Shown: piece by piece, positions 1 to 64,000 of the stretch | Position numbering within the stretch: the stretch's first letter is position 1 | Layout: every line of letters starts with the position of its first letter | NCBI RefSeq assembly: GCF_051622035.1 | Contig: NC_135366.1 | Coordinates: forward strand, 8,959,001 to 9,023,000 | DNA from: Arctopsyche grandis | Taxonomy: Eukaryota; Arthropoda; Insecta; Trichoptera; Hydropsychidae | DNA: 64,000 nucleotides | Direction of reading: 5' to 3' | Translations under genes and position numbers: made by a program | The notes under the pieces: generated by a model | What the model saw: only the letters and a program-made list of their open reading frames with translations | What the model was told of the DNA's origin: nothing | The model's database searches: none

Positions 1-231
1 CCAGGTTATTCCGGATGTGAAGGGGCTGCACGACATATAAATGGGAGTGGACAAATGTATATAAATCCTTGGACCATATATTAAAAATCACGTAATCTCC
101 ACTGTGTTCGTACAAAGGTACGACACAGAAACGAACAATAATGAATACAATCATTTTTCTAAATAAATAAATATTTTTTCAAGTTAATCTACATACATAT
201 AATATATACATTTCTCAGTAATAAACCTATT

Positions 232-435
232 TTGATTTTGATTTTTAAATGCTTTTTATTATTACTAAATTATGTTCACGATACATCTTATATCTATTTT
301 AATAGCTACTGATCTACTGATAATTTTTTATTTTACAATTCTAATTTAATTTTGTTAGTAATCATAGTATTATATTATTCTAATGTTAATGTACAACATA
401 ATAGGAAAAATAGCTCAAAATCCTATTTACACTTG
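232..435 (-). repeat. 5'-truncated non-LTR retrotransposon 3' end (family A)
   Basis: On the minus strand this carries the family 3' UTR and ends in TCAAAA-type repeats. It is flanked by a 12-bp direct repeat, AATAAACCTATT, at 220-231 and 436-447, which I read as a target-site duplication. Related copies lie at 9846-10038, 26776-27004, 45766-46539 and 57724-58045. The 45.8 kb copy is continuous with reverse-transcriptase-like coding sequence, which links the family to a LINE, probably Jockey-like. Confidence 0.8.
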
Positions 436-447
436 AATAAACCTATT

Positions 448-871
448 CAATCTAAATCAATTCATATAATGATTATTAAAGTGTGTCACAATCGAGAATC
501 GAACTCGAGTACGTACATACAACATACATATACATATAATACCTTAAAATACCAGAATTCGATTTAGTTTGTCATTATACGTTGGTCTTGGGTTCAAGAA
601 TAAAGTCAAACAAAACCTAAGAAATAGTCGTATGCGTCAAGTGTTTATATTTGTACTGATGATACGGACCGGGGTACTATTTGCTTAGGTACCTGCTCTA
701 CCTAAACAAATTATATCATACGTACGTGCATATATTGCATATATAAATAAATCGATAGAATATAAATTAAATACATGCATACATACATATATTCGAATAT
801 GAAGCAAGAAATGTTCCCTCGAAGGTCTCTGCGCAAAATATAAAAGGAACGTAAAATCAAATACCAAAGTA
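448..871. other. AT-rich intergenic, no feature recognised
   Basis: AT-rich sequence with a short TACATACATA-type microsatellite near 775-790. I see no coding signal or structured repeat. Confidence 0.5.
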
Positions 872-1040
872 TACAAGAGGGGTCACAGATTTGATCCCTG
901 ACCGGGTGTTGCTGGCCAGATTTTGGATATATGTGACAACAGGTCGATAGTTTCCTATCCGAGTTTGACAATTTATCTGATTTCGTTGTTTAAACGGTTC
1001 CTACCAAATTGGCCACCTTCTTCCATTTGTCACCTTTATT
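872..1040 (+). repeat. SINE fragment (family S)
   Basis: Contains the family S body: a degenerate B box (GATTTGATCCC), then a GCTGGCCAG block, the GTTTGACAATTTATCTGATT core and an AAACGGTTCC block. The tRNA-like 5' part and the 3' hairpin tail are missing. Fuller copies are at 8826-9300 and 50906-51375. Confidence 0.7.
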
Positions 1041-1949
1041 TTAATTTAATTCCAAATTTAAAAATATAAATAATGCTATAAATCTTATGGTACATAAAAA
1101 ATTTAGCCATTGGTGTTGCTTATGAGTAACCCATAATGGCACAATGGTGAGTATATATTTAAAAAAAAATAATGCAGTTTGAATAATGAACATCAATGAT
1201 GCACAACCCACAGCCCGAAGTGACATATGTTGCAGCCCAAAATGATTTACTTCATTGAATATGAAAAATATCTACCCAAGTCAAAATCCTAATAACGAAT
1301 CTTCATATATTCGCAGGATATCCTACATTGAAATATATATAATTTTTGAATGATTATTACCAAAACTTTTCATATTTTATCAAAAAAAATAATTTTCTTT
1401 AAAAAAAGTTTCCTACGGCACAACCAAACAATATTTAAATAGATTTTTACATGTAAATAATATGAATATTAAAGACAATTGAAAAAATTATCTACCTGCA
1501 ACGCGTGTCTTTTTAATAATAGTTATTTAATATGTAAAAATAAGGGAAAATTGTATTATCAAAATATTAAAATAAGCCGTCTCCTTTTTATAAACCACCC
1601 CGCCCCTTATAAAAAGGTTCAGAATTATTGTTTTTCCAAAGCTTGGAGATGCTTCATAAGTGGAATAGCCTAAAATCTCTCTTCATATAAGTCCGGCTCG
1701 GTAATTATTTTTTAACACTTTTGCACATGTGTCAAAAAGGCTGTGCATCACTGATGTACATACATATGTACATAATGGTTGAACTCCACCCTTTGGAGTG
1801 CACAGAAGCCGAGCTACGCAGCTTAGCAGAAACATTGGACCCAAGTTGATTGCAATTATAGAATTAATTTTCAATTATAGAAAGTAAGTTATGGCAAAGT
1901 GAAGTTAAAATTATGAAAATTTGTGACATAAATACATATTAAACTGAAG
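1041..1949. other. AT-rich intergenic, no feature recognised
   Basis: No coding signal or recognised repeat. The open frames here are short and lack family features. Confidence 0.45.
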
Positions 1950-2390
1950 ATTATATGGTCAGTATTTTAATCAATTTCGGTAAATAAATCAGTTTTCAGT
2001 ATTTTATTACAAAATAGTCAGTATTATTATATTTTATTATAAATAACAAATGGACAGTATAAAATTCTGATGTAAATTCGCCAGAAGAAATAGCAATGAC
2101 TGTTTGATGGAATTGTCTATCAAGATCGTACCAATCTTGTGTTGATACCAATCAAGAAGTAATACTGGCTATTAGTCAAAATAAAACTTACCATTTAACA
2201 TTAATACCGACTATTTATGTTTAAATACTGACCATTTATTATAAATATTTAACATTTATTATTTATACTGACCAATTATATAATGAACGATGGATACTAA
2301 CCGTTTAATATAAATTCTGGCCGTTTAATATAAATACTGAACGTTTAATATAAATACTGACCTTTCGTATTTAAGTACTGACAAAAATAG
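1950..2390. repeat. AT-rich element with inverted subterminal minisatellite
   Basis: The right part (about 2200-2390) is a degenerate tandem array of a roughly 20-bp unit resembling ACCGTTTAATATAAATACTG. The left part (about 1955-2060) carries related CAGTATTTTATT-type units in inverted orientation. Arms built from inverted arrays of short repeats suggest a foldback or MITE-like element. I could not define its ends or a target duplication. Confidence 0.5.
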
Positions 2391-4162
2391 ATTGAAATAT
2401 TTACCAGTAAAATACAAGCTTTAAAAGAACAGATACTTCAATATCGGGTTACAATGTTGCTGATGTTGCGATGTCTATCTGTATTTAATAAAGCTATGTA
2501 GAATCCTTTGTTCACGGTAAGGGTAGTACTTTTTTCCATACATTTAAGAAACTGTCTTGTGTATTTCAATTTACATTCATTATTAAAGAAAAATCATTTT
2601 TCGTATATTATTATGCTTATTATATCTATTGTATACATAAAAAGTATTTGATAAATTATTTTTCATATATTCACTTTGCAAACAGCCTTTAGATTTACGA
2701 TCGCCGAATTCCAAACATAATAAAAGCTAATAAAGCTCATACAAAGTTGTCGAATGCACTTGCGGGTGCAGTGATAGATTCACCTCCCTACGTGAGCTTT
2801 CAAAATGAAAGTCAATCAATCATAAAAGTCGTATAAGGCAAGCAAAAAATAAAAAGATTTTTCTAACGATATAATAATAATGGATTTTGCACACACATTT
2901 ATGAGGCAATATTTGTTTGTAATAAAAATATATTAACCCACATATACGCCCATGAAATTTTATCGATATTTATTTTACACCACGCTTTACTATGTATAAT
3001 ACTCCGTCTCGAATAGATTTCACCACAGTAATAGTTTCAATTACTCAATAACCAATAAAATATAATACATACGTACTGTCATAATAATAGACGATTCACG
3101 ATAAACAACTTTGTATTTGCATCAGCGAAAATGATAAATATCTATAATATTCGTTGAAAATCTACCAACTCAAATACTTAAAATGGGATCAATGTACGCA
3201 ATCTATGTAGATCTAAAAAAATGCTTACATTTTAAGTGAATATAACGGGTAAAACCGCAAGTCGGAATCAGCACTCTTCCGCATAGGTCGTAAAGGCCCT
3301 CTGAAAACAATGGATCCGGAAAAAAGGCGTCCTTTATAACGGTTCCTTTTACCCCTCTCTTCCTCTTCAACCCTCTCACCTTCCTCCCATTTTACGGTCA
3401 TTATTTATTCCTTTCGATTTTAATATTAGATAATTCCCAAAGAAGAGGGTCCATTGTTGTGCCCATGCGAGGAAGGGAGCATAAAAAGGGAGAAAAGGTG
3501 GGGGCAATTACCGCAATCGCTTCGCAAACACGAGACCCTGTTAATCTTTTGAAATTTAGCGAAAATACTAGTGTTCGTATATTATTGTCGACAGCGTGCA
3601 CGACCGGATTATCCGGACTTTATGTGCAAAGAGTGCTTTAACTTTTAGAATCGGTCCATTCATTCGCCTTTGCACCCGTGCACAAGGCGCTACCATCGAA
3701 TGCTCGAATTCGCGCTAAAGAGTTTCCAAATGTAATAAGTTTTTCACAGTTTCGATTTTATATTTTTATTTTAAAAAATATAATAAAAATACATTAGATC
3801 CGCAATAATGGCTCCAAGCCTTTTTGAATTTATGTACTTATTTTAAAAGCAACAAAACCTCTACATTACATAATTCGTTACAAACCTTAAAAATAATAGT
3901 ACCAAAATTTTTAAATATTTTGTATTTTTTTCCATATAATGATGAAGTTAAGTTTCCTATTTTATTTTATTTCAATCAATCATGCATCATCTTAACAGAA
4001 TATTTCAAAGCGACGAGTGTGATATACAGATTAAGAATTATTAATAATATACATATGTATACAGGTATTACATCCATATATTTATATTAAACACGTCAAA
4101 ATATTTTACAGAAGTATTGCAAGTATTATACAATGCAAATACAAACATCGATTAAACATTAA
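2391..4162. other. Intergenic with a GC-richer island at about 3240-3720
   Basis: Mostly AT-rich without coding signal. The block 3240-3720 is clearly richer in G+C than its surroundings and carries no repeat I recognise. It is a candidate regulatory or conserved non-coding block by composition only. Confidence 0.4.
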
Positions 4163-4396
4163 ACGTCAGTCCGCAGAGACAATTGCTGAAAATCTCGAAA
4201 TTTTGCCATAAAAGGTTGCCAATTTGTTGGTACCGTTTCGATGCAAATATAAATTAATTGGCAAACTCTGATAGGAAATGACCAACCTGGACTCACACAT
4301 CCAAGGTCCGGCTAGCAGCGACCGGTGTGATTGAGCCCATGACCACTTTATTCGAAAGCATTGTATGCTAACCACCAGTCAATTCTGCTGGTTAAG
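4163..4396 (-). repeat. SINE (family S), reverse, 3'-truncated
   Basis: On the minus strand it shows the tRNA-like head with a GGNTCAATCAC-type B box, the GCTAGCCGGACC block, and the GTTTGCCAATT core followed by AAACGGTACC. The 3' hairpin tail is absent. Confidence 0.75.
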
Positions 4397-6049
4397 ATAA
4401 GATCATATCAACGTATAAGTACATATACGTATATAATACATGTATATTAATTATTAAAACATACATGTATTATATACGTATGTGTATAGAATGTAGCATT
4501 GATAGCCAACAATGAATAGAGCATGTATGTACATACATATAAATCTAACTAGACGGAAAAAAAATTAGGAAAATAAATAACACATTTCAAAATTTCCATA
4601 TTGGAAAACAAACAATCGGAAAAGGGCGAAGAGCAAATAATGACAGCGCGATTGAATATCGCTTTATCGCACGTCCGCACGATATATACGATAAAATTTT
4701 ACCAACCCTACTAGCCAGCGGATCCGAATGTAAAAACAATGCTTAATCAACGCAGAATTTTGATTACGATATTTATGTTTTTTTTTTTTGTACTTTTGAT
4801 GCGATGAAAGCGCTTGAAACGAATTGAAACCCACGAAATGCGAGAGATAAAAATGACATGTACATACATACATACGTGCAACTGTGAAAAACAGTTTTCC
4901 GCCGCATAGCGACCGCATACTCGAATTCCATTAACTCTAAATAAATAAAGTGAACCGTATGTGTGTGTGTGTGCGATTCGCTTTTCCTCTCTTGTTTAAA
5001 ATTAAAAGAATCGAACGTAGCGACGCGCACAATGAAACAGCGCGCTTTTCGCATATGCATGTACATATGTAGGTATGTGTATACATTTTGGTTTTTTTCA
5101 ACTGAAAAGCTATTATTAGTATTCAGAGTGTGCATTCGAACTCCCACACAATTAAAGTTCTCGCTGACAAAGTCCCGTACCACGTAGATTTATCGAGTTT
5201 AAGAATGAACGCAGTAGATAATTGCAGAATTGGGGCAATTCGACACACGCCGATGCTAGACATCCCTTAATTTTAATGAGGGTTGGCGGCGAAGCCCTCC
5301 GACATTGGCGGCGAAGCCCTCAGGCCCTCCGGATGACGTTGTCCTAATGAATAATGCCGAGTTTAGGTCTTATGAATGTTTTACATGCGAACCGCAGCTA
5401 GTAATTTCGTGCGGGATTTGCTCCAACGTTTGCATAGTGATGAAACGGCAGGCGTCTGGAAAACCGACACCCGTCAAAAACATATTCCATTTCAAGACAA
5501 ATTTCGTATCTATATATATTACAATACTAGCGAACGTATAGCCAATTTTAGTATACATATGTATGTATTATAGTCAGTGGTGTAGTCGGGCCAGGTCGCC
5601 GCCCTGGTACGTCTTTTTGAGCCAGGTCACCGCCCTGGGACTTTGATTGATATAAACATTGTTAAATTTGTAAATTTGCAGAATTTTATATTTACAATTC
5701 AGAGAAAGCTGATCAAATATGTAAATATTGATCATTTTATGTACATATAATATGGTGGCTGTCCTGTCATTTGATTTTTAGTGGGTTAACATTTCATCGA
5801 TTTAAAATTCGATCAACGTATGTAAATACATACATATATATAGTATATGTATGTATGTACAATAAAAAAGTCAATAACCATTTAATTCTTCCATTCATTT
5901 TTTCTTGGAAAAATGGTTCCATTCAAATGTTATCAAAGATTATTTCGAAAAATGTGTAATTAAGCGACAAAATTGTAACTTAATTACAAAAAATAATTTA
6001 ATTATCGATGTACATACAAATACATATATGCACACTGTGAATTATTGTA
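4397..6049. other. Intergenic with short GC-rich repeats
   Basis: AT-rich apart from two GC-rich spots. GGCGGCGAAGCCCTC occurs twice at about 5285-5325. A 17-18 bp unit, GCCAGGTC(G/A)CCGCCCTGG, occurs twice at about 5589-5638. Open frames at 5305-5573 show no family I recognise. They may be transposon remnants. Confidence 0.4.
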
Positions 6050-6395
6050 TCTAATATATAATTTGGAAAGAGACTTTGCATATGTATATGTATGTATGTA
6101 ACATTGTTTGTCGGTTGGATGGGTGGTTGGGAACACAAAATTCGATTTATTTTTTTTCGATTCATAGGCGCCGATTCAATTTTTTTCGATTCAAAGGATT
6201 CGAAATCCCCGCAGAGGGTGCCACCGGGGGGGTGTCACAAAGGGCGTAGCCGCAGGGTGCGCAACCCCATGGGGCACAGCCGCCGGATTTTTTTTATTTT
6301 TTTATTTTTATTGTATTGTTATTTTTATTTTTTGCTTATTGTAATTATCTTACTTTATATTACAAATATCGAGCGAAGCCGGGTAATACAGCTAG
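6050..6395 (+). mobile_element. Helitron-like non-autonomous element
   Basis: Begins TCTAATATATAA and ends CTAG. Just before the end is a short GC-rich imperfect hairpin, CGAGCGAAGCCGGG. A 5' TC, a 3' CTRR and a subterminal hairpin are the Helitron signature. The same termini recur at 22659, 31184-32165 and, reversed, 49060-50772. A GC-rich insert with a run of G at about 6205-6285 is not shared with the other copies. Confidence 0.75.
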
Positions 6396-7521
6396 TAATA
6401 CTATAAACAATACTCAAAATAATGCTTAGTTATTTAAAAAAATGGTTGGTAGTATTTTACTTTCAAGAAAAAAAAATTTCTTGTCAAAATATTATCTACA
6501 TACTTGAAGCAAAAATTGCTGCGTTTAATTTGCTTATTATAATTAAAAATTAATATACTGTGGATTGTAAAAAATAAATTACTGAAAGTCAACAAAATAC
6601 TGACTAAATCTTTATGTCCTGAATAGCATTTATACATCGATACAATTATTTAATGCCTTTCATAGAATCGGGCTAAATTCGATATCAAATAAAACTATGA
6701 GTATATTTAATCACACCTCAGAAGCCGCATTCAAACAAAGCTCGCATACGATCCACAAATTTCATTCAAATCCATCTATGGGGGAGGGGGGGGAGAGAGA
6801 GAGGGAGAGAATGAGAGAGGCTTAATAACGTTATCGAAAATCGGAACGACGACGTCAGCGGACCCACCATTTCCGGTTATGATGATCGTCGACGCTCGCT
6901 CCGGTAAATAATCTAATTGTGTTCCGAGTCAAAATTGGGCAACGAACTGGTGTATAAAGGGCCAGAAGCGAGGGGAGGTGAACGGGGGTGGTTTGGTTTT
7001 ATTACGGTCTGCAGATTAATTGTTACGTGGGTAATTTGGTCAGCTACCACGTGGAGAATTATCGCGTATCGTTAGGAGGGCGCCCGCAACGACCTGCCCC
7101 GCCGCAAAAAAGAGAGACAAACGCGTGGTTTTCCGAACTCAACTCGGATCATTTGTACAGATAATGATCTGCGCCATATTTTACACATACACTCGTATAA
7201 AAAGGGTGTAGTAGTCGCAGCACGTGATCGGCATCCGTAGTCGTTTCTTAGCGCGTATTATATTATCAATACGCAACGTAGACGCGAAGGCGAAACGCTA
7301 ACAAGTGCGCCAACCTCCCTCTCCTTTCGTTTTGACAACTCGGCATCAATTTGATAAATCTAATTAAAACTAGATTATATCATATGTATATAAATATGTA
7401 CACAGTACTCTCCATTATCAATTATCCGTGCTTGAATAAATTCAATTTTCAATGAAAAAGCTTGCATCGTCAAAAGAAAATTTAACTCCCGGATACAAAT
7501 CATCTAAAGAACGTTTAATTC
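6396..7521. other. Intergenic with a GC-richer island at about 6780-7330
   Basis: Includes a purine-rich GGGGAG/GAGAGA tract at 6780-6820. A complex GC-rich block follows to about 7330, with short palindromes such as CCACGTGG. No coding signal is visible. By composition it is a candidate regulatory region. Confidence 0.4.
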
Positions 7522-8745
7522 ATTATTAATATCTTAGCTAGGCTTTTCAGCAAATGCATCCAGAACCAAGCCATACCAGAAGGATGGAATAACGCAACTA
7601 TCATTTTAATACACAAAAAAGGCGACAAAAGCGATATCAAGAACTACCGACCCATTCGTTTACTTTCAGCGGTCTACAAGCTCTTCACGAATGTTATTAC
7701 AGAAAGGCTGAAGAATATCCTCGACGAGAACCAACCTATAGAACAGGCAGGATTTAGGGCAAATTTCAGCACAATGGACCACCTCCAAGTAGTTGGCGAA
7801 CTAATCGAACGCGCCAACGAATATCAACGGCCATTGTGCCTAGGTTTCGTCGATTATGAGAAAGCCTTCGATACAGTGAGCCACAATGCAGTACTTAACG
7901 CTCTACAAACACAGGGAGTACCGGAATCCTATGTGGGGCTGTTAGCTGCAATATATAAGAATGCCACAGCTTCGGTTAAAATTTTTTCAGGTACAGATAG
8001 ATTAGCATAGGAAAAGGAGTAAGACAAGGAGATACAATCTCGCCCAAGTTATTCAATGCGGTGCTTGAGGGAGTTTTCAGGAACTTGGAATGGGACAAAG
8101 CCGGAGTAAGCATCAACGGTCGCTTCTTGAGTCAGCTTCGGTTCGCAGACGATATAGTTTTAATAGCTCGTGATTCAGCTGACCTACTTAACAGACTAAT
8201 ACAGCTGGACAGGGAAAGTAGAAAAGTAGGATTAAAAATTAACGTAGATAAGACCAAACTAATGTTCAATAGTTATTGCATGCCTGATAGCATCCCATTA
8301 GATGATAAACCAGTAGAAGTAGTAAATAATTATTTATATTTAGGTCAAATAATTGACATGTCTGGTAGTAAAGAGGAAGAGATAAAGAGACGTATGAAAT
8401 TAGGATGGAGTGCATTTGGACGGATGAATGCTGTTTTTAAATCAAAAATGCCACTCTGCCTGAAGAAAAAGATCTTTGATCAATGCGTTTTGCCAGTGTT
8501 GACGTATGGATGTGAAACTTGGACACTGAACACCAAGATGCTACATAAAATCCAATGCACTCAAAGAAGTATGGAACGCTGTATGCTTGGCATAACGAGG
8601 AAAGACAGAAAGCGGAACACGTGGGTGAGAAGTATGACAAGAGTAGTGGACATAGTGGATAGAGTGAAGAGATTGAAATGACAATGGGCGGGTCACGTAG
8701 CTAGGAGGATGGACGAAAGGTGGACAAAAGAAATTTCAGTGAATC
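7522..8745 (+). pseudogene. Broken non-LTR reverse transcriptase
   Basis: This is the C-terminal half of a non-LTR retrotransposon endonuclease/reverse transcriptase, which copies element RNA into DNA at the target nick. Frame one (about 7522-8010) shows the NYRPIRLLSAVYKLF block and FVDYEKAFDTV, the first catalytic Asp motif. After a frameshift near 8000, frame two shows GVRQGDTISPKLF and the catalytic FADDIVLIA near 8146-8172. The VLPVLTYGCETWTL block, typical after the polymerase domain, follows. At 8679-8681 a TGA stands where the family has Trp (RLK-stop-QWAGHVARRMD). Endonuclease and N-terminal parts are missing, so the copy is 5'-truncated. With only one frameshift and one nonsense change seen, it is fairly young. 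The style resembles RTE/BovB-type enzymes, but the clade assignment is tentative. Confidence 0.9.
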
Positions 8746-8825
8746 GAGCAGTGAGTATAACAATAGAATTACAAATTCACTGCTCACTATCAGTGATTTT
8801 GTAAATCGAATTACAACATCCAGAA

Positions 8826-9300
8826 GTATGGCTCAGTGGTAGCGTGTATTTTGAGCACCAAGTGATTAGGTGCTAAACATACACGCTAGGTTAGGTTAGG
8901 TTAGGTTCGACCCCGCTTGGGTGTTTGTGAGTCCAAGTCGATCGTTTCTTACCAGAGCTTGTCAATTTTATCTGATCATTGTTGAAACGTTTCCTTAAAA
9001 TTGGCAAAAAAATCATCCTACATGCTGTCACAAATCTTATGTATTATGTATCTACAATTTGTAAAAAATGATGTACAAGTCTAAAATCCATAGATGTCTC
9101 AATGGATTAATTCTATAATTAATTAATTAATTGTTTATTTCGTGTTCTTTAGCTTCTCGAAATACAGTGATTTGTGTAATAAAAATGCTGCATTGTTTGT
9201 AATTAATTGTCCAGGAAGGCGCATTGGGGTCTTCATGTCAAGCCTTTCTGGTATTCATATATCTACATATATACATACATATATAAAAATAAAATAAAAT
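8826..9300 (+). repeat. tRNA-derived SINE (family S), nearly complete
   Basis: The head has a tRNA-like A box (TGGCTCAGTGG, 8829-8839) and B box (GGTTCGACCCC, 8904-8914), the internal RNA polymerase III promoter. Four TTAGG units lie just before the B box at 8887-8907. The body holds the GTCAATTTTATCTGAT core and a GAAACG block. The 3' end is a hairpin with arms CCAGGAAGGC (9211-9220) and GCCTTTCTGG (9242-9251), followed by AT-rich repeats. Confidence 0.85.
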
Positions 9301-9845
9301 AAAACATACAAATTTGAATTACAACGTACTACCAACCCTAACAACCTAATCTTAAATAAATAAAACCAACCCTAGCTCAACCTAACCTATCGTAACCTTA
9401 AATAAATAAGTGTTGGCTGCTAAGATATTCTAATGTGTTTGTTTCCGTATCCAGTTCCACACATGTGGCATCAAAAAGAACCAAATTAATACAAATAGTG
9501 GACCATGAGGAGAGTGGAAATGAATAGGAGCGGAATTGCGGGGAGGTTGTGTGAGTGAGAGCTCGGCATCGTAACGGGGGTGGAGAGGGGCGGATTGTGA
9601 CTTAGGGTGCCGCGATTGGTATCGGTGACGCACTATCATCCAACTGTCAAATATTATAATTTCACTGATAAAGACCAGTGAAAATGTAAATGGTTATGAT
9701 TTCACTGAACTATACCCAGTTAAAATGTGACTGGTTATTATTTCACTGAAACGTCAGTGAAATCATAATTTCACTGCTATTATAATTTCTCTGTGACATA
9801 CACATATACAATCATATGTTGTGAAAATGCATAAGGAACTAATAA
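9301..9845. other. Intergenic with ATTTCACTG repeats
   Basis: A GC-richer unique block lies at about 9480-9640. From 9655 to 9790, ATTTCACTG and its complement recur several times in both orientations. Similar motifs occur at 8737-8800, on the other side of the SINE. This may be a disrupted small element into which the SINE inserted, but its ends are not clear. Confidence 0.4.
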
Positions 9846-10038
9846 TAGGTTTTTGAGCTCTTCTTCCTAGTATGCTGTACATTAACATTAGAATAATATA
9901 ATACTATGATTACTAACCAAATAAAATAAAATTGTAAAATAGAAAATGATCAGTAGATCAGTAGCTATTAAAATAGATATAAGATGTATTGTGAACATAC
10001 TTTCGTATTAATAAAAAGCATTTAAAAATCAAAATCAA
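9846..10038 (+). repeat. 5'-truncated non-LTR retrotransposon 3' end (family A)
   Basis: Contains only the 3' UTR of family A, ending in TCAAAATCA repeats. A perfect 15-bp direct repeat, ATAAGGAACTAATAA, flanks it at 9831-9845 and 10039-10053. That is a clear target-site duplication and marks a fairly recent insertion. Confidence 0.85.
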
Positions 10039-10113
10039 ATAAGGAACTAATAAAATTATTTTTTTAGAAATCGAAAAAGCAATAAAACTTGGATCATTCA
10101 AGGATACTGAAAT

Positions 10114-10272
10114 AAAAATCTTCCTGTTGATTATTATAACCTAAAAGGAGAATGGATTGATAGAAATAGCTTCGAAGATTGGTTTAATACTAAACGGGTA
10201 CCTAAACGCCTGAAAGCAGTATTGTTCATAGATAATGTTAATTCTCATCCGAATGAAACGACGGTCTTATGA
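10114..10272 (+). pseudogene. Pogo/Tigger-like transposase fragment
   Basis: About 50 codons read LPVDYYNLKGEW, then DWFNTKRVP, then AVLFIDNVNSHP before a stop at 10270-10272. The LLLDNAPSHP-like block with its preceding W(M/I) and WF motifs is typical of the DDE domain of pogo/Tigger/jerky transposases, and the Asp in FIDN would be a catalytic residue. Only this fragment remains, starting after an in-frame TGA near 10108, so it is dead. The family is inferred from motif style. Confidence 0.65.
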
Positions 10273-10356
10273 TTAAAGAGCGGACCAACTTTGGGCCGTT
10301 CATTGTTCATTGTTCGTCGTGCTTTGTTCATTTTTATATGGTGGACCTTTTTTTTA

Positions 10357-10440
10357 TGCTCTCTAGCTTTGTAGTTTGCCCTGTTTCCTGGAAAATATAC
10401 CCAAAACGCCTTGTTTTCTGGAAAAAGCACGCTTCCGGTC
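10357..10440. repeat. Diverged relative of the 10.54-10.68 kb palindromic MITE
   Basis: Shares CTCTAGCTTTGTAG and the following TTTCCTGGAAAATA context with the middle and right arm of the element at 10534-10684. This suggests a second, older copy only about 100 bp away. Confidence 0.45.
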
Positions 10441-10533
10441 CTACCTCTACTTATTATAGCTATTTTTACTACCTAATGTTACAAGTCCAATTCAACTCAT
10501 TTACCATGCTGTTATTCACAAAACTCTTGCTGA

Positions 10534-10684
10534 GGAAGATATAGGCGCTAGGGTGCTATTTTCCAAGAAAGAGGGGTTGCCTTTTGTCAATTTCTATTGT
10601 GAACCTCTTTTTGCTCCCTAGCTTTGTAGGTTGGCAATAGGCAAACCCTCATTCTTGGAAAATAGCACCCTAGCGCCTATCCTT
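10534..10684. repeat. Palindromic MITE
   Basis: Arms of about 45 bp at 10534-10580 and 10640-10684 share GGCGCTAGGGTGCTATTTTC in inverted orientation with few mismatches. The loop is about 60 bp. It has no coding capacity. A transcript would fold into a long hairpin. Confidence 0.75.
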
Positions 10685-13600
10685 AATGATAAGTTGATCA
10701 ATTTCTGGAAATAAATAAGTTTATCGGGTGCTATACACAGAATAGCAAAATTTTGGCGAAAGTAAAACTGGTTCAATCATGGATAAAGATGGATTAGTAT
10801 GATCGCGATTAAAATGATCCTGGTTTTCAATGCATGAGTGATACGGATATCGTTTCTTATCAAAAATGATATCAAAAGTTATTAAGTTCGGATTATCCGT
10901 GTCTGTATTCCTCAGCCGGGAGTATAAGGTACAAGTATCTATGTAGTATGTACATATTATACGTATACAAAATTTTCATATATCAAGTTATTCATCCGAC
11001 ACATTTATGATAAATAACATACATACTATTAATATACTAAATACATATGTATATAAATACGTATTTTTATTCATCATTGCGTTCATAACTTTTAATTGGA
11101 ATAAGTTATCTACATATAAAAGCGGATTCGTTAAAAATCACGCAATGTTTTAGTAACATATGCTTGTGCATACATATGTACATACATACATATATGTATA
11201 CTAAAGTAATTTTTAACGAGGAGAGCTATTTTATTTTAAAATTCAAGTGAATCGTGTATTTTATGCTATTTATGTATGTACATATATAATTTAAAAAAAT
11301 ATATATTTTATATTATACATATACAAACATAGTTTGCATGTATATATATGTACATATATGTATGTATAATATAAAGTAGGATGAAGTTTATGAAATTCTA
11401 CAATTTAACTATAAAAAAATTACTTAACATGATTCTAGCAATTTCTCTATTCATTCGCCGTAAAATTGGTGAGATTTTTAAAATAACCTCTTTCTCTCAC
11501 TCTCGTTGACAAGAACTTCAATCTCTCGTAGAAAATTCTTTTAGTTTTCGTCTCAAACTGAAAAAAAAACACATGAAGAAAATGTTCCAGACGTCACTTT
11601 TAGAGTAAAAATATTTTCCCGAAAAAATATCTTTTGTTCAGTTTAATTCAAAATATACATCGATTCATTAATAATTTCCAGACAAGGATCATTTTTTATA
11701 CAAAAGTAAATTATTTAAGCACGCTAAAAATGCGATCGTAATAAAAATTAATCGTCAGAAATACAAATGATTTATCATTACATTTGATATTTATCACATT
11801 TTTAACGTAGCGATAAAAATATGATGGTTATGATTTTGCTAAATTATATATATTTTTCTTTCATTTTCTCAAAACGACGTTCAATTTTGTGAAAAATTTA
11901 GAATGCGAAGTTTTAACTCATTTGGGATTGAATATCATATTATAATATTATAATAATATTAATATTAAGTATTTAAGAATGGGATTTGTGTAGTAGCCAA
12001 ATCAAATTCACACTATCATATGGGTATTACAATCATTGATTATAGCCGCTTCTGATTTTACGCATCACCAATAAATAATGTTGGCGAGACAAATCCTCAA
12101 TTCCATTAATTCTTCAAATACAATCCAAGATTATTACGCAAACTCGGATAATCAACAACTTAACGGATAAACATTATTGTTTCAGAACAAGGCTAATGCG
12201 TTTCGAGTGTACTTTTCGACGGAAACCTTTCCATTATAAATTTCTCGATAGCGCAAAAGTAATTTATAATATCCAACTCAAGCAGCCTCTTGCATCGCGG
12301 AAAAATAAAAAGATAAAGAAAATAATAGCGTGAAATTTAACGAACTCTTTAACGTAATCTGTACGTATGTATGTATATAAAAATTATCGGCTAGGGTGAG
12401 CGTGACTCGACAATTATTGTGAATATCTGAAAGGCGAACTTTCAGCAGAGGCTGAAGGGTATGGAGGGAGGAAGAAGGGGGTTGCTTTGCGTTTTAGCCT
12501 AATTTATTTGCGTCTATCAAAAGGGGATCACACGCAAAGGCATAGTCGTATCATGGCCAATTTCTATAGGCGAATAGTTCGAGAACGGCCACGTGGACGA
12601 ATAAACAAAATGGATTATTTAATTTCCAATCCCAATTAATACAATAAAGCTATTCACAATTTATTTATACTTTGAATTTAATCTAATACTTATTTGCAAA
12701 TTCATTCCTTCCTGTCATATCTTATTAATTTTGAGCATCCTTATCCTGTGATACTTTTGTGATGGAAATAATTATCTTTTACCGAAAACTCGAGCTAAAA
12801 TTTCTTCAGTAATCCTTTTATCCGTCTTGTAGCGTTAATTATTATTGTGAAAACTCCCAATTTACGTTCAAAATCGTTGTTTTGAGTTTAGGTTTAAATT
12901 CAGGCACTCCAGCGTTTTTATTCGCTAACATTAAAATGGCGTTACGATCGTCAAATTAAAGATAACGAATGCAATCGTTAAAATCAAACACGGTTAGCGT
13001 TTTAATAAAGTTGTACATATGTATGTACTTCGTACGATATTTTCTTTCGAAAATTTGCTATACGAATTTTTCATAATAAAAAAATGCCATTATTTCCAAT
13101 ATAAAAAAATTACACGCAATTCCTGTGGCTTGTGAATAAAATTGAACCATTAGCAAAAGTAAATTATTCGTTGTTATGCAATACTTTTATTGAACTTTGA
13201 ACGTTGAGTTTAATGAATTTTGTTTTTATAAAATTTTATACATATATTATGAGTTCTTTTATTTAGGCGAATAATAATTTTACGTTATAGTAAAACTCTA
13301 AAGGAGAAAAATAAATTTTAGGGGTTTTTTTTTTACAAATTCGTTTTTTTGTGGAAATATAATAAGAAATCACATAAAAAATATTCATTGGGTTTAAACG
13401 CTGATAAAATGAAATTCAATAAGTATAAAACGGAAAGTCTCATGTCCAACGAGGCGGGTAATGCAACCGAATGACTTTCGTAGCAGTAAGAAATAGATAT
13501 TTTGTATATTTACGCCATTTACGGTCTACGGCTAGACCGTAGACCCACGTAGAATGCGCATTAGACCATTTTGTGGCCGTAAATAAGGTCGCGTGGAAAA

Positions 13601-15310
13601 TATCCAAAATATCCCCCGCTGAGAATGCAACGAAGTACACCGCACCGTAATAAATACCAAACATAATAAATTGAATTAAGGTTTGAACCACACGTTCACA
13701 ATTATTTCATGTTGGAGAATTTAATAAAATAAAAAGGATCTCTATTATATCAGCCACCTCTCCACAGTGGAAATATATTTAAATATATATAGTCGAGAGA
13801 GAAAGAGAGGGGGTGGAGGAGCTCGTTTTGTAAACATACTTTTGTCAGCGATGCTCTTGAAGGCTTGACGATCTCCTCTGTCCTCCCCGTCATCTCCATT
13901 TAATTTAATTCTTTATGTCTCCGCAGCAAAAGAGAAGCTTTCAGATCGGAAAAAAGGCCTGCAATATCATTAAGAAATCGCTTTGATCGTGACGTCGACA
14001 AAAGGTATTCATGGTTAAGTGGGACCCGAAAGTACACAAAACCTACAATTTACCATAAATAGAGGTCACGCTAAGAAATATTACCGGGTACGGTCATGAC
14101 AAAGCAGACGTTCAACCCCAGAATTATATTAAAATAAGGAGAAAATCCTCTCCTCCCTTCACCCATCTATGTATTTAGTTTTTTCTTGAATATCTGACAA
14201 ACAACAAAATTTTTTACGTAAATTTTTACAAATTATAAATGAAATATACTCCTATTGACATTTTTCTTCAATTCGAGTGCACATTAAGGATATATTAAAA
14301 TAAAAATATGTCATAATCTTATTTAAAATATTTGTCTGTTAATGTGTGAGTTAAGTGGGAACAATATGTATATGTACAATATACAGTGATTATGAAATTC
14401 CCAAACATAATTAATTCAACACTTTAATTACATAATTTATCAGAATGTTGCTAAAATTTTCAATATACATAATAATATAAACATTCTTAGGAAATTCTTT
14501 AACTAGATCAAAAACTAACACTGTATACTCGATATGTAAATGGTACGATAATCTCATCACGAGTTACACATTCACACAACCCAAATCCGACAATTTAATA
14601 GCTTATAACATCTATTGTCGACAGTTGACAATAAAACAAATACTCGGGCAAGGAGAAACGGAAACTAAAATAAAATAAAAAAAGAAAAACATACAAACGC
14701 GCACACTAACCCATTAAGTATAACGAGGCTCCCAGAGAAAGGTCGTAAAAAGCATTCCGTATTCGGTCCCTTTTCGGGTCCTTTGAGCCGCTTGGAAGGA
14801 CCGACAGAGTTCCTTTCGGACTTGCAAAAGAACGAAACTGAAAAAAAAAATCGGACGTATTTATGAATTTGGCGAGTGGAAAAAATCACACTTTTGAGCC
14901 CGTAGTCGAACGCGAGCGACAAAGAGAAAAAAAATCGAAACGTTCCAAAAGTAGTCGTCGTAGGAATTTTCAATTGGGGCCCCGCCGATTTCGAAAGCTC
15001 GCTCGTTCGTATAGCGTAAACGTTCCGAATCGCCAATATTAAAACGCCAATAAATTGCGACAAAACATATGCCATTACCGACACGATCAGTTAACGCTCA
15101 GCGGAAAGCCATTGAACCGTGCAAACTCTGAACACTTGTGTTCTGATAATCATATCAATACTATTGTTTTAATAACATTATTTTTTTATGCTAATAAACC
15201 AATTATATAATATAATACAAACCGCAATAGCAAAACAATGCGTGTTATGCGCTAAAACAAATTAATATGTGTGCACAATGTACATACATGCATATGTATT
15301 GTATGTATAT
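10685..15310. other. Long intergenic stretch without recognised genes
   Basis: AT-rich, with TACATATGTA microsatellites at about 11160-11200 and 11270-11370. GC-richer unique islands lie at about 12420-12600, 13440-13640, 13790-14160 and 14690-15110. The 139-codon minus frame at 14665-15084 falls in the last island and has no family features, so I do not call it a gene. Confidence 0.45.
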
Positions 15311-15318
15311 ATACATAC

Positions 15319-15469
15319 CAGTGGCGTGCGCTGAAATTCTCTCTCTTTTTGTCGTACAGCCTTACTTAATGTGCACGAACAGGATACAAGAGAAACAGCC
15401 TGTTCCTCTCGTATCACATTTAGTAAGGCTGTACGACAAAAAGAGAGAGAATTTCAGCGCACGCCACTG
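15319..15469. mobile_element. hAT-type MITE (family M1)
   Basis: Near-perfect terminal inverted repeats of about 50 bp begin CAGTGGCGTGCGCTGAAATT at both ends. They are flanked by a perfect 8-bp duplication, ATACATAC, at 15311-15318 and 15470-15477. The 8-bp duplication and CAGTGG ends point to hAT transposition. Diverged relatives are at 36420-36476 and 56458-56631. Confidence 0.85.
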
Positions 15470-15511
15470 ATACATACATATGTGCGTATATATATATATA
15501 TTTTTTTATAT

Positions 15512-15948
15512 ATACCAGAAAGGCCCAACAAGTAACCCCAATGTGTCTTCCTGGCCAGAAACATTATAATACAAAGTAAATACATATCAATTAACTTCCA
15601 CAGAGACATCTATGGGCAAATTTGTACATTTACAACATTTTTTAAACAATTCAGCGAAATTCACTCATGTCAATTAACATCCACAAAGACATTTGTGGTC
15701 AAACATGTAGATTTGCAGCATTTTAGACAATTCAGCGTAATTCGAGATTTGCGAGAAAAAGGGTAAGGTTGCCAATTTGTTGGAACCGTTTCAATGAAAA
15801 TCAGATAAATTGGCAAACTCTGATAGTAAACAATCGACCTGGAGTCACAGATCCAAGGTATGGCCAGCAGAAACCAGTGGAGTTTGAACCCGTGACCAAT
15901 TTGTTCAAAGCATTATATGCTAACCACTAGTCTATTCTGCTGGAAAAT
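15512..15948 (-). repeat. tRNA-derived SINE (family S), reverse
   Basis: Read on the minus strand: tRNA-like head with a GGTTCAAACTC-type B box, the GCTGGCCATACC block, GTTTGCCAATTTATCTGATT and GAAACGGTTCC. A direct duplication of a CAATTAAC-containing internal segment follows. The 3' end is a hairpin with arms at 15545-15554 and 15515-15524. Confidence 0.8.
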
Positions 15949-16075
15949 GTAAATGTATGTAAAGGTCTTTCAATAGAGACGCTCAATGTTAGGTTATAGC
16001 AGCCATGTTGTTAAAGTGACATCTGTCAAATTTGTTATCAATTGTTTAGTAGTGTACGGCAAATCACCATGGAAG

Positions 16076-16941
16076 TAGGGATCCCAAATATTCGTCGACT
16101 TCAACTATTCGCATATCGAATAGTAAATCAAGAGCTATTCGAAAATTAAAAAAAGGTAATTATGTACATATGTATTAAGCATAAATTACATTATATTTAT
16201 ATATGTAATATATTACAATTAATAAAAAATAATTTTAAGAAAATGAAAAAAACATATAAAACTAAAATACACACACATAAAATATAAGATAAAAATTTAT
16301 AAACGCCTTCTGCTGTTATTAAAGATGCACTATTTTTTGATTGCGGTTTCAACTCCCAGTAAGAACATCAATAAAAACTTTCAAAATATCAATTTCATTC
16401 TTAGAAACAGTATTGAAATTATATTCTTTTAGTGCTATGTTAACACTTTCGTAAACTTGAATAAATTTTGCCTTTTTTTGTCTTATCAGAGTTGCCGTTG
16501 AATTCCACTTCGTTTTTACATCCAATAATAATTAAATTTTTTTATTTTCTTTTTTCATTATGTGACTTCTTAAATATTCGTATTATTTTTCTGATGGTAT
16601 ATAAAATTTCGTAGAGATTATTATCAATCGAAAAGTAATTTTCATTAAACATTTCTGTATTTAATGAATAAAAATCCGTTTTTTCACATGTAGACATTTC
16701 ATCTTCCTCATTATCTTCATTTTCATCACAATTATCCCCATTACATATTAAATTTTCTTCATAATCGTCGGCTTCTTCGTTATCATTCTTTTCATATTCA
16801 TTTTATGTATTTATTTTATAAAAAAATATATACACGAATAATAATCGAATAGTTGATGAAATATTCGAATAACGAATGACTGAAAAATCAGACGAATAAT
16901 TCGAATACTCGAATATTCGAATATTCGATTGGGGATCCCTA
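16076..16941 (-). mobile_element. Degenerate hAT element inside the mariner transposase
   Basis: Terminal repeats TAGGGATCCCAAAT and TAGGGATCCCCAAT in inverted orientation are flanked by a perfect 8-bp duplication, CATGGAAG, at 16068-16075 and 16942-16949. On the minus strand remnants of a hAT transposase are readable: an acidic stretch (about 16690-16800), YTIRKIIRIFKKS (about 16562-16605) and LLDVKTKWNST (about 16495-16530), the last two typical of the region before the hAT dimerisation domain. Stops and frame changes show that it is inactive, and most of the transposase is missing. Confidence 0.85.
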
Positions 16942-17603
16942 CATGGAAGGTTATAGCCTTGAACAACGTGTACAAATTATTAAATTTTATTATCAAAGTC
17001 TCTGCTCCGTTAGAGAAACGTTCCGCGCAATTTTTATCCTCGCCACAATCGTCCTGCCGAGTCGAGTATTCGACGTTTGGTAGCAAAATTCAAGTCAACC
17101 GGTTCGGCAAATAATTAATTAATCTGCCAATACCAGTACGTCACCGAAATGCAAGATTTGCTGAAAACATCGCTGCTATGCGTGAGAGTGTACGGGAAAA
17201 CCCAAGGCAGTCAATTTCTCGTCGTTCACAAGAACTTGGCCTTTCTGTGACTTCAACTTGGCAAATTTTTCGCCGGCACTTGGGTCTGCACCCGTATAAA
17301 ATCCAACCAACCCAGGAACTTACGGTAAACGACCATAGACAACGCCGTGTATTCGCTGATTGGCCTCTGGAGCAGTTGAAGGTTGACCCAAATTTCGCAA
17401 AAAAATCATCTTTAGCGACAAGACCCATTTTTGGATGAATAGATATGTGAACAAGCAAAATTGTCGGATTTGGGGCGATACCAATCCATACGAGATAAAC
17501 CAGCACCAAATATATCCCGAGAAGGTCACTGTTTGGTGCGGATTTTGGTCTGGCGGAATCATCGGCCGTACTTCTTTCAAAACGAAACTGGCATTGTCAT
17601 AAC

Positions 17604-17705
17604 TAGTCACCGGAGCCTGAGGGGGCCGTGTATTGTTCAAAGGTTGTAAATGCATTGTTAAAGGTTTGCCGAACAATAGATAGCACTGTGACTATCCTAC
17701 CTCTA
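17604..17705. mobile_element. Small insertion in the mariner transposase
   Basis: A 102-bp segment starting TAGTCACCGG and ending CCTACCTCTA interrupts the codons before VNGERYRSM. An exact 8-bp repeat, GTCATAAC, flanks it at 17596-17603 and 17706-17713. Length and duplication fit a hAT-type MITE, but inverted repeats are short or absent. A related sequence lies at about 19975-20105, and its CCTACCTCTA end recurs at about 10440. Confidence 0.7.
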
Positions 17706-18219
17706 GTCATAACCGTCAACGGCGAGCGCTACAGATCGATGATGAGCAACTTCTTGTGGCCTAAACTGGATGATTTGAATACCGATAACATGTGGTTCGA
17801 AAGCACATGCCACGATAGACATTCTGCACGTGCAATTTGAGGGAATGGTTATCTCGCGCGGCTGAACTGGCCACCGAGATCCTGCGATTTATTAACGCCT
17901 CTAGACTTCTTCCTTTGAGGCTACACATCTTAAACCGCAAGTCTTTGCGAATAAATCGCAAACAATTGACGCCCTCAAAGTCAACATGAAAAAAACGACA
18001 TCCAGCAAATTCAGGCAGATTTATGCGACAAAGTTATTGAAAATTGGACTTCCCGAATACGTGCCACTAAGCAAAGCCACGGCGGACATTTGAACGACGT
18101 TATATTCCACACTTAATGCCATAAAATATACTTTCAAATAAAAAAAAATGAGTGGATATCTCACACACAACATGTTTTATTTACATTTTAAAATCGAGCG
18201 TCCTTGTTGAAAGACCCTT

Positions 18220-20216
18220 TAGGTACATAAGTACAATTCACCATATTGACCCAATCTTCGATTAAAAATACTTTTATTAGCATTTTAGAGGAATGTCTTT
18301 TAATTGTACTTTCACCGTTAAACTTGCATATATCTTAAATTATACTGCGCATTACATGATTTTAAAAATCAAAGAAAATTTAATTTACAAATAAAAACAA
18401 AACAACCGCACTTTTATAAAGGCATTTTTAAAACTTCTACAGTTCAATAATTGGTACTAAGGTTTTTAAATTTTTCATTTCAAAAAAATAAAGTTTAGAA
18501 ATAGCTCATAGATTACAAATATTTCAGTTAAAATAATAAAAAGATCTTAAAAAATGTTATCCGTCCCCCTTTGGGTAACGAAAATAAGATGTAAAGTAAT
18601 GAAACATTTATATAATTCACATATACAATGTATGTATGTATGTATTCACATACAAAAACATATTGTATTGTACAACATACATATGTATATGTATTTAGTT
18701 ACACAGAGTCAGATCATTTGTCAAATTAGCCAACTCGTGCGAATGAATCTTGAGAACGGTTAAACTGCTAATCCGCGCTTTTGCAAAGCGTTAATTACTT
18801 TTTCGTGTTTCTAATTCCTGTCACACGTCCACTGAAGTAAATAGTGAAATTAGTAATGAAAATTAATTCGGCCGACAGGCTATTTTTGAAATATGTACGT
18901 ACAATCGCCCCGGAAAGTCCTTTAAAGGAATTTTATTATTATATAAAATAATAATAAATATAATAAGCAAAGTACAATAGTACGACTGAATTATCGAGAC
19001 GTTTTCGCAACGATTAACAATGCCTGGAAATCGGGTGCGAGCTCATCGACTTCATTGTTCGATGCGAAAATTGGCAATAAATCAACGCGCCCTATTTTAT
19101 TATTTTTTATTATTTTCATATTCGTAAGTGTAATTTTCAAAGAAAATATTAACTCATATATTTTAATTATCGAACGGGCAAGTGTGCGTAATTAATTATA
19201 GACCAAAAGTAGAACGTACATACATATGTATATGTATATAAATATGTATATGTGAATTTATATTAAATTATTAATTACCCAACACACATACATATTTGGA
19301 TAATACGAAGATTTTCAAAAAGGTATAAATAAAAACTGAGAGATATAAATTAAATTCGACAGTGACAATTCAAGCATAGCTATTAGTAAAATTTCGTAAT
19401 TAACATTTATGCGTTCAATCTGGACGCGATATAAATTCGCGTTAAGTTGAAAATTCGTATTTTACAGTGGCTCGACAACTGAATAAAAATGTACACAAAT
19501 TATACGGACCCGCCGTAAATCACCATTATCCAAGTTTACACTTTAATTACTTCACTAACAGGAGAAAATAATCAATTTCGCTTCCTAATTAGTATATCGA
19601 ACGCTTTGTTGTAACCAGTAGGTATCCCCGCTTTATTTATAGCCGGCTAAAATGTTATTATCTTATTTATATAATAAATATAATCACATGATAGTATACA
19701 TAGTATGTACAGACATATGTACATATTTATATAATACGTAATAAGCATTGCAAACTGCAACACAGCACTAACTATCACATGTGTAAGGAAATTCAATTTA
19801 GAAATATTAATTACTATTATAAAATAAACACCGAAAATATAACAATTTATTTAGAAACGAAACTTTTTTTATACTATCTAGTAAATGATTTTTATAAAGC
19901 AGATATTTAAAAGCGTAATTGCACAATCTCAAAAACAATATTATTCTCTTCTACACAACCTCATCACTAAAGCCCGGACCCAGAGCGTGCTGCGTATTGT
20001 TCAAATGTTGTAAATGCATTGTTAAAGGTTTGCCGAACCTTTTTTACAAAGGATTCACAACAATGGAACAATGAGCGGCCCCTTGGCTATCCTACCTCTA
20101 CTCATCACTTATTAAAATTGTCATAAAGAAAAATTTCATACTATAACTAAGAATATACCCATTTTTAAAATATGTATAATAATACGTTCTCCTACACATG
20201 TAAATATATATGTACT
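18220..20216. other. Intergenic, AT-rich
   Basis: TACATATGTA microsatellites lie near 18625-18690, 19215-19250 and 19700-19730. At about 19975-20105 there is a relative of the insertion at 17604-17705, sharing TTGTAAATGCATTGTTAAAG. Nothing else is recognised. Confidence 0.45.
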
Positions 20217-20400
20217 AGCAGCGTAGATTAGTGAATAGCATATATGCTTTCGAACATAGTGGTCACGGGTTCGAGTCCCACTGGTTGCTGCTGGCCAGAC
20301 CTTGGTTTGTGACTCCGGGTCGATCTTTTCCTATTAGAGTTTGCCAATTTATGTGATTTTCATTGAAACGGTTATAGTAAATTGACTACCTATACCTATT
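20217..20400 (+). repeat. SINE (family S), 3'-truncated
   Basis: tRNA-like head with B box GGTTCGAGTCC (20268-20278), then GCTGGCCAGACC, GTTTGCCAATTTATGTGATT and GAAACGGTT. The 3' hairpin tail is missing. Confidence 0.8.
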
Positions 20401-21210
20401 TGTCGTAATTTTAGAGTTTTCAGAATCTCGAATTTCACGGATTCGTATAAAATTTCTGCAAATTTGCCCATAAATGTCCCGCAAATTTCAAGTTTTAAAT
20501 GTATGCATGTGTATGTATGTACACATAAATTTCTCACATCCAATACACGCTAAATCAACATTTTAAATTTATAAAAAATGTGCCTCCAAAAAATATGGCA
20601 TATAAAATGCACCATACTATTGCATTTCCAAATATTTCGTTAATACAGTATAACAATTTTAAAATTACATTTTATCCTAATAACCATTTTAGTTTAGCGT
20701 TATGCGATTAAAGTCGCAGAAATCAGTCATAAAGCAACCCACAAACCCTACGATGTTTCAGACTAAGCAAGAAAACATTGTACTTGTTTTGTCGATCAAA
20801 ATCGGCGGTCGGCGGGCGGTTCCCAAATGTCAGAATAATTAATCAAACAATAGAGAGTATGGCCTTTAAAGGGGGGGCATCGTTTGCTTAGATTGTCATA
20901 AGGCTTAAAACAGTAGATATCTACGACAGTGGACTTTGCGCGTCTGTCCGTACTGTCGCTTTGTTGCCAATTTTCACTCCGACGCCTGTCAGTGACATCT
21001 ATCCGTCGCAAACAGAACCACAACTATCCGGTACACCATCCTCGTTCCGTTTCTCAATTGTATCATGTTCTAATTGTTTACCAAGACCGAACTACACAAC
21101 TAGTAGGTAGCTCAATAAGCTCACTCACTCTTACAAAAGGATCACCACATACATATGTATGCATATATACATATATACATCAACTACATAACCGCAGTTA
21201 TATATGCACG
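20401..21210. other. Intergenic
   Basis: GC-richer unique block at about 20800-21050, containing a CGGCGGTCGGCGGGCGG motif. No coding or repeat family is recognised. Confidence 0.4.
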
Positions 21211-21420
21211 CAGTGGTGTCACCCTAATGGTTTCCATGGGTTTCCGGAAACCCGTTGTTAGAATTCAAAAGTTTCCGGAAACCCGTTATTTAATCTAAAA
21301 ATTCATACAATGTTTGTCAAAAATTATCCAAATCTTGAAAACTCAATGAACTTTCATGTAATAGTGCCTTGGAGGAAAAAATAAGAAACCCGTTATTCCA
21401 AAATTGGGGTGATACTACTG
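21211..21420. mobile_element. hAT-type MITE with GTTTCCGGAAACCCG repeats
   Basis: Ends CAGTGGTGTCACCC and GGGGTGATACTACTG are inverted repeats. The flanks TATGCACG and AATGCATG match at six of eight positions, as expected of an aged 8-bp duplication. GTTTCCGGAAACCCGTT occurs twice inside (about 21238-21285), itself a small palindrome. Confidence 0.7.
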
Positions 21421-22658
21421 AATGCATGTCAATAAAGATAACAGTTATTGTACTTCAGTTACAATGACTTGACATCTTATAGGGACAGTAGCACAAACAA
21501 AAAGGATAATTATTATTTTGAATAAAAATACCAATAATTTTATTTAACTACCGCCATCTATGTTTAAAACTAAAAACTGGATAGACGTCAGTCACTTTTC
21601 AGAAATTCAAATTTCAATCGCGTCTTACACGATATTTTTGCACCATCGTAATGGCGGAGGATCCATTTACTTATATTGATGACCAAAATGAGCAATATGG
21701 CAAAGTATGAAAACGATCGGATAAGAGGCAAACTTTTTCCTGAATTGTAATCGTAAGTGAAACGTAAGGAGGTATGTAAAAAACATATATCTATAATAGC
21801 CGAATAGGCTTTTTCAAATAAATACACCAAAACGTATTGCAATGAAAATAATTGCAAATAATATTTTTTTCAAAACTGACCAGCTATACCGGAAACTATG
21901 TCAACAACAGGCGTTTATAAAAAAACACTTTCAAGCCACCATGAGAAAGCTCAAACGGTTGATTCATTATTAAATAATATTATATTGTTAATCCTTGAAA
22001 AACAATAAGTACTTTTTGCGAATATTTCATAAACACATATCGTAGATATTAAAACGAAATACGTATTTTGTACGTATTTGTGAAAAAAACGTGAATCGGA
22101 TTGTTTTGTGAAATTACATATATTATATATTTCTAATAATTTTCTGAGAAATATAAAGTATGTATTTATCCATTTAGATTTATGCGGGTATGATTCTGCT
22201 AAAATTATAATAGAATCCGATCTACATAAAATAATGAACCACTATTTACGATAGATCAAAGAGAATAAACTACAAAGGAAAGTACGAGAATTTTAATGTT
22301 TGCCCATTAAATACATTCCAACTATACTTTGACCTATCCAATTCTGACTTCATTGGGTCGTAAAAACTAACGCTGTGTTTTTAAATCCTCTAAACTTCAT
22401 ACAAAAAAAGTATTATTTAAAAGATTTGGTTTCAAACTCCCATTCATAAAATAATATCATACCAGCATATTTTTTTCTAAAAGATAAATAAATTAAAAAA
22501 TATATACCTACATATATTTCGATGATTTCAACTTCGAGTCGAAAATATTTCAAATCCCCAAATATTGAAATTAGCTGGTTTTATCTCGCATAGCATATAT
22601 GTACATATATTATACTTCTCAAGTTGAATCTTTCATTCAAATCAACAGCACGGCAAAA
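21421..22658. other. Intergenic, AT-rich
   Basis: No coding signal. A short block GTGAAACGTAAGGAGGTATG (about 21757-21776) resembles one inside the third Helitron-like unit near 31825-31850. Confidence 0.4.
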
Positions 22659-22842
22659 TCTAATATATAATTTCGAAAGAGACTTTGTATGTAAGTATTT
22701 TTGGTTGGGAATTTCGTAAACAAGTCAAAATTTCTATGACGACGAGTAAATTTTTTTTTTGATTTAAATAAATTTAAAAAAAAACAAATAAATATTTACC
22801 ATTAGATTCGCCATGTTTACGCTGTATAAATCGTTTAGGAGC
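22659..22842 (+). mobile_element. Helitron-like element, 3'-truncated
   Basis: Begins TCTAATATATAATTTCGAAA, like the units at 31184 and 31436, and continues through a T-rich centre and TTAGATTCGCCATGTTTA. The 3' hairpin and CTAG end are absent. Confidence 0.7.
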
Positions 22843-23281
22843 TACAATGTTTAATTTACAAATACTTTTTACCGATACTTTGAGAAAAATACGCAGACTC
22901 TAATAAAGAGTTTTCGGAAAATTCGGGCGGTCCATAATGAATAACAGTGAAAAATCAAACATTTTAAAAAATTGCTCAATTTAAACATTGGTAGTGTGAA
23001 GTTGGACGGCATTAGCGTCAGAAACCCCATTGATTGAATTACTGAAGTGTAGAGGGGAAAAATGAGAATATCACCATAAAAAAAATGAAAATTTTCGCTT
23101 AAACGGATTTTTAGACATGTCAACAAAAAACGAATTTTTTGCACCGAAAAATGGAGAAAAAGGTCACAAATCAAATATTACGCGGAGTACTCAATTAGAT
23201 TTGTCATCGCACGACATTTTTCCCTGTTCGCATAATTTCGAAAAATACGACACCGTACATGTGAATCGCCCGATCGGAAAA

Positions 23282-24187
23282 CGAACCAAGTCCTCCATAA
23301 CTAACATAAAATTTGCCAGGTTATTCTCCAACCCCATGTCTTCTCGCTTGCTTTTCAACTCGCTTGTTAGAAGTAAGCTAGAGTATAATGCGATTGTGTG
23401 GAATCCGCATGAAGCAAACTAATCTCTCATTATCGAAAAAGTACAAAAAGCATTTCTTCGTTTTCTGTATAAGAAAGAGTTTGGGTATTACCCATATCTC
23501 TATTCTACTCCTTTCCTTTTGGGCATGCTTGGTTTAATTCCCTTTAACTTCGGAGAAACTTCTCGTTAATTCGTTTCGTTCTCCAGCTACTGCGTGGTAA
23601 TACGTCATGCCCGTTGTTGCTGGAACAATTGGGACTTTATGTACCTAATAATTATGTGCGTGGTAGATATCATAATTTAATGGTTGTACCTTCTTTTTCG
23701 AATGGCTCCTATACCTAGAGCTATTCGACTTATCAATGAAATCGTTGCAGCCGTCCCAGAATGCGATATTTTCCACCTCGGTGAGCGTAGATTATCGGAT
23801 ATTATTTTAACATATTTATCTGGTAACCTGCACTCATCATTACTATCTTAATTTGAATGTGATGTATGAGTGGAATCTTAATCTACTCTCTTCCATTTGG
23901 GCCTCGCTGTGATTTTATTTTTTATTCATATTTTGTTTTATTTATTTTACTTTTTCTTTCTCCTTTGTACATTTTTATGTACTATTTTAATTGTATTATT
24001 ATTTTCCTTTTGTTACTTTTTTATTATTATTTTATTTTACCATGTTTTCTGCTTTTTAATTTTTCTGTTTTTTACTTATTTTACTTGTATTTATATCTTT
24101 GTTAAATGAAGGCCATTGTGGCGCATTCGGTTCTTCCTGTAGTGCCACAATGGTCCAAAACTATTAATAATAAATAATAAATAATAA
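23282..24187 (+). pseudogene. Degenerate LINE: reverse-transcriptase end and 3' hairpin tail (family B)
   Basis: The translation SRLLFNSLVRSKLEYNAIVW followed by IIEKVQKAFLRFLYKK is the conserved region after the polymerase palm in CR1/Jockey-like LINEs. Stops at 23420-23422 and 23569-23571, and frame changes after that, show a dead copy. Further pieces are readable to about 23851. The 3' UTR is T-rich. It ends in a perfect 10-bp stem, CCATTGTGGC (24113-24122) and GCCACAATGG (24144-24153), then AATAAT-type repeats to about 24187. The loop of this hairpin matches the SINE tails in this window. Confidence 0.8.
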
Positions 24188-25756
24188 CCGATCGGAAAAA
24201 AATCATACAAATTTTATTATAAAATAATATAATAAATATTAATCCGCTCGAAACACGTTCACCGCCACGTCACCAGTTAATCTCGGCCCGACATTAGCCC
24301 CGAAGATTAAAAGGTTGACGTCTCCTGTCTCCGAACGAATTACATATTATTAATCGGGCAAAGTGCGACACACCTGTTCACCGGCGATGAATGGGGTGGG
24401 GGCTAGGGGAGGGGTCAAAGGGCGACCGGAAGTGGACGACGGCCCTGTTACTGCGCCTGATGTATCGTTTGCTTCCTGTTAACCGAGACCCACATTATGG
24501 GGATTAGGGCTCACGCGCAAAACCCTGAAAAAGCGACAACTAGAACCCACCCCGTTGACCCTTTAACCCCCGCCGGCTACCTATCAGATAATTCGCTTCC
24601 CTTGCGACACCTTCCGCGGCTAGTCACACTCACCCGCGGATATAATGTGAGCCCCATTTGGTTCAGATAATCCAAAAGCGTGCGAATAAAATGAAGCTGT
24701 TTGCACATTTATCTTTGTGATGTCTCATTTATAAAACACACCTGTTAACATCTAATGCATATAATCAGATTAACTATTTCTATATATGTATGTATTAATT
24801 GCTATTTATATTATATCTATGTAAACATTTGTACGATAAGTTCGGTAACTGTGAATTAATATCTACTGTGAGAGTAAAATTATCCATTAATGATGACATA
24901 TTGAATTCGCTTCAGTTATTTACAAACTTTCACGAAATCTCGAAACATCGTAAAGCTTTAAATAATAAATGTAACTTTTCTTTCAAAGCATCTCTTCATA
25001 CTATTGTGTACAAAACTAGTTTGATTTCGACGCTTGCAAACTGAATGAAATATTTACGACGCCTTGTATTGAAAACTGAATGGAATATTTAAGAGTTGGT
25101 GACTTGAAGTGAGAAGTTTCAGATGTCTCGATTCGCTTGCGTTGACATTTCAATATATCATCTGTTTTACATTGACAAAAGTACTTCAGTCAATCCAAAA
25201 CATTACAATACTTATAACGCGTATTGTACCTACATACATATATCTATACATACATATGTACATAGTAGACTTACGAATTTAATAAAATTTTCTATAAGTT
25301 TCATGGAAAATTCAAAGTACACCTAATAGTATCTCATATATGAAAACATTATTATGCAAGAGCGTATATTTCGCTTAGAATTAATACGTCATACGATATT
25401 CAAGATACACTATACACGCCACTCTCCGGCCGCAAAACATATTTTATTTATAATAAAGTGTATTCGTGTCGCGTGATAATTTTAAAACACGTCCTCGAGA
25501 ACAGATTATATATTGTAGCTCGGCTTTGCATACATTTGGTTATCTTTCCTTTGATATTTTTAATAACAAAAAAAAAATAGGATTTGCGTTATATTGTACA
25601 CACAATTGTATATACCACACATGTGTATATGCGTATTCCATACTATGTATTCTGTTTATTTGATATTTTTATTGTATCTACTATTATTAATGCTCTTGTT
25701 TTTAATGATTATTTTTGTGTGTATAATTTTTTTTTTCTTCTCTATTATATTTTCGA
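24188..25756. other. Intergenic with a GC-rich island at about 24240-24670
   Basis: The island 24240-24670 is among the most GC-rich unique blocks of the window and has no repeat or coding features I recognise. It is a candidate regulatory or conserved non-coding sequence by composition only. The rest is AT-rich. Confidence 0.4.
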
Positions 25757-25810
25757 CCATTTTGGCGAATTAGGGATTCTTGTAATAACACAATGGTCCA
25801 AACATAATTA
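25757..25810 (+). repeat. Degenerate LINE family B 3' tail
   Basis: Arms CCATTTTG (from 25757) and CACAATGG (to 25796) enclose a loop resembling that of the hairpin at 24113-24153. The same TCCAAA context follows. The T-rich sequence before it also resembles the family B 3' UTR. Confidence 0.6.
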
Positions 25811-25811
25811 A

Positions 25812-25967
<156 letters not shown>

Positions 25968-26302
25968 CATATGTATGTAAGTAAATTTGTGGAATAATGG
26001 TTTTGGAGACGCCAAGCAAAGCTGATTACTAAAGAATAGACGTGAACCTTTATCTAATTTTGAGATAGAATTTTGAGCTAAAGTAGATATTCAATAACTA
26101 TTGGGAGAGGTTAGCAACTGTATTTTTTCGTAATTTTTGACTTTTTAGAACTTTTATTTATATTCAGCTTTTAAATATGTGAAGTGTCAGCATAGTAATG
26201 AGGTTGAGTCCAAATATTAATATCGAGTTAGAGTGTAAAGAATGTAGATATGTATGTATAATAAAATAACAGCTCAAAGATAGTAAAAACTTTAAGTACA
26301 AA

Positions 26303-26420
<118 letters not shown>

Positions 26421-26775
26421 TATGTGTGTATGTGTGTATAATTTATTTGTATGCTAAGTATGTAAATATATAAACAACAAAAACATATTTTCTTAGATAT
26501 GAATCCTTAGAAACATCGTGAAAGTATTATGAAAGCAAACAGAATCATCTCTGCGAGTGGATTTTCATGAAAGTCGCGTAATTGAATTTAAGTTGAGCGT
26601 TTTTGATTATTTTTAATGAATTTATTCCGGAAAACAAAATCTCTGGAGACGCCAAGGAAACAAAATGAAAAACTCGGAACAATTTCAACTGAAAATACGT
26701 ACATACATACATATGTACATATACATACATATGAATGTAGGTCTCATTCAAATAATGTAAAAATGTCAAATAAAA

Positions 26776-27004
26776 AGGTTTTTCAGCTCTTTTTCCTATT
26801 ATGCTGTACATTAACATTAAAATAATATAATACTACATATGTATTAATAACAAAAAATACATATTTAGTACTACATATGTATTAATAACAAAAAATAAAA
26901 TTGTAAAATAGAAAATTACCAGCATATTAGTAGCTGTTAAAATAGAAATAAGATGTATTGTGAATATGATGCATTAATAATAAAAAGTATTTTAAAATCA
27001 AAAT
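26776..27004 (+). repeat. Non-LTR retrotransposon 3' end (family A)
   Basis: Family A 3' UTR with an internal duplication: ACTACATATGTATTAATAAC occurs twice at about 26833-26892. It ends in TCAAAATCG. The flanks share only a short AAATAAAA, so the duplication is weak or eroded. Confidence 0.75.
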
Positions 27005-29500
27005 CGAAATAAAACTTATTTTGTCTAATTCGCTCAAGGGAAAGAAATGCTAAGCATGTACATGTATACATAAATACATACATATGTACATACATAGATT
27101 CTACGTTGAAATTTAGCAAGTCCACGGTTACATCATAATTGAATTTAGTTTAAATTTTTGTGTCATTATTAAATTTAGATTTCTTAGTACAGATATTAAT
27201 AATATTCTATATAATAGTTCAAAAAAAATCAAACAACAATAAAATTATATTTTGTAACTATCTAATCTAACATGTAATCATTTATGATACCTTCAATTCG
27301 ATAACAATATTTCGCTAGCGTAATCTATACAAATATTATAATATAGATACGAAAATTTAACAATAAAATCCCGTCAGCTTGTAATACGTACATGAATTAT
27401 ATTCAATACAAAGTTTTTGCCGAATTTTCATTCAAATCGATAAATTCTATTTACTCGAAGAAATTATCTGATTTAGAAATCTTGGCATATGTGCATAATT
27501 ATATTATTACCGTCTCACAAGTTAAAAACATAACACGTAACAAAACGAATGTCCAACCGCGACGAATTGTTAGTTTTTAACACTATGTACATACGTACAC
27601 ATTTACTTCCTAGAACACAAATCAATACGAAATACAAAACGTTAAATCGACCTAAATTTTTAATTCTATCCATAATAACCCTGTAAAATGCCGGCGTTTG
27701 AACGTCATATTTACAAACTCGAGTAGTGCGTAAACGAATAATGAACGGTTGACAAGGGTCGCGCTATTGGACGCGCTCTATTAACCCCATTTTTCGCATA
27801 AACCCTCAAATTTGCCCTTCGGAGGTTAGCCAACTTATAAAATTCTCCGCAAAAATGAAAGGCCTACGTTAGAAGCATCAAACGGACGTAATACCAGCCC
27901 CAATGTCCTAATGCAGATAAGCTTTAATTTTCATGGCGGAAAATATGTATATTATATGTATGATGTTATAGAAGAGAGAACGCGAATCTTTAATCAAAAA
28001 CAACATTTTCACGAAACCGAGAAACGCCTATAAAAACATCAATTTGTATTCCGAGCCGAGCTTTACAAAAGTATTCATCTTCCCGAGGTAATAATATTCT
28101 TGTTCTTTTAACAGACAAACACGAATAGCCGCACGAATTACGCTGCTGAAAATCCTTTGTTGCAGCTGAACTCTTGGCATTCGCTTTTTCTCCGTGTATT
28201 ATGTTTGATTGACATTTTCGCATTCTAAAACGAATAGAATTTAAGATGTGATTTTGCACAATACTTTCGTTATATTATGATACATGCAATAATATGGTAT
28301 TAAAGCTTCCAAAGTTAAGTTAAAAAATCCAAACTGTTTTGTATTGTTTTTTTTCAGCGTATTTTTATTTTTTTACTATCATCAAAGTAGAATTTAAGAC
28401 GTGAAATAAGAGACAGCATAGTTACTCAGCAGACAAACATGTGTTAGATTCATGCATGGGCTATATATGTACATATGTATGTACATATAATATAATACGA
28501 TTTGAGTTTTTATTAGTTTAATTATAGTTTATAAAAGATTTAATTTATAATAAATTTAAAATGATAAATTCAAGCCGTAGAATATTGAATACTAATACAA
28601 TGCATAAATTATGATAATTTATATAATTTTATTTACTAAAATATTCAACGCACAATATGCATTGGTTTATCAGTCGTTTATTGATTTTACAATGAACATT
28701 TACAACGATAATAATAGGTACTTATGTATGTATATAGGTATAAAGTGTTGTTGTAGAACGATTCTCGATAAAGGCGCAACCTCGTTAAAGAGAATGAGTG
28801 AGCTTTGCGTGACCGTCAGGTCGGGCAGCCGAAAGCTTTTAAAAGCTACCAACAGCTTTACTGATCTCGGGCATTCCCTTGTATCCCACCAAAATTATGA
28901 TTGATAATTAAAATTAACGAATAACACGGCATTTTCACAAACATAAAAGTTTTCAAATAATAATTGAATAATTAATGGACGTCGGACATGGTAAATGATG
29001 ACGCACTTTCGAACGCCTATAATTTGAAAAACGAATTTCTTAGTTTAATAATGGTGATGTTCACGAAACATATGTATATTTAAACGTAATTAAATACATC
29101 AATTTTTATTTTTTAATATTCTCATTATGAACTTAATAACTCATTATGAACCGCCCAAATACTCCAAAAACTAATAGAGTTCGCGTATTTATCGCACAGT
29201 AACGATTAAAATAGTAGGTTTTGTAAATTAAACATAACCCCTAAACCAAAACCTTTCTACCAATTAAATTGAAAATTATTGGAACACAGGTTTTTTGCGG
29301 TTGTCTTCGACCATATCAAATCAATATTTTTCAAACTGTGGTGGTTGCTGGATTCAATTTTGTATTAACTGTACGTATGTGTGAATGTATATACATATGT
29401 ATGTACGTACATTTCAATATATTTCCACGTAATAAACGTTATTTATTTTATTTATTGAAAAATCAACAGACAACAAGATTTATACATGCATAAAAAGAAA
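27005..29500. other. Intergenic, no gene recognised
   Basis: AT-rich, with a GC-richer unique block at about 27690-27930 and TACATATGTA microsatellites near 27057-27097, 28463-28490 and 29385-29412. Confidence 0.4.
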
Positions 29501-29712
29501 GAGTAAATATATAATATACATATACATGTAGCATCCGAGTCCAATTACAGATTTTTACAAAGATAAACAAATGAAAAAGATAAATACAAGATAAACAAAT
29601 GAAAAGGAAAAGAATAAAAGCTATAGCGTGACTAAATAGCACATTGCATAACTAAATTAAAGTGTTAAAATATTGGAAAAAGGTTATAAAATAGAATAGA
29701 AGAAGAAATGAA

Positions 29713-30185
29713 TCAATCGGTCAAGATTCTCTTGATGTTAGTCCTGAATTGATGCAGGGAAATACCGAACAGATCAACCTCATTCAGCTCCCCGTTAAAC
29801 ATACGATAAACACGCTGGAGATAAGAATATTTTTGGGAATTAGTAATGAAAGGATCAAGTGAAATGAGTGCAACGTGTCTAGAACACCTAACTGGGATCC
29901 TGAAATCAACCTTAGTCAGTAAATCAGAACAATCAAGGAAACCATTTATGAGCATAAAGAAGAATGTAGCAAGACAGAAAAATTGTTAAAAGATAGGATT
30001 TTCAAAATATCGGGAGCAGTAGAATGGGTATAGGTAGGAAAAAGGTAGCGTAAGGATTTAATAAATTTAAGTTGGACTTTCTCAGTACAATTAATATGGG
30101 ATAAATAAAAAGGTGACCACATAATTGAGGCAAATTCAAGGTGAGACCTTACAAAGGAATATACCTTATATTTATGTATGTTCAT
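29713..30185 (-). pseudogene. Degenerate LINE reverse-transcriptase C-terminus
   Basis: On the minus strand two adjoining frames read YKVYSFVRSHLEFASIMWSP and EKVQLKFIKSL, then LTKVDFRIPVR and LHQFRTNIKRIL. This order matches the conserved end of CR1/Jockey-type reverse transcriptases. A frame change near 29950 joins them and no polymerase core remains. It differs in sequence from the 23.3 kb copy, so it is probably another family. Confidence 0.75.
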
Positions 30186-31183
30186 ATCTTATAGATCATT
30201 GTGTTTTTTATTCATTTGAGTGAAAGATTCAATTTAAGAAGTACATAAATATATGTATGTATGCTGCGCGAAAAAATACTTTCGGGGGCTTGAAATCATT
30301 TTTGAATATTATTATTTTGGAGTATTGTCGATTAACTCCTTGGTAAAAAGTCGAGTTTTAAACCATAGAAATATATCGTCGGTGATACTGCAAAACCGCT
30401 GATCTACTACTTGCAATTCCGCAACCACAAAAGTAGCAAATTGAGATATCGCGGAAGCGTGATCTGTGCCACCATCGGCGTGTTTTCACAAAGATATATA
30501 TTTTTCTAGCCTAAGATATATATAAATAAATCCTTTAAATAATACTTTTTTTGTATAAAGTAGTTTTTTGTATAGAGTATTTAGAAATACACCCTGTTCT
30601 AGGCCTTTGAATAAAAGTGCTGGATCTTTGGAAAAAAGTTTAATTAAAAATACAGCGTATGTATTTACGGTTCATTTTGAGTTTAATAGAATCAGTAAAG
30701 TACATAAAATTCATTCTACGTTATACTCAAATACACAAGATAATACCGTAAAAAATAATAATACCAAGAAAAAAAATAATAGCACAAGATAATAGCGTAA
30801 AAAACTCAAATACACAAGATAATACCGTATAATAAAAATAATGAATACCCAATGAAATTGTCTAGTCTATTAAATTTTAATTTCAGTTCTCCGAACAAAC
30901 ATATGAAATAAAAACTCGAACAAATACAACATGATTTTCATTTATTTTACTTTTGCATTAATTATAAACTATTAATGCGAAAGTAAGTAATGAGTATTAC
31001 TACGTAAATCATAAAATTAATACAATAAAAACAACATGATACAAATCATGTAATTAATTGATGAAACGACTTAAACCCATTCTAAAATGAACCACACCAA
31101 AACTATCGCTAGTTATAATTTTTCAATACAAAAATGAATACAAACTAATATTGTTTCAGTATGAATATGTACTATAGGTATAA
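30186..31183. other. Intergenic, AT-rich
   Basis: An imperfect tandem repeat, ACACAAGATAATACCG, occurs at about 30732-30830. No coding signal. Confidence 0.4.
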
Positions 31184-31435
31184 TCTAATATATAATTTCG
31201 AAAGAGACTTTGTATATGTAAGTATCTTTGTTGTTGTATCTTTGTATGTAATTATCTTTGGTTGGGAACTTCGTAAACAAAACAAAGTTTATATGACGAC
31301 AATTCAATTGGTTGAATTTTTTTTTTTCGATTCAAATAAATTTAATAAAAAAATTAATGAATATTTACTATTAGATTCGCCATATTTAAGCTGTTTATAT
31401 TACAAATACTAAGCGAAGCCGGGTAAAACAACTAG
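31184..31435 (+). mobile_element. Helitron-like unit 1 of tandem array
   Basis: Starts TCTAATATATAATTTCGAAA and ends AAGCGAAGCCGGGTAAAACA plus ACTAG. The next unit follows with no spacer. Confidence 0.8.
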
Positions 31436-31653
31436 TCTAATATATAATTTCGAAAGAGACTTCGTAAGGTTTGTTGGGAACATCGAAAACAAATCAACCT
31501 TTCTATAGGACGATGATATTGATATCGATGAATATAATTTTTTTTCGATTCAAATAAATTTAATAAAAAAACTAATCAATGTTTACTATTAGATTAGCCA
31601 TATTTAAGCTGTTTATATTATAAACACCGAGCGAATCCGGGTAAAACCACTAG
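31436..31653 (+). mobile_element. Helitron-like unit 2 of tandem array
   Basis: Starts TCTAATATATAATTTCGAAA directly after CTAG of unit 1 and ends CTAG at 31650-31653. It shares the GACTTCGTAAGGTTTGTTGG block with unit 3. Confidence 0.8.
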
Positions 31654-31933
31654 TTTATAATAAATAATTTCTAAAGAGACTTCGTAAGGTTTGTTGGGAA
31701 CATCGAAAACAAATCAACCTTTCTATAGGACGATGATATTGATATCGTTGAATATAATTTTTTTTCGATTCAAATAAATTTAATAATAAGAGATAAAAAT
31801 GGCCACTAGCACGAAAGCCATGTGAAACGTAAAGGAGTTATGTAAAAAAACTAAATAAATGTTTACTATTATATTAGCCATGTTTAAGCTGTTTATATTA
31901 TAAACACCGAGCGAAGCCGTGTAAAACCAATAG
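31654..31933 (+). mobile_element. Helitron-like unit 3 of tandem array
   Basis: Starts TTTATAATAAATAATTTCTA. It is nearly identical to unit 2 through the first 120 bp, then carries an extra block of about 70 bp (about 31785-31855) before the shared 3' part. Ends ATAG. Confidence 0.75.
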
Positions 31934-32165
31934 TTTATAATAAATAATTTCTAAAGAGACTTTGTATGTATTTATGTATGTATGTACATATGTAAGTTTT
32001 GGTTCGTAGAATCCGTGACTTTAAATTTAATTAAAAAAAAAAAACAAATAAATATAAATAAAATAAAACTATCCAAATAAATTTAATAAAATGTTTACTA
32101 TTATACTAGCCGTGTTTAAACGATTTATATTACAAATAACAAGCGAAGTCGGGTAAAACCACTGG
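31934..32165 (+). mobile_element. Helitron-like unit 4 of tandem array
   Basis: Starts like unit 3 (TTTATAATAAATAATTTCTA) and ends CAAGCGAAGTCGGGTAAAAC plus CACTGG. Its interior is the most diverged of the four. Confidence 0.75.
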
Positions 32166-36419
<4,254 letters not shown>

Positions 36420-36476
36420 CAGTGACGTGCCGTAGAAATCTTCTTTTTTGTCGCACAAGCGACAAAAAAGAAGAAT
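36420..36476. mobile_element. Short hairpin related to MITE family M1
   Basis: Starts CAGTGACGTGCCGTAGAAAT and contains the perfect palindrome TCTTCTTTTTTGTCGC / GCGACAAAAAAGAAGA around a CACAA centre. The start matches the CAGTGGCGTGC end of M1, so this looks like an internally deleted copy. The right terminal repeat is lost. Confidence 0.6.
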
Positions 36477-36789
36477 ATCAGATAAAAGTTAAAGTAGCTT
36501 TTCCTATGCCGAATTTTGCTATTTTGACGAATAAATTTAAATTTTCATTATGTACATACGCGCGAAAATTGTTTCGTCTGACGCTTTTGAAACATTAAAA
36601 ATACCGTAAAAAAGGCGCCACAACGCCGTTCCACCGCATTACCTGACAAAAATCCCTGGAAATATGTATTTATGTACAGTATTTTCCAAACTTTAATGTG
36701 GTTTCTCGAATATGTACGTACGTGTGTGTACGATCAGTACTGTAGCGGCGCGCACGCATGCAACTAACAAATCGCACAAAAGTTTTTTT

Positions 36790-37610
36790 CAGAATTGTAA
36801 TTGTCTGTCTGTCTGTCTCGAATATGCTCCTAAACTACTGAACCGATTAACATAGAAAATTTCAGGATTTGTTGTAGGCATGTGCGGGAAGATTACTGTG
36901 AAAAAAACCGGGATAATAATATAATAATCTTAATAATAATATTCGTAATTACGATTTTATCGACGCGAAATTATGAAGCTCCAGTGTGTAGAAATTTTTA
37001 CGTTGGTGACCAACTTGCGCGCACGCATGCCAACGTACCAATACATAACGTACCACTCATACCAACCTGACATTACGTACCACTCATAACAATACTACAT
37101 ATGTATATAAATCAATGTTTGTCTGTCTGTCACGTATGCGTTCCTTTACTTTACTATAATCTAATTTGATTATTCAGTATTAATTTGAAACTGAAACATT
37201 CACTTATCGAAACGCATCGAGAAACGGGAACGGGAACGGGAATTGCATGCGTTATTGTACAATGGAACGATGGAACTTTCAGGATTTATTGTATGCATGT
37301 CCGGGAAGCTTACTGTGAAAAAAAATCGGCTAAAAACACGAACGGAAACAGGAATAACGTGAATGAGTGGCATTGCAAAGCAATAATTTCAAATGTTTTC
37401 GCGTCGCGACATGCGTTGTTAGGGTAAAATAAACAAATAATCGAATAATTTCAAATGTGTTCGCTGTCTGCGTTTTTCCGACAAATGGGAACGAGAACGA
37501 GAACGGGAACGGGAATGGGAACGGGAACGGGAACAAGAATGGGAATGGGAACGGGAATTTCATGCGTTATTGTGGCATCGCAACGCATGCCACAATAAAA
37601 ACCTGAATTA
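36790..37610. repeat. Interspersed repeat cluster with (GGGAAC)n minisatellites
   Basis: Repeated blocks include GTTTGTCTGTCTGTC-type starts (36805, 37108), TTTCAGGATTTRTTGTA with CGGGAAGMTTACTGTGAAAA (36865-36905, 37277-37325) and GCATGCGTTATTGT (37245, 37560). GGGAAC hexamers occur at 37210-37240 and 37485-37560. It looks like several partial copies of one AT-to-GC mosaic element. The family is not recognised. Confidence 0.55.
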
Positions 37611-38584
37611 TTCCAGCATCTACAAACTTAAAATTCGATACAAATTCAAAAATGGACATACAATATCTGTGCACCACGCCACCAATATGTATGAATGTAC
37701 ATACGTAAATTGATTAGCCGTGCAAATACGTAATATTTAACAGTGACCAAACCGATAAATCTGACCAGAAAAATTAAGCACAGGAATTTGAAATATGTAT
37801 ATACCTATAAATTAAAACGTGTTAGTAATAGTTTAGTGTTAGTAACTGCCGAGAAAATCCGATTGATTTTGTAGTCCAAATAAATTGAACCCAATTGAAA
37901 TATTATTTTAATAATGCGTACGACTTTTTTCACGTTTTGAATATTGAGAATAGTTCAAGTCCGTTGTACAATATATAAAATTGAATACAATCGAATTTAC
38001 CTTTGACACGTACCAGGATTAATTTAATGGAAGCTGTTGACAAACTTTACCAATTCGAATACGTTTGTCGATTTGATCAAATGTATGTGACGTCTGTTTA
38101 TACCAAACGATTTCTTTGGTAAAAATTTTCACTTAAATTTCTCACGACACGACTGACCCAGTTTTTACGACACAACAAATTTCCGCATATTTTCCTTCCC
38201 GCACTGCTAGTTTGCGGTTATCCGATTTTCCGTGACACGGTAATAACATTTCCATGTGCATATTTCGGTCAATTGTTTTGCATGATACAATTTTATTTTT
38301 TTTGCACACGTACCAACCGACAAAACTTACTCATATATACATAGTATACATATATGTATGTAGAAATACGCCTATGAAAATGTTTCCAACTAAAAGCTCA
38401 CCACAAAGCTATTACATATAAATTTTTCATACACACCATCAAATTTCGCACACGAATTTCATAATTGCTTATAATGTTTACGAACCAAAATCGTAATCCG
38501 AGTTGACACCAATGAAAATAAATAAAAATTATATACATTCAGATGTACATATGGGAACTTTGTATGCAAACACAATAAGCAGGA
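37611..38584. other. Intergenic, AT-rich
   Basis: No coding signal or repeat family recognised beyond short TACATA microsatellites. Confidence 0.4.
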
Positions 38585-39264
38585 GTTAATAAATACAGGT
38601 TTTACACTACAAATTGAACATTTTTACAAATCAAATTAAACATTTTACAAATCAAATTAAACAGTTAAATAATTTATTCACATGCTATTTATTTAAGCAC
38701 ATAATAATTTAATACATAAATATATATGTACATATGTACGTATGTACATACATATAATTAAGGATTATTCTTAATGAAAAAGAATTAGTTAAATATATAA
38801 AATAAATTTGTCACACTAAAATAATTAAAAATAGTATTATTTTCATACATCCTGCAAATAAATCTTGATGGATTTCAATATGTATTTAGTATGTATACAT
38901 ACATAATTAAGGTGATTTTTAAAATTTTATTATTTAATAAAAACTTCCCTGTACATACATGTACAGTTAAACAAAAAAGAAACATTAATACATATGTAAG
39001 TACGTAAATTTAGTTTATAAACGTTCTTTTGCAGCAGCTGCTGCAAAAAATATTTTTAACAATTTGTCAAGTGACAGTTGCAATCGCCTGATTTATTATG
39101 TCTTCCAAATTTAGACAATTTATTTGATCCGACAGCAAATTTTTGTTCAATTTGATTTGTAAAATATTTAATTTGATTTGTAAAGTGTTCAATTTGAAAT
39201 GTAAAATGTTCGATTTGATTTGTAAAATGTTCAATTTGGAGTGTAAAACCTGTATTCGTTAACG
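38585..39264. mobile_element. Non-autonomous DNA element with repeat-built inverted ends
   Basis: The ends GTTAATAAATACAGGTTTTA and, on the minus strand, GTTAACGAATACAGGTTTTA form inverted repeats. Each is followed inward by tandem copies of a unit of about 20 bp resembling ACATTTTACAAATCAAATTA: at least three on the left (38610-38662) and five on the right (39150-39235). The centre has a perfect GCAGCAGCTGCTGC palindrome near 39034. I see no coding sequence, and the target duplication is not clear. Confidence 0.7.
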
Positions 39265-41756
39265 AAACTGTTTTTCACACATTATTAGTAACGAAAATAC
39301 CCAGATCTAGATAGGGTGAAATCGAAGATGCATAACAATGAAAGACGTTCTGACAAATCCAATTTTTAAGATACAAATTCATTCCAATCTAAAAACATAT
39401 TCTTACGATGTAAATTTTAGATATTCTCGTACAAAATCGAAACATATTTGAAGTAATTCGAATATTTATGTCCTATAATATTTTCAACAGAAAAAAATTA
39501 ATAGCCCTTAATGGGTGAAGAAGAACATCGCCTGCCGATATAGCGAGGCGTTTACACGATACGACTACGGAATGAAGTCACGTCAGCTCTTGAGCGATGG
39601 ACTCACGCACTCGCTCCCGCAGGACTATTCTTCAATTCGACCATAGATATTGGATTTCGTCTTATAAGACGAAATCCTGGAGCCTGAAGCACTATAGCCT
39701 GCATACCAGGACTCCAAACGTAAATCGCACTTGCGTAGAAAACCTCGTGACTACAATCCATCTACCTACAGATGCTACCTATCCTCGAATACTATACATG
39801 TATAATACTTCAATTGATATATTTAATTATTGAATTTAAATTAAACAATTATTTATTTTTTTATAATTTTGGATACAGTTCATCCTTATAGGAATGGAAT
39901 CAAAAAAATGATAATGAAATTTCGAACTTACATACGTTATTCATGGAATCAATGCTTCTTGTCGAGTGACTTTGTAACGTGTGGGAGTACGCTCCAAAAT
40001 GAGATTTTTTGCGCCGAAAACGCAAAAAACCCTCGAAAATTTCCACCCCATGAACGAGGGGTGGTTTTTGGACATTCAGAATTATGTATTCAAGGCGCGA
40101 AATCACTTTTGAAACGAGGGTATTCTGCCAGGTAAGTGAAGTGTCTCTTACACCGCCGGCTTATTCGTAATGTGTAACTTTATGGGCAAATAATCGAATT
40201 TTTTATTACGTTATCCTTCGTCGTAAAGACGGCGTCATAAAATCGTGTAAGAATTTATTATCAAAATAAAATGACAACAATTAATGCACAAAACCATGCG
40301 AAAATTACGATTATAATAAGGTAGCTGACTAATTGACCACCCTTCAGCAGATGACCATCAGCGTATAGATCTTTAAATATATATGTTAAAGAACATAACT
40401 TATTATGTTCAAGCCCAATTTATCAATTTTTATATAAAAATTATAATAAATAGATTCACATATAAAATTTTTAGGAAAAAAAAACATTATAAAATAATTT
40501 AACAATTTTTGCAAAATGTTCATTCGTTGGTGCACAACTTTTTTATTTAAAATGCACGGTGATTGTAGATACGTAAATGTTTTTTCTAGATATAACGAAG
40601 GTAAGTCATACATAAATAAAAAGCTTTTCGTTTTATAGACTCATCGAAACCCTTTAGAAAGATTTTTCTAAGAAGCTTAAGAAAAGCGTCGTAATTCAAA
40701 CGTTATTTTTCTTTCATAACTCGGAATAAAAAAAGTTATACGTACTTAATAAAAAAAAGAGAAAAGAAACATCTTCGTTTGGTGATTTATCGTTCAAATT
40801 TTCAGAGCCTTGCTTTTTAAAGTTATTGTTTCGTTTCGAAGGTTAACAACTCGTAAATTTCGCTAAAAGATAATTAGACCGATCGTTTTAACAACGCCGC
40901 TTTCTCTTCCTTTGTTATTACTTATTACAATAGTCTTTACATTTTCAATCAAAATGATTAAAAATTAAAACTTGAATATTAAAAAATGAAAACAAGTCGT
41001 CGTATGTATGTATGTATGTATATGTACATGAGTAAAGTTCCGAACAATATTTTATTGCATCGCTCCGCGCGAATCCATTTGCGCGTCTATCCCAGCCGGC
41101 TTGGAATGACACAAATGGACCAAGTTTTTCATACTTCGATTTTTTATCGAAGGGTAAAAGAACGAAAGTGAGACGGAAGAGGGGGTGGAAAAAGTCAACT
41201 TGCTTAATATATTTTGAGTGCTCAGAAAAGTGCCGAAAGAAAATGCGACGGTGGATGACGGGTAGTTTTGGGCGAAGAGGACGAAAGCTGTCGTAAAATG
41301 CAGAAGTGAACCGCTCCCGCACAGGCTTTATTAACCAAATGCAAAGAAGATCATCTACTATATTCAACGGAAAATATGCGTCGGATAAGTGCGATACTTG
41401 GCGGTTAAACTCAACAGTGAACCAACGCCCAAAACTGAGGAAATTGTACGACACTTTACTGCACGCGTAGCTACCCTATTTTTCCTTTGCTCTATATACC
41501 TATATACATATGTACATACATACGTACGTATGTACATACATTCATCATACATATAGCACCATTCGACGTTTCTAAGGTGAGGAAAAGTTGAAAAAAAAAG
41601 AAAAATATGGTTTCTTTTCAGAAAATTTTGTATATGGATCCAAGCTAGAACACCGTGAAAAGGTATATATGTACCTAATTTTGTATTCCGATAATGACAA
41701 AACAATACTTTGACAAACTTATCAAGAAAATCAATTTTCTTCGTTTTTTAATTATA
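39265..41756. other. Intergenic with a GC-richer island at about 40950-41450
   Basis: The island holds a 169-codon minus-strand open frame (40945-41454). It lacks recognisable domains and contains microsatellite-derived YTYIHTY, so I do not call it a gene. The rest is AT-rich. Confidence 0.4.
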
Positions 41757-42075
41757 AACTAGTGGCTTGTGTGCACATACTTGTGCATTCCATTTGATCG
41801 GTAGACATTAACAAAATAATAAATTATAAATACAATTATTTTTTTACAAATTAATTAAATTTTAAATATTATTATTAAATGCCGCGTCTCTTTCAACGGC
41901 TCCAAGGAAAGAAAGAGAGACGGAGCATTTTGAGTGAGTACATAACATCGCATCGCGCATGCGCAGAGCCCACACTATGCCGCGTCTCTTTGCACGATAT
42001 ATGATTCCAAGGGGAGAAAGAAAGACGGGGGGGCGTGTTAACGAACATTCACATGCATTTAACACGCACGCGGGC
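41757..42075 (+). repeat. Interspersed repeat with GCCGCGTCTCTTT motif, copy 1
   Basis: Starts ACTAGTGGCTTGTGTGCA. It has an AATTAATTAAATTTTAAATA centre and two GCCGCGTCTCTTT...AGAAAGAGAGACGG inverted pairs at about 41881-41927 and 41979-42030. An inverted partial copy is at 44756-45006. Family unknown. Confidence 0.65.
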
Positions 42076-43005
42076 ACGCATATACAATTATTATAAACGA
42101 TATAAAACCAATAAATATAATATTTTACGCTCTTTTATTTGAATAATCAAGAAAATCTCAACATAACCAACGCATATTTTTTGTTTCTCGAAGTATCTGG
42201 TATGTACATACGAATGTATCTTGTTATGAGCGTTATGCCTTTCTAACCATAAATTAATTGAATACTTAATTTCAAATTTAATTAGGGACTGTTTTATAAA
42301 TTTTCCAGGGTGAGAATTATTAATGCAGCATAACAAAATTTGGCGTCTAAATCGAAGAAGAAGCAAAGATTTTCAGCCCGATTTCAAATTAAGATTTTTC
42401 CACGCGGCGCGCGCAAAAACAAAGTAAACCGACGAAAGGCCGAATTTTCCCCAGTTTTTCCTACTTATTAAATTATGAAAAAAAGGAGGAAAAAGTAAGA
42501 GAGCAGCTATGTGTGAACGCCGATGGAGAACGCGCCTTTTCCCCGCTTTCCTTCGGGGGTGAAGCCATGGAAAATCTTTAAGCGTAAAAACCCCACTCAT
42601 CCCTTTATTGAATGGGCCCGCCGACGCGATATTCTTATTTAGTGAACGCCGAGAATTAGAATTGTTAATCCCAAAGAAAAATACCCGCGCCGGAGGAATT
42701 AAGTCGAAATTATTCGCAATAAATTGCGAGACGCACATTCGAAGAGGTTTATTTTAATTTTTTCGGCGCGAATGCTTTACGCGAAAAAATGTATCCGTAT
42801 TTCGTATATAAGCTCAAATGGTCTAAGGATAGGAAATTAAAATGTGCGAATTTCAAAATGTGCGAATTTCAAAACATGCGAAAAAGAAAAAGAAAACTGC
42901 GATTCATGGTGGATCAGAAAACAGACGTGAAAAATTTATAATCATGCAGTCCAATCTTATTTTTTGAATTTCTTTATAAAAAAATTATATAATTAATTAT
43001 TTAAT

Positions 43006-43012
<7 letters not shown>
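42076..43012. other. Intergenic with a GC-richer island at about 42370-42780
   Basis: A 121-codon minus frame (42373-42738) coincides with the island but has no family features. TGCGAATTTCAAAA is tandemly repeated near 42843-42875. Confidence 0.4.
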
Positions 43013-43068
<56 letters not shown>

Positions 43069-43090
43069 ATTAAGAAACTGCGTTATCTGA
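43013..43090. repeat. (TA)n with a linked unique flank
   Basis: A TA run (about 43013-43064) is followed by TTTGATTAAGAAACTGCGTT ATCT. The same flank, reversed and again abutting TA runs, lies at 47645-47672 inside the CAP gene. The microsatellite and its flank therefore appear to move or duplicate together. Confidence 0.8.
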
Positions 43091-43995
<905 letters not shown>

Positions 43996-44755
43996 TATAT
44001 TTACTTATTTTGCAGACTTTCAGACTGTAGACATCGAACAGTGTCTTACCAAATTAAATTATTAATCCTATTTCTCTTCTTCGACACGTTCTTATAAAAT
44101 TAAAGACTACGTAAACAAAATTTTAAAAATATCACCGAGCCAAATATTACCTATGAATTTTGCCCACCATTCTACACACATTAAAATCATATTTTATTTA
44201 TTTAAAAAGAACTATAATAAAAATACTGTGAATGTTAAGTCTATGTACTACGAGTATTGAAATTGTTTTTAAATGAGAAGAATTTTCCTCATTCGAATAG
44301 AATTCTTCACTCAAAGCACACGGGATTTTCTTATCGGTTTTTAGAGGATTTCTATGCTATTTCCGAAGCAACAGGACCTTTAGAAAGTTCACGCACACAC
44401 ACCCACACACAAACATATACATACGTATTCAAGTCAATGTATGCATATACATATGTATGTGTGTACATTCTGGATACGCCTATGTAAATACGCTAGATAC
44501 AAAAAAGGTATTCACGTAGCAGGATTCGCGAATAAACCCAAGGATATACCAATTGAACTCGAAAAACAACTCGGAATAAAAAACCCTTTTTTAGACGTTT
44601 CACACAGTAGATAAAAATGCATATAGGTAACTATTATGTACGCATGCTTGCATTAAACTACTATTTAAATATATGTATGTAATATAAATTCATTCGATTA
44701 AGAACAGAAAGAAAAACAACCAGTCACAGTAGCAACCATTAATATCGTATATAAT

Positions 44756-45006
44756 AATTGTCGTGCGTGCGTGTCGAGTGCGTGTGAATGTTGGTTAACA
44801 CGCTCCGTCTCTCTTTCTCCCCTTGGAATCGTATATCGTAGAAAGAGACGCGGCATATCAATTCGTTCACACGATCGGCGGATTTTTACAAAATAATTTT
44901 TTTTTCAAAAAAGTTAATTAAATTTTAAATTTATAATTCCGTTGATCCAAATTGCGATATTTTACCGAGTGCCCAATTATATGCACACAAGCTACTAGTA
45001 TTATAT
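44756..45006 (-). repeat. Interspersed repeat with GCCGCGTCTCTTT motif, copy 2
   Basis: On the minus strand: ACTAGTAGCTTGTGTGCATA, the AATTTAAAATTTAATTAACT centre and GCCGCGTCTCTTTCTACGAT with its CCAAGGGGAGAAAGAGAGAC partner. It matches 41757-42075 in order but lacks the doubled hairpin. Confidence 0.65.
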
Positions 45007-45765
45007 ATGTAAGTATAGCTACATATTTCGAAACAAAACACAAGTCGCTCGCTCACGCAAGCTTACAATGAACATCCAATCAAATTCCAAAAAGATATCT
45101 AGCAATTGTGAAATGGCCATTACGGGGAAAATGATTGCAAAATAATAATAATAAAAACCTAGCATTTAGCAATCGTTTATAAACTGACAATCTCCCCTAT
45201 AGAAAACATATGTAGTCTTTAAATGTATAGGTACATACATACATATGTACATACATACGGATATAGCACATTCACTCATTTTCGTTTACTCAACTTGGCA
45301 ACGAGAACATAAATTCTCGCCACGAAAATCCGCAAAGGCATTATTTACCCTCATATAATGTACACACAAAAAGTTACCTGCGATAATTCAATTACGACTT
45401 GTATGTATGTACATATGTACTATATGTATGTAGTAAGGGGCGAAAGGAAGTATTCCAGACGCTTTTCCTATTTTTTCGGACGATTGTATTCGTATTACGA
45501 TTATACACGTTAGGAAAAGTAAGAAAATTGCACAATTAAAATACTTAATGCAATTAAATAAATAAAGTAATCCTAATATAAAATCGAGCCAAAAACTATC
45601 AACATATTATTTCTTTATCTGTGATTGATTAAAATGAGATAAAAATTCGTATCGTGTACTTGTATATATGTATATATGCACAAAAACACAGGTGGTTTAT
45701 AATTAAGAATGATAAACATACATTTGTATGTATTTACATACATATGTATATGTGTATGTACGTGA
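45007..45765. other. Intergenic, AT-rich
   Basis: TACATATGTA microsatellites near 45232-45262, 45400-45430 and 45720-45760. No gene recognised. Confidence 0.4.
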
Positions 45766-46539
45766 TTTGATTTTGATTTGATTTTTAAATGCTTTTTATT
45801 ATTACTAAATTATGTTCACAATACATCTATTTTAATAGCTACTGATCTACTAATCATTTTCTATGCTATAATTTAAAATTAATTTTGTTAGTAATCATAG
45901 TATTATATTATTATAATGTTAATATCTACAGCGTAATAGGAAAAAGAGCTCAAAAACCTATTTACAATTCTTATAAATGCTCATAATACATCTAATATAT
46001 AATATTAATTAAAGACTCTCTAAAGCAGATTGTGTTTAGGTAATCTGTGTTTATACCTGAAGGGTATAGACATTTTGTTGTTATCACCGAGAAGTGTGTT
46101 AGTATGGTTATTAGTGATTCTGTCATAGAATCTACTGGCTAGTTTGTTATAAAACAAAATATTATATATGGCATACAGTTTTTTCAAGTTAGTATATATG
46201 GGTGTATTATAAATTATTTTTAGGGATTTATTTTGTATTACTTGGAGCTTGGAAAGGTTAGTATTCGAGGCGTTATTCCATACAGGTGAAGCATAGCTAG
46301 TACGTGAGGTGATACAGAGATGTTCGAGTACGGGGAAGAATAGAAGACGCAAAATGGTTATGGAAGTGGAAGGTAAGCGGACTTTGCAAAAATAAACATA
46401 TTTTCGACTGATGAAACTTCTCAAGACGAATACGCATGATAATATGTAGATCATAATTTTGAATAGAATAAAATTCTAACGCATTTACCTTCGTATCTAA
46501 CCATTTATCAATAAAATTTTCGTTTTTTTGAATGGTCAT
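45766..46539 (-). pseudogene. LINE family A copy with reverse-transcriptase remnant
   Basis: On the minus strand a frame reads LRLLFFPVLEHLC, TSYASPVWNNA and SKLQVIQNKSLKIIYNTP, then ASRFYDRITN and RYKHRLPKHNLL before a stop near 46020. The SPVWNNA...KLQVIQNK block is the Jockey-type sequence after the polymerase domain. The family A 3' UTR follows down to about 45766. The upstream part is frameshifted and truncated. This is the longest copy and the one that ties the short family A repeats to a LINE. Confidence 0.8.
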
Positions 46540-46859
46540 AGAATAATAGAGGTTTTTAAATTAGTTCGTTTACTTTGATCGAAGGTATCATAGTTTTCGT
46601 CAAACTCAATGTTTTGTTTAAATTCTGTGTAATTAATATTGACTATAATACGTAAGCAACGACACCATATGATTCATATTTTTTTTTCATACATTTTACC
46701 ATTCAAATGTTCCAAAAAATAAATATTCCATAGTTTACAAGTTGCCAGATAACAATTTCTTATCATAAAGATTAAAAATATTTGATAGGTTTCAAATAAA
46801 AAGGCATCATTATATGCCGATAGCTGTTTGCAATCACAGTTCGTGAAAAATAAGCAAAA

Positions 46860-47495
46860 ATGTCTGGTAAGTTTTATTTGAATTATATTCGAAATTCTAA
46901 AAATTCGAAAAAATTATAAAAAATAAATATTTTCAGTATCGTCTAATGAACAGAAAACCATTGTCAATGTGCACAATGAATTAAGGAAAAAAGTAGCCGA
47001 TGGACAAGTTCCGAATCAACCGAAAGCCATCAATATGACTTATTTGGTAAGTGAATAACATTATATTGAAACTTAACGATGCAACGAAAATATAAATTAT
47101 TACATATTTGTATTTCAAACAGGAATGGGATAGCGAATTAGCTCAAGGGGCTCAAGCATGGGCAAATAAGAAAATTTTTGCTCACAATTCATCCAAAAAA
47201 CATTGTAATTATATAAAAATTACATATTTTGTATGCATGCTAATTAAATATATTAATTATGATATTGAAGTATTATTTTCTTATATATAAATATAATCAG
47301 CCAAATTTACGGTTGGGGAAAACCTCTACATGTCGTTCACGTCGAATCACAGTGACACACAACCGTACTGGGAAAATGCTGTAAATTCTTGGTTCAATGA
47401 ATACAAGGATTATAAGTATCGACCTCTGGTATCGGATCCGAAGACCGGGCACTATACTCAGGTTATATAATTTGTAATATTAAACAATGTATTCA

Positions 47496-47537
<42 letters not shown>

Positions 47538-47543
47538 TAGATT

Positions 47544-47616
<73 letters not shown>

Positions 47617-47666
47617 GCGTATTATTGGTGTTTATCTATTTAATCTAGATAACGCAGTTTCTTAAT

Positions 47667-47727
<61 letters not shown>

Positions 47728-48329
47728 GCGTATTATTGGTGTTTATCTATTTTTTTTATTTTAAATTACATACAATTAAAATTAAATACAATCAATGACG
47801 ATTGATTTTATTTCATTAGGTAATCTGGGCCGATACAAAATACGTTGGTTGCGGAATGAGCACGTACATGAGTCAAGGAATGCTATCTAAGTTGTATGTT
47901 TGCAATTATGGACCAGCGTAAGTAATACAACTATTAATTTACATATATTTTTACATATATTTTTCCTTTGCATTTCACATGGCTTTCGTGTTAGTGGTCA
48001 TTTTTAATATTCCTTAACACAAAAAAATGTTGATGAACAATTTTGAAATTCCCCACTTTTTGCCGTCTAATAAAGAAAATATAATTTTTTTCCGTACTAA
48101 GTTGATAAAGTTAAGAAACTAACGCGATTTATGTTTGCTAAAATTTGTGGTAAATTGCACCCCTACGAAATTTCAAAACGGAAAAATCAATATTTATTAA
48201 AAAAAAGTATTTTTTTTACCTTTTTACATTTTTTACCATTTCATTTCAACAACTTAATTTTTAACAATTAATTGTTTTCGTGAATTTTTCAGAGGCAACT
48301 TTATAAATCAATATCCTTACAAGGTATAA
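46860..48329 (+). CDS. CAP-superfamily protein, GAPR-1/GLIPR2-like
   Basis: Six exons: 46860-46866, 46937-47046, 47123-47204, 47301-47461, 47820-47917 and 48293-48329. All have GT-AG borders and join in frame to 164 aa. The single CAP domain fills the protein. Visible are NVHNELRKK near the N-terminus, GENLYMSF, the CAP signature GHYTQVIWADT and the second signature [12 protein letters not shown]. There is no signal peptide, because the first exon encodes only MSV. Length and the missing secretion signal match Golgi-associated GAPR-1/GLIPR2 proteins (about 154 aa) rather than secreted antigen-5 allergens. Family members bind lipid membranes and act in trafficking; the function here is inferred. 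An AATAAA at 48376-48381 follows the stop by about 47 bp. The start rests on a 7-nt first exon, which is the least certain part. Intron 4 holds TA repeats. Confidence 0.9.
47497..47760. repeat. (TA)n arrays with a duplicated unit in the CAP intron
   Basis: Three TA runs are interspersed with ATTCGCGTATTATTGGTG, which occurs twice at about 47613 and 47726. The segment AGATAACGCAGTTTCTTAAT between them equals, inverted, the flank at 43066-43090. The unit lies wholly within intron 4 and does not touch a splice site. Confidence 0.8.
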
Positions 48330-48375
48330 ATATACAATCGATGCCTGTATCTTACAAGTTTACAATTAATAACAT

Positions 48376-48381
48376 AATAAA
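48376..48381 (+). promoter_or_regulatory. Polyadenylation signal of the CAP gene
   Basis: AATAAA, about 47 bp after the stop codon and the first such hexamer downstream on this strand. Confidence 0.55.
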
Positions 48382-48659
48382 TATTTCCATGAAAAAATTA
48401 GCATTTGTTAGTTCCATAGAACAAATATTATATAATAATGTAGTCTAAAGATTGATTCCATAGAAAAAAAAAATTTTTAAAAGAAAATGTACGTAAATTC
48501 AATTTAAATCGTAATATTAACAAATTTAATGTGACATCATAAATAAATAGTTCTAAAATATTATTTGAGTTTCTTTGAAGTGATTACATATGTACGTATA
48601 CTGATCTATCTAAACCGCAAAATTTCTGAGAAAAAAAATAACTATTTTATTAGGTTGTT

Positions 48660-48735
48660 ATTTATCTGTAGATTACTGTATATATGTATGTATATACATA
48701 CATATATACAGTAATCCACAGTTAGATAAATTTTG
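48660..48735. repeat. Long imperfect hairpin
   Basis: TTTATCTGTAGATTACTGTA...TACAGTAATCCACAGTTAGATAAA folds around a self-complementary TATATATGTATGTATATACA centre. It is probably a small foldback element. No duplication is identified. Confidence 0.6.
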
Positions 48736-49079
48736 CGATATAATCAAATATGTACATATGTGATTATAGCGCCATTTTCAGTAATAAAACTAAATGCTGA
48801 ACTATCCTTCAAAAATCAATTAAAGTATTTTTACGACAATATCTTATCGCAATCGAATAACGTGTGTGTATTTTATATTTAAAGATAACTGAAATTTTTG
48901 ATTAGTTGTTTAAATATTTTAAATTCGGTATAATACTTTTTAAAAAATGAAAAGAAATAATTATTAAAAAAGAAAATTAAATTAAATCACTCACATATCA
49001 CATATTGTTTTCATTGTCACCAAGCTTATCTGGATGCTGAAAATATAAATATAATTTAATAGTGTTTTTACCCGACTTC

Positions 49080-50598
49080 CAGTGGCGTAGCTACCATTGC
49101 GCAAAGTGATGCAAATCATCACGGCCCATGCTCGACAAGGGGCCCAAATTTTAAAACACTCAATATGAAAAAGATATTATTATCCAATGTGGAAAAAAAT
49201 TGACAATTGATTGTAAAAATGAAGAACAAATACGATATGAAGCTTCGTTTTGGAAAATGGTTTTGGAGCGACTGTTTCGCATAACATTAATGTTAGCCAA
49301 AAATTCATTGGGATTTCGAGGTCGCACAGAAAAACTTTTGGATGATTACAATGGAAAATTTTAATCCCAAGTTCAATTGATTATGAATCTTGATTATGTT
49401 ATGTAGCAAGTAATGGATATGCCATCCGAATCAGTAAATTATCTAAGTCCAAAAATACAATAATGTATTGATAGAATTGTTAGGAAATAAGTTAATATTA
49501 ATATTAATATGAATTCATCGCATTTTTGTGCCATGTTGGATAATATAATTGGCCAAGATATATATTATTGGCAAGGTAACCGTTCAACTTAAAAGTTGCT
49601 CTCAATTAATGCAAGAGTGAAAAACTATTTCATTTTTCTTGAACCTCGCAATATTATGAATTCATCACAAAAAAATATTTTAGAAAATTGTTTAAAATTA
49701 AGGAAAAAAATATCCAGAAGTTTTCTCAGATCAATTTGATGAACAGTTCATTTAAGTGATTTCATTATTCATTATAATTTTCATAATTACTTATCAGAAA
49801 ATACAGTTGAATTTTCGGAAGTTTATGTCGTGTTTATTGTTATGTTATTTTTTACTTTATCAATAACAGTGGTGAGTGTTGAAAGATCTAACAATAAATT
49901 AAAAATGATTAAAAACCACAAAAGAAACTCTATCGGAAATTCAAGGCTAAATAATCTTGCATTGTTGGCCATTGAATATAAACAAGAGGCAAAAATTAGA
50001 AGTTCAAAATTTAATTTTAGTGATTTCGCTAATATGAAAGCAAGAAAGAAAAAAATTTAAATTGGTGAGCTTATTTCTGAATTATTTTCTCTATTATATG
50101 AATATTTATTTGGTTTGATGCAAACGATCGAAAAGTGCCAGACAAATTGATTAAACCACAGATTAACTGGATGGCTGCTTTAAACGCAATTCTCGACTTC
50201 ACGAATGAACAATTGCACATCAGATGACGAGTAACCTTTCAATGTGCACAGATGCAATTGTTAAAATTGAATTGGATCTTTCTGGCGAGTTTTTAATAAT
50301 TTAATAAGGAAAAATTCGGAACTTAAGTATCAGAAGCGCAGAACGTATACAGGGTAGGTATGTCGGGACTTCGGGTAGATTTCGCTTAGTGTAAGTGCGA
50401 GCAGTGCGCACGCATAAGGTACACGTGTCGTTAATCTGTGGTTCAGTCTGTCTGGCGCTTTTCGATCGTTTGCACCGCATCGATATTTATTATGTCAAAT
50501 ATGTACAGAAACTTATTTCATTTCGTATTTAAAAAAAATATCAAGGGGCCCTTGCGTAATTTTTGCATCAGGGCACAAAATTTCTAGCTACGCCACTG
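49080..50598 (+). mobile_element. Degenerate hAT element nested in the Helitron
   Basis: Ends CAGTGGCGTAGCTA and TAGCTACGCCACTG are perfect inverted repeats. Flanks CCGACTTC (49072-49079) and CCGGCTTC (50599-50606) are an 8-bp duplication with one mismatch. GGGGCCC-type subterminal sequence sits inside both ends. It carries a transposase remnant at 49830-50060. Confidence 0.85.
49830..50060 (+). pseudogene. hAT transposase C-terminal dimerisation domain
   Basis: The frame reads TLSITVVSVERSNNKLKMIK, then NSRLNNLALLAIE. This corresponds to the hAT dimerisation motif, usually written near LPVTVASAERSFSKLKLIK with RLNGLALLSIE. Ser and the hydrophobic heptads are kept. The catalytic domain upstream is not readable as one frame, so the enzyme is not functional. 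It resembles zinc-finger MYM/TTF-type hAT transposases. Confidence 0.8.
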
Positions 50599-50905
50599 CC
50601 GGCTTCGCTCGGTATTTGTAATATAAACCGCTTAAACATGGCCAATCTAATAGTAAACATTTTATAAAATTTATTTAAATAGTTTCATTTTATTTATGAT
50701 GTTCGATGACGACACGGATTTACAAATCAACAATAGTTACACACAAAGTCTCTTTCGAAATTATATATTAGATTTATTAATATATCTATCAACTTCTAAA
50801 ATTTACTCTTATATTAAAAATTCGTGATATTATTACTTTTAAGTATAATTCCCCCTGTAGCCCCCCCCCGTCCTAAATTAGAGAAAATATTAATGTATGT
50901 ATGTA

Positions 50906-51375
50906 TAAGCCAGCAGCATAGGTCGGTCGTTAAGCTTCTGCTTAGCGTCGAGAAGGCGCCGGGTTCGATCCCAGGGCCGGGCCTCGAATGAAAATGAATT
51001 TTTCAGAGTATGGTGTTGGTTAGACCTGAATTTGTGATTTCAGGTTGATCGTTTCCTATCAGGGTTTGCCAATTTTCTCTGATTTCATTGTTGAAATGGT
51101 TCCCGGAAAAAATTGGCTAAAATCCCTCCTATACGATATGTCACCTATAATTTGTTATTAATTAATGTGTAATAAATAAGTTTGTGTACAAATTGATAGA
51201 TGTCTCATTAATTTGCGAGTTTTTCAGTGTCTCGTAATTCAGTGATTTATATAAAAATGCTGCATTGTAATTGTAATTTGTAATTGGCCAGGAAGGCGCA
51301 TTGGGGTTTACCTGTAAGGCCTTCCTGGTATATATGTAAAAAAATAAATAAAATAAATAAAAATAAAATAAAATA
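50906..51375 (+). repeat. tRNA-derived SINE (family S), nearly complete
   Basis: The head has B box GGTTCGATCCC (50962-50972). The body has GTTTGCCAATTTTCTCTGAT and GAAATGGTTCC. The 3' end has a perfect 10-bp hairpin, CCAGGAAGGC (51288-51297) and GCCTTCCTGG (51319-51328), then an AAATAAAATA-type tail. It lies just outside the Helitron/hAT nest. Confidence 0.85.
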
Positions 51376-52243
51376 AAATTTGTAAGGTAATTTATAAATT
51401 CGAAATTTTTGAAAATTCTGATTATTTTTTAAATAGGGTGTGCAAACTACCCAAACTACAAAACTATTCAAATAATACTCACAAACCACACGATGTCTCC
51501 ATTTCCAATGGTTGCTATTGCGACATTTTCGTCTGTTAAATTTTACGCCGTATTCAAACGAATTTCACTTACGCAAAAAACTACCACTCCAATGATTTTA
51601 AATTTAAATTTAGTCGAAAAGCGCAAATTAAATGGGATTATTAATTCAAGACTCTAATACTAAACATAATGAGATGCCATTATTAAAAACCAAAAAAACA
51701 AATGAACAGAATGTACTTCAATGAACAAATGAACTTCAATATTCGCTTGCTACTAGCGATTAATACAAATATTCAAATAATGAAAATAAAATAAAATACT
51801 CACCACTGGATCCCTGTCAACCCACCGAATACTCAATTACGAAAATTTCAATCGAGTATTCGGTGAAAGGGGAGGGCATAGTTTGAAACTATCCACCTCG
51901 AACTTTTTTCCTCCTCGTGCCTCGAGAAAATTTTCGTAAAACATATGTTTTGTAACAATCTAACAAATATACATAGATGGGGAAAATATTGCAATTTGTA
52001 AAAATATCGATTTTCTACTTATTTTAAACATACGTTTTGGAGTTTTGGTCTGCTTTGTAAATTTTTCAATACTTGGGTATTTCATGACATTTATTTAAAC
52101 ACCGTTGAGAATTAAAAAAGAAATACAATTCTTATCGTCATAAATAACTTAAAATAAGTCAGAAAAATACTAAAATCGTTGGCCAGTAGCCACCAACATT
52201 TTAAAGTTAAAAAGATAAGAGCCCTGTGATACTGTGATACTAA
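51376..52243. other. Intergenic
   Basis: Contains a short hairpin with a 12-bp stem, CACCGAATACTC / GAGTATTCGGTG, at about 51824-51866. Otherwise unremarkable. Confidence 0.45.
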
Positions 52244-52298
52244 TTTAAGTTTTATTTTATATTTTATAGATAAATAAAATAATATATTGCATCACTTA

Positions 52299-52473
52299 GG
52301 GCCGGGCCGCACCGTGCGACTTGCGAGTGACTTGGTTGAGGGCGACCAGACCAATGCATGCAGGTAGATGAGACATACTACACCCGTCAACTTGTTTGTC
52401 GCACACATTTCCATACATTTTTTCGTGTCGCGCAACTAGTCGGCCGACAAAGTTGCACGGTGCGGCCCGGCCC
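52299..52473. mobile_element. GC-rich MITE with TTA target duplication
   Basis: Ends GGGCCGGGCCGCACCGTGC and its inverse are perfect over about 19 bp. TTA flanks at 52296-52298 and 52474-52476. A 3-bp TWA duplication fits PIF/Harbinger-type elements. It interrupts the left arm of the palindrome complex, and removing it restores pairing. Confidence 0.8.
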
Positions 52474-52518
52474 TTAGGTAGTAGTGAAAAGAATCACCAC
52501 CGAGAACCCAACAAATAA

Positions 52519-53160
52519 CACTGAGCAACAAAAAATCACGTTTTTGAATTACCAGAGCGGAGACTAACCAATCTTTACTAACTTTGACCCATTGAATTCG
52601 AATATGATAATGATTTTTGTAGGTTGGTGATCGTTTACGAGATATGAGCGTTTAAAAAAATGCGCGATTTTTACAGTTTTTTGGCTTTTGCGGTCTTTAA
52701 CTCAAAATCTAGTAATGCTGTGCTCAAAGTGGGTATTGGAATCAATAGTCAGATGTTTTTCCTATTGATTGTGATATTTTATTGCTTTAAAATACTTATA
52801 ATTAATTGTTTAGCGAATTTTAAAAGTCAAAAATATATTTTTTTTACGGATTTTTTTTCCGTGATATTTTTCATTTATTTGGCAATTTTTTTATTTCACC
52901 ACGTTTAAAAGGATTGGTTTTCTATCTCAATATTTTTCTTTTTTTATCTAAACGTACTAACTCAAGCGGTAATTGCAATTTAAATGCTTTCGTTGTGTAT
53001 ACGGTTGTAACGCGAAATGTGTTGGGTGCAAGCGAGACGGCATGTAATCCACCTCACAGAGTACAGCGGTCGGAAAATCATTATCATATTCGAATTCAGT
53101 AGGTCAAAGTTAGTAAAGATTATTTAGTCTCCGCTCTGGTAATTTTTTTGTTGCTCAGTG
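52519..53160. mobile_element. CACTGAGCAAC MITE with TAA target duplication
   Basis: Long inverted ends of about 100 bp start CACTGAGCAACAAAAAA. They include AGAGCGGAGACTAA and GAATTCGAATATGATAATGA. TAA flanks at 52516-52518 and 53161-53163. The insertion is exactly at the centre of the older palindrome. The T-rich interior (about 52620-53080) yields only compositional open frames. Confidence 0.8.
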
Positions 53161-53200
53161 TAATTATTTGTTGGGTGGTGATTCTTTTGGTTCGGTGATT

Positions 53201-53462
53201 ACTAGTCAAATGTGAACCGGTCACAGGACAACCGGTCCCTCTAGATCGGTCACACGTGATCACCCGTCACACTAAAACTGGTCACGAGAAAACTGGTCAC
53301 ACCCTAAAACTGGTCACACCCTAAAATCGGTCAACCAGTTTTCTCGTGACCGATTTTAGGGTGTGACCAGTTTTCTCGTGACCAGCTTTAGTGTGACGGG
53401 TGATCACGTGTGACTGATCTAGAGGGACCGGTTGTCCTGTGACCGGTTCACATATGACTAGT
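53201..53462. mobile_element. Foldback element with GGTCAC repeats
   Basis: Arms of about 130 bp run from ACTAGTCA at 53201 to TGACTAGT at 53462. Each carries several ACTGGTCAC(A/G) units. The direct repeat GGTTCGGTGATTAC flanks it at 53189-53202 and 53465-53478. It would form a near-complete long hairpin. Confidence 0.8.
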
Positions 53463-53985
53463 ACGGTTCGGTGATTACTGGTCACAAATTACTCGTCACA
53501 AAGTCACTAAAATCTCTATAACGGAACATCTGGTCCGGAACATCATAACGGAACAGCCGAAAAGTCCATCATACTAACGATAACTATCATAGTAACGAGA
53601 ACTTGAGTGCCAAATATTGTGTATTCGCGATTTTCATGGCAAAAATTGTCTTTTTGACCACCCCAATGTGACGAATAGTCCAATTACCGACTAGTACATA
53701 GTCCGTTTACCGCTTCTTTTCACTACTACCTAAGTGATGCAATATATTATTTTATTTATCTATAAAATATAAAATAAAACTTATTCATCGTCAATTATGT
53801 ATTACGCTAATTTAAATGGCCAATGACATCGTTTCACATATTTGGAAATATTTGACAGTTGGACGAATCTATGGTCCATAGACCGTTTGCTGAGACCAAA
53901 ATTAAAAATTTGATAGTACAGGTTATGTACAAGATTGGCGGTGTGGTTCAGTTTTGACTGTCAGTGTAACTTTCGACTTGTCAAA

Positions 53986-54537
53986 ATGGGGCCGCAAAGG
54001 TCAATAGGGCTGTCGAAGACTGTTTTGGAGATGAAGTTCATGAAACGGACAAAGGAACGAGTGGAACGTGAAGCGACTGTGGCTGCTGAAGCTGCCGAAG
54101 CAACCGGAGAAGGTGGTCTCTACACTCGTGAAATAACTGACGAGATGCGGCGTGGCAATCAAACCTATTGTATTGTGGAATCCAGCTTTGCTGCGTGTCT
54201 GGACCTGCTTGACGGACGTAGATCTTATCGAGGAAAAAACCCTGAAATAGAAAGGCTTACTCAACAAGCTGAAAATCCTACAGAGACCAACCCAAACGAA
54301 GCAGATGTCTCTGACAAGCAAATGGCCCAATTCTACAACCCCCTCGTCAATACTGTACAAAACAAATTCAAGAGTAAACGCGAAAACAAAAAATCTAATC
54401 AAAGTGAACTCACCGAAAACTCTACAAATGTGAATGAAAATCAACAGTCCAATAACACCAAAAAGAGAACTAACCGCTCCCATTATCCCTCGCCTAAAAA
54501 TAATAAAAAACCAAAATTCCTCAAACCCAACGTATGA
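53986..54537 (+). CDS. MPHOSPH6: M-phase phosphoprotein 6 homologue, nuclear exosome cofactor
   Basis: A single exon of 183 aa. MPP6 proteins sit on the nuclear RNA exosome core, help recruit the MTR4 helicase and support 3' maturation of 5.8S rRNA. The family blocks occur in order: LSKTVLEMKFMKR (residues 9-21), a Glu/Ala-rich linker, SSFAACLDLLDGRRSYRGKN (66-85) with PEIERL, VSDKQMAQFYNPLV (about 108), and a basic tail ending PKFLKPNV, like the human end. An in-frame ATG 17 codons upstream (53935) exists, but the 53986 ATG aligns with family N-termini and has a good AAAATGG context. It is longer than human MPP6 (160 aa) because the Asn/Lys-rich segment at about 130-170 is expanded. A palindromic transposon complex ends about 200 bp upstream, so the promoter must be short or lie within it. 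Confidence 0.92.
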   Translation: MGPQRSIGLSKTVLEMKFMKRTKERVEREATVAAEAAEATGEGGLYTREITDEMRRGNQTYCIVESSFAACLDLLDGRRSYRGKNPEIERLTQQAENPTETNPNEADVSDKQMAQFYNPLVNTVQNKFKSKRENKKSNQSELTENSTNVNENQQSNNTKKRTNRSHYPSPKNNKKPKFLKPNV

Positions 54538-55763
54538 TATGCTTACATTCCTTTATTGTTCATGTTTTATCAATTATCTATTCCAAAGCGCTTGTTTTTG
54601 GAGCTTTGTCGAGTTGAACGAAATGGTCTATAATGACTCTCTAACACGTTACTCCAGATAAACACACTGGAATGCTTTCATTATCATAGTGATAGTAAGT
54701 GGTGGGAAGTTTTGAGACAAATATGTAACATCCATATATTACACTAAAATCTGTGTCATATTACTTTATTTTTAAACATAAAATGTGACATTGTATAACA
54801 ATACAGCATCTAATAGTGACACGTTATAGTTATATTAACATTATTTTTATTTAAATATATTAGAAGTTTCATGGTTTCTCAGTACATTTGACGATGTGAT
54901 TACATATCAAATTTACTGATGTACAATATCTGTAACTTGCAACGTAAATTAATATGAAATCTTACATACGACTGACTAACTTATCTTAAAAATACTTTTA
55001 GTCGGGAAAAAGAATTTACTGTTTTTTTTTTTTAGCTGAACTTTTCATATTTGCAGCTATTTACAAATAGTATTTCATCCTTTTTAATAAATGAAGTATT
55101 TAGTTTTGTGACAAGAAATTGTTTATTGTTTACTTCGAAATACAAAATAAAACAAATATATGTATAGAAAAATAAAATAAACTATTTTTTCAAATCCTTA
55201 TACTATTGTTTTATTATGAAATACATCATTTTAAATATTAAACAATTATTTATAATAGGATAAAAGAGACACTGTTTCTCAAAGCATTATAATTACATGT
55301 ATTATCAAGAGAAAAAAAATAGACAAATACTGTATGCTCGTTATACACATATTACAACGCGATTGATATAAAGTATTAACGTTACATAAAATCCTAATAT
55401 TCATACATTACAGTGTTTTCTCTCTTTATGTAATCCATTTTTACCCAGAATATATGCAAATATAGGCAAATCCGAAAAATACAAATTAAATAAATGTATT
55501 GATACATACATATATATGTATGTATATTATTTTTTTACACAGAATCATAAATTTATAGTTAATCTCACTTGTTTATTTGTATGTATGTTAAGAAAAAAAT
55601 TATGTCTAGCTTAATATGTCAGTCTTTTATTTATCTTACACTAAAAATATATATACACATGTATATGGATGATTGCAGTGAGAAAATCTGAGGTTACAAT
55701 AAAATAATATGAATAACATTGTATTCAAATAATATGCGAATATGTCGAATTCTATTTAGAAAA
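54538..55763. other. Convergent 3' intergenic between MPP6 and the receptor gene
   Basis: AT-rich. It should contain both 3' UTRs, since the two genes converge here. No repeat family recognised. Confidence 0.45.
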
Positions 55764-58463
55764 TTATAATGATATGTAATGACACATACCAAGCGTCAGA
55801 ATTCCAACGCTCGCTATCGTAAGGGCAAGACACAAATACCGGCCAGTGATTGGAAGTCTGAAGAGTCGAGCTGACAACTGAAGTGACGAGGCATACAACA
55901 ATACTGCGTTAAGATCGCTCTGACTAGCATCTTGATACAGAAATGGTCTTACGCTGATCTCGTGGCCAGCACTCTGAGCCGTTGAACATGCAGTTGTTAA
56001 CCGAGCAGCCTTAAATAGTATATTATATTAATAATAACTGTTATATATGTACATAAATTAAATCAATAACATATTTACTCACCGATACAAATGGTACAAT
56101 CACTGCCAACACCCATAAAGCCAGATTGGTGCCATGAATATAAATGTTATGATTTGACAAACTATCAATTCGATCAGCGTCGAAAATCCAGAAAAAGCCA
56201 GACAACATCCAACATATGTTCACGATTGTGAATATGCATATTCCAGGTGCCAATACTTCGTTTAAATGTGTCAACAGCTTTTTAAATTCTGCCACTTCCT
56301 AGGATTGTAATTTTAATTTTATAGCATAATGATGTGTGTGATTTTCAATGTAAGATATATGGGTCTACCTCACATAACCGAAAGTGAAAAGGTCGAAAAT
56401 TGAAAGATCAAAAAAAAGGGTGCATAGTAAACGGTGCTATGTATATATAATATATATCAGTAGCATGCGGTGAAATTATCTCTATTTTTGTCATACAGCC
56501 TTGTTTAATGTGCGCGCGCAGGAAACGGGGGGGGGGAAAAGCCTGTTCCTCTTGTTCCTGTTGTATCCTGCTCGCGCAAATTAAGTGAGGATATACGACG
56601 GGGGGAGAGAGACTTTTACAGCACGCCACTGATAAATATACTAACCGTTTTTCATACGTATGCATGATAAACGAATATTTTCGACTTTTTCACGGTCACC
56701 CAAGATATATATGTATAATACTTACTCTCATCCAGTCTAAGGGGGCTATAGTACGTGTCAAAAGTCTATTTCTCAAAAAATACAAATGTGCTGTCAGTAA
56801 TTGAGCTTGTAGACAATAGCTGGTGATGATAGTCGCTTGAGCCATGTCGTGAGTGAATGTACAAAGCACGATGAAGAATTTACCGGCCATCATAAAATAT
56901 CTAGAACTAATCAATAAACACATCTTATAAAATTAATGTTTCCAAAGTGATAAGCAACAAAGAATACCAAGAGATTCAAAAAACCTGTTTTCTACCCAGA
57001 GAAACATTATACTGTTGCGAGAAGTCATCAAACTTACAATGGTTAAAGATATTAACATCCACATAACACTCATTATTATATAAAACCACAAAATACGCAA
57101 GAGCTTCCTTGGACTTGTATATGGCGTCCTTTGTGGTGGAAACGATGATAGCAAAAATACCTTAAATTCACATATGTTTTTATGTCAAAATAATAAATAT
57201 AGTATTATAACATTACACGAAAGATTCAAACTCACTCTTTCCATGAGATTTTGCAGTTGCTCATTATCAGATATTCTAAATAAATAAATCGCATAAATAT
57301 AACCGATGAAATGTAAAGTGTTCGGAAGGAAAAAAGTAAAAGTTGAACTACTATAGCATACTTCATCATACTTTCCGGAGAAGTTCTTTAAAACAGTATC
57401 AGTCGATGAACTGTGAAAAAAATATCCTCTGTCTCTCCTGTGAAGAAATAAACATTGTAATTGTAATAAAATAGTATTGCACTCTTTGCTTTTCCATCTA
57501 TTTAAAATAAAACTCACCTGAAACACGACATATATTGTAAAACATACCCCAAACATATCAGTAATGATATTTGAAAAGTATGATAGTGTGATATTATACG
57601 TATAAATCGTGAGCTGTGAATTTGATTGAGCGACACTGGACGAAGTCCCATAACAGCCAATATTTTTAGATACGGATAAAGTATCTGCAAAACAAGACAA
57701 CATTTTAAACGGCAAATTCACAACAAAATGTATATGCTCTTCAGGTATGAACACAGATTACCTAAACACAATCTGCTTTAGGTCATCGACTTTAGAGAGC
57801 CTTTAATTAATATTATGTATTAGATGTATTATGAGCATTTATAAGAATTGTAAATAGGTTTTTGAGCTATTTTTCCTATTATGCTGTACATTAACATTAG
57901 AATAATATAATACTATGATTACTAACCAAATTAAATTAAATTGTAAAATAAAAAATGATCAGTAGATCAGTAGCTATCAAAATATATATAAGATGTATTG
58001 TGAACATAATTTCGTAATAATAAAAAGCATTTAAAAATCAAAATCAAACGGCAAATTCACAATAATTTTTGAATAATTTGATAAATTACATAATTACCTT
58101 CGATTTACAGTAAAATAAAACAGCAGAAGTGCTCATTAGAGTGGTATCTGTCGGTTCAATTATTTCACCCATCTATAAATACAATAAAATTCACTCATTA
58201 TCAATTTATTACTTGAACTTGCAACTTAAATTCACTCACAAGTGCATCTATCCAACTTTGTAATACACATAAACAAATTCCTTATTAATTGTTGGTAATT
58301 TGAACTGTTTTACGATGCTTACATCTATGCTGTTCATCTCAGTAGTAGTAGCAGAACTCTGTCTAGTTGTCAGGTCATGTTGTGAAGTCTTTTTATCAGC
58401 GTCTTCGTCTCGTTCCAAAACCTCAAGGTCAGATCTTTCTCTCGCATACGACATATTATTCAC
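55764..58463 (-). CDS. Gustatory-receptor-like seven-transmembrane protein
   Basis: Eight exons on the minus strand: 58463-58323, 58172-58098, 57684-57518, 57437-57236, 57160-57038, 56923-56726, 56298-56083 and 56009-55764. All junctions are GT-AG and in frame, giving 455 aa. The N-terminus is hydrophilic. Then come KILYPYLKILAVMGLRP, as in insect Gr N-termini, and about seven hydrophobic segments including FTFFLPNTLHFIGYIYAIYL, LWFYIIMSVMWMLISLTI, GICIFTIVNICWMLSGFFWI, LALWVLAVIVPFV and YLCLALTIASVGILTLGMC. The loop LDWMREVAEFKKLLTHLN precedes the fifth block. Insect Or/Gr proteins are ligand-gated cation channels of sensory neurons, so taste or internal chemosensing is inferred. The canonical Gr TYhhhhhQ motif is not evident in the last segment, so a divergent or Gr-like (Grl) lineage is possible. 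Two introns carry transposons. Confidence 0.72.
56458..56631. mobile_element. hAT-type MITE (family M1) in a receptor intron
   Basis: Ends CAGTAGCATGCGGTGAAATT and CAGTGGCGTGCTGTAAAAGT are inverted relatives of the 15319-15469 element, and share CATACAGCCTTGTTTAATGT and CCTGTTCCTCTTG. Flanks ATATATAT and ATAAATAT are a possible aged 8-bp duplication. It lies between the exons ending at 56726 and starting at 56298. Confidence 0.75.
57724..58045 (+). mobile_element. Recent LINE family A insertion in a receptor intron
   Basis: A 322-bp 5'-truncated copy with the last codons of the reverse-transcriptase frame (RYEHRLPKHNLL region at about 57740-57775) and the family 3' UTR ending TCAAAATC. A perfect 17-bp duplication, AAACGGCAAATTCACAA, flanks it at 57707-57723 and 58046-58062. 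It sits antisense in the second intron and about 20 bp from the acceptor of the next exon, whose sequence is intact. Confidence 0.92.
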
Positions 58464-58939
58464 TTAATAGTGACAATGTCACAATCATCACTGGACCAAA
58501 AACTAAACTGCCATAAAATACACTGCACAAATCGGCTTGAATTTAACGTAGGTAGTTACCGTCAATATTAAAAAGCAATATTTTTAAACATTGTAACATA
58601 TTAACGCGATTATATATGAACCATATAATTTGCCGTGCCAAAACCGTTGTTGCAAATGCAAAAACGTGAATGACAACTGTGTAAAAGTGTACAATGCATC
58701 GATGACTTGATAACCCTGTTATAACGATATCCATATCATTATTCAAATGCTAAGCAATTACAAAATATTCACACTATCTTATAGTAGATTAAGCTTATTT
58801 TATTTTATATATGAACAATTGTGTTTATTTTCAATATTTAATTATTTGTAGATAAGAGTTGTCTGGTACTAACAAACCTGACAATCTTAACAACTCTCTT
58901 GCTTCAAAAAAAAAAAACCAAATGATATCCATATAAATA
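58464..58939. other. Spacer between NOL10 and the receptor gene
   Basis: About 500 bp between the receptor start and the NOL10 stop, both on minus. It must contain the receptor promoter. No clear TATA or initiator could be assigned. Confidence 0.4.
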
Positions 58940-58945
58940 TTTATT
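58940..58945 (-). promoter_or_regulatory. Polyadenylation signal of NOL10
   Basis: AATAAA on the minus strand, about 30 bp after the NOL10 stop codon. Confidence 0.6.
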
Positions 58946-58974
58946 AACAATAATAAAAATACAAATTCAAGAAA

Positions 58975-61900
58975 TTATCTCCTTCTTTGGGGTTTGAATC
59001 TGGGACGAGCTAAATGATTAGTTGGCCTGTGTACTTTTTTCCTATCCTCCTGATGCTTTCGATTATGTTCCTTTCTTTCCTGTTCTCGTCTATCTTTATT
59101 CATACGGAAGGTCATTTCTCTGTTACCGACAGAGCCGAGGAATTTGATATTGTTTGATTCGCGTTTTAAACGGTCTCCCAAACTGCTTCTGTAAATACAA
59201 TACGAGTTAAATATTTAAACAAGACATGATAGATTCAATTATAATACAAAACGATACATACTTATCGACTCTCCTGTGTATTTTTCTTATTCCTCTCATT
59301 CCACCTTGGAAATCTTGGCCAGCCTTCAGTTCATAAAACTTTGGCCGAGATGTCTCCTTTGGTGCGCTCTCTTCTTGTTGTTTTTTGATGAGTTGATGTT
59401 CATTTTTCATCTTCTGAGTCCACGTATGTTCATCATCAGAACTACTGTCATTATCATTTGAATCGTTAAATAATTCATCATCAGAATTTGGCATTGGTTC
59501 ATTGGGTTCCTTAAATTTATGATGAACATTTCATTCTCACATATTTGTACTTGTGAACAAACATAAATATTTAAATAAGATAATACTCTTACTTCAACGG
59601 GTTCAAATTGTTCTAAAGCAGATTTCTTAGCTGCTTTCGACAACTTCATATTTGATAATACAGGATTCAACAATCTATACTCTTCGGTTGTTTTGTCAAC
59701 TTCAAAATCAGGATTTGCAAACAGTGCCTATAAATTAAAATTTAAAATTAGCATTATATATTTTCCAATATCATCTTTAATTATGGTTTTATTTATTATA
59801 TTTAAGAGCAAAACTTATGGCATTGAAAAATTATTGAATAGAAATAAATTAAATTACTTTAAATCTATCATCGGTGAGGAGGGTGTTTGATTTATTCTTA
59901 TTCTTTTTATCTTGGTCACTAGACATTAATTTAGCAGCCAACTCTCGGTTCACACTTGGAAGATTTGCCTTCAATTGAAGGCGTGATGGTCTTTCTTGTT
60001 CTAGTCTTTCACGTATTCTACGCCTCTTGAATTCTTCAAATGCGAACGGATCTGATATAGACTTGGCCTTCTTATACAATCGCACGTCCATAAAGTAACT
60101 ACATATAAGCAAAAATATACATATTTCAATTTAACCAGTTAATTTTAATTAGAAAATAAAAACATATGTAAATTGACTCACCCATGCATATAAGCTCGTA
60201 ATAAATTAGTTCCTAAAAGATGACCTAATCCTAGGGTGTCTAATTCTTGACGAGTAACGAATTTATAGTCGTCATAAATATCTTGAGCTGATGTTGATTC
60301 TAATTCCTCCGTCAAATTGTCCAAAAATGCGCACCACCTAGGAGCCGGACCTTTTAAACAAGTCACAATAAATATAATAAATTACTCAAACTTGTGTAAC
60401 AAAAAAATATTTAATATAAATGTAGTTTATACCTAGAGCTGGAATATAATATGAGAGCATTTTGGGATCTTCTTGTGCCATGAAAAGTAAACCTGATCCA
60501 GGTACTACGCACAAATTATTTAAGTCATTCGGTGATTCAATACTAGTAAATTGTTTAGCCTAAAAAAACCACAATGACAAATAAGTAAATGGAGTAAAAG
60601 ATCATTTACATCATTGAAATAAAATCTTACATTATTTCGGTCCCAAATTTTCAATATAGAACTGTCCATTGAATAAACATAGTCCATAGTTTTGTGAAAA
60701 ACAATATCTTTAATCGGCAAGTCATTCATATGATCTTTAACAATGAGAGGCTTGCTAGATCTGATATCATACAATATTATGTGACCAGTTGATGTACCAG
60801 CTCCAAGAAGCAAACCTCCATGGCACGTCAGAGCCGATATTGAAGGCATTCCATGAATCCTAAAAAAATACAATGAAAGATTTATACCACATAAAAATCT
60901 AACTAATTAAAAAAAATATATGTATTCAACTACTATACCTATCATCAACATCAGCACAATGAACTGCACAATCTAAAATTCCTTGGCGTGTTCTAGACCG
61001 AGGATCCCATGCTTCTAATTGACCCTCATGTGTACCCAAAACTACCAGCCCGTGCTCCGAATTTATAACGCATTTATTAATGCTGCTTGCGTTTGTTGAC
61101 AACGGTGCCATAAATTGTCCGACTTCTAAATTCAATCTGTACACATCCTATATAAACAGTAATTATGTACAATATTTATCATTGATCTTTTAATAGGAAT
61201 ATAGTTATGATAATTACCGAAGAAGCGCCAACTACATAAGTATCGCAAGTCTGTTTGTGATATGCCAAATCTCTTCCAAAGCGAGGAACGCGAAGCCGAT
61301 AATGTCTTCCATGAGCTACATGAAACTCCACATATCTATCATATTGCAGTAATATAACCTATAAAAGCAGCAAATAATCAGAACAGAAATCAAATTAACA
61401 ATTAAAATTATTTACATAACGTATCATTACTTTGGAGTAATCATCGCTGAGAACTTCAAATGTGACGACTTCCGAATCAAGACAACGTTCAAATTTAAGT
61501 GACAGATTACTGACTTCGTAGCATTTAAGACGAGGTTTATATATGCCCGTGGCAAGTATATACTGTCCATCTGCTGATAGTTTTATAGTAGAACTAAGAC
61601 CTGGCATGCTAAAGTCCTGAATCAATTCGATACGCCGACGTATATCGATATTCTTCTTCAACATAGCCCGCCTTTTCCTCTCGGACAGCCACTGAAAATT
61701 AAATGAAATTCAAAATTGAATATCTCATATGCAAAATATAAAATAACCATATCTGTAAAGTCTATAAAGCATCGCTACACTAAATGTAAATTATTGATGT
61801 ACAGCATAAAAAATTAAAAAGGTAATAGTATCAGTGGTAGTCATAATAGTGGGGCTGCAGGGATGAATCATCAGGCTGCAGTAGCTTCATGCCCATAACA

Positions 61901-62534
61901 GTGACCAAAAGCAAACAAAATCAGCATACATACATATATACGCAAGATAAACCGCCACAAGAAGATTGTGAACACTTTTTTTGACTTAGTATATTAAGAA
62001 AACGGCGATAAATGACTTTGTGGGCTGAAATAACCTTTGCACATCCAACAGGGCAGATATGCGAAGACAAAACTCACTAAAAGTAGATTAGGGAGCGTTG
62101 ACGAATTTTTGGGTTATGATACCCACATGTAAGTACCGATGAAGAGTATGATTTTGAGCGAGACAGATTAATACAGAACGACATGATTAATACAACAATC
62201 GTAGTGTACATTCCTTTTGTACTTCTGTCCAAGACTCGTATATCAATCTAATTAAAATACAATATAAAAACGATGATAATGAAACGAGAACATTTAAATA
62301 TTGAGAACTGCAATCCCAGAACCTATATGGATGGGCGGCCTCTGAATGGTGTATACGCAATTGAAATAGGTGCTAAATTTTAGGAATACTATCTAAAGAT
62401 TATATTTGGTGACTTAGCATGCATATAAACCGATTGTCGGTGTAATAGATCAAAACTGTTTTACGTACTTCTGGGAGGGATTTTCCTGCGCTGAGGTTGT
62501 ATATCTTCACGTTATCTATTTCAGAAACCTGCAT
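58975..62534 (-). CDS. NOL10: Nucleolar protein 10 (WD40, small-subunit processome)
   Basis: Eleven exons on minus: 62534-62469, 61691-61431, 61358-61218, 61147-60939, 60859-60631, 60559-60433, 60350-60182, 60098-59858, 59727-59593, 59509-59262 and 59188-58975. All are in frame with GT-AG borders, giving 679 aa (human about 688). NOL10/Enp2 acts in the nucleolus in early 40S assembly. The start MQVSEIDNVKIYNLSAGKSL matches family N-termini. The WD40 part (about 1-390) shows RRRIELIQDFSMP, DGQYILATGIYKP, FERCLDSEVVTFE, EAWDPRSRTRQGILDC and LYDIRSSKPLIVKDH. GPAPRWCAFLDNLTEEL and RAYMHG follow. The NUC153 block LTDDRFKALFANPDFEVD is near 475-495, then an acidic Asp/Ser segment near 535-556 and a basic tail ending PRFKPQRRR. 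Intron 1 (777 bp) is the largest. No damage is seen. Confidence 0.96.
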
Positions 62535-62997
62535 TTCTATCTGATTGTCGTATTAATGTTTCATTAAAGAACCTCGCATTCATTAATTAATGAATACGTA
62601 TTTGACATAACCAACACGAAGCACAACACCGCCTTCAATACACGTGCGAAAGTGACAGTTTAGTTGACCTAAATAGCAATATTAACAACCAGCCATTTTT
62701 CAATTATTACTATTTATTATTTAATCGTATTAGTAGCTTTCTAGGTATTTTCAACAACATATCGATAGATTTATTATATTTTGGTTATCTTCTCAATATC
62801 AAAAATTATTGCGTTGTTTGAGAAATAGCGAAAATAAACTTTCGATTGTTTTGTATAAAACCTTTTAATTTTTGAAAGATGTTTCTGATCGAATTTTTTT
62901 CTTTGTTGCAGTTTCTGTTGGTTTAAGCTTTTAGTAACTAATAATCCATTCGATTAAGATTCATCGTATTTCATCAAATGAAATTCTTGCTCCTGAC
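62535..62997. other. NOL10 upstream region
   Basis: AT-rich sequence expected to hold the NOL10 promoter. No specific site can be supported. Confidence 0.4.
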
Positions 62998-63735
62998 CAG
63001 TGCCGATTTTAGGGGGGGGCTGGGTCGGACGGCGCCCGAGGGCGCCAAATTATTTGGTGCACCACTCGATGCGCCAAAGGCCCTACAAAATTTTAGATTA
63101 TAGTGCCAAAGGCTCTACTTTCTAAACTCAATGTTTGTACTCGGCAAATTCTATTTATTGGGTGAAGGTGCATTCCTTTTTGTATTATAATTAGCGTTTT
63201 CCAGTGGCAGCCAGAATTTAAATCTTGTGCTTTACAACGCTGCGAAATTTTCTGTAACATCGCATACTTTTTTAGATATTCTCCAAAGATTTTTACACTA
63301 TTTTTATGCTTTAATATATTTATAGAAGATTCTAACTGATAACATGTAATTATATTCCTAAAAAAATATCTTAGATTTGAACAGTTAAACGAATATTGAA
63401 AGATATGGGGGTTTTTGTATTTTGTACACAATCTACTGGAAAGAGCCTATCTTCAAATTAAGCTCACAGAGAATTCAAAATCTGATATTATTAGCAATGA
63501 AAAGTTATCAATTGAAAAGCCCTTCTTTCAAATAAAGTTCAAGGTAAAATGAATCCACTCATTGTAATAAATTTTATAAAACAGCATAATTTACAAGAAT
63601 TATATCCAAACATTTGTGTTTTTGATTTTGCTGGCACTGCCTGAAACTGTAGCAAGGTCCCAAGCTCGGAAAAAGGAGGATGGTAATCCAATTATTATAT
63701 TTTTTTTCTAAGGGTGTAAGAAACAATTTCCCAAG
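62998..63735. repeat. GC-end hAT-like repeat, incomplete
   Basis: Begins CAGTGCCGATTTTAGGGGGG with the same G run, GGTCGG and GGCGCCCGAGGGCGCCAAAT block as the element at 63736-63947. Downstream it continues with unrelated AT-rich sequence and a GGGTGTAAGAAACAATTTCC stretch like the end of that family. It seems to be an older, longer copy that received the 63736 insertion. Its right end is beyond or near the window edge. Confidence 0.5.
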
Positions 63736-63947
63736 CAGTGCCAGTTTTAGGGGGGGGGGGCTAGGTCGGGTGGCGCCCGAGGGCGCCAAATAAGTTAGAG
63801 CACCGAACGATGCGCCAAAGGCGATTTAAAATTAGAGCGCCAAAATCCATTCAAAATTTTAGATTAGAGCGCCAAATGCGAAAGTTCTTTCTAAGGGTGT
63901 TTAGAAAAAATTGCCCAAGGGCGCCATCGGGTGTAAGGCCGGCACTG
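63736..63947. mobile_element. hAT-type MITE with GGGCGCC repeats
   Basis: Ends CAGTGCCAGTTTTAG and, on the minus strand, CAGTGCCGGCCTTAC. Flanks TTCCCAAG (63728-63735) and TGCCCAAG (63948-63955) differ at one of eight positions. The interior has repeated GCGCCAAA and GGGCGCC motifs. Confidence 0.75.
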
Positions 63948-64000
63948 TGCCCAAGGGCGCCATTAAGGTCTGTTCATACCTATCCAGCACGACCCGTATC

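Follow-up and report, generated by a model that had tools for sequence, protein, structure and literature searches.

The window analysed here, a stretch of 64,000 nucleotides, holds a LINE and several SINEs that end in similar hairpins, which raises the question of whether the SINEs are copied by the enzyme of that LINE and which part of the hairpin, loop or stem, such an enzyme would recognize. The sequence-only reading of the window had proposed the window LINE as the SINE partner and the loop as the recognized part, and this interpretation is partly supported. We detected 3' hairpins that are common to two young LINEs (A and H) and to thousands of SINEs of this genome, probably an insect's, with a conserved top and a paired stem of varying sequence. 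The LINE of the window is LINE A, while the SINE tails are closer to LINE H.

Hairpins and elements in the window

The LINE tail and the three SINE tails named in the sequence-only reading are present as described, together with further features:

24113..24153, plus strand: 3' hairpin of a 5'-truncated LINE A copy, CCATTGTGGC, 21-nt loop, GCCACAATGG (sequence, scan, fold)
23306..23848, plus strand: decayed C-terminal part of ORF2 of the same LINE A copy (tblastn)
25757..25796, plus strand: hairpin of the older LINE A2, with the LINE A stem and a 4-nt apical loop (scan; A2 genome count)
50908..51328, plus strand: young SINE of type B, with tRNA-like head, central domain and 3' hairpin (copy alignment)
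51288..51328, plus strand: hairpin of this SINE B, CCAGGAAGGC/GCCTTCCTGG, with a 5-nt apical loop (sequence, scan)
9211..9251, plus strand: hairpin of an older SINE of type E (sequence, scan)
15515..15554, minus strand: hairpin of a type F SINE, with a 4-nt apical loop as in LINE H (sequence, scan)
3980..4022, minus strand: degenerate tail of a SINE of type M, 16 of 43 positions mismatched to copy L010, with the stem CACTCGTC/GGCGAGTG in better copies

The window LINE A hairpin is followed by a TAA/TAAA repeat tail, and the coding remnant upstream is 66% identical in amino acids to ORF2 residues 788-973 of the LINE A copy L079. This copy is mutated, having C at 24128 and G at 24142 where the other A copies inspected have A at both positions; the loop of other LINE A copies is GCATTAGGTTCTTCCTGTAAT. 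The hairpin at 9211-9251 departs from copy L073 in one stem pair (G.T) and at two loop positions, and the 15515 copy (minus strand) is further altered in the uppermost part of the 5' arm and where the loop starts (GGAAGAC, then ACATT). The LINE hairpin at 25757-25796 and the old SINE near 4022 (minus strand) were absent from the sequence-only reading; the latter, a type M SINE at about 3960-4400, has a tRNA-like head unlike that of type B and an unrelated stem, and no partner LINE was found for it.

The SINE B head contains GGTTCGATCCC, which we take to be box B, in the aligned copies as judged by eye; a central domain is visible, and the tail is common to LINE H. ARAGORN detected no tRNA gene in the window. 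Identity over 121 bp between the window copy and two others points to a young SINE, and a search for target site duplications (29 SINE copies) gave mostly 5-9-base repeats. The SINE superfamily seems dense in the window: its central domain was matched 18 times in a fuzzy search that allowed 4 edits in 18 bases and had no control, so that some matches are surely chance, for example at 955, 8950, 15828 (minus strand) and 51055. Weak tblastn matches to LINE ORF2 at 7543-7950 (29%) and 30158-29931 (32%) represent other old LINEs.

Structure and abundance of the hairpin

RNAfold folded the family tails into a lower stem that leads, through an internal loop, to a short upper stem and an apical loop, with slight shifts from one family to another. 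The lower stem comprises 10-11 bp below the structured top (RNAfold, RNAalifold), and RNAalifold, run on 27 rows with no structure supplied, predicts 13 of the 14 pairs of the proposed structure. The loop of the sequence-only reading is resolved into an internal loop (GCAT or GCTT, that is GCWT, opposite TNAN), an upper stem (TRGG/CCTG) and an apical loop of 4-5 nt. The apical loop is TTCTT in LINE A, TTTA in LINE H, GTTTA, ATTTA, GTCTA or GTCTT in the 5-nt SINEs, GACT or GATT in A2, ACAA in K and GCGA in M.

The loop-plus-closing-pairs pattern GGCGCATTNGGNTNTNCCTGTAANGCC has 4626 exact matches in the genome (475,669,232 bases in 189 contigs, with contigs C1-C13 of 29.5-42.7 Mb) and its reversed control 0; with the 5' arm added, 4389 matches were obtained. 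Among 100 matches listed with the 5' arm, all on C1, only two stems and their single-base variants occur: CCATTGTGGC, which goes with the top AGG and marks LINE A, and CCAGGAAGGC, which goes with the top GGG. Of 20 fetched loci with the GGG form, 19 carry the common SINE body in the approximately 340 bases upstream; the remaining one, L075, has the 3' part of the body only. Scans with 41-nt tails (up to 14 mismatches) of 342,846 bases of loci chosen for containing these repeats, some of them overlapping, gave 118 matches with 79 distinct strings, and 0 for the reversed sequence. The tail likeness is not due to chance, as both comparisons demonstrate, and the loop likeness persists across the many copies compared.

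The hairpin pattern had no match in viral and prokaryote collections and ORF2 had none in phages, both as expected. A literature search with incomplete journal coverage led to no recognized description of this hairpin or of these elements. A free inverted-repeat scan was too noisy for use.

LINE A and its older relative

The LINE A copies are young, since 19 of the 138 scored ORF2 C-termini share a frame of exactly 989 aa. L079, the one 989-aa-frame copy read, contains the end of ORF1 followed by an ORF2 of 973 aa from the first start codon, with Exo_endo_phos (6.7e-7) and RVT_1 (1.6e-27) domains, and then the hairpin (4141-4181) and TAAA repeats. LINE A is an APE-type non-LTR retrotransposon by its ORF2 with endonuclease and reverse transcriptase (RT), and LINE copies with a long open frame for both do bear the tail, a point that the sequence-only reading had listed for checking.

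LINE A2, an older relative with the same stem, accounts for 173 genome matches (degenerate pattern). In L050 some 290 bases separate an A2 hairpin from the preceding ORF2 end, which is 66-79% identical to A, in pieces. At G000:C4:34396671-34397986 (minus strand) five A2 hairpins stand in a row 305-328 bases apart, so that a LINE tail forms a tandem or satellite-like array there.

LINE H

At first no LINE with the SINE stem was retrieved (0 matches), a misleading outcome of patterns that required 5 nt in the apical loop and ruled out the bases just before the H hairpin. When the apical loop was set to 4 nt, 921 genome matches were obtained, SINEs among them; eight of these places were fetched, four being SINEs and four (L080, L082, L083 and L087) having no SINE body, with CTTTGG or TATTTGG preceding the hairpin. 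An ORF2 C-terminus was detected in L098, upstream of L080, and a genome search with it gave 150 scored copies, 13 of them in a frame of exactly 979 aa. One tail was fetched among these 13 copies (L099), and it reads CCAGGAAGGT, GCATTGGGTTTACCTGTTAG, GCCTTCTTGG; L100, next to a copy with a 549-aa frame, has the same tail, and no hairpin was found in the 608 bases downstream of an H-like C-terminus in L101, which gives a hairpin in two of the three tails fetched downstream of H-like C-termini. The stem of the LINE H tail (CCAGGAAGGY/GCCTTCTTGG) departs from that of the SINEs by no more than two wobble changes. The RT of the L099 copy, read in part, is 46-47% identical to that of A (47% by BLAST), with YADD and no stops; the domain reading of H covers the RT part only. 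By its exact 979-aa frames, the L099 and L100 tails and this RT identity, H is a second young LINE, not seen in the window, that carries the SINE stem.

On C1, 5 of the 19 H C-termini have a 4-nt-loop hairpin within 2.5 kb downstream (random mean 0.04), a count that uses all 74 C1 hairpin places and a pattern demanding GGC, whereas L099 and L100 have GGT. Ten probes about 850-1000 bases upstream of 4-nt-loop hairpins contained no recognizable LINE coding sequence, and one of them was a SINE.

In L082 (373-649, minus strand) a LINE endonuclease piece is joined directly to the H 3' UTR and may represent an internal deletion, or another LINE or nested insertion. Three H-type hairpins lie on one strand exactly 3838 bases apart (G000:C2:5143800, 5147638 and 5151476), perhaps as a tandem array holding the H tail; the one fetched (L083) adjoins what we take, by its motif, to be a Tc1-like transposase.

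Other stems and LINEs with other ends

A free-stem scan of the fetched loci (120 matches, 0 for the reversed sequence) revealed LINE K and SINE M. LINE K, one old copy (L021), has an ORF2 end 59% identical to H over 46 residues and the stem TCACATTGAC/GTCTCTGTGG; SINE M, with the stem TGCACTCGTC/GGCGAGTGTT, has five copies in the fetched loci besides the poor one in the window. Searches for other stems had given 2 places, and 19 with tops as in A or the SINEs or one base off, and had missed K and M, whose top begins with GCTTT.

L045 and L054, two further LINEs of the fetched loci that have an RT and show 29-38% identity to A, terminate in A/T repeats and lack such a hairpin in the 3' sequence examined, so that LINEs of this genome can dispense with it. 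An RT quartet joins A and H against L045 and L054 (support 0.995 and 100); it is unrooted and silent on gain versus loss of the hairpin, and comprises only LINEs of this genome, with no named references.

Covariation of the stem

The sequence-only reading had described a shared loop with stems that differ by paired changes, and four adjacent stem pairs (columns 6-9) indeed distinguish LINE A from the SINEs, each of them compensated in the family forms. The covariation test that it called for had two outcomes. With LINE K and SINE M included, two-sided changes occur at 7 of 10 stem pairs (8 of 14 pairs overall); in 26 distinct rows, from an alignment of 27 hand-chosen rows, 92.6% of the cells are paired, two-sided changes fill 53 cells against 16.8 (sd 3.1) in shuffles, and covariation is 0.494 against at most 0.176 when slid, the K and M rows (K being one old copy) coming from a scan that required a paired stem and is biased towards pairing. 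Without K and M, two-sided changes are found at four pairs only (28 cells, 11.1 expected), and the numbers of two-sided pairs and of pair types are no higher than in shuffles; these changes amount to one split of A versus H and the SINEs, perhaps one event.

Comparison of SINE tails with LINE tails

LINE A, the window LINE proposed as the SINE partner, was dropped as the best-matching LINE once LINE H was found; a better match to another LINE is an outcome that the sequence-only reading had itself named as refuting. In 11 SINE tails of types B-G, the distance is 2-9 of 41 columns to the H copy L099 and 12-19 to A, and the totals favor H in 11 of 11 rows. Over the 20 stem columns these rows differ in 1-4 from the nearer H copy (L099 or L080) and in 7-10 from A, and over the 21 columns of the top in 0-6 and 3-10, respectively. 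The loop of SINE copy L081 is that of LINE H in 20 of 20 bases, and the H tail matches the window at 51278-51370 (93 bp at 87%). Among the A, A2, H and K tails read, H matches best, suggesting H and not A as the partner of these SINEs. The three SINE M rows are 23-26 columns from both A and H and are nearest to K (19-20).

Discussion

From the hairpin and its families, the long open frames, the compensation in the stem and the best match of H among the LINE tails read, we consider it probable that the hairpin is the 3' recognition element of stringent-type LINEs, and that the SINEs took their tail from an H-type LINE and borrow its enzyme; binding, the part that is read and present-day mobilization are inferred. 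LINEs A, A2, H and K, which end in short A/T-rich repeats, would carry the hairpin as this element; the ORF2 protein most likely binds it in the LINE RNA and would start target-primed reverse transcription at the repeat tail. The protein would read the sequence of the top (internal loop and short upper helix) and mainly the helical form of the lower stem, which would let stems diverge between families through compensatory changes under a conserved top. The SINEs would have acquired a copy of the tail from an H-type LINE and could thus borrow its enzyme. The hairpin is present and conserved; in stringent-type LINEs, to which A and H may belong, a 3' stem-loop of their own is needed for retrotransposition. 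The earlier suggestion that the loop, not the stem, is recognized cannot be read from the SINE/H pair, because both parts are common to the two, and draws its support from the comparison between LINE families. A basic linker between endonuclease and RT is present in A and H and also in the hairpin-less L045, so the linker alone does not explain hairpin specificity.

LINE A could instead be the present partner of the 5-nt-loop SINEs, which would have kept an H-type stem and taken on an A-like loop; we regard this as unlikely. LINE A is young; its apical loop of 5 nt and its 21-nt top recur in SINE types B-E and G (51288 and 9211 among them), the apical loop of H being 4 nt; and the loop decides in ZfL2 according to the portions of the source available (PMC4176376). 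Two old SINEs of type E are nearer to A in the loop, L073 (3 columns from A, 5 from H) and the window copy at 9211 (5 and 6), yet both are nearer to H in the stem and overall. The whole SINE B hairpin is 3-4 of 41 columns from H and 13 from A. The hairpin is followed by GGTA in SINE B, by GGTG in H and by GGTC in A, and the tail repeats of the SINEs are more like those of H: A-runs of at least 4 make up 44% of 119 units in SINEs (27 tails), 10% of 115 units in A (20 tails) and 77% of 9 units in H (2 tails only).

Plain common descent of the LINE tails, loop and stem, without selection, would agree with the near-identical stems within the SINE and H lineages, by which most rows are related by descent, and with the single split that remains when K and M are left out. 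We find it improbable, as stem changes between lineages are mostly compensated, A, H, K and M all retain the top, and LINEs here can do without the hairpin. Another RNA role (stability, export or 3' processing), with an RT that does not read the hairpin, seems equally improbable; an RNA-stability element could be common to SINE and LINE RNAs, but the hairpin sits just before the repeat tail, the expected start of reverse transcription, and such hairpins have a known role in ZfL2, as described in the sections available of PMC4176376.

The hairpin as 3' recognition element would work as in the known stringent LINE/SINE pairs. As in UnaL2/UnaSINE1 and the L2-clade fish elements ZfL2-1 and ZfL2-2, a 3' stem-loop before short repeats is common to LINE and SINE (PMC4176376; UnaSINE pairing PMC3747384, both in the parts available); unlike in these, the hairpin here has two helices with an internal loop and is known from sequence alone, and one genome combines several LINE families with two or more types of SINE tail. 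For the ZfL2 LINEs the available text describes specific reading of the loop and general reading of the stem by the region between endonuclease and RT, the loop being decisive and the stem replaceable (PMC4176376). Monocot L1-clade LINEs and SINEs are described, in the portions available, with a common 3' hairpin that has compensatory stem changes and conserved loop nucleotides, as here (PMC3747384); the plant elements belong to the L1 clade and keep other letters, unlike the APE-type LINE with TAA/TAAA/TAAAA repeats. The moth pairs HaSE1/HaRTE1.1 and PxSE5/PxLINE1.1 comprise insect tRNA- or 5S-derived SINEs with a LINE-derived tail, as far as the available parts describe them (PMC3272025, PMC8010984), and the present SINEs with their tRNA-like head may be of this sort; the words 'stem-loop' and 'hairpin' occur 0 times in the main texts, and the parts examined describe no covariation, unlike here (PMC3272025, PMC8010984). 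The present case fits the ZfL2 and plant hairpin pattern, with binding and mobilization as presumed steps.

We further suggest, as a speculation that is rather doubtful at present, that the common hairpin top is a docking code for LINEs with stems diverged past recognition, and that SINEs switch enzymes by small changes of the apical loop, from 4 to 5 nt, with the old stem retained. If so, the 5-nt SINEs, with their H-type stem and A-like loop, would bear the mark of a switch between LINE enzymes. To our knowledge, the part of a 3' hairpin that is read by the LINE protein has been tested in few systems. Here one genome has two young LINEs with long open frames and several SINE types on one conserved top, with at least three clearly different stem sequences (A, H/SINE and M, and K in one old copy), and these natural swaps allow tests of loop versus stem recognition and of partner switching.
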